From Patiria pectinifera (taxonomy: Eukaryota > Echinodermata > Asteroidea > Valvatida > Asterinidae), in assembly GCA_029964075.1 (NCBI GenBank), contig CM057146.1, forward strand, positions 7,273,501-7,337,500: a stretch of 64,000 bases of DNA, given 5' to 3'. Below the pieces are notes generated by a model. The model had not been told where the DNA came from. It saw nothing but the letters and a program-made list of their open reading frames with translations, and searched no databases. The position numbers and the translations under genes are program-made. How positions within the stretch are numbered: the stretch's first letter is position 1; the number at the start of each line of letters is the position of its first letter. This document shows, piece after piece, positions 1 to 64,000 of the stretch.

Positions 1-76
1 TTGACTGGAGCGGGGTTTGAGCCTGCGACCTCCAGATTGCAGTTCCGGCGCTCTACCAACTGAGCTATGCAGCCCT
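1..76 (-). repeat. tRNA-derived SINE head or tRNA-Ala-like pseudogene
   Basis: The minus strand has an excellent A box (TAGCTCAGTTGGTAGAGC), a pairable anticodon stem (CCGGA/TCTGG) around a TGC (Ala) triplet, and a weak B box (GGCTCAAACCC). Residue 33 is C instead of the nearly universal U, one T-stem pair is broken and the acceptor strands barely pair. It is therefore a tRNA-derived repeat rather than a working tRNA gene. The window begins inside or just beside it. Confidence 0.6.
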
Positions 77-224
77 ATGTTAGGGGTTCCCCCATTATGT
101 CAATATCTTTATTCATGAGGTGCTAGTCAGAATGCTTTAAAAACAGTACGAGTGTGATTCCCCCAAATATCCCCTGTGCTGGCACAAATATGAACCCCTT
201 TTTATCCCCCTTGTCCACCCTCAG

Positions 225-461
225 GAGGGCTCGGAGAGCGACATCGAGTACACGGAAGACCCCCACTCCTTTGCCAACCACTACACCAACGTGCCCCCCG
301 ACAGCACCTACCCTAGCCACTCCTGGCGACGTCAGAAGGGTCCCAAGGCCTACAGCTACACCGACAGCGAGTCGGACATGCACAGCATTCACATCAACGG
401 GCTGGCTGGTATGCCGGCTGGTTCCCGAGCCCCGCTCCACGGATTCTCATCCTTCGTATAG
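225..461 (+). CDS. SDK: Sidekick (SDK) C-terminal exon, 5' partial gene
   Basis: This is the last coding exon of a Sidekick-type transmembrane adhesion protein (immunoglobulin plus fibronectin III repeats), a homophilic synaptic and junctional recognition molecule. Only the cytoplasmic end is visible, 78 residues. The exon follows a pyrimidine-rich acceptor (ACCCTCAG at 217-224), is read in phase 0 and stops with TAG at 459-461. It contains SHSWRRQKG and KAYSYTDSESD, resembling vertebrate SDK tails, and ends SRAPLHGFSSFV. The GFSSFV end is the known Sidekick PDZ-binding motif that engages MAGI scaffolds. Upstream exons lie outside the window. Vertebrate SDK1 and SDK2 cannot be distinguished here; a single pre-duplication gene is likely. 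Confidence 0.87.
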   Translation, partial: EGSESDIEYTEDPHSFANHYTNVPPDSTYPSHSWRRQKGPKAYSYTDSESDMHSIHINGLAGMPAGSRAPLHGFSSFV

Positions 462-3400
462 CAAAGTTGCTAAAATTTGACCCTTCCCCCTCAAAAGTTT
501 GAACCGAATTTGTAAATTTTTATCCAAAATCTATTTCATACTTCACACGAATGTGAATGCCAAGTGACTTGACGTCACAAACTAGACATGGAATTTGCTG
601 AAATTGAAATGTCATCAAGTTTTATGAATTTCCGTGCCAATTCTAGCGGTGATGTCAACAAAATTTGCATTCATGTGAAATATGACCCAACCTTCGAAGA
701 CGACCTGGAATATTGTGGGAAGTACTTTTTAGAGAAAAGGAGTTATGGAATGATTTATAAAGAATTAAGAAATGATTTTTTAATTTTTTGTTTGGAATGT
801 AATGTTTGTGTTGGTCTATTAATACCTTGTGTGTGGAGCATTTTACATTATGTCAAAGGAATAAATGATTGTGGCATGATCAATGCAAAAAAAATAGGTT
901 CAATTTCGACATAATGTAAAAAAAAAATCCACCCCTTTTAAAAAAGTGCCGTGTGAATGGAGCTTGTAAGCAAAATATTGGAGAAATTTTATCTGATAAG
1001 CCAGATTAAGCAATAATGCTAAGTAAAGGTTACACATTTATGTACTAAGCAGAATTTTCATGCTTAGCATCTTCATGAAACTGGCCCAGTGCGCATGGCT
1101 ACAACTGTTAGTGGGTAAACGTTTTATCACCAAACAATTTGTTGGGTATATTGCAAAGGTTTCATTTGTGAAGTTTTGGGAGGGGGTGCACAGGAATGGC
1201 CCAAATCAGGATGATGCCCAAGTTGGAATTGGGACCAACGTGATACAGTGCTTGCTTTGCTGAACAGGAATAAACGGCTGAATAGTGTTATATATAATGA
1301 ATTGATAAGCTTGTTGGCCCAAGGCCGAGATTGTACAAAGTATGAAGATAGAGCTAAGTTAATATGGACACTGTTGTGCTTGGAGAGTCTACAGAGATTT
1401 TGTTTTTAATTTCTGTTCTCACAAAATTTATAAGTAAGGAAAGTGGCCCACCTGTAGAAATGAGATGCTGAAACGTAACCACAGCACCGATGTTTATTTT
1501 GATAGAAGGAAAGATGTCCGAAGACAGAATGTCTATTGCCATAATGAGGTGAAATTACCCCCAATATGAATCTCAGTACAAAATGCAATGGTGCCAATTT
1601 TTTACAAAGTCGAAATAATTTCGTACGTGATGTCAGTGCCTCTTTTTATCCAACATTTTACTAATAGGGACGTAAGTTGATAGGACTAGCCTAGATTAAA
1701 ATCACAGCGCTTCCCAGAGATAATTCATTCCATTCCATAATCGTAGGTGTATTACTAGGGAAGTTGTAACAAAAAATAACTATTAATCATTTCCATTGTT
1801 AAATAAGTTCCGTATCTGTTTTCATACTCCTTATTACGATATTCTCATCTTTTGCTTTTGATTTTAAAAAAGATTTGTTTTACTTGGCCGTTTTTTTTTT
1901 AATTAAATTTTTTTTTTTTTTTACAGAGGTGTAAAATGTGTCTTTTGAAATGATGATTTTACCACATTTTGTAATTTAAAAAAAAGGCTTTCAATTTTAC
2001 AGGTCCATCAATTGCCCGCTGAAAATGCAACTTCAGTACTGAATAAATTGACATTTTCTGAATATGCCAAAATACAAAAAGCAACCATCCGGCGTTAGAA
2101 ATGGCAAAAACCTTGCAGTACTCTGAATTTCAGTACACATTCTCGCTTAATCTGTGCTTGAGAATTTATAATGCTATTTTACTCTTTTAAATCTTACAAT
2201 CAAGTTATTAATATGAACAACATTTTGATTTGGGAATTTTGTGTTTCTTAGTTGAATGTCCTTCACCAATCATATGATAATAAACGTCTGTATGCATTAT
2301 TATTATTGTGTTTTTGGTCTTCCCTTAAGGGTTGACAATCTTTTTGGTTCCTTTTTAAGTCATTAGAATGTCATTTTTTATCATTAGTGTAAATTTTCGA
2401 AGAGATGAACATATTATTACCATTTTGCTGTAAATATTCTTTAAACGACTTTTTGTTTCTTTCTGATTGCAAAACATATCCAAGAAGTGAATTAAGTAGA
2501 CTTTGTATTCGTTACTGTATTAATTGATTAGGCAAACATCTGAAATGAATCATTGTGTGTATCTCGCACACACAAAAATTGCAATATATTTGGAGGTTTC
2601 ATGCAGGCATTAAAACAAGTGGCATTTTGTTAGGAAGTTGTAATATGCAAGTGCAAAGTGAGAATTAAGTGAATGTTATTCACGAAGACATGAGCATGTT
2701 CAAAATGTATTCCAATATGGTACCAATAATTAGTACTCTTCTATATATGTTTAAAGGTTTCTCTTGATACATAACAGGTGCATTGAACACAGAAACTTTT
2801 GGAAGAGAACTGTATCTAGACGTTGTTTAAAAACAGGTGATTTTGAGTTGGAAGAACATAAATTCAGTGTGATAGATTATATCCTGAACGACTTTTAAAA
2901 ATGTCACTGAAATTAGCCGTTCTATCCACCACTGAAAACATTACCCTCATTGGTCCAAGTATTTGCTAAAACTCTGATCAAAATATTTTCTAAATAATGT
3001 CCAAACTTGAACTAAATGTGTTCCATTGTCCAAAGTTAAGTCAGTTTGATAACTCACTGGAATTTGAAAACGTGAGCAAGTTAAGGTAGCAACGAAATGT
3101 TATCTTTAAATCACCATCGTTGACCTGGTGAGATTTCTTTCTGTTTTTCATAGAGTATGGACCAATGTTTGGGTCAATGCATTTCTATGCAGTTGTCACT
3201 GAAATTTGAAACACAATAATAAATGCCTTTGTTTATGCAGCGCACACGGAGTAAAGATGTGAGGGGTTGTACATTTTTAGGTTTTTCGTTTTGTTTGAGT
3301 TTTCATTGACTAAATTGTGTTAGTACTTTTTTAACTTGATTAAATTGCATGACTTTTTGAAAACCGATTTATTTTGACATTTTACCCTCCGAAGATAATG

Positions 3401-5218
3401 TAAATGCTGCCTGGTCCCTAATCTGCCAATGTATTCCGTTGACATTATAAAAACTTTTTATTTGCTGTGTTACTCCCGCATTTGCTTAAATTAAACTGCA
3501 AATTTATTCGCTTTTTTCTTTGCAATGTTTTAAGCTTGTAATTCCGAGCAGTTAATTCCTGATGATGAAAATGCATGTAACTGTTTAGTTTAGCATTTCA
3601 TTTTAGCAAAATCATGTCTTTTAATACCAGCGTCGTGTTCAAGTCTGTCATAGGTATAATCGTAAGTCTTGTGATTGACTTGTGATATTCTTATAAAGAC
3701 TTGTGATGGACTTGATGACTGTTATGCATAATTTGTTATGCAAATTTTATAACTGACACATAAACGCATTGGTTTCAATCTGACTTTTATTGTAAATTTC
3801 TATTACAAACTAGAAAACAAATTTGTGACTTTTTATACTCCTGTTTAAAAAAAAGGATTAGCAAAGTTAAGTTTTCATTTATCAAAATAGGAAGTGCAAA
3901 AATGGAGTTACGTTTCTGTAATGGATGCATTGTTTGTTTTAACAGCTGATGGGATAAGTTAATAGGTGTACATAATCTTTGTTAATGAAATAAAATGTGC
4001 AAGTTTCTAAAGCGTAACCGTTGCTCAGCTTTTTTGTCTTTTCCTGAAGTTTACGCATCCCAAGTTTCAGCTGCTGAAAAGTAAAGGACTTAATACAAGA
4101 AGATTAAGCGGCATAACAAACTACCAGCTGATAATGAGTTGTCAATTGAGCATGTGCTGGTAACCAATGAATCCAATCATAGCAGCCATCTTGGATTTCA
4201 TTTGGATGCATAAGGTGTTGCGAAGCTTCTTTCGGTCATCTTGGCGGCACCTGACATGAGAGCCAGGCTCATTGAACCCTTCTGTTTTTTCACACAAGTA
4301 AAATAATGTTGAAGGTCAATCGACTGGAATTTTGGCTATGTTTTTAGTGCTTATACACCACATTGCGGCAAAAAGCCTTCAATATCGACAAAACTGCCTA
4401 TTTAGGACAGAGTGTTACTTCGAGATCACCTGCACGCCCATCAAATGTAAAAAAACACTTTATGATGCTAAACTAGGCAAGTAGCCTGTAAGTGGCATCA
4501 AGATCAATAGGCCATCAGCCGCGGTCCAAACTTTTGGCCACCGGTATCAAATGAGGGGAATAATCGTCATAGCGATTTTTGGCAAGGTATACACCTCCAG
4601 AGTTGGAAAATATGTGATAACATTGCAGCGGTGGCAGCTTTTTGGGTGTTGTCACCCTTTTTTTCAAAATGTCCATCAAAATGCTTGTTACCACTCTAGG
4701 GGCGGTATACCGTACCTTGCGCAAGCGCACTATAATCATTTATGCCCTGATTTGATACTGGCCAAACCCCCAGGCTGATGGCCTGCAACAAATGTGATGC
4801 AATCAAGCTAAATAAGTTGTTTGTCGGGAACTTTCACTGGGAGATTCAGGCCAAACTGGGGGCCACTTCATCACATCACTTCATCACATCTCTTGGTGTT
4901 CCGACTTCCATAATTTTTAAACTACAGATAGTATCAGCATGCGGTTTTCACAGCAGTAATGCTGAGATTGTGCTCTTTTCAAATCTGTAAAAAAAAACAC
5001 ACATTGACCAGGGTCGACAAACGACTCATTTAGCTTGATCGCCTCACAAATATTAATTTTGCATTCACTTGTTTGGCAATTCCAAGTTTCTCCTACTTTT
5101 CAGCCCTCATATTAAAGGCTTCTTGAGATGAATATTGAGATGAAGTTCCACCAGTACCCCACTACAAGTCTCTTCTGGCTGCCCCGGTTGAGCAAATAGC
5201 ATGGGGCTGAGAGTACTA
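462..5218. other. SDK 3' UTR and intergenic sequence, no gene seen
   Basis: This AT-rich stretch contains only short open frames with no recognisable domain. AATAAA signals occur at 2042-2047, 2279-2284 and 3989-3994, so an SDK 3' UTR of about 1.6 to 3.5 kb is possible, but the true cleavage site cannot be chosen. The open frame at 588-914 is AT-rich and matches no family I know. Confidence 0.5.
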
Positions 5219-8200
5219 TTATCTCACACTGTTCCCTGACGAATCTCTCCAGACTATCTTAAGGCTTGACTCTTTCCTCTTAGGGCTCCCGTATCTCAGC
5301 GCTGACCTCCCATAGGGGCATAAGTCTTTACAGAGACACTCGGAGCATCTTGGGTTGACTGGAAGACAAGTCTGTTGACCAAAACCGACCAGAAGTACGT
5401 TGACCTCACTCCACAACTCCCTGTCAAAATATATACATAAAACACAAAATTAAACTTGTCAGCTGAGAAAATAGAATGCAAATTAACATGATTTATTTAT
5501 TAATAAGTCTGTGAACAAGAAAATAGAGACACTGTAAAGAGGGTAGTAAAACTACATGATTTCTAAAGTGTTATGCAGTGCTGCAACGCATGGTTTAGGC
5601 AAAGCACACAAATCATTCTTTAGTCTGATTATGCACAAACCTTTTATACCTGCACATGGGCTCCGCGCAAAATATATTTGCTTTTTCAATTTTGTCCATG
5701 CAAATTTCCCTTCTCAAGCGCCCTAAGGAACACGGCAACAATGGCTACCATGTGTCCTCCTCATCTCTCTTTGTGACAGTTACAATCGTACTGTATACTT
5801 GGTTTGAAAAACTCAGCTTCCTCTCAGCCTCAGGAGATATTAGGCCCCTCGCTACAGGGAATCAAGATCAGTGTAGACCCATGCTCTGCTTATGTAAAGT
5901 AAAGTTTGTCACCAGCCAATATGGCTCATCAAGCCGGCGTCTATCTCTGGTTCCAGTGGCATGAAACAACCAAGGATATTTCTATCCCCCCTGGATGGGA
6001 TGCTAGTCCATCAGGTTACTCCCCAGCTAATGCCATTACCCATTTGTATTCCTGGGTGGAGAGAGGCAAGTGGGGGTGAAGTGGCTTGCCCAAGGACACA
6101 AATATGGCCAGCAGCTGGATTCGAGCCCCTGACCCTCTGATCATGAGTCACGAACCCTAGCCACTAGGCTATATTCCCTCCTGTTTATGAAACATGAGCA
6201 TATTGTATTCAAGTCCATCACACATCCTCACAATTGACCCATCGCGGTAGAATCGCGTTAGAATCGCGTCATGCAGCTCGTGAAATATTGTCCAATTACA
6301 TGATATACAAATGGACGCAGAACGCGCAACATCTGAGACAGGGTTGTCTAAGGGAGACAGGGTTGTCTAAGGGGCATGGCTAACTCGCAAACGGTGATAG
6401 GTCAATTGTATCAGAACTCCATCACAAGTCATCTTGTCCCAGTCTCAAGTCAAGTCACAAGCTATTAAAATGAACTTTGACAAAAGGCATTCCAAAAGGC
6501 CTAGGTTTAGTTCACCCTGTTTACTTGAAGGGAGACCAGTCCTACACATATGTGTATACCTTGGCAGCCATTCCTCTAGCCCTTTGCGCGTGTCCTCAGG
6601 CACAGTCGTGGGTTTCTTCACCCACTTCAGCCGGTTGGTGATGCGGTGGACGTGGGTATCCACCCCGATCCCGGTCACTTTGTTCCAGCCTACGTCCATG
6701 ATGATGTGTGCCATCTTGGGTCCGATGCCAGGCAGTTTGACCAGTCCCTCCAGCGTGGCTGGGATGTCTCCGTTGTATTTGTCCTTTAGGACTTGGCTGG
6801 TGCGCTTAATGTAATCAATCTTTTTCTGTGCATTTGGAAAAAAAGGATGATACATTTATTTCTTCCTGTTGATGGCGTTGCAGTCAGTCTGTCACCAATG
6901 TAATCACAGGTCAATCATAGCTAATGTCAAAAGTAACAAAGGATGATAATGCAAAGGGATGCTTTGGTCACAGTTCACTCGAATAGCTTGTCTCTTGAGA
7001 GAAGTGACAATTTACTAAGGTTGACTCGAGATGAAATTAAATTCCTTCAACGCAACTTTGTTTTCTGAATTTCTAATATGAAATTATTTTTCAATTTTAA
7101 GATGGACTCCTTAGACACACACAAAAAAGGATTCAAAATGATGTATAATCATAACAACTTACTAGAAATTTATAAAGGCATCAAATAATTTTAACTTTTT
7201 GAGTTAGAAGGGTGCAAATTTGTTTAAATATAAACTGAAGTAAGCAAACTAAGATTTTGGAAACTAAAATGGACATGCTGATCTTTTAAATACTAAAAGC
7301 AAAACTTAACCATGAAAAAACAAATGCTTCCATTTTGACATCAAGATTTATTTTGCATTAGAAAAATCCAAGGACGGATTTTCTCACTTTCCAAAACCCG
7401 ACAGGATAGATGAGCTCTCCAATCTTTTGATCCGACGTCTTGAGGATGTTGTCCACCGTGCATCCGTGATTCCTGAGAGCCATCATGGCGGCTGAGGTCA
7501 CCTGGTCTTTAGTCTGACTGGACAGGAGTAAGGAGAGCAGCACATGGTAGCGAAACACCTGAAGGTCAAGAGAAGAATTGCACCGCACAGAATCACTCAA
7601 GAAATTCATAGGATTATGGAGCTAAGACAAGTTATCAATTTGATTCCTAATCAATTCAACTCATTTAATTTATGCACAATTCCACTTAAAATGAACATCA
7701 GATATGGACTGCAAGGTGATGAGAACCTGACAAAAGCAATAAGGAAATCCAAGGTCTGAGCTGTGTGGAACCTATCTGCTATCTTTTTGAAAGCCTCCGA
7801 GCTGCTGGATTGCTTCAATGCTGACAAGGAGGGCGTTAACCCAGACTGGGACCTCAAGTGCAGAAAAACAGGCATGCATAACCAAATCAGGCCAACTTTA
7901 CTCACTCTTTAGCTGACAAAATTCAAGGTAAAGACAATTGGTCCTCAGTATTTCACCAGCCAAGTTTGAGGTCTCAATTAAATTATTAAAGGAGACTTTT
8001 CTTTAATATTTTGCACCAGAGAGTGAAGCCAAGTGATTTCAATTTGAAAGTACAAAAGCTTTTAAAATGTGTGGTCCCCCCCCCCCTTTCGAATTTCCAC
8101 GGCCGGGAAATTTTTGGAGTTTGGTCATCCCTCCTCCCCCCCCCCCCCCCCACTTGCCGGCACAGATTTACGCCACTTGTTTCCATCTAGAAACACTTTC

Positions 8201-8948
8201 AAACCAAAAACATGCAAATACTGCAATTACACTAAAAGGATCCCTCATCTCACACACTGGTCATCATGTGGTTTGGTCTACAAATGTAGTATAGGAACAG
8301 CAAAATTAAGTGGTGCTGTGTCCTTGAGAAAAGTCTGAGACCCCAACTTTCATTGCCAGCCTCATCCTCCATGACAACTACCTCCGGTGCTGCATCATGG
8401 TCGCCTATCTTCTCTGCTCCCATGGAGTCAACAGGAGCATCTTTCTCCTTCCTCATTTCCCTGATGAAATCCAGCATCTCCTTCCAGCGGACCGGTTCCC
8501 ATCCTTTTGCTTTGCTCTTTTCCTTCAAATCTTCATCTTTTTGCTTGTCTGCATTTGCATCATCTGTCTTCACGTCTGTCTCAGGGTCAGATATGAGTGT
8601 TGTCTTTCTGGGCTTTGTGGGCTTTGCAGAGTTTGAAAGAACTTTTTTCGGAGGTGGGTGGCTTGTTGTTTTGGATTCATATCTCACTGGTATGTGTGGC
8701 CTCTTTAATTTTGAGATTTGGGGTTTTCTCGTTTCGGTCGCAGTTCTTGAAGATGAAACTACCAATGGTTGATCTTGACTTCCAAGAATGAGTTTGGCTT
8801 GAGATCTTGTCACCCTTTTTACATCTCGAAAATAAGGTGATGCTGATGCTGTCTTGGAACTCATCTTTAATGCCAAGGAAAACAGATTTTTCTTTGACAA
8901 AATGCCACTATAGATCAACACAGCAACATTCGGCCGACTTAAAAACAT
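5219..8948 (-). CDS. NTHL1: Endonuclease III-like protein 1 (NTHL1), four coding exons
   Basis: Bifunctional DNA glycosylase/AP lyase that removes oxidised pyrimidines in nuclear and mitochondrial base-excision repair. Coding exons on the minus strand are 8948-8382, 7558-7388, 6825-6560 and 5420-5219 (1206 bases, 401 residues); phases 0, 0 and 2 agree at every junction. The N-terminal ~150 residues are variable and charged. [17 protein letters not shown] begins the conserved part. The helix-hairpin-helix [10 protein letters not shown] carries the catalytic Lys (about 283), and GVDTHVHR carries the catalytic Asp (about 302). The iron-sulphur loop is C353-X6-C360-X2-C363-X5-C369, as the family requires. 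Human NTHL1 is about 310 residues, so the extra length is N-terminal. Starting at 8948 gives an Arg/hydrophobic leader that could target mitochondria; an internal Met (MSSKTAS) is the alternative start. It is transcribed head-to-head with PRPSAP. Confidence 0.95.
5960..6175 (-). mobile_element. tRNA-derived SINE, copy A
   Basis: Read on the minus strand it has a tRNA-like head (B-box-like GGGGCTCGAATCC) and then the family core 'cttgggcaagccactt' and 'ctctccacccaggaatac'. The same core occurs in copies at 13447-13700, 34905-35170 and 59410-59760. This copy lies in NTHL1 intron 3. Confidence 0.7.
6231..6408 (-). mobile_element. 178-bp MITE with CAATTGACC inverted ends, copy 1
   Basis: The ends are CAATTGACCCATCGC and GTGATAGGTCAATTG, imperfect inverted repeats. 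The interior (tcgtgaaatattgtccaatt, aaatggacgcagaacgcgca) recurs in reverse orientation at 63580-63756. The segment GAGACAGGGTTGTCTAAGG is duplicated in tandem in this copy only. It lies in NTHL1 intron 3. Confidence 0.75.
8067..8152. repeat. Poly-C low-complexity tracts
   Basis: Two C-rich runs sit in NTHL1 intron 1. Such runs are unstable and a likely source of assembly length error. They create proline-rich open frames that are not genes. Confidence 0.8.
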
Positions 8949-9526
8949 TGACAGTTCACATGGAACATATTCTGCGAGTTTGTGTTAATTTACTACATTG
9001 ACTCAATCGGCACATCAATCAAAGTACACAAACATTTAGCAAAGTGTAAGTCCATGCATAGACATGTATCATGTCTATGGTCCCACGTGCCACTTTCGCG
9101 GGAAAATGACGTAACATCACATACTGTGATTTGATTGGCTGCGTGAGGAATTAATTTTCTACCTCTTTCTAAATATTATAAAATGATGGTAATAAATTGC
9201 ATCAAATATCAATGATATTGAACACTAAAAGTCTGATGAATTATCGTTTAGGAAATCCTAAATTTAGAAAGGATTAAAATTTGTGAAATATTCTCAAATT
9301 GTAGTTTGCTTTCGTTCAAAAAGACATACCTAATATTTTGTCTGAACAAGGTTGCTTACATTATGTACGAACTCTGACCTAAAAAATTAACAGAGGCCAG
9401 GTATCGCTTGCAGTTTTTGTGTTGCGTATCGGTTTTTCTTCCTCGAAGCAACAACGAAAAGCCGCCAAGATTTCGCTCAAGTCGAGGAAGACGGCGCCAG
9501 TTCGCACCACTCGCCCCGTCCATACT
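8949..9526. promoter_or_regulatory. Divergent NTHL1/PRPSAP promoter
   Basis: Only 578 bases separate the two start codons. A tight motif cluster is visible: E-box CACGTG at 9084-9089, a near-palindromic E2F-like site TTTCGCGGGAAA at 9094-9105, CRE/ATF-like TGACGTAA at 9107-9114, and GATTGG (inverted CCAAT, NF-Y) at 9133-9138. The motifs are seen directly; binding and bidirectional activity are inferred. Confidence 0.65.
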
Positions 9527-12500
9527 ATGAACACGATGTCTCGCGGTGGATTACTCGTGATTTCTGGCAACTCGCACCCGGAGCTGTCTCGACTCGTTGC
9601 CGCGTGAGTTGAAATTCAGTGCATGCAGTTTGTGCACAACATGACAATGCGTACTTCAACTTGTCATGCTTGTGCATGGCTGGCATGTCAAAATTGTTCC
9701 AATGCAATGTACACATGTACTTTCGTGCGTGCGTGCTTCACTGGTGCACACTGCTATGTGCACCGGTCTTTCCACCAACAGTAACCCATGTTTTTAAAGT
9801 TGTAATACTGACCATGGAGGAATAAGAACACTCACTAAATCATCGAATGTATTCTTGTGAAATAATTTAATAAACAATATAAAAATATGTTGAAAAAAAT
9901 GAAGATTTTTGGACCGAGAATCGTTTCAAATTTTCTTACAAAATATCCCGTTCCAAAAAGTAAGTTTCCAAAAGTTTCCAAAGTAACTTCATGCAAAATG
10001 ACATACAGAGTTGTTAAGGAATGGCTCTTTACTGTGTTAAAAATAGTTTCATTTTACACAGCATTTATCATGTTTATATTTTGAAGTGTTAATTTAAAAG
10101 TACCGTGTACCGTTTCCGCACCATTTCTGCTTTTGTTTGGGAGTTCCTCTGTGCATGCGCAGATATACATGTATTGTACGCATTTAATACGCTAATAAAT
10201 AACCATTTCAAACTGAGTGAATGTGTGGCTTGATGCATAAGGTGATGGACTGCAGATCCGGTGAAACAAATTTGCGACATTTTACAATTTTTTTGTTTCA
10301 GTTTTCCTAAAGTACAAGTTTTCTTCCTTTGTTGTTTAAATCGAATCCTACATTTAATTGATGAATATTTGATCTTGTTTTCTGATTCGTAGCTTTGGAG
10401 GAATTTTTTAAAGTTATAAAAAAAGTAGTAAAGTCCAAAATTGAAATAGGTCTAATTTCCGTCTTCTGAATACAAAGTCACATCGACAGTGTAGCTGTAA
10501 GCGCAGAACTAGATGAGGGTTTCTCATGGTAAAATTTTGAAGTCCCAAAACATTCACGGCGCATATTCAGTGCCGTGCCGGTACAAGAGCAAAAAACTAA
10601 CCAGGGACAGTTTCACGGTCAAATATACACTGCCTTTATGTTTTATTGATTATGTTTTCTTTTCTATTTCTCCCATTATAGACGACTGGGTGTTGAACTG
10701 GGAAATGTAGATGTCTATCTGCAGGACAACAAAGGTAAATGGGAATAAACAAATCATGAAAATGGTTGGGAAAAAAGACTGTTGGAATATATTAAACTAG
10801 GGCCCATGCAATGTAACATTTTTAATGCCATCCTTGAAAATGCACCTTTGTGTTCCATTTAACCTTATTTTCAATTTTTATTTTGCTACTTTCAAGGGCA
10901 TTTTGGTTGTTATGCTTAAATGCAAATGTACGTATTCATGAGCAAAAGTGTGATGTCATTTCGGGCAGAAACCTCAATGTTACAGCTAGTTCAGCACCGA
11001 AAGTTGCCGAAATTTTGGATATTTTGCGGTCGTAACTTTCTTGTATGGGTGATTCGTTATTGTTTTCAGTACAAGACAGTAAGCCAGTGAGCAAACTTTT
11101 CTCAGAACGTTTTCAGTGAACAAATGTTTGGGTCACAATTTGAACAGAAAACCCCTAAACTGAAAAGTGTCTTCCTGAAATGACATTACAGCAACAGCAC
11201 CCTCAATTGTCGGGAAAAGCATGGGAAATTTTAAATTTTTAAAGAAGTGCATTTTTAAATAAAATTTAACCCAAAAGGGATGTCAAATAGTTTTCATTCA
11301 TTTAAGAGGAGTAGAAAGTTGCACAAAATATGTTCCCAAGTAAATTCATCTCATCTCATTTGAATTGGCTGGAACTGAACAGAGATAAATGCCATCTTGG
11401 TTCAATTTTGACGATTAGTTTTGGTTTTCCATCCTTTTATTTCCACCCAATACACACAGAAACCAACGTTGACATCAATGAATCTGTTCGAGGCAAAGAT
11501 GTCTTCGTCATACAGACAGGAGCCAAGTAAGTTGGACAGTGAACATTAAAATGTAGGATATCCACAACATGGAGCTGTAACATTTGATACATTTGGATGT
11601 AAACAAATAGATGTGAACACATTCTAATCGTTGAATTTGTTTTTAGGATTTCGGAGGATTGAATTTGTCCGCATTTATGTGAAAAACTTTTGGTCAAGGG
11701 CGGATCCGGGGGGGGCCAAAGGGGGCCATGGCCCCACCAAAAACGAAACCAATTTTTTTTTTTTATGTGACATCGCAATAAAGGCAGGCAATGAGTACAC
11801 CAGAGTCTTTTCCTAAAAAAAAACATTGGTTAAAGTGGTCAGAAATTGCCTCAGATCGCACCACAGAGCATCTAGAATCCAAAAAATTTTCGGGGCCCTT
11901 AAGCGGGCCCTGAACCCCACGCCGTATTTTTTTTTGACCCACTTTTTCGGGGGAATTTTTTTTTTTTTGTGGCCCGCCCCCCAAAAAATTGTGTTCTGGA
12001 TCCGCCCTTGCTTTTGGTAGGATATAAATAGGGTAAGATTGGGATGAGCATTTTGAAAGGAAACAAGTTGTGACACCAATTACAAGATGGTGATTTGCCA
12101 CAACATTTTTACCCACGATACCTAGGGATGTCAACAATGCCATCATGGAGATGCTGATCATGACCTACGCCTGCAAGACGTCCAGCGCAAACTCCATCGT
12201 CGGGGTCATCCCGTACCTGCCTTACAGCAAGCAGAGCCAGATGAGGAAACGTGGCTCCATCGTGGCCAAGCTGCTGGCAACTATGCTGTGCAAATCGGGT
12301 GAGGGGAAGTTGAATCGTGACATCCCAAACCCTTCAGCCCAATTTCACGAAATGGTTGGCTTGGGAAAAACATGTTGCAGCCAAAATGCCATGAAGTGTA
12401 TAGACCAATCTGGGCACGAAAAATTCAGTCACGATGGCCCCCTTCAGTGGCGAAAGCATTGTGCTAGCTATTGTTCAGATAACCTGACATGGGATGGTTG

Positions 12501-15500
12501 CTTTGCACAATAGCCTGCACAATGGTTTCTCATAGAAGGGGGCCTCATGAGTGTATAGTGATCGCGTGCCCGAATTTGTGTATCTGTTTTGTATCTGATC
12601 CTCGGCTATTTATTTGCTTTTTCTTAGGTGATCCTAACTATAAAAAAAAAAAAATGATAAATTAATTTCCACCAGTGCGTTGCACTTGGAACATAGACCA
12701 TGTCACATATATCACTTTCAGGATTTATCAAAGTGACAAAATCTATGTGGGAAGGGAAAAGAGTAATTGTCTTGTGTTCTTCTGACAAGACCTTGTTGCC
12801 GTTTGCCAATGAACAGGCGCCCGGGCAGTGTTTAGGATAAGATCTATTTGAAGAAAAGATAATGATACCAGAGGAAAGCAATCTTACTCAAAAGCTGTGT
12901 TTGTACAATCATCATGAGGATACCCACATTTAATAAAAAATTTAAAAAAAGGTCGTGTAATCACATTCAGTGACAAGTTGATGTGTTTCATGTTTCAATG
13001 GTTACAGGCATGGACCACATCATCACCATGGATTTGCATCATAAAGAAATCCAGGGTTTCTTTGATGTTCCAGTGGACAACCTCCGAGCCTCACCCTTCC
13101 TCTTACAGTATATCCAAGAACATGTGAGTTACCCAAAATTAAGAGAAACTGTACATTTTAAAAACTCTATCCCACGTTGGACTGTGTTCAGTGCATGGAA
13201 TAAGAGAAGGCTTACTGTCGATTAAAAAAACCCACCTTTTTGTAAAGCTTAAACCCTGAGCAATCAACGACAGCAGAATTTACTTGTAAATTGTGAGGTA
13301 ATGGAAGCTAGTCCCAGTGAATGATGCCACTTATGTTGGACCCTGATGTGGCAGGTAGTCACAGACTTTTAGGCTATCTGGCCTTAGGATAGTTGATCTG
13401 TTGGATCGTGAGTGATGGGTTTGTGGGTTCACCATGGATTATAGTGGAGCTCTGTGGTCCAATGGTTACGGTGTTTGATTCATGGCAGGGAACACGGTGC
13501 TTGTGTTTTTGGGCAAAGTACTTTACTGCGATTGCCTCTCTCTACCCAGGAGTATAAATGGGTACCAGTGGAGGTAGAGACCAGAATGCGCTTATCTCAA
13601 GCTGCTGCAAAACTGGTCTCATGGCCTAATCAACAGGAGCATAATTGTGAAGCGCGTTGAGACCTTTGGTATAAAGTGCCATTATAAGCACCACATTACA
13701 TCGATAACATATCTCTTCCATGACGAAATGTGGTTCTAAAAAGAACTGGAAGTGGAAATTGTTGGTGAGGGTTAGGGATCTGAAGGGTTAGGGTTAATTC
13801 AAAAATTCAATAATAATCAGAACTTTCGTTTGTTAAAACCCTCTTCAGATACCAGACTGGCGGAATGCTGTCATCGTCGCCAGGAACCCCAGCTCAGCAC
13901 AGAGAGCCACATCCTTTGCTGAACGGCTACGGCTCGGGCTAGCCGTCATCCACGGAGAGCAGAAAGTCCCAGAGCAAGACAAGATTGACGGAAGACACTC
14001 CCCGCCCACTGTCAGAACTTTCTCCGGTCACAGCCTGGACATGCTACCTTGTAAGTTATTTCAACTTAATTTTGGGGTATTTGAAGCCTGCAGAGGAAGG
14101 GCTTCTAGTCAACACATATAACAACACCCAATGCACTAAATTGCATGTTATGATCAGTATAACAGCAAGCCACTTCCATCAACAGGTAGCAAGGAATGAT
14201 TTAACAAGGGATAACTAAACAAAACAAAAATGAGAACAAGTCCGGTACTGTAAGCCTTAGTTTATTTTTACGTATCTCAAATTTGTAAGTTTAACTCCAC
14301 TTTGTTGACATATTTTCAATGTTGCATGTTTTTGTTTGTTTGCAGTATTCACACCCAAAGAGAAGCCCCCTATTGATGTTGTTGGGGACGTAGGAGGTCG
14401 CATTGCCATCATTGTGGTAAGGTTTCCAAAGTAAATCGTGAAACAACCTGTTCCTCTTGAGGTCAAAAGGAGAAAAATGATTACTTAAATTGGTGATTTG
14501 AAAACAGTGCGATTTAATTATTTATTATTTATTAAACTATTTGGTGATGTGGAGAAAGCTACTGCATTGAACATTCTGTAAAATGATTCTTTCAGCCTGC
14601 TATTATGTATATTCAAGCATTCTGTTCATATTGATACTTCAGTATGAAAATCATTTACCCTATTCCCTAGGCCTTTTGGCCAGGAACCATCCTCAATCCT
14701 GCAAAATCCTCCAATTGCCACCATGTAAAAATTGGATTCAGCCTCAATCCTCCAAAATCATCCGTTATTTCTTGAATTTGTTCAGTGGAGGGGTGACCAC
14801 TGCCTCAATCCTTCAAAATCCTCCAACAATCACTGTTAATAGGTCGAGGCAGTGCCGATGACAATCAGGAGCAGTGCGGATGATATCGAGCATAATGCAT
14901 GACTATATATCGAGCATTTCGCATGACTGAACATGAACAATGCTGGGTACAGCCTATGAACTCGACACAATGCATCCTCCAAAATGAGCCAACTCTTTTG
15001 GCCATTCAGCCTCAATCCTCGAAAATCCTTCGAAAACCACCCAGAGGATTTTTGAGGATTGAGGCGGGTTAGGAATCCGAGTTGTAAAAAAGCCATCACA
15101 ATTCATTTCCCGTTTCCCCTTATTTTTTCTTTCAAGGATGACATGATTGACGAAGCTGAATCCTTCGTAGCAGCCGCTGATGTCCTTAAAGAGAGAGGTG
15201 CCTACAAGATCTATGTCATGGCCACCCACGGCCTGCTGTCTGCTGACGCCCCTAAGAAGATAGAAGAATCATGCATTGATGAGGTTAGTCAGTGTTTAAA
15301 CATCTTTCTAATTTGCCTGTGTCAGTTTTCTGGGTTTTGCATACAGATTGATAAAACTGAACCGAAGTTGGTGCATTTTAGGTTGTTCCATCTCTATACT
15401 TGCTGGACCATTATGGGTACAAATGAAGGTTGTATTGTACATGTACTGTTGCAAGCGTTGAAAAGCGAGTATTTTAGATGCATTGGTGTACAGAGAGCAG

Positions 15501-18500
15501 CATATAGTTTTTGTCTTTGAGAGACAGAGAGCTTAAATTTATAGATTCATTGTTGTTTAAGGCCGGTTCTTTTGCTACCACACATAGGAAAAAACTCCAA
15601 AGGTTTCGAACAAACTTGTTGTCGTTGTTGCTACTGAGTTATTAACAAACACCATCGAAAATGAAAGTGTACTGATGGTTGCACATACAAATTTGAGCCA
15701 AATGTTTGCAATCAAAAGAATAGGCTGCTGTTTGGCTTTTTAATGACACTTGATCTTGCTTTTACATTTTTTGTTGACATACATGTACATTAAAGGTCAA
15801 CTTCGTTAACCAGTTCACGCTGGGATTATTTTAAGAACGGAACGAGGCGCGGGATAAATTTTCACTTGACCTCAAGCCAGGAGGTAGATACCATCACCCT
15901 CGGGCAGCACACTCATATTTCCTGCCTCGCTCGCTGCGAGCGAGTCACTGACAGATATTTCCAGCCTCGCTCCCTGGGTGTTTGTCTGTCATCCGTTCCG
16001 AATACCGCAAACTTTTGCATGTATACACGGCCTCCAGCGTGTACTGGTTAAAGAGCATAACTGCCTGATTTATCATTGCTATCGCCTTTAACATTCAAGC
16101 ATGTGCTGTTGCAATGCCAAATGCTTTAACATTAGTGCTTGGGCAGACAGCTTTTTTTTTTAAAGTTATGCGCTACATTGTGTTTGTACATGCTAGCTAG
16201 TGCAAAGCAGAATCCACTTAGTAGTTTTCAATAGCAGTAGATCTAGAAGGTTTTAAGTAAGGAGATTAAATGGCATGGATAGATGTCTGTTAGAATTTAA
16301 TGGGTCCAGAGTCAGAAAAAAACAAAACCCAAATGTCGGGACCATTTTTTTCAGTGAAGTTCTGCATGTAGCACTTTCAAAATCTAGGATATGACAGCCC
16401 AATTCATAAGCTTTCTTATAGTACAAGAATCATTCAAATCACTCTTCCACTTTTCAAGTTACTGAATTTTAAACACAACCACCGTTTTACAGTTCTGTCA
16501 ATGGATCACAAAAAAAGGTTAGTGTTCTTTCAGCAAAACGAAAACCATTTACAAAGGGATGAATATAAATTGTTTTCATTTTGCTGAAAGAACGCAAACC
16601 CCTTTTTGTGATCCGTGGACAGAACTTTAAAAAGGTGTCTGTGTTTAAAATCCAGTAACTTTAAAAGTACATGAGTGATTTGAATGATTTGTGTACTAAA
16701 AGAAAGCTTATGAATTAGGCTTTCATATCCTAGATTTTGAAAGTGCTACATGCAAAACTTCACTAAAAAAATGGTCTCGACATTTGGGTTTCGTCTTTTT
16801 TTTTACTCACCCTGTAGAGCAGTCAGGAGAATCTGATAGATTTCAGTTGTTAAATCGCAGTCTTTGGCTTAAACCAAACTTTTCCCTTAAAAGAATGTTG
16901 TCTAATCTCTCAACATCTTTACACTGATCAGTACAATAATGCGCCTGCTTTGGGAGGATTTTTTTGCAAGAAATTTGGAAAGATTTTTTAGCCTGTAGCC
17001 TAACCTTTTTGCCCTCTCCCCACCCAGGTTGTTGTCACTAACACAGTGCAGCACGAGCTGCAGAAATTACAGACCCAAAAAATCCGGACTGTCGATATCA
17101 GTCCGGCGCTCAGCGAAGCCGTACGCCGGATCTTCCACGGGGAGTCCATGTCCTATCTATTCCGCAATATATCCAAGGAGGACTAACACTGCCTGTTGAT
17201 CCCCCCGGCTAGTACGGCTAGGTATTACCCTTCACCTGTGTGATGCGTGATCCGTCTTATAGATGACATCAATATTAATCTCTAACTTCATTATTACAAG
17301 TGATACCACCACCCTGCTGGTGTGTGTATCATCTCACACTAAAATGGTCCAAACATGGGGAGTTTTGAGAAAAAAATATTTTTTAACCATACTTGCTCAT
17401 GTCCGAGTTTTCCCTTGACCCACCTACATGTACCATACACATCCACATCTGGAAAACTTCACCCTTCTTTTTCACCCTTTTTTTTGGTTCCTGCAGATTT
17501 CATTCAGAAATGACATTATTAAGATAGTTTCAAAGCTTGAATGCCGATAGTCAATATATCTCTGTTGATATTTTGTGGGAATTTGCGTTTCAAATTTTAA
17601 AAAAAGCTGAAGAAGACTTCATTCATCAAAAACACTTTGTCATAACTAACAGTTGATTGGTTCCCGTAGTGTACTAACACAAGGTGTATGGACTAATTTC
17701 ACTGCTTTTCTATTCTTGTAAGTTCATTGTAATGTACGCTTGCCATGGTTTTGCTGTGAATTCGTCACCAACACAAGAGGGAAATATTTCTGCATTGAAA
17801 CATTTTCCAAGGGAATAAGAGTCTATATCAAACAGAAGTGCAATGTACTTACTGAGTCTTTACTATTATGCTCAATACTTTTCTCTATGTAACTTTCTTG
17901 ACTCCATGCACAAACCTGAAACACTGCCATGTGTGTACCTTAGCAACAAGGGCAATGAGAACACCGACATTTGGCTGGTCCCACTTCCTTTTTGATCCAT
18001 TTATGCGAGAAATCAATGCAGTCATATAAGGGAGAGCAAGGTTTTGCCTTAAAAAAAAACAAAGCCAGTTTTTTGTTTCCAATCTCTCCATTCAACATGT
18101 ATTCTAAACTTCAGAAAGAATGTTGGGAACTAGCTCATACCTCAGTGGTTAATATACAAATATTGAGTGGCTCAGCGTGGAATGGGAGGAATATTATCGC
18201 AAGGTAAAATCTGGACTTTTCTATTTCACGAGGCGAAGCCGAGTGAACTGGAAAAGTCCAGATTTTACCGAGCGATAATATTCCTCCCATTTCACAATTT
18301 AAAGCCACTCAATATTTGTTTTATATAACTGACATATAGATCCTTGTCATTTGATATATTTGAACTTTTTTCAATTCAAAACTGGAGGAAAATGTATTTC
18401 TCTCTTCCAAACCACTCCTTCACGAAAATGTTTGAACCCAACGCAACGCTGTAGCGCTGGCTCTTTGGAACAATACGCGCTACACGCAATGCTGAACGCG

Positions 18501-20091
18501 CACACCAGCATGCATTTGCACGCAAATACCGCGTTATGATCCTAACTGTTGAATAGTATTTCCCATTCCCCATGGGCGGATAGTACTTTTTGAGCCGCGG
18601 CATGAATGGGAGCAATAACGAATGCCACGTGATGTGAGTTCCACCAATCAAATGACAAGGATCTGTATGTCGGTTATATAATATGTGCTATTATCATCAG
18701 CTGAGATTATTACCTACTGAGCAAATATGCATCAGTTGTTTTCATATTTTGTCAATACTGATGAGGGTATTTGTGCATGGCGTTTATAGAACAGTCCTGA
18801 ATCCTCCAATTTTAATGTGATTTTGCACACCCCCTAGGGAGTTAGGGTAGGGCTGTGCAAAATGGTATTAAAATTGGAGGATTCAGGACGGTTAGGACTA
18901 CACAAATCATGTTGAGAAATTTTGAATCCTTGCCCAGTTACAGGACACTTGCTATATAGAAATTAACTTTAATATCTAACCTTTTCTTTACATGTAGGTG
19001 GTGACATTGGAGAAATGAAATAATGGTGCCATTTTTAAACAGTCTGGTGATTCATGTAGACTTACAATATTGGGTTTTCTTTCCTATTGAACTCCAGCCC
19101 AACTGCCTTTGGCCCTCCATAATGCACTTCACAATGTCTTTTCGTAACATTCTACCGGTAGCCATGGTAGCACTTGTGAACGTCAATGCCAAAGGGAGTC
19201 AGGCTGGCTGTAGATGAATTCGGCGAATAAAATTAGAAGCCATCCCTGTAATGTGTGAATTGTTTTCGTCTAGCTGGAAGAACACTTACCTTTTTTTGTG
19301 ATCCATGGGCCGAACATTAAAACGGAGTTTGTGTTAAAAAAATTTGAAAAGTACATGAGTGATTTGAATGATTTTTGTACTAAAAGAAATCTTACTTGTT
19401 GGGCTTTCATATCCTAGATTTTAAAAGTGCTACATGCAAAACTTCTTTCAGGAATTGGTCCTTCAATTTGGGTTGCGCTTTCTTTTACGCACCCTGTACA
19501 ATGAACCCTATTACTCCCTACTGAGTTTTACCATGGAGCTATGTGTTTATAGCTCCATTGTTTTACTAAGAACAGTACCAAGTCTGCCAAAACCCATCAC
19601 TGACTCTGCTGCACATAATGCTTCAGGACCAAATCCGTTGCAATGCACCACTAATCAACCACTGCTATAGGTCGATTTTGATGTACTTGGTACTCACGGC
19701 TTGTCTGCCAAAATCACCCCAAATTGGGGGGGGGGGGGGGATTTTGATGAAGTTGGGACAGTTAGGGTTAAATCAACATGTTTTGATCCAGAAAATGGAT
19801 TACATTGTCCTCTATATTGGTTCAATTGAGAGTGTCAACAATTCAATTTGCACTGTGTCATCATTTCACAAAATGTCACACAGATTAATAGTGTTCTATT
19901 CTGCACCTCTACACTTGTAAACCCATGCACAGGTGGTTATCACCAACACGTTGCCCCACGACCTGCAGCGCTTCCAGTGCACCAAGGTGCGCTCAGTGGA
20001 CATCAGTCTGGTCATTGCCGAGTCCATACGTCGCATCCACTACGGCGAGTCCATGTCCTATCTCTTCAGGAATGTTCCCTACGAGGATTAG
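9527..20091 (+). CDS. PRPSAP: PRPP synthetase-associated protein (PRPSAP) with alternative last exons
   Basis: A catalytically inactive relative of ribose-phosphate pyrophosphokinase that binds and restrains PRPS in the cytosolic PRPP-synthetase complex. Common exons are 9527-9603, 10682-10734, 11460-11526, 12126-12298, 13008-13123, 13849-14050, 14346-14416 and 15137-15283. Each then joins in phase 0 to either 17028-17186 or 19933-20091; both routes give 354 residues (human PRPSAP1 is 356). Assignment to PRPSAP rather than PRPS rests on [28 protein letters not shown] and [14 protein letters not shown], which PRPS lacks. It retains [10 protein letters not shown] and the phosphate-loop-like region [17 protein letters not shown] 9527 is preferred, with ATG 9536 close behind. 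It shares a promoter with NTHL1. Confidence 0.95.
11695..12010. mobile_element. hAT-type MITE (316 bp) with 8-bp target duplication
   Basis: The ends CAAGGGCGGATCC and GGATCCGCCCTTG are perfect 13-base inverted repeats of a kind common in animal hAT elements. They are flanked by a perfect 8-bp direct repeat, CTTTTGGT, at 11687-11694 and 12011-12018; 8 bp is the hAT duplication length. There is no transposase, so it is non-autonomous. It lies in PRPSAP intron 3. Confidence 0.88.
13447..13700 (+). mobile_element. tRNA-derived SINE, copy B
   Basis: The head 'gtggtccaatggttacgg' resembles a tRNA A box. The core is 'gggcaaagtactttactg' and 'ctacccaggagtataaatgg', and the tail is 'gaagcgcgttgagacctttg' then 'ataaagtgccattataag'. 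It is the most complete of the four copies here and lies in PRPSAP intron 5. Confidence 0.8.
14665..15076 (+). mobile_element. CCTCAATCCTCC-rich element, copy 1
   Basis: A repeat of about 410 bases dotted with CCTCAATCCTCCAAAATC motifs, beginning 'ccctaggccttttggcca'. It aligns along its length with 31877-32280 at roughly three-quarters identity by eye. Related but rearranged sequence occurs at 47001-47332 and 48680-49060. It lies in PRPSAP intron 7. The class is unknown. Confidence 0.7.
16306..16816. mobile_element. Long foldback (palindromic) element
   Basis: Two arms of about 230 bases (16306-16537 and 16583-16816) are inverted copies around a spacer of about 45 bases. The right end reads ACTCACCCTGTA; with its TA flank this resembles mariner-type ends. 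A single arm recurs at 19272-19499. It lies in the intron before PRPSAP alternative exon a. Confidence 0.75.
17028..17186 (+). CDS. PRPSAP: PRPSAP alternative last exon a
   Basis: Follows acceptor CTCCCCACCCAG and reads [15 protein letters not shown], then [14 protein letters not shown] and TAA (52 residues). Human PRPSAP ends with the same pattern ([24 protein letters not shown]). It is exactly as long as exon b at 19933-20091 and in the same phase, so a transcript can use one or the other. No AATAAA was seen close downstream. Confidence 0.88.
18155..18683. mobile_element. Composite foldback element, copy 1
   Basis: The first ~165 bases form a hairpin (CAAATATTGAGTGGCT... with AGCCACTCAATATTTG). 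The remaining ~365 bases have their own inverted ends (GACATATAGATCCTTGTCAT and ATGACAAGGATCTGTATGTC). The same two-part structure is at 36968-37486, so the combination moves or is copied as a unit. Confidence 0.75.
18794..18889. repeat. Hairpin with 37-base arms
   Basis: GTCCTGAATCCTCCAATTTT at 18794 pairs with AAAATTGGAGGATTCAGGAC ending at 18889, and pairing continues into TTTTGCACA/TGTGCAAAA. The arms carry the same GGAGGATT motif as the CCTCAATCCTCC-rich family. Confidence 0.75.
19272..19499 (+). mobile_element. Solo arm of the 16306-16816 foldback element
   Basis: It shares 'acatgagtgatttgaatga', 'ctttcatatcctagatttt' and 'gtgctacatgcaaaacttc' with the right arm of that element and ends ACGCACCCTGTA. 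It lies between the two PRPSAP alternative last exons. Confidence 0.75.
19933..20091 (+). CDS. PRPSAP: PRPSAP alternative last exon b
   Basis: Follows acceptor AAACCCATGCACAG and reads [15 protein letters not shown], then [14 protein letters not shown] and TAG (52 residues). It has no stop, frameshift or loss of the conserved SMSYLFRN block. It differs from exon a at about 19 of 52 residues, many conservatively, which argues that both copies are under selection. A candidate poly(A) signal AATAAA is at 20767-20772. Confidence 0.88.
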
Positions 20092-20273
20092 CCAAGAGTC
20101 TTGTCACAACTTTTCCTTTACATTTTTTCAGGGGCAAAGATGATGTTACGCCCCAACTATGACAGTAAATGGCAAAACATAATATGGAATCCCCAAAATA
20201 TGAAACTGGTTACTTGATCATCCATTTTCTTGGCAAAGTTTCTATAAATTCAACTTGTTTTATTCTGATTATA

Positions 20274-20598
20274 CCAACTTAAGTTGGGACTGTCCCAACT
20301 ATTAAAGTGTTCCAGTTGGGCCGGCCCAACTTTACTTGTCCTGGACTCAGCATTGTTTTAATGTCAAAATGCATCCAAAACATGTCCATTTGCCATTTCA
20401 TCCATGTTGCAAATGTAACTAAATACAAGTTAATCAAATGTAACTAAATACAAGTTCATTTATTTTGCAGCACGTGTGACCTACAATTATGTACAGCATG
20501 GTTCGTAATGCTCATCTCCTAGTTTGGCTGGCCGAACTGGAACACTTAAGTTTAGACAGTAGCAACTTAAGTTGGGACAGTAGCAACTTTAGTTGGTG
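20274..20598. mobile_element. Foldback repeat in the PRPSAP 3' UTR
   Basis: CCAACTTAAGTTGGGAC and AAGTGTTCCAGTTGGGCC on the left are matched in inverse by GGCCGAACTGGAACACTT and CAACTTAAGTTGGGAC on the right. Small palindromes such as AGTTGGGCCGGCCCAACT nest inside. If the isoform using exon b is made, this hairpin would lie in its mRNA. Confidence 0.65.
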
Positions 20599-23500
20599 CA
20601 GTACGTTAGACCAAAGAAAAGTTCATTTACAGAAAGTTGGCCAAGAAGAATGGATGATCAAGAAATTATTTTTTTTTTTTTTTTTTTTTTTTGATGTTTA
20701 TTTAAAGTCAACTCTTGGCAAAAGTGTCTTGTTTTACCCGAACGCTGTGTAAAGTGGGGTGCACAAAATAAAGGAAAGCAGAAACAAATATAGACTTGCA
20801 ACTGGCACATGTTTGAGGAAAGTCAGTCAACTTGATGTATGGGTTGAACCGCAGTGAAGTGTAAATACTAATCAATTGATGTCCTGTTGACAAAGATATG
20901 TGTCAAAGACAACCTGTTTTTTGTTGTTGAGGAAATGTGTTTGTTTTACTGTCCTATTTGCAAAGGTTCTTGTTTTGTTTATTGTGTTTATGTTTGTCGG
21001 ATAATTGTACAAAAAATTCAATACGTTTTGCACAAAGAGGTTAATGAGTTCTTTATGCAAGGTATTGTGAAACAATTGTGTGTCCACATTATGATTTCAT
21101 TTTTTTTTGGTTGGCATTATATTTCACTTATGTTTGCATTAAAGATTTCTGAGCATTTGTTTTTGCTTTAAAGAGTGTTTTTGATTTAAAAGAAAGTTGT
21201 GAAAATTAGACTTTCGCTCTAGCCAAAGACTATGCGGAAGGTACGGTATTTCGTGACACGCTTGCATTACTTCATGACAGCTTTTAAGCAAAATTCCACA
21301 CAAATAAATTCCCACGAGTATTAATTCCCACAAGTATTCATTTATCTACCAATTTATCCACCATGATGTTGCCAGAACGACGTGTATTTTTGTTTTTCTC
21401 TAAACCTTTCAACATACATGTGCATGTTTATGGCGTCAATCGAGGACACACACGTGCAACATCATCGATGAATTGAGGACAGGAACCAAATCGAGGACGA
21501 CCTCGATTAGAAAACATGTACAAAACCAATGAGAGCTGTTGCAAAAAAGTATAAACAAAGGAAAAGGGAAGAGGAACAATAGAAAATCCTCGATTTACAC
21601 CATAAACAAACCTGTGTGTACATGTTCATGTATGTACAGTCGACTCTTGTATCTTGTAAATACAAACTTGGCCGGACCTAGTCAAAATGTTTGTTGCATC
21701 AGAATTTTGTATTAGGAGCATCGGTGCATATGAATGCACAGTCGGGACCAAGGCAGTATGCTCACTATGACCAGAATTTGTGTTAAAGATATAGTCTATC
21801 ATTTGTAATTTGTGCATTTTGTTTGTTTGAAGCAACAAAAGTGTTCAAAATCTAATGAAAGATACTGAACAATTAACCTGATGAAGTTTCAGCTCAGCTT
21901 CAGCTGTATATTCCGAGAAAAACAGCATTCTAGGATCTCAATTTCAAATCAAAAGTTGCTGAATCATGTTTTGAATTGGGCCTGAATTCAGCGTCCGAGA
22001 CACGTTCTCACTGAGCCAATTGCAGCTATAGGCGATGTCGCGCACTGATCCGACAAATTATAGCAACCGCGTGCAAGTGTGTGTCATGCCAATGCTTGCG
22101 CGCGCTTTGCTGAATAACAAAACGAACTACTAATTTAAATTTCCCTACGGTGCATCTTAAGACGCACCGTTGGAAAGGCCTTCTTTCGTTGATTACTTCT
22201 AAATGACAGCTTACCAGAAAGAATTATTTCACAGGGAGTTTAGTCCACTTACTATCTTTCAACCCAGTATGTTTTTCAGCAATAATTACGCCAGTTACTT
22301 TTCGGATTGCTGCACATGATGGACTATAGCTTTAACAGTTTGTAAAGAGAGTCGACTGTAGTTTCATTTTAAAGACGGTGGCATCTATAGTGTATACATT
22401 ACCAGTTCCGTCTGCATCTTGTTCATGCATGTACGCAGAGTGAAAACACAGAGCACACGGTCTTAGTGTGCGAGTTTTCCTGATTTGTTGTAGAACATTT
22501 TCAGTAAAGGGAGACTTTATGTGTAAACACTTGATGAAAACCAAATTAGTGTGCTTGATAGTTTAAAAATCATCTGAAATTGAGTTACTATAATATAATT
22601 AGTTTTTTATTTTTGAATTTTCGTTGTAAATTTGTTGTGTCACAAGCAGTAATGCAGCACTGCATGCCTCAGTATCTTCACAAGATTTCCTCACCCAGAA
22701 ATCGAACCCACAACCTCCCATTCATAAGTGCAGATGTCTGACTCAATTTTTGAGTCAATCCCCCCCCTCCCTTTCTGAGAGCTCGTAAGTTTATTTCTCA
22801 CAATCTTTAAGAAAGTACTGCACATTTAATGTTTGTTAAATGAGCATAGTGAAGAATGAAAATGTGTAGATGTACATGTATTAACATTTACATCCACCAG
22901 ACACAAAATGTTGTAAAATGACACTGCACAAGTTTTGCAGTAATTGTCAAAAAAAAATGACTTTGAGCGAGTGAAATATGTAATGTTGCTTCTGGACATC
23001 GGGGAGTAGTTCTGTTATCTGCAACAGCAAGACAAACATAAGATGTTCATAAATACTAAATTCTTGAACCTAAATTGTTTGAAGGAAAGGTCCTGTAATT
23101 AAGAGCCTTTTTTTGGGGGGGGGGCGGTCGGACACCCCTTTTTAAAAAAATGTTCTCCCTTTCAGTCATTATAGACGTGTCTTTGTTTGGCATGTACATT
23201 GTGGTTTGGTAATACATGTAGTTTGAGTACAAATACATTGTAAATTTACGAATAGTAACAACACTTTGTATTTATTCAGGAAATAAATGGAGTCTCACTG
23301 GAACCATGTTTCTGGTTGATTTTGCTGGAGTTGTGTTTCAAGAAAACTGATCCTACACATTGTTTCAACTAGGCTTGGAGGTGTATAACTTTTTTTTTGC
23401 AGTACGACTCTATGCTGAGATTACATTTCAGATGACAATCTGTAGCTGATGACCTCAAATTATTTGACCGTTTCCTCTAACCCCCTCCCCCCTCTCTCTC

Positions 23501-23734
23501 TCCCCAGCCAAATTGTCAGGACTCTAGATAAATTAAGTTCTGCTCAGATTCACAAAGAGAAGAAAACAACCACAACTGCTTTTCATTTGAAACGAATACC
23601 CCAAAACACTTTATTCACAATTCTGAACAACTCAAAAGCGATCAACAGAAGAGAAGCAACATTAGGTGTCTTGCTCTCTCTTACCGGTAATTTTTTTTTT
23701 TTACAAGCGTACGCCAGTTCCGAGCTTCAGAATA

Positions 23735-23900
23735 CACGTACAGTCAAACACCTTTATAACAAGGTCCTTGGGACTTTACAAATTACCTTGTTATAACAGG
23801 CACCTTGTATTAACAGTAATGGAAAACAAAGGAAAACTAAGACTTGGGACCTAACATTTTGCTTGTCATAAGCAGGATGTTGTATTAACAGTGCGCTTAA
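23735..23900. repeat. Pogo/Tigger-like terminal sequence
   Basis: ACAGTCAAACACCTTTATAA followed by repeated 'cttgttataacaggc' and 'ttgtattaacagt' steps resembles terminal regions of pogo/Tigger-like elements. It sits about 520 bases beyond the stop codon of the pogo-type gene. No matching inverted end was found upstream of that gene. Confidence 0.4.
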
Positions 23901-24418
23901 AACTTTGTCAAAATGTGAAGACGGGATTTCTGCTATTTTTGTAAGTTTTCCTGGTAAGTTTGAACGGAGAGCACATTTAAATTTGTATTATTAATTTAAT
24001 ATTACTGAAACAAAACTTTTCTACAGTACTACAGTGTATTCATCTGAACAAACTTAATTTTAACCGTTTAACCCATTGGTACACAGATTATTTGAATAAG
24101 TGGCACAGAGGATTTTTTGGGGGCAGTCACTAGTGATTGTCCTGTGCATCAAATGGTTAACATTACTGATTTTTGCCTATGTTGATACAAGTACACTGTA
24201 CATGTATGCAAAAAGTAGTACTTTTTTAAACTACGTATGTACATTTGAACGTATTATAACTCAATATCAAACAGGGGGCCAAGAAATGCTATGAAATGGA
24301 TGGGATTCAAAAGGATCCAAAGAACAGTTGGTATTACAGTCACTATCAAAGCACTTTCCTTAATCAGATGCTTAAGACACATCACTTGCCGAATTGCCTT
24401 TTAGCTACTTGTTGTAAT

Positions 24419-27400
24419 TCACTGTAGGATGTGAAGTATGCCCACCACAGAATCTGCTTCCGCTAAGTCATCCGATTCATCTGAGGACGATGCATCTGAT
24501 GAATCTCCGAGATTCTGCTGACTTGAAGCATCAGGTCGCTCCGAGGCTGTTGACTTGGACTTGCTTTTGGCCCGTTGCTTCTTGGCCTTCTTCCTTGACT
24601 TTGTCAGCTGCGATGTGAACTTCATCAGAGATCGTCTACCTTTCTTGGACCCAGAGTCCTGGAGCTTCTGAAGAATGGCTTCATCGGTGATGGCCTTTCC
24701 AGACACAAGGAAGCAGAGACATTTTCTCTTCTTTGCCGACTTGAGCTTGTGGATGAGGCCTTCCTCTTCGATCTCAACATACTGTCCTTGTCCCATGAGG
24801 TCCAGCAGCTGATCCTCTTCACTTGATGTTTCCTCACCGCTTCCGGCCTGGCGCAGGGAACTCCGAGCCCGCTTACGAGATGATCTTTTCAGATCCTTGA
24901 CAGGAGGGAAGATGGTCTTGTCGATAACCGACGGGTCCAGGGGATAGATCCCTGACTTCTTAAAAGACGCCTGGAGATTACTAGCTGAGAGTGCCACCGT
25001 GTACGTCTTGCAGACGAGTTCGCAGACTGAGTTCTTGTCAATGCCAGTGCAGCCGTTGTCCTGCATGTATCTGTGACACTCGTGGTTGTAGAGGTGCTCG
25101 AAAGGCCCGAAGCATCCAAGATCACCAGGCTGCAAAGTGTGGCCCATGTGGGCTGGAAGGATGAAGAGTATCATGTTATGTTGCCTTGCCCAGCTGACCA
25201 GCGACAACGAGATGCTCGCCCTGTGGCCATCGTAGAGAATCAGGCAGGGCTTGTCTGCATCACTTCCTTGACCGTACTTCCCAAAGTGGTTCAGCAGGTA
25301 ATCCTTGTAGATGTCCGTGTTGGACCAACCGGACTCGCTGACATTGCCACTGGCACCTGGCGTGCTTCCCTTCAGGAGCTGGTGGCTCATCCTGTGGCCT
25401 GGATATACAAAATAGGGTGGAATCTGGCAACCTGAGGCGTCTCCACAGCCGATGACAGTCACGGCAAGCTGGACCTCCGACCCAGCTTCTACCTGACAGA
25501 CCTTGACACTCTTCTCATTGAGCATGAAGATGCGCTCGGGGTCATCCATCAGGTCATGCATGCTCATCAGCTGTTGCAGTTCTGTGTAGTAGTTGGAGAT
25601 GGCGTCCTGAGAGCTTGCCCTGGTTCTCTGTGCATCCAGACTCCCGGGATGACTGACGACGTTCAGACCGGGCCATCGCTGAATGAACAAGCCATACCAC
25701 CTTTTGGACAGCAAGTGGTCCTTGTCCCGCTTCTTGAGGCCGACGGCGTACGCATTTGCCACATTCAGCACCTCCGTCCTACCGAGCCCGTACCCACAGT
25801 CCACCATCCTTTTCAGATGCTCGACCAGATGGGTCTCTTCATCTAAGCTGAGTACAGGATCCGGCCCAGAACGGGCACCCTCTGGCCCCATGTTCTTGCT
25901 CAACCTTGATCTGATGGTCGACTCCGGCAGGCCAAATTTCCGAGCAGCCCCTCTGACTGATTCCCCTTCTTCCTTGATGGCACGATAAGCAAGGGCCATG
26001 GAGGTGGAAGAGTAGGACCTGTAATCTCTGTTTGCCTTGGATTTCTGGGGAATTTTTATGTGACAGTGGGGAAAAAATAGTTACTAACAACAAACTGATG
26101 TAGCAAAGTTTCGGACTCCTGTGTAACTTAATGTTTACTAAATGTGTGCATTATCATATATTTACCTTTTGGGGTTTTTTTGGTTTAAACTAATTATGCC
26201 ATTTAATAATAATACCCCAGGCGCTGTTGCATTTTTTCCCTCAGAATTAACATCCCTTAAATCCCCTGCGATTAAAAAATTCTCTTCTCACTGCCATTTT
26301 CCTTTGGTGTGGAGCCTGGAAAATATTCACCACTTCAAGTTTGTACTAACCAAAAACAGAATTCTTTTGTGTTTTCTTTAATGCAATCTCAAAGTAAGAG
26401 AAGAAAGTGCTCAGTGATTTTATGGATGTGCTTACTAAAGACATTTGCTATAAAGCATTGAAAATATTTGCTAAGCACAATTGGATTACCAGCCAAAATG
26501 TCATGCAAGATTGATGCCTTAACTGGTTCTCTGCTAATCCTTCACTTAGCACACAAATTTGCTTAGCATTATTTTCTTGGCTACGGCTGGAAATAACACA
26601 CGAGTCTATGGGAAGCGGCTTCAGCGGCTAGCCAGTGGCTTTCCCGGCCGCAGCCACGTGATTCGGACAAGGCCTTATTTTCATACCTTTCTCTTTCCTC
26701 TGCTCCCCGTGGAAGCTACAAGTTGCTTTGGACTTCCCACCCTGGCCCTGGGCTCACTTTTAATCCTCGCCCAGGTGCTGCACATGTTGACAAATTTCTG
26801 CACTGCACTGCGGGGAAGGAAGGCGTAGTTCTTCCCAATCTGAAAGCAATAACCACGTGGATGTATAAAGCAATTTTGTTATTAACTACATATTAAAAAA
26901 AGTCATGATGAAATGTGGGTGTCTTAAACATTATTGGGTTTTTTTGCTGGCACTCAAGGTGGAGGTGTCTCACCCATACTAATTATTTTAACTACAAATT
27001 ATAGACACCTGAATGGGTACTTGAGGCCAATTTCATGATTTTAAAACCTGCAAAGCACTAAGATGTTGCTCACGAAAACAAAAAAACAGCCAGAGAAGGG
27101 GGTAGAGTTAAGGAACTTTGGGTTATGGATACATGTAGTCCAAAAAATTGAGACTCTCGTTACTGTGTATGAGAGTCCCAAACCTTAAGGTACTGAAAAC
27201 ATGCAATACAAGAAAATAGCCAGTCCAACACTGCTTCAGTGCTGCATCAATCAATTGTGCCAAAAGAAACATGCGGCATGAACCAGGAACTAGTCCCTTT
27301 TAACTACACATTTCTCCATAGTCAGTCACCAGACTAATGACACTGAATGAAGAGGTCAGTCTTTTCAAACAGTTGGACCATGGTTGGACATGTACCAGTC

Positions 27401-29868
27401 TAGTCTTAAGCCTTATTTTGAAATCACTTGACTTCCATCTCATGTGCGAAATATTGAAGAAATGTCTCCTTTAAAATTGATTCAAGTCTGCAAACTTGGT
27501 TGGTGAAATACTGAGGACCTTTTCTTTGCCCAATGGAATTTTGGAGAAATTTGCAGGCTAAAGAGTGAGTAAAGTTGGCCTAGTTTAGTTTTGCACGTTT
27601 CAGAGCACTCCAGGTCCCAGTTTGGGATACATGCAGAGGCGAAGGGGAGGATTTTTAGTTCATTCCCCATGTACCTCTTTCAGCAGCTTTTTGTAGCCCC
27701 CACTGTGGTTGAGGGTTTCGGTGTGAATTTTCACCAGGAGGGTGTGGAAGTCCTCAACGTAGGCCACACACCGCCACTCTCCAAACACTCCATCCTCACC
27801 ACAATCGAGGCTTTCAAACTGAAAGAAAAAGATGGAAAACGGTTAGCTATTTGTGTTATCAAACTAGTCTGCCTGATTTGTTATTGGTCAGACCAAGGTT
27901 GACCAGCCATGTCAACATCAGTGACATCTTGATAAGTCAAACCTCAAGGGAACAGGTTCAAAATTTGATTTAAGCAGAGTTTTGAGTTAAGCAGGGGTTG
28001 TATTTCATTGTAATACTACTGAAGGCAATGGATTCTTTGTTTGACTTAACAGTTGTTTTGAGTTATCAGAGTTTGACTTATCGAGATTTCACTACAAGTT
28101 TGTAAATTTACACAGACAAATGACGGGAGGATGAAAATTACGTTCGTTGAATTGTAAAGTTGGAAAACAATTTTTTGGATGGTTCGTTCAGAAACTGAAA
28201 AGGGAAAGATTTCTGGGCAGTTTTGGCTCTCCTAAGCCACACTTCTACAAGTAAGAACCAGTATTGTTTATTTTGAATTTTCTCAATTTCTTTTGCAGGT
28301 AAGATTACAGAATGAGTGACACACTCTTTTCTCCATGACCTACGTGGACAGTTTTTGCAAACATAATTTCTGGTCTAAGAAATACATGTAAGCTTCAAAT
28401 TTTGTTAGAAAGAACACTTTGCTAAGATTTGTAATCATGCCTCCTTTACAGACGTACCTAGGCCTACTACACAATCCACCAGATTGGGCAAGGAACAACT
28501 TCCACACTTTTCAAAATAAAATGAAATATCTTTAACAGAAAGTTGTTTGAAAATGCTTAAAAAGCAATTTGTTTCCAATTTTACTCCAAATAACACCAAC
28601 CCAAGATCAAGACATATTGGTATACTAGTCCGAGTAACTTGGACCCAACTTATCGCCTTTTTTAACATTTGGATATGGTCTGGCGATAGTGGGGTCCAAG
28701 CTAATACCGCGACCTGGACAACATCATCCTGTCACTGTCCCAAAAACCAACATTTTCCAACAAAAAACATCAGATTGTAGACATCGATAATTAAGATGGT
28801 TGTACGTTAAATTTCCGATCGTGTTTAATGTTTGAACGACGCGATTTCTTCTACATGCGCGATGCATCGATTATGATAATGAGTAGACTGGATTACGTTT
28901 GTAAACACATGTGCATTTCAAACGGTAATTTTATGGCTGGTACCAGTTCAAGCTGGTTCCCGATTCCAAATGCAAATCGCGTCATTCAAACATCAAACAC
29001 GATCGGAAATTTAACGTTCAAGATCGCGAGAGGCTTCTCGAAAAACGAAAAAAAAATTTTCACTTTTCCGGATCAGGCAACTTACTCACCAAATGTTGGT
29101 TTTTGGGACTGTGTGTCTCAGGTCGGGTTATTGGACCTTACTATCGCGCCAGACCAAATGTTAAAATTAAAAAAGGCGATAAGTTGGGTCCAAGTTACTC
29201 GGACTATTGGTATACTATCATGACTATTGGTACAATTTGTAGAGAGGTTAGAAAATGCATCATTCTAATTGCTTAAGCATGTTAAGGCTTTAGTTAAGCC
29301 ACTTTTAAAACATTTCCTCTGACTATGATGGTCACTCCAAAAGTTTAATCTTCAAAAACAAAACATATAGAATAAATAAAATATCTAAAGTAAACGAATA
29401 AAAATTAATGGAAAAAAATGAATACTTTAAATTTGGCATGGAACGGTAATTTACGAACAGAATTATAGTTATATACTATACATCCTTTCCCATCATATCA
29501 TCACGATAATTGCTTTATTGAGCGCAACAGCACCGTCGTACCTGCACTGTATGGCTCGGCACGCACAGCACATCCTTCAGGCCGAGCTCCGGGAACTGCC
29601 GCAGCTCCAGCTCCTTGTTACGGACCCAGTAGTTGAGGTTCGGCAGCGACTTGTCGTTTTTGTCGAGCAACCCTCTCAGGCATTGGATGATTTTTTCTCC
29701 CTTCGCCCTCCTGATGGTCTTGCTGCTCGTCTTACCAATCAGGGGAAATGCGGCATCGCAGAATGCGGTATATTCCTCGTAGTCTACACAGCTATTATTT
29801 TCGATTTCGGTGGTCGTTTCGATCGTCGTGACCACCTCCACGTTCTCAACGCTCTCTACGCCGTCCAT
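24419..29868 (-). CDS. NOL4/KRBA2-like domain fused to pogo-type DDE transposase (domesticated?)
   Basis: Model on the minus strand: exons 29868-29542, 27818-27675, 26839-26687 and 26044-24419 (749 residues), all joined in phase 0 with good GT-AG sites. Exons 1-3 resemble the NOL4/NOL4L N-terminus and the KRBA2-type integrase-like module: PNLNYWVRNKELEL, RCVAYVEDFHTLLVKIH and NYAFLPRSAVQKFV. Exon 4 has a psq-type helix-turn-helix (about 217-262), a CENPB/Tc5-type DNA-binding domain (about 267-352) and a DDE_1 core. The second and third Asp are in ILYDGH (about 480) and LQPGDLGCF (about 516). The first Asp position is Asn in FMLNEKS (about 384). The psq domain begins upstream of the exon's own first ATG, so an upstream exon is needed. 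A Lys/Arg-rich, Ser-rich tail follows, suggesting a nuclear DNA-binding protein. If the exon 3 donor is skipped, the frame stops two codons later (209 residues). The transposase part is firm; the fusion is inferred. Confidence 0.72.
27919..28094. mobile_element. Small MITE with pogo-like inverted ends
   Basis: The left end CAGTGACATCTTGATAAGTC and the inverse of the right end (TAGTGAAATCTCGATAAGTC) match at 16 or so of 20 bases. The interior repeats TTGAGTTAAGC/GACTTAACAG-like steps. It lies in intron 1 of the fusion gene. Confidence 0.5.
28628..29204. mobile_element. Foldback transposon (577 bp) with 13-bp direct repeats
   Basis: GTCCGAGTAACTTGGACCCA at the left is a perfect inverse of the right end, and similarity continues inward for about 130 bases with small gaps. 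The element is flanked on both sides by the perfect direct repeat TATTGGTATACTA (28615-28627 and 29205-29217). Long inverted ends with a long duplication recall Mutator-like elements, though 13 bp is longer than usual. It lies in intron 1 of the fusion gene. Confidence 0.8.
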
Positions 29869-30100
29869 TTTGAAAATTTGCAAAAAATTTAAACGCGAAG
29901 GCAGGGTGACCGTAAAGTAATGGAAAAATTCTGCTAGATGCGCTTCAAAAATCGGCTAGATTGATTTAATGTGCTGAATCGCCCATTACACGAAATAGAC
30001 ATACTCACATACAGGTGTTTTAAAAGGTTCTTCAACAAAACAAAAGTCATAAAACTGACCTTCTGAGATGATGAAGAAAAAAGAGGCGTCGGGTAGCCAT

Positions 30101-30370
30101 GGGCGTCGCCAGAATTTTTTCTAGAGGGGGGCAAAACATATTTTTCCCAAAAAAATTCTTGTATTTCTCAACAACAAATTCTTGATTCATCAGTTTTAGA
30201 GGGTGGGGGGAGGGACATTTTGCCCCCCCCCCCCCCCTAATTAAAATTAAACCACCATGACTTCGCGCCTCTTTTTCTTTTCTTTTTTTCTCTTTTTGTT
30301 TTCCTTCTTTCTTTTTTTTGGTTGCTTTTCAGCACATTTCAGCGCCCCCTCCCCCCCCCGCGACGCCTAT
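30101..30370. mobile_element. Probable small DNA-transposon remnant, polypyrimidine-rich
   Basis: GGGCGTCGCC near 30101 and GCGACGCC near 30359 are inverse of one another. Between them are a long C run (30224-30238) and a CT-rich tract (about 30265-30325). No clear target duplication was found, so the assignment is weak. Confidence 0.4.
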
Positions 30371-30757
30371 ATATGAGGATGGCGCGTGACATTTTTTTCC
30401 AATTCTGCTAAAAATCTGCCAAAAATTCCATTCTGCTAAATTTTCTGTCAAACTCGGGTTTTTTTCATCGAAAGATTCTGTCAAATTTAGCCGAAATTCG
30501 GCTAATACGGTCACCCTGTGGTACAGGCCGAAATGCGCCACTAGAGGGCGCCATATTTCAATAACTGATCGCAGAGAGATTGCATAAGACACAGTTTTGG
30601 TTTTAGAACTAAAGAAGACATCCAATTTTAAAGAATTTGTCTTGCAGTTTAATGATAATTTAGATGTTATTTTAATGTGTAATGTAGACTGCCTTTCCAC
30701 GAATTGAACTCCTATTTAAGGCCTATCCATTGTTTACCTGAATGTCAACTGTAAACA

Positions 30758-30853
30758 ATGTCGATGCAGCCTACCCGAAAAACTTTCTTGATCGGACCTG
30801 AGGCCGAGGCTGCAACAGAGGGTAATGGCAACATACGAGTGTCAGGACTGTGA
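30758..30853 (+). promoter_or_regulatory. Upstream ORF overlapping the zinc-finger start
   Basis: ATG 30758 opens a 31-codon frame in a different frame from the main ORF; it runs past the main ATG at 30825 and stops at 30851-30853. A second short uORF spans 30742-30801. If both lie in the transcript they should lower initiation at 30825. The transcription start is unknown. Confidence 0.45.
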
Positions 30854-31805
30854 ACAAGTTTTGCCATCAAAGCATAAACTGAAATTGCACATGAAGGTCC
30901 ACAGAAAGGGCCACAAGAAAGAGAGGCGGTTTACCTGCGATGTGTGCTCAAAGGACTTCAGTCAGCAATCCGGGCTTCAGCAACACCAGAGAACCCACAC
31001 CAATGAAAAGCCTTACCTGTGCGACTATTGCGGACGGACCTTTGCGCAAATTGGGAACCTGAGGACCCACAGCCTGCAACACACCCAGGAAGCACCCTTT
31101 GTGTGCGAGACGTGCGGTGCACGGTTCCGCAATGGCGGGAACCTTCAGAAGCACAAACAGGTCCATGCCAACGCCTACACATGCGGGGAGTGCAGCAAGA
31201 CGTTTAAGGATGCGGACCGTCTCCAAGGCCACCAGCTACTCCACGGAAACACCAAACCTTTTGCTTGTGACTCCTGCGACAAGGCATTCGTCAGCAAGAG
31301 CAAGCTTCTTGCCCACAGTCGCGTCCACACTAAGGAGAAACCGTACGCCTGTGACCTCTGCGACAAGACGTTCACTCAGAAGAGTGCTGTCAAGCAACAC
31401 CGCAAGCTCCACGCCAACGAGAAGCCCTTCCTCTGCCATGCCTGTGGGAAGAGCTTCGCCCAGAAAATCAATCTTCAAAACCATGTCACCATCCACGCCA
31501 AGGAGACTAACCTCTCCTGCAACACCTGCAAGGCGAGATTCCAGAACCAGACGGACCTGGACGCACATGAACAGAGTCACACGAGAGTCGAGCCGGTGCA
31601 ACTCGATGAGTCATTTCTCGACGCTCACGCCAGTGAGAGCTTCCATGAAGTGGATGTGTTGGATCAATGCAGTATGAGTCATTCAATGGAGGAGCAATTC
31701 CCTGGAAGTCTTTACAATGATGAGCTCGAAAGACTAATGCAAGAGGCACTGTTTAAATCTGAACTGTGGACAGCTGTCAGAGATGGCATAGATCAAGCAG
31801 TGTAG
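30825..31805 (+). CDS. Nine-finger C2H2 zinc-finger protein, intronless
   Basis: A 326-residue single-exon protein with nine consecutive C2H2 fingers, from YECQDC to LSCNTC, covering about residues 4-252. Linkers are TGEKP-like in several places (for example HTNEKPYLC, HTKEKPYAC, HANEKPFLC), typical of sequence-specific DNA-binding factors. Finger 5 follows a shortened linker (VHANAYTC). The last ~75 residues are acidic and fingerless (SFHEVDVLDQ, MEEQFPGSL), possibly an effector region. There is no KRAB, SCAN, BTB or ZAD domain. No orthologue can be named because fingers of this class are too similar. It is divergent from the fusion gene, whose start is about 950 bases away. Confidence 0.85.
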   Translation: MATYECQDCEQVLPSKHKLKLHMKVHRKGHKKERRFTCDVCSKDFSQQSGLQQHQRTHTNEKPYLCDYCGRTFAQIGNLRTHSLQHTQEAPFVCETCGARFRNGGNLQKHKQVHANAYTCGECSKTFKDADRLQGHQLLHGNTKPFACDSCDKAFVSKSKLLAHSRVHTKEKPYACDLCDKTFTQKSAVKQHRKLHANEKPFLCHACGKSFAQKINLQNHVTIHAKETNLSCNTCKARFQNQTDLDAHEQSHTRVEPVQLDESFLDAHASESFHEVDVLDQCSMSHSMEEQFPGSLYNDELERLMQEALFKSELWTAVRDGIDQAV

Positions 31806-31876
31806 CTACAAGTAGCATGACTGGTCCCTTGAATAAGGCAAAGTGGTTCCACATGCGGCAGTAAAACAACCCTTAC

Positions 31877-32280
31877 TGCCTAGGCCCTTTTGGCCAAGAA
31901 GCATCCTCAGTCCGACAAACTCCTCCAATTGCCATCATGTAAACATTTGATTGGGCCTCTGTCCTCCAAAATTACCCGTTATTTCTTGATTTGTTCAATG
32001 GAGGAGTGACCACTGCCTCAATCCTTCCAAATCCTCAAACAATTGCCGCTAATATGTTGAGGCAGTGCCGAAGACATCCAGAGGCAGTGTCGATGGTTAT
32101 TCAGTATTATGTAGGCCACAATTATGCATGGCTGAACGTAAACAATGCAGGGTACAGCCTAAGACCTTAACCACAATGCACCCTCCAAAATCAAACCGAC
32201 ACAGTGACTTTTTTTGTCATTCAGCCTCAATCCTCCAAAATCGCCCAGTTGCTTTTGGAGAATTTAGGAAGGTTAAGGTT
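31877..32280 (+). mobile_element. CCTCAATCCTCC-rich element, copy 2
   Basis: It begins 'cctaggcccttttggcca' and carries 'ggagtgaccactgcctcaat', 'tgaggcagtgccga' and 'caatgcagggtacagcct', all in the same order as 14665-15076. Confidence 0.7.
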
Positions 32281-32697
32281 GTATTATTAACCTAAAGTAA
32301 AGAAGGGGGAATATGCAAAATTTTTGTGGTAAATAATTGCCCCAATGTAAGGTAATATTAAGCGTACAAAATTCATATCCTTCAATTTTACTTTTTTTTC
32401 ACAGCATTTTGAGGAGTGGTTCCAAGGGTAAACTATTTTCGCCCCATCAACTTTACTGATGCTTCAACCTAACTCCCTAAGATGATCAAGGAACCTTCTT
32501 CATCCTTGCAAATTCCAGCACCCTGTGCTATTTAATTGCACTCAACAGCTCACAGCTGGGACGCCACCATACCCTCGTGGTGGAGTTAGGCTCGTTGGGG
32601 ATCATTAAGGTTTTAATCAATTGAACAGCATCTGTATTCTTAAAATTGAATTGTTCACAACAGTTATGTAGCATCTGTGCAAAATGTTCAAGAACTA

Positions 32698-34301
32698 CAG
32701 CGTGTCCCAAAAAAAATGTCCCTCTCACAGACCACAGAATAATTACTAAAATCAAGTTTTATACTCAATTAAGTTTACATATTTAGAAAGCCCACTTAAT
32801 TTTGTAGTTCCTGTGAAAATTTCAAAGGTCTCGCTTCATTGGTTTTGAATACACAGGCTTTTATGTAACAGCAGTGCATTCTGGCCCATTCCAAGTTTGA
32901 TAAAAAGAAATGCACACTACAGACATAACATACCTTATTCCATGCTTCACTTTTAATTCAACAACTGTGTTGTTGTTTTTGTTATTGAGTAACTGTTGTG
33001 CCCATTCTTGAAAATCACGCATTCTCGAAAATGAGCGCGCATTCTTAAGAATGAGCGCCCATTCTTGAAAATGAGCGCTCATTCTTAAGATTGGGTGGGA
33101 ATACCACGTGCACAATTTATGAATTTTGCCCAATCTTAACAAACATTGCACGACATAATTATGTTAAATGAATTGTATGGCGGTTAAAAGGGAAACAATT
33201 TATATAAAGAGGAAAGAAAATGTTCCATGCTTCTGTACTCGTATAACTACGATAATTTGAATCAAATTAAACCTGTTATTATTGCTTTTTTCTGCCCAGT
33301 ATGGGAAGTTTTGAAATAACGGAGGACTGGGAACTAGTCTGGGAAGAACTTTGTTTAGGCTAGACAAGTTACAAGTCCCTGCATGTATCATATGCGTGCC
33401 ACGAAAAAAAATGATGTCCAGAAGCTGCCAAAATTGCTCTTTTGACTAGATAGAATCCAGCTCTGCGACGTTATGGTGGGGTGTGAACAATAAATTGGTG
33501 GCAATTTAAATGGGAAATAGCATTAGCACTATGGGATGTCGCAGTATTCATTCTCATTCTTCACATTCTTCATTCTTACGCCCCCCCCCCCTTTTATTAT
33601 CCCAAAAATCAGAATTCTTTGCACTAGTATTATTATGTCTCTTATTTCCCCCCCCCCCATATCAATACGCCTTTACTTTTCATATCCACTCTACTTCTCA
33701 GGGCCTTGCGTTGCAACAGTATAATTATTAAGAATCAGTGAACGAGGATTCAGCTAGACTTGCCAAGCGCAGCCGGTGCTCGGCATCGACAAGACCGTTA
33801 TCTTGTCGTGCATTCTCAAGAATGTGCGCTCAATCTGGAAGAGTTATTTTTTGCCAAGATTGAGCAAGGATTCAGTTGCACATTCTCGAGAATGTGCCTG
33901 CCCATTTTCGAGAATGCGTGATTTTCAAGAATGGGCACAACATAACTAAAGTCAAGTTCATTTTCTTTTTAAATGAAAACTAATCAAAGTTCAGTTCCAC
34001 TGGTCATGTTTGCTTTCACAGGGTGTGTTCCACTTATGGTTTGTCCTTCAATGTCCAGCTTGTAAACCTTTATTGTCCCCCTGCACGTCCTTCCACCTGC
34101 AAACTTGGAATGGGCTGAAAAGCACTGCTGTTACATAATAGACTGTGTATTCAAAACCAATGAAGCGAGACCAATGAAATTTTCACAAAAGTTACAAAAT
34201 TAAATGGGCTTTCTAAATCTGAACACTAAATTGAGAATAATACTTGATTTTGGAATTAATTAAGCAGTCTATCAGAGGGACATTTTTTTTGGGACACGCT
34301 G
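32698..34301. mobile_element. Mariner-like foldback element (outer), TA-flanked
   Basis: The ends CAGCGTGTCCCAAAAAAAAT and ATTTTTTTTGGGACACGCTG are perfect inverse copies, each flanked by TA (32696-32697 and 34302-34303), the Tc1/mariner target. Inverted similarity extends about 200 bases. No transposase is present. A second element (32994-33942) is inserted in it; without that the element would be about 650 bases. Confidence 0.85.
32994..33942. mobile_element. Nested MITE with TAAC target duplication
   Basis: The ends TGTTGTGCCCATTCTTGAAA and TTTTCAAGAATGGGCACAACA-type sequence are inverse copies over about 39 bases. TAAC flanks both sides (32990-32993 and 33943-33946). Just inside both ends are repeated short palindromic units of the form CATTCT(T/C)GA(A/G)AATG. 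Confidence 0.8.
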
Positions 34302-34683
34302 TATACTGATATAAAGCACAAGTTTCTATTAGTACTGCCAGGTTTTTTTGGATTATATCAAAAGCACATAGTCTTCAGTATGGACTCTAATAAATTACAG
34401 ATGATATACGGTGTGTTTTACAATGAGGACATTAAAAAGGGACACTTAACCAGGTTGTATTCACTGTTCGCTGTGGACCTCCAAAAATATGCCTCTCTCA
34501 TTTCAACCACCTCGGGGAGGGGGGGGGGATGTTCCCTGAAGTCCACACATTAAAATGTTTTTTTTTTGGTAATCAGAAAACTAAAATGAAGACTGACATA
34601 AATTATTAGACTTGAGAACTTCGGATGATAAAGGTAATCAGCCATACATGAGTAAGATGACAAGATTTCACTTGATGTCATTT

Positions 34684-34815
34684 TTATACAAATATCAGAC
34701 ATTTTAATTGTAATTTTCTGTCATAATTCAGTCGCAGATCCATATAATTTTTATACAAATATCAGACATTTTAATTGTAACTTTCTGTCATAATTCAGTT
34801 GCAGATCCATATACT
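34684..34815. repeat. 67-bp tandem duplication
   Basis: Two adjacent copies begin ttatacaaatatcagacatt at 34684 and 34751 and differ at only a few bases. Confidence 0.85.
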
Positions 34816-34904
34816 TTTTGGAAATAAACCACTCTACGAAAAACCAACAGGATGGCTGTCAGACTGGAGAAGTGAAGAAAGAAATTAAAATTGGAGCATG
34901 TAAA

Positions 34905-35170
34905 TAATAAATTGTAACGCTTGTAGCGCTTTCCATCGTATCAACAATCTCAAAGTGCTTTACAATTATTTGCCTGTCCATCAGGCAGCCGATATCAGCG
35001 TACGTTTGGTCCTCTACCCTCGCAGGTACCCATTTATACTCCTGGGTGGAGAGAGGCAATTGTAGTTAAGTGTCTTGCCCAAGGGCACAAACGCCATGTT
35101 CCTGGTAGGGTTCAAACCCACGCACCATCGCACACGAGTCAAACACCGTAACCACTGGACCATGGCATTC
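34905..35170 (-). mobile_element. tRNA-derived SINE, copy C
   Basis: Minus-strand orientation, with 'ggtacccatttatactcctg', 'ggtggagagaggcaattg' and 'cttgcccaagggcaca' matching the inverse of copy B. The tRNA-like head is near 35150. Confidence 0.78.
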
Positions 35171-36000
35171 TACATGGTTGCACAGCACTGGCACAGGTGG
35201 CTAACAGAGCAACACAGGATTACTTGAAGTTTCTTGAACCCCAGATTTCTATGATCAGCCTATTTTTGGTATCGGCCAGGGTCTCGATTTGAATAACAGC
35301 CGAGGAAGTCTTACACATGCTCCAATATCGAGTGGATTGAACTTCACTAAATTTTATACCAAATCTTTGAAATTTAATCTGAAAATCCTAACTACACATT
35401 CATAATATTTGTGCTTTCAGGGCAGTGCAGAACTTTTTGGTGTGAATTCACACATTGACTTCAATTTGAAATTTTGTTTATTCTCCGACATGTTTGATAA
35501 ATCTGAAATCATGTTACTGTGTTGCACCTAATGAAGTTTTGTTTCAGCACTAATGAGGACATCAATTTTCCATCATGTCATTCACATATTATGTCACCAG
35601 TTTAATTAGAACTAAATTTGCAAAGGGAGTGGGCGATATAATAGGATAACAAAGGTAAACGTCCATGAACCATGTTTGTTTTTCATAACAGACTTGAATT
35701 TGTACTTAATTCTTTTTCCTTCTCTTAAAATTTTTCAAACATCCCTGAATTAAGTGGGTCATGAGAGTCTTGCCAGACTGATCTAGGCCCATTTTCAAGC
35801 AAGCAGAAAATCTTGCTTAGCATATTTTGGTTCACACAAAAATTCGCTCAAAACCAAAACCAGTTCATATCAGCACGCATACATGTAGCAAGCAATTCTC
35901 GGTTGGTAACCAGTTTGTGCAAAGGAAATTAGTTTCTGAGCGTGGCAGGTGTCGGTGTTTAACGGCTCCACATAGTTTGTTTGTCCGGTTTATCTGTGGC

Positions 36001-39000
36001 TCAGTCCGGTTTAGCCTTTGTGGATCTCCTGAACATGGTCATGAGCACTGCCAATGTTCCTGCGATGGTGGCCAGTATTGTTACCACAGTGACAAGTAAC
36101 GTGTGACTCTGCTGCCCAACGGGAACTTGAAAATGCAGCTCATGATTCTCCTGTTGGGCAAAGACACCAACACTGAGTTGTAATCAATCAATCACAAGTC
36201 AAACCACAAGTCAATCAGAAGCAAGGTCATAAGCGAGACTTGTAGGTTTGCATGGTGGACATGAACCAAGTATGGAAGGTCATAAGTAAGGGAAGATAGG
36301 AGTGCATTTGTTGCAGTTAATTTGAATAGCTTGTGAATTGACTTGAGACTTGACATAAATCATAAATATGATGCGTTTTCATTTTTGTTTCATATTATAT
36401 GAAATTGAAATACTATATAAAAAAAAAATCTTCAGTTTTGATTGTGGATTGCTTGATACAAAGCAAACTGTGACCAGGGCAGGATGTGAGATGGGGTCAC
36501 GGTGGTGAGTTGTGAGAAAGCACCGTTACACCATTATGACGTACTCACAACACTTAAAGAAAACTCACCCTGGGACTTTGTGGTAATAGCTTCCATAGAC
36601 AATTAGTGTTGCTTGTTCCACTGCATGGGGCTTTGTACACCGGTAAACCATCTTTTTTATCATCACCCATTTGTGCTCCAATATGTGAATCTCCTGTAAA
36701 TAAATTTTGATGGTACCTTTGTAAGCAATCAGCATTATCTGCCCCTTTTTGATTTGCAATGTCAAATGCACTAGTTGTGTAATTTATAATTTTATATATA
36801 AGTTAAATTAGTGCAAAAGTTTTTCTCCAATGAAATTCAAAAAAAAAGTAAAGCCATTATTTGCTTTGTTGATTAATTTCATTTTCTTCATGTTTTCAAT
36901 GGAATATTTATTTTATTTGGTTTTTATTTGTTCAGCCACTTAACACTTTTTGCAAAGAGTGTTATCATACAAATATTGAGTGGCTCAGAGTGAAATAGGA
37001 GGAATATTATCGCAAGGTAAAGCCGAGGCGAAGCCGAGAGAACTGGAAAAGTCTGGATTTTACCAAGCGAAAATATTCCCCCCATTTCACAATTTAAAGC
37101 CACTCGATATTTGTTTTATATAACTGACATATAGATCCTTGTCATTTGATATATTTGAACTTTTATTTCAATACAAAATTGGTGGAAAATGTATATCTCT
37201 CTTCCAAACTTCACGAAAATGTTTGAACCCAACTCGTGTAGCGCTGGCTCTTTGGAACAATACCTGCTATGCGCAACACTGAACACGCACACCAGCATGC
37301 ACTTGCACACAAATACCGCATCATGGAACAAGAATGATCCTAACTGTTGAATAGTATTTCCAATTCCCCATGGGCGAATGGGACTTTTTGAGCCCTGGCG
37401 TGAATGATCATGGGAGCAATAAAAAATGTCACGTGATGTGAGTTCCACCAATCAAATGACAAGGATCTGTATTGTCAGTTATATAAAACTTAAATCTGGA
37501 CTCAACCATCCATGTTTTACAGTCAACAAAGAAAAAAACTGTTGTGTCTCCCATTGAAATGCATACCTGTGCACCTAATCAATGCATAAGGTGCCGGCAG
37601 TGAAACATGGGCCGAGTGCGCATCTGGCTCCGAAGACGGTCTGTGATATCTCAGATGGATCGGCATCTCAGTGGTGAAATTCACCACCACCTCACCACCC
37701 TGAGGTATTATTTGGGGTGAGTTGGAGGGATAGACCAGAATGGTGTGTCCAGCAGAGAGGTAGGCTGGTTTCTCCAGGTCTATATCTTCAAATGCGAGAA
37801 TCTGAGCATATGAAAATGAGAAGAGAAAAATTCAATTAATTCAGGATGTTTTATACAACACTTGGGAAATGTGTCACACGTGATCAACCTACAAATTTAA
37901 AGAACTGAAGGATATTTTTCAGCAATCACGACAAGTGTAAAACGGTGAAAATTATGACCCCATGTTTTTGTTCAACAAAATCGAAAGAGTTAACACTTGT
38001 TAACCAATAATATCCAGTGGGCACGCATTCATATTCCTCCATACGGCCAAAAATATCCAAAATATTTGTGTTGTGGACAAATGGTCTGAAAAGTGAATAA
38101 GGAGGGTTTACATTTCAGACTTGCATCACCATTTCAGCCACTGAATGTCTGAAACTGTGATTATGTCTGAAATGTTGACTTCATTGTTCACACTTCAGAC
38201 ATGTCCAAAAAATAAAAGTGATTTAGACTTTCTCAATTCTTAGCAGTACTGATTCCTAGTGTTAGTTGAGAGCCAATCCCTATCTGTACCTGAGGTCCTC
38301 CAAAGTCAACTGCAGCAGCTGACTGGTAAAGGTCGACATACAGGCCACTAGCAAGCCTCTCAATCAAGAGAAGATGGCAAGATATGCAGTGATGGGATGG
38401 ATCAAGCAGCACACTGACAGAGGTATGGATATCCCTGAAATGAATGTAGTAGAAAACAAAAAAGAAAGAATATCTGCAAACTGGAAATGAAGGTTAATTT
38501 CTGTGAAATAGAATAGGTTTTTTGGTTCCATTTTGATTGAAATTTTTTTCTTCAAATTCAGTGCATACAATGTATATCTTTTGACAAAACACAACTGTCA
38601 GCATAATTAAACATTCTCATGAATTACATCAAATAATACTTTTATGTCAAAAAATACACTCTGTGCTGCAACTGCAAACATCAATTAAAATTTATAGCCA
38701 AAATAAAATACCTGTGGAAACCACTTCTTGAGGAATGTCTTGTTAATTGTACATCCTTGGGGACGATATTACAGGAGTCTTCTCCAAAGTCTTCATTGTC
38801 TGTATGCAATGATGTAGAGGAAAACAACTGAAATCATGATGATAAATATAATAGAACCACAGTGTAATATAATGATTTAACACTCCTCCCATGCCCCCCC
38901 CCCCCCGACCAAAAACTTTAAGAAAAGACATCGTCAGAGGCTCAAGAGAGGAAAAGGAAAGGACACCGCAGAGTTAATAAAAGTCCTTTACTCACTTATT

Positions 39001-39164
39001 GATCGTAGTTGTTCTACAATTTCAGCAGGCAATCCCTTTCCATCATCAAAATTATCACGGACTGCGACACGGGCGTCCGTCTGTGACGCCGCCACAACCC
39101 ATAAACAAACCACGAATCTCGAGCAGACGACCACGACGACGCAATAACTTGATTTTGAACGCAT
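36001..39164 (-). CDS. PIGX: PIG-X, GPI-mannosyltransferase I subunit, six exons
   Basis: ER membrane protein that stabilises PIG-M, the enzyme adding the first mannose to the GPI anchor. Minus-strand exons are 39164-38996, 38799-38712, 38434-38290, 37801-37567, 36651-36569 and 36150-36001 (870 bases, 289 residues); all phases agree. Residues 1-27 form a signal peptide (MRSKSSYCVVVVV...). The luminal PIG-X fold shows SGLYVDLYQ, GGEVVVNFTTEMPIHLRYH and NCLWKL. QVPVGQ precedes the C-terminal membrane helix (about 257-279, TLLVTVVTILATIAGTLAVL), and a short basic tail follows (RRSTKAKPD). Human PIGX has the same order, including VPVG just before the helix. Exon 5 is the weakest, since its acceptor (AAAAAAG) is purine-rich. 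A YY1-like GCGCCATTTTGG lies upstream near 39354. Confidence 0.9.
36968..37486. mobile_element. Composite foldback element, copy 2
   Basis: It matches 18155-18683 over its full length at about 85-90% by eye, including the hairpin first part and the inverted ends of the second part. It lies in PIGX intron 4. Confidence 0.78.
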
Positions 39165-40655
39165 TTTAATCCTAATTTCAATGCCGCATTTCTAATCAAT
39201 GGATACGCTCGATTTCTTTTAAAAACTATCAGTTGCTAAGCTGTTCAAATATACGGGACGAAAATATGTCAAATGTCATCAGAAATCACGCATTATAGAA
39301 GCATGCAGCAAGAATTTACAGACGATCTCAACAACAAAATTGTTCGCAGGAGAGCGCCATTTTGGATTTTCCCACCATCTATGTTATGTAGCGCCCTCTT
39401 TCGGCAAAAAGTGTAATCATTAAAAAAAAAATTGGGGGGAGATTTTCCAACCCCCCCCCAAAAAAAGATTAAAAGAGCCATGTATTTTCTCAACCAGAGT
39501 TACGTAAAGGGTGTCAATTTGACTCCTTGACACCCCACTTTATGAATTTTAAAGCATTTCCCCCCAATATTTAACATCAATTTTGGACCCTGGATTTATT
39601 TGAATAGGCAGTGTATTTTGACACACTGAATTTCCAATTTGTTCTGAAAACAGTGATACAATTACACTATAAACACTTAGAAGGCAATTTAAAAGAAAAA
39701 AGTCTAGAAGTATTTAAACTATTGAAGTCATTATGATACTAATTTCAGTTCCCAAACAATGACATTATAATGCTCAAGTTCCTAGCAAGCAGTGGACAAA
39801 TTTGACTATGTACCGGTATGCATATAACACACAACTTGGGACAAAGTTAAAATTCAACTTCTGAAAGTTTATTTTCAACATGATACAGAAATTCATTATT
39901 GAGAACATTGAAAACATTCCTCATTAAGTAGAGCATCAGCACCTACTGTAAAAACAATGCTTAATGTCTGTTGTGAGATGAACAAATGGTGAATTTATTG
40001 GTTGCAAATCTGATTTAATGCAGACAATGTTCCACCATGTCTCATCACAACTGCATATTGTGTGTCAAAGGTCAAACATCTGTGTTGCTACAAACTGACA
40101 AGAGGAAAACAAAAGAGTCACTTAGAAACAGGCACTTGATAATTAATATTTAGCGAGAGCAGTGTTCCTTAATGCAATGTATTCTTAAAAACAGGTTTGG
40201 AAATAAAGAGAAAACAATAAGAAATGTCAACTTGAGATTTGTAACCAACTCAGTCACTAGTCAAATCACCAGGCATGTCACATGTAACTGAGGGTGAGTA
40301 CCGTTAATGACAAAGGAATGCCTAACCAAAGTTCATTTCGATAACTTGTAACTTGACTTGTGACTGACTTGATCACGACTTTGGTCAAAATTCATAACAG
40401 CAGGGTTCAGTCGTCATGATATCTCATGATTTTTCTTCACTTTGGATCTTATTATCAATTTTCTGCCATAGAGCAAGGAAACAGACCAACTAGTTCGAAA
40501 AGCGAAGATATTATACACAAGTTCACAAAATTTTATAACAAAAATAAAGGGGATAAAGAGAGAACACAAAATTGGTTAAACATTTGTGTATATTTCTATG
40601 TTTTCATGGGCAAATAATTCAGCAACAGTTCTGCATGCATGAATCACTACCAAAG
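39165..40655. other. PIGX upstream and AIMP2 downstream spacer, no gene seen
   Basis: No coding potential is visible. It includes a YY1-like element next to the PIGX start and poly-A/poly-G runs near 39420-39470. The AIMP2 3' UTR must begin at 40655 and run into this stretch, but no clear poly(A) signal was identified. Confidence 0.55.
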
Positions 40656-43170
40656 TTATGCTGTTACGAGTCCTGATGCCATCGTGAATAAACTGTTGCC
40701 GGCACAGGCCTTCAGCCACTTCTGTACGTTAGCTGGTGCACCCGCTGCCTGCCCTGCACCGTGCACGGCACTCCAACAGACGACGTCGGCCACGGATATC
40801 GACGGCCCCGCCAGCCACTCGCATCTACCCAGTCTGGAATTGAGCGCGCGCACGCCGGCGGCCTTTTCCTTGGAGCTACCGTTGACGAGCGAGCTGGTGG
40901 CTAGATCCAGCCAGTGGTCGACCGTGGTGGCGCGGACCGGGTCCGTCGTGTCATAGCCTGGGTTGAGGAGGCGGGCCACGTAGCGGGCAATGTTGGCCTC
41001 TCCGTGGATCGGGGACTGCGAAGGTGCTGCAACCATCATGATGGGTCCGTGGGAGACTGAAAGGTAAAACCATAAAGTTTGTTTCAAATTTATTCCACTC
41101 AAGAAATTGCCAAAAGGAAAATAATGGCGTCTGCAGTATTTCACCACGCCAAATTCTATGTCTCATTTCAAATATTGAGCCTGGACTTATCTCCATTGTG
41201 TTGTCTCTTTTAGTTAGGGCCAGGGTTAGGATTAGGTGTCAGAAATAGGAGTGGACTTTTTTGTTTAAAAAACACTTCTGGTTAGAGACTAAAGCCATTT
41301 GAACTAAATTTGAAGCCTAGGACTGTCCAACTTTCCTTTTGTAAATGTAGACCTTTCAATAGTCTTGTGGAATTTACTCATGTGCTGTTTTTTTTGTTGT
41401 GTTTTTTAGGGAAATGTCCTTTTATACAATCTCCTGTTTCTGGACTCTCAACACTGTTAATCACTGAGATTGAGAGTCCCACGTTTTGGGACTTGGAATT
41501 TCCAAATGATTACCATCTTTCCAGATCAGCGTCAGTGATATTTGGGCCTCGCCCCGGCTGAGCTCCACCCCGTTGCTAAAACAGCTCCACAGTCGGTCCG
41601 GCAGGGACTTCACCGACGAGTGTATGTGAACAGAAGATCGACACCTGTAGTTCAGTTTCAGCATCTCGTACAACACGCCAAGTGAGAGAAGGGGCTGGGC
41701 CGGGTTGGCGTAGATCACAATATCATGGATTACACTTCCCTGAAAGAATCAAGAATAGATTTCACAGGATAGTTTTGATGATACAATTTAAGACTGGTTA
41801 CTTTTGTTGGATTCCATTTCATCAAACACACACATATTGCAAATTAGTTAAAACTATTGCAACTTAAGATTTCAATTTGAGCCAAAACTGGAGCAATTTT
41901 TGTGTTACTTTCTGGTTCGAAACTATTTTTGTCATTTTGCAGTTTTGTTTATTTAAATCCATGTTTCTGAAACTTCCCACCAGAAAAGGTCAGAAAACAG
42001 ACAAATCTAATACTAGAATGACCATCCATTCCTGAACACTTGTGGTGGGGCAGTGATGAATAGTTTTGCTGTAAATTGTTTTACCAAGGCTGTGTCTTTC
42101 TGCCTTGTAACAATGACATCAGCTGATGGTTTGAGTTTGCTGGCCAGGGTAGATACTTCATTCTCCAGTGACTTCAGCTCTTGTAGGATGTGTTCCTGAC
42201 GACGTTCCAGCTCGATGAGTTTGGGGTCCACCTGTTTAAAGTAGAATGTTACAAAATTATATAAAATAAAACACATTTTTAATGCCAACGCTGTGGCAGT
42301 CACAATTGATGTTCATCAGCTTCAGTTGAAAAAGTATAAACCCCCGCCCCCTCCTGTCATGTTTTTGCGGGTATCCTGTTTTTGTATACAGTTTTCCTTC
42401 CACCATGGCCAGAGTTAACGACTTTGAAAAACAAACTGAACCGCTTCTCATTTCTGTGATGTGCATGTGCACAAAATATGGAAGAAAGCATGACTGACAA
42501 TTTATGAATTATGAAGGTGATATATTGAGGAAAAGATGGCATAGGTTTAGGATACAAAATGGAAAGATTTCGGCACTGGCCAATCACTTTTCACCCTGTG
42601 CACAAACCGTACTCCTAGAACTATGAGGCTCCGCTCACGCGGAGCCTCATAGTTCTAGGAGTACACAAACCGTATTAGACTTGTCCAAAAAAAATTAAGT
42701 ATTTTCTCAGTACATACTTCAATATTTTCCCTGCTAAATTTGATGTTTTACTTTTAGGACATTATTATCACTTTCTGATGTGATGGCTGATGATATGATA
42801 TTGAGGGAAAAATTGGTGATGGCCAGATATGGGAATCTTTCCTACAAAATTGTTGTTTTTTTTCCTCCGAAATATGCAATCATCCTTTCGTGTGCCATTC
42901 TCCACTTGTGCCGGCCGGCTGTGTCTATTCGGCATGGGCCGTGCCGCGCCGGCCGGCGCGCCGGTCAACTTCAAGAGCAGACGGTACGGTCATGACGGTA
43001 CAGGGCAAGAGTATGACAGCTTGATCACTCAAAACTGGCCCAAAAATTACGCTCAAAATACAAACCTGATTATTCTCTGAATTCTCGAGGTAGCTTGCCA
43101 TTTTAAACATGCATGTGGGAAGCTCGACAGGGATGCGATTAAAGTTGTAGTATGGCTCAACTTTGTACAT
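40656..43170 (-). CDS. AIMP2: AIMP2, multi-tRNA-synthetase complex scaffold, four exons
   Basis: p38 scaffold of the multi-aminoacyl-tRNA synthetase complex; in vertebrates it binds lysyl-tRNA synthetase through its N-terminus. Minus-strand exons are 43170-43066, 42231-42085, 41739-41514 and 41056-40656 (879 bases, 292 residues; human 320), all in phase. MYKVEPYYN and VELPTCMF match the human start MYQVKPYH and VELPTCMY. Exon 2 is a leucine-rich coiled coil (LIELERRQEHILQELKSLE). Exon 3 has RSSVHIHSSVKSLP and LTLIWKD. Exon 4 is the GST-C-like domain (GEANIARYVARLL, GSSKEKAAG, PANVQKWLKAC). A Met nine codons upstream (MMTQKNGPG) is an alternative start. It shares a divergent promoter with BPTF. 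Confidence 0.95.
42609..42664. repeat. Perfect 26-bp hairpin flanked by 11-bp direct repeats
   Basis: GTACTCCTAGAACTATGAGG... (42609-42634) is a perfect inverse of 42639-42664 around a TCAC loop. CACAAACCGTA occurs on both sides (42601-42611 and 42664-42674), overlapping the outermost arm bases. It lies in AIMP2 intron 1. Confidence 0.9.
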
Positions 43171-44003
43171 TCCTGGGCCGTTTTTCTGTGTCATCATACG
43201 GCGTTCGATTATGGCCCAAACGTGCACTAACTCAATGCAATCGTCAACATGTGCGCGATATACACTAGCGCTGGCGCACTTGCTGTTTACGCGTAGATGA
43301 TGCAAGTTTTGCAATTTTCCCGTACTGCACCTTTGCATTGCACGTTGCACGTTCCATGACTTTTCACTCAAGCTGTGCTGTACTATTTTACGCTCATTTT
43401 GATTGGCTACTTTTTCCTCGCTGAGCCTTGTCATTATGTTTGCTCAGCAACAATTTTGGCAATTTTCACCTCATCCCATGTAGAAATACAAACGAGATTG
43501 GCTTCATTGGGGAAGAAACAGTGCCAGGCGTTGTCTAAAGAGGTGTATTTTTGTGCGTATGAATTCGGGGAGACACATTTTGTGAGCCGTTTACGCTTGC
43601 CCAGCCAATTCGTCTAATTCAGTTCAACCAATCAAACAAGCCGTTGCTTTTGTTCTCAAATATTTTTTTCTTGATTGATTGTTTTATTCTCTTCGAGGAT
43701 ATCCGAAACTTCAGTAATTAATCCGAATGGAGCTCTTAAGGATTGGTATTTAAACATTGAAAGAAAACATGAATGGATGAGAAAAATAGCCAAAAATAGT
43801 CAATTGATCGGGTAAGAAAAGACGTTTAATGAGGTCACGTGGTCATTTTTTCTGAAAATGGCGGATTGACCGTAGATTCAACATGCAAGCGGGATTATAA
43901 ACGCCAAAATACCGCCAGTCCGCAAAGCATCCAAGCCCGGAAACCATCTCATCGCACGGGGAACACACCGGTGCTGTGCACGGTGCCGAAAAATTGTGGC
44001 AAA
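43171..44003. promoter_or_regulatory. Divergent AIMP2/BPTF promoter and 5' UTRs
   Basis: 833 bases separate the two ATGs. An E-box in GGTCACGTGGTC (CACGTG at 43836-43841) and a consensus YY1 site AAAATGGCGG (43855-43864) lie about 150 bases before the BPTF ATG, where a transcription start would be expected. Sequence from 43860 onward is open in the BPTF frame but has no ATG before 44004. Confidence 0.6.
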
Positions 44004-47000
44004 ATGATAAAACGGGGCCGCGGGAGACCGCCGAAATCTTCTGTGCTTGGCAGAGGAGCGGGAAGCAGCTCCTCGCCTGCTGCCAAACGCAAGAACATGG
44101 GCCGAGGTGGCGGCGCGGCCGGGTACTGGGACAGCGATCGAGAAGACGGTGGTGGGGGTAGCCCCGCAAGTTCCAGGTGTAGCACACCGATGAGTCGCGC
44201 CTCCAGTCAGATGTCGTCTCCTTCTTCGACGGTTGGAAGAGGGAGAGGCCGTGGGCGTGGCCGTGGGAGGGGGAGAGGGAGGGGTGCAAGCTCAATCACC
44301 AAATCACCAAGGACACCGAGAGAAGCAGCCAGGAAAAGCAAGAGACTGATTCAGGTTTGGCAAAAAACTAAATACGGGTTGATATATTTTAAACTAAGTT
44401 TATTCAACAAATCATAAAAATAACAACCAAAAAAATAAAGAAAACAGAAAAAGAAAACAATGCAAAATTATTTTCTAAAAACTTACAAACAATAAAGAGG
44501 GTGAATATGCTTCTAAAGCAAAAAAACCCTACAAACTAAGCCTAAATGTGAAAATAAAAAAAGGCAGTGTATATTTTGCCGGAGACGGCAAACCTTTAGT
44601 AAACGTTAGTTTGCCGGATATGCACTGAACATGCGCAGTTACTGTTTTTTTGTACTTAAAACATTTTCCGGTGACAAGTTCTAGTCTGGCTCCATGCCAA
44701 AATTATCGTTGTTACCTCGTATTCACAAGATGGGATTCAGACCATTATACAATTTCGGACTTTATTTCCCTTTTAAAAAAAAATCCTCCAGAGCCACAAA
44801 TCTGAAAAAGAAAATGTAATACTCTGCAAAAAATGTTTGAGACATGTTAAAATAATAAAAGAAGAATATTCTTATTTATTTGGGGATGAGAAAAAAAACT
44901 TTAAAATGTGGTGCGGTCGGAATCGAACGCGAGTCATCCCGCTTACTAGAGCCTTTGCTTAACCATTACACCAAACGTGCTACACAACTTTTGGTGGGAA
45001 TTTAATACATCTTATAATTCAGCCCTATTTTAAAGAGTACAGCGCCCTCTGTTGATATGGATTGCCGCCGGCAAACCTTTAGTAATCGTTAGTTTGCCGT
45101 CATTACCTCCGGCAAAATATCCACTATCATAAAAAAAATTGACAGTTCGACATGTTTTTGTACATGGTGGAAGTGTGGCCTTTATTTACGGAGGTAGTCC
45201 AGTAAATTGGCCACATTTATGGGGCTAAAACATGACCTGATGACAAAATCTGATGCATAACAAAATTGAATGAGAGAAAAAAATGCATTTTCATTCACAC
45301 CGAGGATGCCTAGAGCCTACATAAATAAATGTTATTGTTAAATTTGGAAAGGATCAACATGATCAACACAAGTAATATTTTTAAAAGTTATTTTAACTTA
45401 TTTTTGAATGATCAAATTTAAGCTTATTAACAATCATAATCATGATAATCGAGTGAATGAACTGTTGACATGTAATGAGAAATGATGGCTGGGCTGTCCT
45501 GATTTCATCAAAATACTGCAATGCCTAGAGCCTAGGCTAGAGTTTGATTTTGGAAAAGTTGGGGCAGCTAGTTTGTAACCCAAAATTGTGTGAAAAAAAT
45601 ATTCCTTCAGTGAAACTTGGAATGGGACTAGAAAGATGCTCATCATCATATCTTTAAAAAAAAATTTCATGTGATTTTCAACTTCTTCAACACAGAAGTA
45701 TACAAATCTCCAAGGTGGAAATAGTTCATGGTTTGCTTAAAAGATTTGTAATCATTGTAAATGCCATGAATATGAATTTTTGCTTTATTTCAGGAGGTTA
45801 TTACTTCTGAGAGAAGCTTAAAAGTGAAGCCGACAGAAAAGGCGGAGAGGGGGCGACGCAAACAGAAACATTCCAAACCCAAGCTTAGCTCCGATGAGGA
45901 GGAGGAGAGCAGTCCAGACGAATTGGAACCAGATGAAGACAACTATGGTGTGGATTCTAGTTCCTCAATCGCTGGCTCCAACGACGACGATGGTAATGCT
46001 TCTGATTTTTCTGAGGAGAGCTCCTATAGTGAGGCCAGCAGTGCCCCAAGCCGGCGCAAGTACACCAACCGACTGAGCCTTCCGCCTTCGCCCTCTTGGC
46101 TGGAGGAGAAGGATATCCCGCTGTTGGAACTGCCCAAGAGCAGCGATGACTTGACCATTGAGAGACAGGACCTCACCATGGCCCTGGCTGTCTACGAGGT
46201 CCTGCGGCACTTCCACCAACAGTTGCGCCTGTCTCCGTTCCGCTTTGAGGACTTCTGCGCTGCGCTTAGTAGTGATGAGCAGTGCAACCTGTTGGCTGAG
46301 ACCCACATCTGCCTGCTGCGGGCACTCATGCGGGAGGAGGATGGCAACAGCACCACCTTCGGACCCCACGACCTCCGGGACAGTATCAACGTCCAGATGA
46401 TATTCCTAGACGGCATGACCTGGCCCGAGCTGGTCCGTTGCTACATTGAGAGTGACAAAGAGTTCCTTCATGTATTGCCTCATGTTGAGGCTGAAAACTA
46501 CCCCTTCACTACGGCCCGCGACAAACTGAAGGTGATCCAGTTCCTCTGCGACCAATTTCTGGCCTCCAACAAGGTCAGGGAGGAGATTCTGAGCGAGGGC
46601 GCTATCACATACGACGACCACTGTCGTGCGTGTCACAAGCTCGGGGATCTTCTGTGTTGTGAGACTTGTACAGCTGTGTACCATTTGGAATGTGTGGACC
46701 CACCCCTTACAGAAGTCCCAGAGGATGATTGGCTGTGTTCTGTGTGCAAAGAACATCGCGTGGACGGTGTCTATGACTCTATTTCTGAAGTTGAGAAGAG
46801 CGGCATGTTGATTCGCCATGAACCGTTGGGATATGACAGACATGGACGGAAATACTGGCATCTGTGCCGCCGTATTTGTGTGTAAGTAATGTTTTTGGAA
46901 GTGAGACACATGTGTAGATCTGCATTGATCAGACCTCCTGCTGTGCACAACTACAGTACTTAAAAATGTTATCCCATTGTAGTAAAGGTTTTAAGATCTT

Positions 47001-50000
47001 AACCCTAACCCTCAATCCTTGAAAATCCTCATAGCGAGTTTGGAGGATTGAGGATGAATGGTGTTTTAGAAACACAGGTATTTTGGAGGATTGAGGATGA
47101 ATGGTGTTTTAGAAACACAGGTATTTTGGAGGATTGAGGATGAATGGTGTTTGAAGAAAAGGAGCGTTTTGGTTGACTGAGGATGAATGCAGTTTTTGAG
47201 GCAGGACTGTCTGACGATTTTGAAGGATTGAGGCGCTGGGTATCTTTCATTTGAACCTAAGTGCAAAATTTGGGAGGATTTGGGAGGATTGAGGATAGTT
47301 CCTAGCAAAAAGGCCTAGGGGGTTAGGGTTAAGACTAAAGAATAAAATATTCAACAGTTGGTGGGATCATACAAGAAACTTCATGTACTTCATAGTTTAT
47401 ACAATTATTTTGGAGGTGGTCCCTAAATGATCAGTCTTGAATACTGGTTGTGCTAGTGGAGATCAATTTCAATTCAATTCAGTTGACATTTATTTAGAAC
47501 TCTCCAATAAACCAATTCAAAGTTGGATAATGTAAGTATAATACAGTGATATTTAAATAAACGAAAAAAAATTGAAGGTAATTACCACCAGAAACAAAAT
47601 AAAGATTATAGAAAGAATGTTGCAAGTTCAACCTGACGCCACTTTTTTTCTTCATATATCATCTCAATAAGGGTCAGTCATTGCAAAAATGTTGATAAGA
47701 CATGAATCTGGGACTGAGAAACATTCCAATGTTGTTAGGAAATACTTAAGAACATTTTCCTGACTCTCCATAGACTTTGTACACAACCACTGAAGTGGCG
47801 TGAGGATGCAACATTTTTTCCAAGATTATTTACTCGTCATCATAGGAAGAGTCTGAAAATGCAGCGTGGGAAATTTTGTCAATATGTGTGTTTCCTGGTT
47901 ATTCTTAACATCTGGGGAGTTCCTCTTCATCGAGAGAAGTTGCATTTTTGATGAAACGGTTGTTTCAAGTCCTGAGAAATTTTCTCAACTTTTTAATGTT
48001 TTAATTTTAATGTTTTAATGTTTTTGATGTTTTGATTTGCTGTTCTTTCCCCCTCAGGGAGGCCGAGGATGAGCTGTGGTACTACAGCAGCAAGCCCCAG
48101 ATTGAGGATCTCATCGCGGCCCTGGACCCCCTGGAATGGGAAGGGCCCCTGTGCCGAGCCATCCAGGAGTCCCTGCCGGAGATCTGGGATCACGTGGCCA
48201 AGACGGCGGAGCTGACAAACAGCGCCCGAGGAAACCAAAGAGCAGAGCTCCAACGAGCAGCAGGTAAAAAAGATCTGTAAAAGTCGCTGTTTAATGGCTT
48301 TGTGCAAACTTAACCCTAACAACCCTGAGCCCATCAAGCTCCAACAGCGGGTTTTGCTTGATTTTGGCAGGGTTGGTACTGAACACTGGCCAGTTGGTGT
48401 TGGACTTTGATTGACTGGAGACCCTGTTGAATTTTGTGAGGTTCGGGCAGAAGGGCATGAGATTTGTGAACACGTTGGAGTTCACTGGCATTTCTTGGTC
48501 AAATGTGCATGTACATATTGCTTTATTTTGTTAGGTTTGGTACCATCCCTATCCAATCACTCGACAATGCATAGGCCCATCCATAAGTCAATCAAACTCC
48601 AACAGTTTTTGGTACCAGTGCTTACAGACCTGTATGCAGCTGTTGAAATTTGTTAGGTTTGGTATCCTTTCTAGTGCAAGAGCCTAGGGGGTTAGGGTTA
48701 GAGGAGGGCACCCTTTGCACAAAACCAACAGAGGGCACTTTTTAGCGTACATGCATCTGTCATTTTGAACCTAAACATTCAAAGAACACAATCTGTGTCA
48801 ATGGTTACACAAAACCCATCATCTGCTTTTCAACAATTTGGGAGGATTGAGGATGAATGCAACATACAAGTTTAGAGGATTGCGGAGGATTGAGGACACA
48901 TGGAGATTCAGTATCTGTGGATTTTGGAGGATTGAGGATGAATGGTGTTTGAAGAAGAGGATTTTGGACGATTGAGGCTGAATGGATTTTGAGGCAGGGC
49001 TGTTGAAAGATTTTGAAGGATTGAGGCAGTGGGTATCGCAAGGGCAAAATTTTGGAGGATTTTGGAAATAGTTTTGGATTTAATTATTTACAGAGCTCTT
49101 TTATGACTTGGAATATGGTACAAATTTACTTTGAAACTAATATCCTTGACTAAAGCCTTATCAATACCATGTACTGCCATGAGGAAGCACTGTGTTCAAA
49201 AGTCTTCATGAATGATCTGCAAAACATACATCAGCCACTTTCATGTGGGTATCGCAATATGATTTTACTGAATAATAATGAAAATAGTTTTGGATTTAAT
49301 TATTTACAGAGCTCTTTTATGACTTGGAATATGGTACAAATTTACTTTAAAACTAATATCCTTGACTAACGCCTTATCAATAACATGTACTGCCATGAGG
49401 AAGTACGTTGTATTGTTAATGCTGCAAAAACATACATCAGCCACTTTCATTTTCCTGAATAAAAAAAATAAATATATAGATAAATGTCATTGAAATTGCC
49501 AAATGTTATCTTCAATTTATGTAGAGGAAATTCTGGCTGCAAGGGCCATCAAAGAGGAAGAGGATCGGAAGAAACAGGAAGAGGAAGAAGAGGCGAGACG
49601 GAAGCAAATAGAGGAGGAGGAGCTAAAGAAAAAAGAGGAGGAGGAACAAGAGCAGATACGGAAGGAAGAACGAGAGAAAGGATCAGAGTCACAGGAAGCA
49701 GCGGCTGGTGCAGAGTCTAAGGCTGATGAGGAGTTGCAGGCTAAGGTTGATGAGGAGTTGCAGGCTAAGGCTGATGAGGAGTCCCAGGCTAAGGCTGGTG
49801 AAGAGGCTAATCCCAGCAGTGAGGAAGCTGACCTTGCTCAGTCAGAATCAAAGGCTGCTGGTACAGAGACTAAGATGGAAGTTGAGGAGGCAAAGGTCAC
49901 AGAGACATGCGAAAGTGTTAAGGACGGAACTGGGGATGCTCCAATACAGTCTGATGATGTCGGGATCAAACCTGGCGACGATAACAAAGAGAGTACTGTC

Positions 50001-53000
50001 AGCGCCGAGGGTGACACAGTGATTAAACCAAGCAGCCAGGATGGCGAAAATGCAGTTCAGTGTACGGATCCTGCCGTGTCTCTGCCATGTCAGACAATGC
50101 AATCCTCTACCTCAGTCACGACTGTGGAAAAGAAGACGGTGGTAACAGAAACAATGACAGTGGCCACCACAGAGAGTAACTCCAGTGAGACCGTCACGGC
50201 AGTCCAGTCAGTGACCCAGACGACCACGTCAGTCACGCGGGTGGAAACAATGGCCATGACTTCCACTACCAACACCAAGACTGTCACCGATCAGGTGACA
50301 CCTATGGAGACAAATGAACAAAGCTCAAACAAAACTGATAATGATGACGACAAAGATGCTTCAAATGCCACCCCTGCATCAGGAGACTCCAAAAGCTCCG
50401 ACAACGCCATGGAGACAGAATCCAAAGACCAAAGTGAAACCAAAGATGGTGAGGAGACAAACGCCGACCTCTCGTCCAAGACCCCTGCCAAAACGGGCAT
50501 CATGACCCGGTCCCGCAACCCAAACTATAAGCCTCCACCACCAAAGGCAACCCCTTTCCTGACCTACTCCACCACGCTGCCGAGCAAATCGTCAGCCACA
50601 ACCACCACCTCCTCCAGCACCACAAAAGTCAGTTCCAAGACGGAGGACTCCTGCCTTGTCATCAATGCCAAGGGACAAATCAAACGGGTCGACAGCAAAA
50701 AGGAAACAGTCAAGGAGGTGAGATATATTTTGTTTTTTGTTTTCTGCTCAATCCTTTCCAGGCGTAAGAGCACAAAGAATAAGCATTCTGGTTGTACAAG
50801 TACTTCAAATTATTTAGGTGTCAGACAATCATTGAGGATGCTACTTCACTCTGAATTGTGTTTCTCAGGTATTTGCTTGTAAGACAGCGGCTGCATATGT
50901 TCAATGCATTAATGTTGAACATTATACCGTCAGTGACCTGTGCACTATTACAAGTCGTTGCATTATGAATTATTTGGAGCATGTGTTGGTTTTCAAGAAA
51001 TTTGACTGGATGGTAAAAACTACAAATTTCAACCATGCTAGATATCGTTGAGTATTTTTCTTTTTTTGACCAAAATGCCGAATGTCCACATGAAGTGCAC
51101 TGGAGGATGCTTAATCCACTTGGCAAATGGACTGCAAATGGATTAGTTGGCGACAGAGCATTCCCTGATTTACATGACTGTTTACCCCTGTTGTGATGTC
51201 ATCAATTCAGTAAAACAGGGAATCTTCTGAAGTGTTTGGTTTTTGATAGAGGGTTCAATAAACGATCAAATTACTGCAACAGGAAACCTGAGGTTAGGAT
51301 GTTGGTTGCCCTAGCTGTTATGGTATTTGCATGAAAACAACAAAAGGGAATGCGAAGACCTCAACCTCTTCTCCACTTTCTGCTCTCAGGTGACTGCCTC
51401 CGGTGTGACCACCCGCAGCATGAACCCCGACAAGATGTTCCGGCTGGGCATGGAGGGCAACTACAAGTTGTACAGGAACCAGTACAGCTCCAATCCTCTG
51501 GCCCTGAACAAACCCCAGCATGCCGAGGACAGGGACCGCCGGCGCTACATCGCCCACAAGTTCAGTCTGTCCAGCTCGGAGCGGCTCAAGTGGAACGGCA
51601 CGGTGTATGGCAACAAGCAGCTCATAGTGTCCACGTTGCGGCTGACCATCACACAGCTGGAAAGCCAGATTCAGGTAAACTTTTGTTGAAAGTCTATTGG
51701 CCGAGGACTGATCTATGTTTAAAACCCTCTTTTCAGTTTACAGTGTGCTATGTGTGTTACACTTAACTCCCAAGGCATTTTTGCTAGGAGCTACATGTAT
51801 CCTGAAAAATCCTCCAACATCAACGACTGTGCTGGAAACCGATGGAACGTTCCTTTTACTTTAAAGGGTACTCAAACCTGTTAGCAGTGGTTGGACTCTA
51901 TACCTACCTAAAGCCTGCAGTACCTTTCAGGTCTTGTAGTGGATTGACAATTGTATGGACTTGTGTTCCTCTCCAGGCCCCCTTCATGCACTCCAACTGG
52001 GCGGTGCACCGCACCAACTGGATCAAGGCCGTCCACATGTGCAACAAGCCCCAGGAGTTCGCCCTAGCCCTGTCCATCCTGGAGTGCGCCATCAAGCCCG
52101 TCGTCTTCACCCCTCTCTGGTCGGACGGCCTGGGCCACATCCGGTTGATCCGCACCACGGCCCTGGAGAAAGAGGACAGAAAGAAGGCTGAGAAGAAACG
52201 GCGGGATGACGAGGATGACATCTACAAGAACCCCAACAATCACTGGGTCAAGTACACCTTCCCCATCAAGCATCTGGTAAGCAGGGGATTCTTAAACCTT
52301 GTCATCTCCAGTCCAACATCAGATAGTTTAAGCCCTCCGTCTTTGGACACTCGGGCTCATTGGTTCATACTCCTCTTTAGGAACATCTAATCCTGTCATG
52401 CATGGCCAAAATGTAGAGTGTTGACATTTTGTTAAGACAGTATAGGCTTCATATTAATTCTGACAGCAGAGATGAAGCTGAAGCTAAAATAACAGCCATG
52501 GTTTTGAACATCCCCACCGGTGATAGAAATTTTTTAAAAGTTGATCACAATTTCATCCCTCGTCAGCCAATTACAAATCCAGTGACAAGTCATTCATGTA
52601 AACTGAAGCAAAGGTATTCCCGTCGTTGTTTCTCACTACTCATGACCTCACTTGCAATTTGACTTGTGATTTGTCGTATCATTTGACTGGTGTTTGATCT
52701 GTGATTCACTTTGTTACAAGTCTTAAGGCCAGTTGCTCAAGAAGTCATCACTACTAATGCATTGTCCCTTTGTAGGTTTGGAAGCTCAAAGGGGAAGAGT
52801 ACCGCATTGTGGGCGGGGACGGCTGGGCCTGGGTCAGCTCCACTCGCCGGAGTCGAACCTTGCCCCCACCCAGCCCTGCCAAAGTGGCACTGCTGCGTAG
52901 CATCAAGGCCTACTCGGAAGGTAAGCTGTGAAATCTTGCTCAATTCATGCCACAGTTTTGAGTTAACTCTGAGGATATTTTGAAAGGGTTTAAGGGAAGC

Positions 53001-56000
53001 ATACTTTTCTTAAGTTTGTGTAGTTTGCCATCTCAAAAGTGCCTACTCAAGTTATGAGTTTAAGGTTTTCAAGAACATTTGTCTGCTTAAGCTCTTTGTA
53101 AATTAACTGGCTGGATCGACCTTAAAATAATCTTGGAATTGACCTTAAAATAATTTTCCAAAATTTTCCAAAATGTCTTTGTGTTCCCAGAATTTTAGGA
53201 TTAATGCATAAATGTAGGATTTGCAGAGATGTACAGTTCACACAAATCTGCACTGTTTGCCTCAGATGCACAAGTTCAAACAAGCATTTGGTCATGGTAT
53301 TTTTTTTATTCAAATCTTCTCTAAATCCTAGACATTTGTTGCACTCTGAAGAAAAGGTTTGTAAGTAGATTGAATAAATTACATATTTTCTTTGTTTTTG
53401 CCCTCTTCAGCTCATGTCATCGGCGAGGAATTTAGCTCCAAAAACGACTCCCAGAAGTCCAAAGCCGTCACCCCTCAGAAATCACAAGCTGCAAAACCCG
53501 CCTACGGGAAAAACAGGGGGAAACACAGAACATCAATATCAGAGGATTCGGAGAGTAAGGATCCACCGTCATCGGGAACGGAGACAGACGGAGACAGAGA
53601 GGCAGCATCTGGGACCACGCCGAAAGATGTCAAGGGTCAGAAGTCAACGGGAGACAAGGACGAAGCAATGGATGTGTCTTTGTCAGAGAACAAGGAGACA
53701 CAGGAGGAAGAAACAGGAGAGAAGACAGAAGCTATGGATATAACTGAGCAGAAATCACTGGAAACTGTCCACGAAGAAACGGCTCCATCCGCCCAGTCAC
53801 CAGATGGGAAGGACAAAGTTGTCATGAAAGGTACTCCTGAAAATGCTGCAGAACTAGTGGAGGAAACGTCAGAACCCATGGAGGTTACAGAGATTAATAA
53901 AACGGTACAGCTACCAGATGTGGCCTCTCAACCCATTGTAGAACCTGGGGACAAACCAGTTGGGGTAGACGAGGATAATCCTTCTGCTGCTCCAGAATCA
54001 GAGAACCAGGACCCGAAACAGGAATCTTCAGATGTGTCCATGGAAGCGTCTGAACCAACGAATACGGAGGAGAAACCAAGCATTGGGGAATCCAAGACTG
54101 AAGCGGAGGAGAAAGCAAGCATTGGAGAATCCAAGACTAAAATGGAGGAGAAAGCAAGTATTGGAGAATCCAACACTGAAACGGAGGAAACGGAGCTTAG
54201 AGCAAGCATTGGAGAATCCAACACTGAAACGGAGGAAACGGAGCTTAGAGCAAGCATTGGAGAATCCAAGACTGAAACGGAGAAAATGGAGGTGGAAGCA
54301 AGCATTGGAGAATCCAAGACTCAAATGGAGAAAACAGAGCTAAAAGCGAGCATTGGAGAATCCAAGACTGAAACGGAGAAAACGGAGGTGAAAGCAAGCA
54401 TTGGAGAATCCAAGGCTGAAACGGAGAAAACGGAGGTGAAAGCAAGCATTGGAGAATCCAAGGCTGAAACGGAGAAAACGGAGGTGAAATCAAGCATTGG
54501 AGAATCCAAGGCTGAAACGGAGATAACGGAGCAGAAAGCAAGTATTGGAGAATTCAAGACAGAAACGGAGAAAACAGAGGAGAAACTGAGCGTTGGACAA
54601 TCCGAGACTGAAACACCAAAGCAGGATGTCAAATCTTCAACAGCTGATCAAGGCGCTGTCCCAAAGACCTCTTCGAGTGGAGCTGTCAGAGCTCCACTGG
54701 ATCCCAAGTGGGACAGCCTCGACATCAGCCTGGCGCTTAGGGACCATACCCTGTACCGCAAGATCCCCTACCGCTCCCGCCTGGAGGGCTTCCTGGCAAG
54801 GAGAGTTCGGCAGGACCAGGGGGACCAGCAGCGCTACAAGGACCACCTGCAGAAGTACGAAACGTACAAGCGGATCTTGCAGGAAAAGAACAGGCTGAAA
54901 GTGCTTTTGGACAGCCAGCAGGAAAAACCCAAAGTAAAATCCGAACCCATGGACAACGGCAAAATGGAAGTCAAAACTGAATCCAGCAAGGCAGCTGCAG
55001 TTGTCCCTGCTTTGCAGACACGCATTATCCCCGCAAGTAAAGCTGGTCAGCCGAAAGTTGACGTCATTGTTGCAAAACCAGTTGTGGGGCAAGTGAGCAA
55101 TACATCCACACTGAAAGTAACCCAGCAAACTTCAGCCTTGCCGGCCAAGCCAGTGACTGATAAAGTAGAAAACAAAGTCATCCCGGCTGTGAACAATGTG
55201 GAGGCCAAGTCAGACATCAAGACGGTAGGCGCTACCAAATCGTTGGCCCCTGCTCTCACAAATGAACCAAAGAAGCCTCCCCAGCTCAACACCCCGTCAA
55301 CTGTGTCTTCCTCTTTCCAAGCTGCGTATGAGAACATGCTGGCCAGCGTGTGCAGTATTCCCAACGTGACAGCCTCACCAAAGAAACTTGCAAAAGATAA
55401 ACCGGTATCTTCTGCCGCACCTGGTAAAACAGTTGACACCAAGACCACATCGCAGGGAACTAAAGACTGTTCTGTCAACCAGAGCCAGCCCGCTGAACAA
55501 CAAAATGTGAATAACAGTTCGAAAGAAACGCCTGTGTTAAATGATGGTGCAATTCCAGTTGTTGTAAACAGTTCATCGAGTAACTCGCCAGCAGCGAGTG
55601 GCGTCAAAGTGCCTCATAGTGTGCACAATGCAGAGAGGTCTTTCTCAGGCAACGGGGTCACAGCAGGAATTGAAAACTCCGAGAGCAAGAACCTACAGGT
55701 CTTTGAATTAAATGAAAAGGGAAAGCTAAAGCTGGTGGACAAGCCCGGAAGCACTTTGGTTCAGGCTTCCCCCGTCAAGAATCTGCTCACTCCTGGACTG
55801 AGTGCAGATGTCAACCACATTGATGGAACTGTTGCTGCAGCTGAAACAAACAAAACCCATGAATCTATCCACAAGAACCTTCTTCATACCACAAACCAAA
55901 GCACAAAACACTCAGGTAAAACTGTCATTGAAATGGACAGTGAAAAGGTAAGCACAGCTGATGTAGAACCTGCTTCTTCAAATGTGGTCAAATCACTGAG

Positions 56001-59000
56001 TGAGGAAAATAACTCAAGTTCTGCAACTGATCCAAAACGTGTACTTGAGAATGATGTGGAGTCTAAGAAAGCAGGAATTATTGAGCGACCAACAGCCACG
56101 ACAACAGAGGAACCGATGGATTGCAGTGAATCCAAGGACAGCTTCAGTCAGAAACCTGAAAGCCAAATGCAAACAGATGAGAGCTTGTGCAATTCTGTAA
56201 ATAACAAATCTCCAGTACCTCATGAACTCGTGCCTGAAAAAGTGCAGTCTTCCCAAACTGGGCAGCCCTCGGACAGTGGCGACAACATAAAAGACATTAC
56301 TATTGATGGGACGGAGGGGCCAAAAACATCTGGGTCAATACCAAAAGTAGGAAATTCACCTGAAATTGTGACGACAGAGTCTGAGAAACTGGAAACACAA
56401 AATGGAGCTGGCGCTACCTCGGCCCACGGAAAGTCACAGAGCTCTACCCTGCCTGCAGAACCATCACTTCCTGAAAGCGTAGGGTGTTTACCAAAAGTAG
56501 GAAATTCACCTGAAAATGTGACGACAGATTGTGAGAAACTGGAAGCAGAAAAAGGAGCTGATGCTACCTCGGCCCACGAAAAGTCACAGAGCTCCATCCT
56601 GCCTGCAGAACCATCACTTCCTGCAAGCGTGGAATCTGCTGCAACTCTGCCAAACCAGACTGCATCCAGCAATCCTCTTCAACAAACAGAAAGTGTGACC
56701 AGTAAAGCCGTTATCAATGCCGCCGTTATTGCACAGGGTCCAAGCCAAATCAGTATTGGCCAGAAATCTTCAGGTTGTGACAGTCAGGTTGTGTCACCGA
56801 GCCAATTGGAGAGCGATCAGAAAAATCAATGTGTTGATGCTTCGTCAGCGAAGACGGCAAACGAAAGAACTAAGACCGATGGAGCTTCGGACCAAGCTTC
56901 AACTGAAGCAGGGTCACAGCATACAAACGCCAAGTCACCCGTAAGGGTTACCAGTGCTCAGGGTACCGGTGCACCCAATGCAACTTCACCGAGTGATACT
57001 GTAATTCCTGAGGTGAACAATCAAGCACCGGCCTCTACAACAGGCAGCAAAGTGTTATCAACTGTGACAAGTGACTGTGTGACTGTAAATGTAACGGGTA
57101 ACAGTGTGACATCACCTGTGATGTCAACCTGCACAACAAGTGCACCCGCCCGTGAAAGGTTGGATACTGGTGTGACACCGACTGCAACCCCAGTTGCGAC
57201 GGGTGACAGTGTGACATCAAGCGTAACCAGCAAACCCACAGTTGTGTCAGTCACAAGTGCAAGCAGTGCATGCTCCCCGAGCTTGTCCACACCTGCTGTG
57301 ACAGGTGTCACTTCAAAAGTGCCAGTCACAAAGCAGCTGCAATCCAGTGTCTCTAAAGTATCTGCTATACCAACTCCGACCAAAGAAAAAATCACCGTGG
57401 CACAGAAACATGACGGCAACATCTTGATATCGGAAAAGATCTCTCAGCTTGCAAATAGTGGATTTACCCCCAAAAATGCCCCGTCACAGATGTTCCCCAA
57501 AACAACAGTGGCAGCTGAAGCTGTTAAGAAAGCTACATCAGTTGCTGTCACACCTATTGTCACAACAAAAAGGACTGAAGTATTTGGTCCAAAACCAACC
57601 ACTCCAACGCTTGCCCTTAATCCAGAGGTAAAACCAAACTTGGTAAAACTGCAGAAATCCCAAGTCACAGGGGCTCAACAGGCAGGTGTCTTGCAGACTC
57701 AAGTCAGTGCTAAGGGAAATGTGTCCACTCTACCAAAGTTGGTCCAGCAAGGGGTTTCCCCTCAGAGGCAACAGAAGATAGGGATAATCCAGCAGGGTAC
57801 GTCGGGACCCAAAGTAGTGTACATCTCCAGCCAGGGCGTGGCCAGCTCGACCCCTCAAAACACTGCTCAGAAAACCGCAGGGTTGGCGATTCAAGCCCAG
57901 GTTTCTTCGTCCACGTCTAAGGCTGTGTCAACCACCGCTCCTGCTGTCACTCCCTCCAGGAACAGTCTTAGCGCTTCTCTTCCCACATTATCAGCCAGTG
58001 GGGTTCTGGCCTCTGGTGCCCGGAGTGTCCAAACAAGTAACCCTCCTTCCCAGGTGGTTACTAGCACTGTGGTGAGGAGCACTCAATCCACCAGCAGTGC
58101 TGTAACCAAGACGGAAACCATCACCAGAGCCGGCCCATCCTTGGCTTCTACCACCACAGAAGTCTCCAGCAACAAAACAAAAGCGACCATCATGGTGTCT
58201 GGCACCTCTGTCAGTGGCATCAGTGTGTCCTTCGCAGACATCAGTGCCAGGATCAAGCAGTTTGAGGAGCACCTCAAGGAGACTGAGATGCCCAAGTTGC
58301 CGCGGGTCTGTGACCCCTACCGGCTGACAACCAAGCCCTTGCCTGGCACTGTCCGCCGGCCTGGCATGAAGAAGATGGCCAAACCCCTGCCCATGTGCCG
58401 CAAGTTTGCCACCCGCAGTAAACTCAAGAGCATCCTCATCTTACCCCCACAGGAGCTGAGCAAGCTGTGCCGGCGGGGCGGCCGCTACGAGGTCCAGGGG
58501 TTCAACTACAATGCCAAAAATGTCAGTGATTACTGGCCCTACCCCTCACCCCGGCCCAGCTTCCAGATCTGCTGGCGCTACCGCCTCCAGACAGTCTCCT
58601 CTTTCTCGGCCGTGGGGCTGATGCTGCACATCATCTGGGCCAGCATCCGGTGGGAGGACATGGCCCAGAGGCCCCTTCATGGCATCACTCACTCTATTGA
58701 GACCGAAGACGAGAGGATCACCACGGCAATTTGCAAGAAGCGTGACATCCAGCCGTCTGGGCTGAGATCTGAGTATCTCATTCGGCAGATCATCTGGCCC
58801 ATGGGAAAAGATGAACAAGAGACAGGTAAGGAAATTGCAGATATTTGTTTTTGACATTAAGTTAGCTTTCCAAACTTTTGTAACAAGTTAAATATCTTGT
58901 CTTAAAATTTGTACATAACAAATGAACACAGAATAACATAGAAGGCAGAATGAAACATGACCTTCGTTATATCCTTTTATGCATAAATTGTTCAAATGTT

Positions 59001-62000
59001 CTATTATTGAAAAGGCTACCGGAGTGTTTTTTTGTCTTTCAATGGAGAAAATTCTTCTGTCATGTCCAAGTTTTGGGACCTGGCCAGACAGTATCAACCA
59101 TTCTCTGCCATTTTGATTGCAGTGCACAAGCCTCAGCGTTCTGGCCTGCGGTCCAGCTCGGCTCCCATCAAGCCTCCCGAGCCGGTCAAGCCCAAGGGTC
59201 CTCAGGTCATTGAGACCTGGGTCAAGGAAGAAGAGATGGAGTTGTGGGAGATTGCACAGTTTGGAGAGAGGTAGGCTGGTGGACTTTTGTTGGGGGAAAA
59301 AAATGTGAAAATTGAACTTACATAATATACGCAAAATTATGCAATTCACTGTTTATTATCGAAGACCAGAATTGTATTCAAGTTGTCGCAGGCCAGTCAT
59401 GAGTCACTAAAGTAACAGTGAAGTGCCGTTGCCTCGTGGTCTGGAGCATTGAACTTGTGGTCTGTGGGTAATTCATGCAGGTTGTGGGTTTGATTCATGC
59501 AAGTTGTGGTGCGTGTGCCCTCGGGCAAGGCACTTTGTCACTCGTTGCTTCTCTCCACCCAGGAGTAAATGGGTACCTGTGAGGGCAGAGATGGTGGTTG
59601 TGGTTGATTTAAGTTGCATTGCACAAAAAATGGCTGCATCGAGATGTATACTCCCCAGCGAGCTGAGATTGTATTTGGAATGTTTCATTGGCCCAATGAT
59701 CAGGGGTACTAATAATGTCAAGCGCTTTGATCTTAGTTATAAGCTATAAGCTCTACCCGTTATATTTATTATTATTATTATTATTAATACAATTAGGCTT
59801 ATTCTTATTGTTGTATATCACTTGTGACCATATTGTGATGTGATTGAGCAGGCTACACAGGCTAAGTCTTCAAAGCAAGCTTTAAAGCTTCAAACCATTC
59901 TATCTCTATAAAACATACCATACTTCACTTCTTGGGTCTTCGTAATTACTTTTAGGAGCACAAAGTACAGTAAGTATAATCCAGTCGGAAGTATATATGT
60001 GCTCATTGTTTTCTTAAAACTATTGTGGCAATCTAATCCAATCTGTTACTGCTGTGTGAAACTTAGCCATGCTCAGAAAACTTGCCTGGAAAATCCTATA
60101 AAAAAAACAGTGAAATATGACATCAATCTCTCATTGTGTCTCTCCAGTATGCAAAAGTTTGCCCGGGAGAAGCAACAGATGAACAGCAAGGCTGCCAAGG
60201 ACAGCAAGCACGCTGCTGGCGCCAGGGGGTCAACGGGACGCGTCACAGCTGAACAGGTCAAGGAGCAGTTGGAGGACCAGCTGAAAAACCAGCGACTCTC
60301 TGGACAACAGGTAAGTCGAAATTTTCATTTTTATCCCCCTGGCTATCAAGCCAGACGGGGGCATATTGCGATCGCGTATTCCTGCACGTGTGTGTGTGTG
60401 TGTGCCATTTTGGTTAGGTTTAGCTGTAGAGTTCAGTAATCAATCTCAACCAAACCTGAAAGGTGGTCTGTGGTCGTCAAACAAATCCTTTCCAATATGG
60501 ATATTTACGAGGTCTCTGGAGAGCTCAGCTCAGTATTACTAATGACTCCAACATGTGGGCCTTGCCACACTAAAGGGGCACAAAAGTGTGACATGGGATT
60601 GGGAAATGAAGCAGGATAATAATATCAAGTTGTTTGTCCTATTTTTCACTTGTACATTCCCACCCCATTGTTGAGGATAGTGCTTTTAAAGAATTTAAGA
60701 CTTTCCAGGCAAATTCGACAAGATATTTATGCTCACAGTGCTACGTACGTTTCATGGACAGAAAGGTATGTGTGATCACTCAGGGCTCCTTTGACCAATG
60801 AGGTTTTTAAATTAAACGCATTCAGCAAATTAAGAATATGTGTGATGAGATGAGCAAGAACCAGCACCTTGGGATGGGTCATTTTGGTAGTAGCGAAGCA
60901 CTGTGTGTCTTTTATTCAACTCGAGGAATCCTGAAATTTTATATTTCTTGATTAGCTCAAGACTGGATTCCTGTGAAGCATGAATAGTCCAAATACAGCC
61001 CGACATTTCAGCCATGTTGCTGACAAGTTCTCTCCAAGATTTGTAGAATATCTGAGACAACACCACCAAACACGCATAAGGCAGATACAGAACTCCCCAG
61101 AACTGCTCTTATTTCAGACAAGCCACCAGTATTATTGTTTTTGTTTTTTTAATCCCAATTGATGAATGAAATGTGATTATGAATCAAGAGTTGATAACAG
61201 TAATATTTGTTACTCTTTTTCACTGGAGAAGAGATTCCAGCAGCTGGCTCCGTCCCCATCCACGGGCGCCGTCACTGCCTCGCCCAGCCTGACCACCATC
61301 AAGACCACCACACCCCGAACCTTGACCTCCCTGACCACACCCAGCCAGCCTGCCTCGGACTCCTCCACGCCCAGCCGCAAGGGCGGGGTCCGCAAGAAGG
61401 GCGCGGCCAATATCACCATTGCCAAGAAGGTGATCGGGACCAAAGATGTGCCCGTCGCCTCCACGCCCCGGGTGCTGAATGTGTCCGGCGGGGGCACGCT
61501 GCAAGGGGGAACGCTGCTGCAGATGGGACAGGTCAAACTGACGACCAACCCCACCAAGTTTGTCTTTGCCTCAACGGGTGCTACCGGTGAGTAGTCAGTT
61601 TAACACTTGTTCATTCAACGGCCAATGGTTGACTAGTATACAAATATAACATGGTTTGAGGGTGTATAGTCGATATTAGCCCCCGAGATATTGGAAGTTG
61701 ACATTCTAGTTCCTGCGGCAAAGCTGAGGGAAAAAGGTTGTTGAATTCCAATACTAATGGGGGCTAATATCGATTATACACCCGACCTCAACCGTGTAAT
61801 ACTTGTTTTACAATAGCTCATGCATATTCTCCAAAATTTTGTCAACATTGCTGTGTGTGTGCCACCATCTTTTCATGTTGGGGCGATGTTCGCACGTTCG
61901 CAGCACCCTCATGCGATAGTTCCATGATTGCTGTGTAGAACGTAAAGGTAGTAGACTACACACTGATGACATTCTGCTATGCATGTGTATTTACCCTGTG

Positions 62001-63552
62001 CTTGAATCCTGGCATGCGTGCTTGCTAAACTGCAAAACTAGCGCTTGACACGTTTTCTTGATTCCTCAGTCATTTTGTTTTTTGCCAGAGCCCAATTTCA
62101 TGACGGCTGGTCTCAAACTTCCTCACTCCAAAGTCTTCCACAACCTTTTAGTTGATTTTGAAGAATCTGGGAGGTTAAGGCTTTAGAAAAGTAACAATCG
62201 TAAATGTATGAGTTCACACCTTATTCTCTCTTTTTTTTCTTCCCTAGTTGGTACACCCACCATCTTGACATCCACTGGCATGCAGGCCCGTTTCCCAGCA
62301 TACACCAGCGGCACTCCAACCTCCAAAGTCACCACCATCACCCCCAAGGGCACCGCGGGGGCCACCGTGGGGGCTAGGACCCTCTTTGTCAGGACACCGC
62401 AAGGCAACGTAGTCTCTGGACAGGTGTGTACATTGCCTCAATGGACCCCATGGTGGAACATTAGATGGCACTGCACTGGCTGAATGCAGACACGCAAATT
62501 TGCTCCGACAATAAGAATGAGCACAACTTTAACCCTCCCTCTCTGGCTGTCAAATTCAACACAGCCATCCCAGCAGTCAAAATCAACCAAGCGCCTGTTT
62601 TTAACAGTTAAGAGCTCCCAGCCTACATAACGCAGGATTGACCGGTTGTGACTGTTTATCTACCTTGATACAGCTTTGCCTTGATAAGAGATGATTGATA
62701 AGCCAGCTGCATGTATAACGGCATGGCAGGGAAAAGTATTGATTGTTTGACTGTCTGTATCTGTTCAGACAGCAGGAGGGTTAAGGTAGTGTACAAACAT
62801 CAAAAAACAAAACTACCAAATTATTATGAAATACACGACTTGACTGTAAGTTAATAATAGTCTCTTGTTATAAAATACTAATTCCCAAATCCATCCCTTT
62901 CTGAAAATTACAGCAGAAGCAAATGTTGTATATTACGTTAAAGTTTGAACTGTCACACGCAGAAGTGTCAAATTCCTTCACTATTTTGACTGTTTCAGTT
63001 GAAATTAGAATTGGCATATACTATTTTCAGCATTTGAAATGGTAACTTTTGTTGACGACTTTGAACTTTGTGAACTCACTGTGAAAAGAACTCATTCAGA
63101 AATGCACTGGCAAAATTCAAGTAAGGCTTGTTCTGATTTCTGATGTCACTTGGTTAACTTATGTGCTTGCTCATTTCTGTGTTTAAAGGGCCTTTTGAAC
63201 GTAGCAACCCCCGGCAAACTCCCCATCCAGTCCACCAATCAGGTCATCCGTCCCGCGACCCCAGCAACCACGCCCGCTGCTGCCACCGCCGCCACATCTA
63301 CCACCACCACCACCACCCAACCCGGCCAGACCCAGCTGTCGGGCCAGGCCCACGTCTTCACTGCCCAGGCCCAGTCCGTCATGGTGGGCGGCCAGCGGTT
63401 CGTCATCACGCCGGCACAGGTCCAGGTGCAGGGGACCGGGCAGATGATTGCCGCTCAGCTGATACAGACCACCACGGCCCAGGGCACTACGCTGCAGCGA
63501 CTGGTGCTGACGCCCAACTCAGCTACTACTCCTGCTACTACACCGGGGCAAG
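44004..63552 (+). CDS. BPTF: BPTF/NURF301 nucleosome-remodelling subunit, 3' truncated by window
   Basis: Largest subunit of the NURF (ISWI) remodeller. Exons: 44004-44354, 45794-46881, 48058-48263, 49525-50717, 51390-51674, 51977-52276, 52776-52920, 53411-58825, 59123-59270, 60148-60310, 61229-61586, 62248-62423, 63189-63552. All phases agree, about 3,397 residues so far. Near the start is an AT-hook (RGRGRPPK) and an RG-repeat; then an acidic stretch, a DDT domain (about 244-304, LRLSPFRFEDFCAAL) and a PHD finger (about 394-435, CRACHKLGDLLCCETC...). WHIM-type blocks follow (YKLYRNQYSSN, STLRLTITQLE, NWIKAVHMCNKPQEFALAL). The end of exon 8 holds FNYNAKNVSDYWPYPSPRP and the tryptophan-rich block; exon 9 has IETWVKEEEMELWEI. 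Low-complexity Thr/Gln regions follow. The C-terminal PHD finger and bromodomain must be past 64000. Confidence 0.95.
44563..45128. mobile_element. MITE carrying a tRNA-like segment
   Basis: The ends GGCAGTGTATATTTTGCCGG and CCGGCAAAATATCCACTATC are imperfect inverse copies, and a second internal pair (GGCAAACCTTTAGTAA...TTAGTTTGCC) sits at each end. ATAAAAAAA flanks both sides (44554-44562 and 45129-45137) but is low complexity. It is in BPTF intron 1. Confidence 0.65.
44911..44981 (-). repeat. tRNA-like pseudogene segment inside MITE
   Basis: On the minus strand it has an A-box-like TGGTGTAATGGTTAAGC and a near-perfect B box GCGTTCGATTCCGAC. The stems do not close convincingly, so it is not called a working tRNA. 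Confidence 0.45.
47001..47332. mobile_element. GGAGGATTGAGG-rich element, copy 3, with inverted ends
   Basis: The ends TTAACCCTAACCC and GGGTTAGGGTTAA are inverse. Inside, a unit of about 51 bases (TTTGGAGGATTGAGGATGAA...AAACACAGGTA) repeats two to three times. It lies in BPTF intron 2. Confidence 0.65.
48680..49060. mobile_element. GGAGGATTGAGG-rich element, copy 4
   Basis: It starts CCTAGGGGGTTAGGGTTAGA like one end of copy 3 and carries several TTTGGAGGATTGAGGATGAA units and GATTTTGAAGGATTGAGGCA. It lies in BPTF intron 3. Confidence 0.6.
49066..49470. repeat. 216-bp tandem duplication in BPTF intron 3
   Basis: aaatagttttggatttaatt begins at 49066 and again at 49282. The copies share more than 100 near-identical bases (gagctcttttatgacttgga, actgccatgaggaag), indicating a recent duplication. 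Confidence 0.85.
49722..49810 (+). repeat. 24-bp coding repeat in BPTF exon 4
   Basis: The unit encoding DEELQAKA/V repeats three to four times (ADEELQAKVDEELQAKADEE) after a Glu/Lys-rich, probably coiled-coil stretch. Confidence 0.8.
54061..54630 (+). repeat. Coding minisatellite in BPTF exon 8 (12 units)
   Basis: Twelve tandem units of consensus ASIGESKTETEKTEVK are read in frame. The first two are 13 residues (39 bases) and the rest 16 residues (48 bases); the last unit, LSVGQSETETPKQDVK, is the most diverged. Units 3 and 4 are identical in protein, as are units 8 and 9, which indicates recent duplication. The array is highly charged and rich in Glu, Lys and Ser. The antisense strand also lacks stops through it, producing misleading long minus-strand frames. 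Confidence 0.93.
56338..56640 (+). repeat. 150-bp in-frame tandem duplication in BPTF exon 8
   Basis: CCAAAAGTAGGAAATTCACC starts at 56341 and 56491. Both 50-residue copies carry PKVGNSPE, EKLE, ATSAH and LPAEPSLP with a few substitutions between them. Confidence 0.88.
59410..59760 (+). mobile_element. tRNA-derived SINE, copy D
   Basis: It carries 'cctcgggcaaggcacttt', 'ctctccacccaggagtaaat' and 'gggtacctgtgagg', then the tail 'caagcgctttgatctta'. It ends at a TTA microsatellite. It lies in BPTF intron 9. Confidence 0.78.
59761..59788. repeat. TTA trinucleotide microsatellite
   Basis: About seven TTA units directly follow SINE copy D and are probably its 3' tail repeat. Confidence 0.85.
61638..61812. 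mobile_element. Foldback MITE of about 175 bp
   Basis: GGGTGTATAGTCGATATTAG with its CCCCC stretch is an inverse of GGGGGCTAATATCGATTATA downstream, and pairing extends outward through GGTTTGAGG/CCTCAACC to TACAAATAT/TACTTGTTTTA. It lies in BPTF intron 11. Confidence 0.72.
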
Positions 63553-63579
63553 GTATGACAATCTTTGCATTACAGCTCC

Positions 63580-63756
63580 CAATTGACCTATCGCCGTTTG
63601 TGAGTTAGCCACGCCCTATAGACAACCCTATGGAATTTTGTACATTAAGTTTTGTTTGTCTCAGATTTTGCGCGTTCTGCGTCCATTTGTTTATCACGTG
63701 ATTTGACAATATTTCACAAGCTGCGTTGACCCGATTTTTCCGCGATAGGTTAATTG
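63580..63756 (+). mobile_element. MITE with CAATTGACC inverted ends, copy 2
   Basis: The ends CAATTGACCTATCGC and GCGATAGGTTAATTG are inverse. The interior (gtgagttagccacgccc, tagacaaccct, gcgcgttctgcgtccatttg) is the inverse of 6231-6408. It starts 28 bases after the exon 13 donor. Confidence 0.78.
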
Positions 63757-64000
63757 TCAGAAAGTGATACGTTACTTTATGAGACTACATGCACAGATCA
63801 TGTACACAAGTCTGTCACAATTTTTCCTATGTATTGAGAGCTTCACTGATGTTAAAGAAGAAATTGTTTTTACTTTTTGAGCACTCTATGCTTAAATGAG
63901 CTTCACTTTCCTTGGTTTTTGGACAAAATAAGGCATTCACTTTTTTTCAAAACTGGTTGCACCATGCAGGAATACCTTTCAGAAAAAAATGAAAGGACTG

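Follow-up and report, generated by a model that had tools for sequence, protein, structure and literature searches.

Four minus-strand exons in the window (the whole stretch of Patiria pectinifera DNA analysed, 64,000 nucleotides) probably make up a sea star host gene formed by transposase capture, in which a NOL4-type module was joined to a pogo transposase to give a DNA-binding regulator of transcription or chromatin. Its sequence suggests a genuine gene, as yet uncharacterised, that belongs to a class known from vertebrates. Its features were as follows:

29542..29868 (-), exon 1, first half of the NOL4-like module, MDGVES...HTVQ
28626..29206 (no strand), MITE-like insertion in intron 1, with 60-nt arms 90% complementary; outside the protein
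27675..27818 (-), exon 2, carrying two His, beginning of an H2C2-like stretch
26687..26839 (-), exon 3, beginning IGKNYAFLPRSAV..., with a basic end GSRGKRK; closes the H2C2-like stretch
24419..26044 (-), exon 4, encoding a transposase of pogo type (541 residues and a stop codon)
25892..26005 (-), DNA-binding domain HTH_psq at residues 14–51 of exon 4, Pfam E 9.7e-5, 22.4 bits against a cut-off of 20.4
25517..25519 (-), AAT (Asn) at the first catalytic Asp position of transposases, by alignment
25037..25462 (-), DDE_1 stretch, exon 4 residues 195–336, Pfam E 2.9e-11

All four exons were open at these coordinates, with lengths (327, 144, 153 and 1626 nt) each divisible by three. The donors of exons 1–3 were ACAGTGCAG/GTACGA, CTGAAAGAG/GTACAT and AAGAGAAAG/GTATGA, and the acceptors of exons 2–4 were TTTCAG/TTTGAA, TTTCAG/ATTGGG and CCCCAG/AAATCC, confirming the exon positions and phase-0 joins proposed in an earlier, sequence-only reading. 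The joined model, known here from DNA alone, was a protein of 749 residues in one reading frame. PRPSAP-type exons (Pfam PF13793 at 12.1–12.5 kb and PF14572 at 15.1–15.5 kb) lay on one side of the gene and a DDT/PHD exon (45.8–46.9 kb), taken as BPTF, on the other, in agreement with the proposed position between PRPSAP and BPTF.

The same fusion was found in Patiria miniata (LOC119738774, 97% identity over the whole length) and Acanthaster planci (LOC110973627, 61% identity, 99% covered), both being automatic gene models of which one could have informed the other. Identical residues numbered 725 of the 749 aligned with the P. miniata protein and 472 of the 739 aligned with that of A. planci, every exon contributing to both. 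Exon 2 was identical to that of P. miniata (48/48 residues), and the last 25 residues were identical at 25/25 positions to P. miniata and at 24/25 to A. planci. Since two database proteins could be aligned with the 749-residue model over its full extent, the fusion was beyond chance, and the single protein predicted earlier was supported. Host-type exons were thus predicted to be joined in frame to a transposase exon, from the window sequence and from two gene models. A word-based protein search with the N-module (exons 1–3) region matched the two sea star proteins only, among 706 candidates, and the Acanthaster N-module alone, in a word-based search of limited reach, gave 0 matches at E≤1 among 65 candidates.

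Judged by its sequence, exon 4 is derived from pogo and is not a working pogo element. Both HTH_psq and DDE_1, the domain pair of the pogo superfamily, were matched by Pfam, supporting the previous call of a pogo-type DDE transposase. As the first Met of exon 4 is residue 16, the psq domain begins upstream of the first ATG, as had been claimed. The DDE_1 stretch held the second and third catalytic Asp, with 35 residues between them as counted on the sequence. The catalytic triad was N-D-D in the window and P. miniata and D-D-D in A. planci, and since all three Asp are kept in Acanthaster, catalysis may persist there. The window gene, its P. miniata and A. planci counterparts and an unfused paralogue from the same genome (L004) formed a clade (support 100/98) and had in common a loop deletion of 13–15 residues, absent from the 20 other rows aligned. 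In a sequence search against solved structures, exon 4 had no match at E≤1. By fold, a model of the Acanthaster protein matched Mos1 and SETMAR/Metnase (E 1.2e-6 to 4.8e-4; target-normalised TM 0.31–0.61), the mean pLDDT of this model being 60.8. In the N-module blocks pLDDT was low (about 43–76), so the N-module was given no fold assignment.

Exon 3 shared the motif YAFLPRxAV with the NOL4 exon at C9:1458485-1458510, and its start was a phase-0 intron position common to an exon of the NOL4 gene of the same genome, supporting the proposed NOL4 resemblance; the tie runs through exon 3 and vertebrate NOL4, and within the N-terminal module the shared intron position was found for exon 3 only. With this position in common, the N-module has the appearance of host sequence divided into exons, and it is probably not a transposon insertion. 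By profile search, the second NOL4 domain (HTH_NOL4_2nd, PF23079) was absent from the window gene. Its single match in the genome was at C9:1417509-1417694; the window gene was therefore not classed as NOL4, and a full NOL4 paralogue was ruled out. When the genome was searched with the module and the best 57 candidates were scored, exons 1–3 occurred together in the window only, the other matches being an exon-1-like array and weak integrase-like sequences. The exon-1-type domain recurred near C21:12797310-12800980 in tandem copies, of which the two examined both had a splice donor at the corresponding position. A pattern match of exon 2 at C18:5156940 was taken as chance because the frame stops directly past the motif. 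Upstream of 13 other transposase copies (6–17 kb), no N-module match was better than E 0.22; the match at that value (L022, 47 residues) was weak and likewise taken as chance.

The comparison of exons 2–3 with integrases supports a remote kinship to H2C2 domains, weak yet better than in shuffled controls. Against Gypsy-like integrase H2C2 segments, which had been chosen because of prior matches, hhalign gave a probability of 92.8 and a score of 38.65, the best of 60 column shuffles reaching 20.63. The genome contained 30 weak matches (E 0.3–9.9) to about that stretch of exons 2–3, many of them inside long frames, and Acanthaster keeps H-H-C-C. These observations, together with weak Pfam H2C2 (PF17921) scores of 13.5 and 14.6 bits, favour an origin of both modules from mobile elements, the first being a zinc module of the integrase HHCC type and the second a pogo transposase. 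We consider such an origin unlikely: both scores were below the cut-off of 25.5, PF17921 was not listed in a Pfam scan of the full-length P. miniata and A. planci fusion proteins, the fourth presumed zinc ligand is W in the window against C in A. planci, and the intron position in common with NOL4 suggests that the module came from a host gene with spliced exons. The “two mobile-element-derived modules” of the sequence-only reading were thus not upheld, the mobile link of the first being the remote H2C2 similarity only. Nor was its KRBA2-type integrase-like module, as no integrase core (rve) was matched by Pfam in the scans made; membership among KRBA2 or integrase-derived genes was ruled out on the same ground.

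In intron 3, an in-frame TGA lies directly past the exon 3 donor, where a small NOL4-like protein could end, with a neighbouring pogo transposase gene merged to it by annotation. This is improbable, since the junction was identical in the models of two species, no ATG precedes the psq domain in the frame of exon 4, and the exon 3 donor and exon 4 acceptor are consensus-like and in phase. The phased sites and the common junction instead supported the proposed splice from exon 3 to exon 4.

Related element copies were present in the same genome, including two (L005 and L006) that were 97–98% identical and had imperfect terminal repeats. At the window locus (L001, 4623 bases), no convincing terminal repeats flanked exon 4 among the 5 of 6 inverted pairs listed, one of which, a 15-nt 87% pair spanning the exon, was chance-like. 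Despite these relatives and the three intact Asp in Acanthaster, a mobile or recently mobile transposon carrying the N-module as cargo is hardly credible given one fused copy found in the genome (copy counts being lower bounds), the unconvincing terminal repeats, three introns and the changed first catalytic Asp of Patiria, and a fused transposable element was disfavoured.

We know of no NOL4-type partner among host-transposase fusions. Cosby and colleagues (2021) reportedly described fusions made by transposase capture, with host exons joined to a transposase; the window gene likewise combines host exons and a transposase, in a sea star instead of a vertebrate. SCAND3 joins SCAN, integrase and hAT parts, and KRBA2 has an integrase core (rve), whereas the window gene has no matched integrase core and has pogo in place of hAT. 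NOL4 resembles the window gene in the exon 3 motif and intron position and differs from it in having HTH_NOL4_2nd. The title of the Cosby paper, as cited in PMC8700633, speaks of vertebrates, and PMC3257199 names SCAND3 as the exception, describing it as a fusion gene that stems from a retroelement (rve, integrase). POGK and POGZ, listed alongside CENPB, each have a whole pogo transposase with a further domain towards the N-terminal end (PMC7386202), as does the window gene. POGK has also lost a catalytic residue (DN35D; PMC7386202), the second Asp as against the first in the window gene, and its added domain is KRAB whereas that of the sea star gene is NOL4-type. Literature searches found no published description of a NOL4-type module combined with a pogo transposase, and no invertebrate or sea star case appeared in the titles and abstract openings among the papers listed. 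The earlier statement that no described protein of such architecture was known agreed with these searches, but uncharacterised proteins of this kind were already in databases.

In the preferred reading, exons 1–3 are a multi-exon relative of NOL4's N-terminal module that became joined by splicing to an entire pogo-type transposase (exon 4), presumably before Patiria and Acanthaster diverged. The psq helix-turn-helix would still bind DNA, the DDE fold would have a dimerising or structural role and would no longer be catalytic in Patiria, and the NOL4-type module may recruit nuclear cofactors; together these would make a sequence-specific regulator of transcription or chromatin. NOL4 has been reported as a cofactor of helix-turn-helix transcription factors (PMC5343783). 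A point against this reading is that in mouse a NOL4 variant lacking the N-terminal region can still bind its partners (PMC5343783).

A testable idea is also raised on the origin of the NOL4 N-terminus. It is conceivable, though doubtful, that this module is an ancient domesticated integrase HHCC domain, the fusion then uniting parts of two recombinases, the zinc module of an integrase and a pogo transposase, that were domesticated independently. As all four presumed zinc ligands and the three catalytic residues remain in the Acanthaster protein, it may on that idea retain an activity in DNA cleavage or end joining.

The best documentation of transposase capture comes from vertebrates, and the window gene would add an example from an echinoderm, in which the partner module is new. 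Its orthologues lie on either side of a substitution at the first catalytic position, where Acanthaster has Asp and Patiria has Asn, and near-identical transposon relatives occur in the same genome. The order of the domestication steps can thereby be worked out, these steps being the fusion, the deletion in the loop, the loss of the zinc motif at the C-terminus and the loss of catalysis.

In the window, the gene and its surroundings comprised the following features.

29542–29868, minus strand: exon 1, first of three NOL4-like exons (N-module)
27675–27818, minus strand: exon 2, N-module
26687–26839, minus strand: exon 3, N-module
24419–26044, minus strand: exon 4, pogo-type transposase
28626–29206: MITE-like insertion in intron 1, with 60-nt inverted arms 90% complementary and a nested 48-nt pair (28800–29021)
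30792–31805, plus strand: frame of 337 aa encoding C2H2 zinc fingers, on the strand opposite to exon 1 and beginning ~1 kb from it; the two may have a promoter region in common

All four exons were open, with lengths that were multiples of three and GT-AG borders in phase 0. Pfam domains DDE_1 (E 2.9e-11) and HTH_psq (E 9.7e-5) were detected in exon 4, and no domain at E ≤ 1 in exons 1–3, each scanned singly. The joined model, used as a query against 5.8 billion proteins (7998 candidates scored), gave 22 matches at E ≤ 0.01. Two of these, both automatic gene models, spanned the joined model in full: Patiria miniata LOC119738774 (750 aa, 97% identical, full coverage) and Acanthaster planci LOC110973627 (781 aa, 61% identical, 99% covered). 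The remaining 20 covered 45–70% of the joined model, and the Pfam domains given for them were of transposase type. Identical residues among those aligned in exons 1 to 4 were 103/109, 48/48, 49/51 and 525/541 with P. miniata (~3% of residues of the protein differing) and 61/103, 30/48, 26/51 and 355/537 with A. planci. The last 25 residues were the same in P. miniata and had one difference in A. planci. The sequence-only reading of three small minus-strand exons and a pogo-type exon as one 749-residue protein was supported by open exons, phase-0 GT-AG borders and full-length models in two species.

The three small exons had also been said to resemble NOL4 and KRBA2. A pattern built from window exon 3 and NOL4 (YAFLPRxAV) had two matches in 613 Mb, exon 3 itself and C9:1458485–1458510 (minus strand), and the reversed control pattern had none. 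The C9 motif was located 41 kb upstream of the single genome match to PF23079 (HTH_NOL4_2nd; C9:1417509–1417694, minus strand). Following TTTCAG, the C9 NOL4 exon began with ATTGCGGAGACCTACGCC and window exon 3 with ATTGGGAAGAACTACGCC, at identical intron position and phase; a single BLASTP comparison of the two exons gave 11/21 identical residues (E 2e-7). The common intron position and phase, motif and BLASTP match indicated that exon 3 and NOL4 most likely descend from one spliced ancestor. The NOL4 resemblance stood for exon 3. Exons 1 and 2 of NOL4 were located neither by the N-module query, which had no C9 match among the matches listed, nor by an exon 2 pattern, whose one match besides the window was rejected as a chance place. 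The gene is not called a NOL4, because the second NOL4 domain was absent.

Searching the genome with the 208-residue N-module at E ≤ 10 gave at least 38 matches: the three window exons, five exon-1-like stretches and 30 weak matches. The five stretches, at C21:12797484–12800980 (E 8e-11 to 0.1), belonged to a tandem array of exon-1-like frames at about C21:12797310–12800980 (loci L044 and L045). The frames read MADAQVNRAKF...GLHDVLCQEINE, and in both copies read the corresponding position held a GTAAG donor. Directly downstream of this array was a parvovirus NS1-like frame (L045:2117–2710; Parvo_NS1, E 2.4e-14), presumably an endogenous viral fragment. The weak matches (E 0.3–9.9) all fell inside residues 110–205, and by eye the frames under three of them (L033, L035 and L038) look like Gypsy-type pol that includes an integrase. 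A profile of exons 2–3 (three sequences) compared with three of these integrase H2C2 segments gave a probability of 92.8 and a score of 38.65 (top score in 60 column shuffles, 20.63), a significance that is overstated because the segments were picked for having matched already. Against the Pfam H2C2 model, the two N-modules reached 13.5 and 14.6 bits, under the cut-off of 25.5, and the domain was not among the Pfam matches of the full-length P. miniata and A. planci proteins. Derivation of NOL4's own N-terminus from an integrase is a possibility.

Exon 4 protein had at least 43 matches in the 613.5-Mb assembly, the window included; the best other copies of good length were 41–49% identical. 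In the 6–17 kb upstream of 13 of these copies, the best N-module match was at E 0.22. Three copies (L005, L006 and L007) were 97–98% identical across aligned blocks. Inverted repeats were seen at the shared-stretch ends of L005 (19-nt pair, 84%) and L006 (27-nt pair, 74%); L007 contained two internal stops and no such pair among the five listed. Around exon 4 (L001), no convincing inverted pair was found among five of six pairs listed.

Exon 4 was aligned in 24 rows, and residues and deletions were counted by eye. The rows were the window, P. miniata, A. planci, L002–L006 as the only further own-genome copies, and 16 database relatives, all of the other 20 except P0019, P0021, P0022 and P0025. 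One copy, L004 (C19:21195787–21196959), was a paralogue of the transposase part that lacks the fusion; it had a short C-terminus and a 3-residue insertion near the third Asp. The window, P. miniata, A. planci and L004 grouped together in a maximum-likelihood tree (support 100/98) and had in common an EKSVK motif and a 13–15-residue deletion directly after the first catalytic site, absent in all 20 other rows. The three fused proteins and L004 also lacked a Cys/His zinc-like motif that could be read at the C-terminus of 14 of these 20 rows. No N-module was found in the 17 kb upstream of L004; therefore a transposase copy of the window gene's lineage exists unfused. The window and P. miniata carried Asn in place of the first catalytic Asp, which A. 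planci, L004 and 19 of the 20 other rows retained (the relative P0026 had Tyr); 35 residues lay between the second and third Asp in the window. The modelled fold of the A. planci protein matched Mos1 and SETMAR transposases. The catalytic step has probably been lost in Patiria and may persist in Acanthaster, and we infer that the deletion came before or with the fusion and the catalytic change followed in Patiria.

The Paxillosida/Valvatida split is cited as ~185 million years in PMC7341131, which places both Patiria and Acanthaster in Valvatida, so their own split should be younger.

Chimeric genes derived from pogo include CENPB, POGK and POGZ, with POGK given as DN35D (PMC7386202), and vertebrate host-transposase fusions have been described (PMC8700633, with reference to Cosby et al. 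2021). Three papers contained both NOL4 and transposase, none concerned with a fusion as judged from title and abstract start; 11 contained at least two of KRBA2, NOL4 and transposase, with nothing on such a gene in their listed entries; and no paper named LOC119738774 or LOC110973627. The window gene thus belongs to a known class of fusions, and its partner module is new, as these searches found no NOL4-transposase fusion.

According to PMC5343783, the helix-turn-helix transcription factors Mlr1 and Mlr2 have NOL4 as a cofactor. The window protein unites a module of NOL4 type with a psq helix-turn-helix in one chain. In the simplest mechanism, it would be a DNA-binding regulator, in which the transposase helix-turn-helix would target DNA, the DDE fold may pair the chains and the N-module would provide an effector surface.
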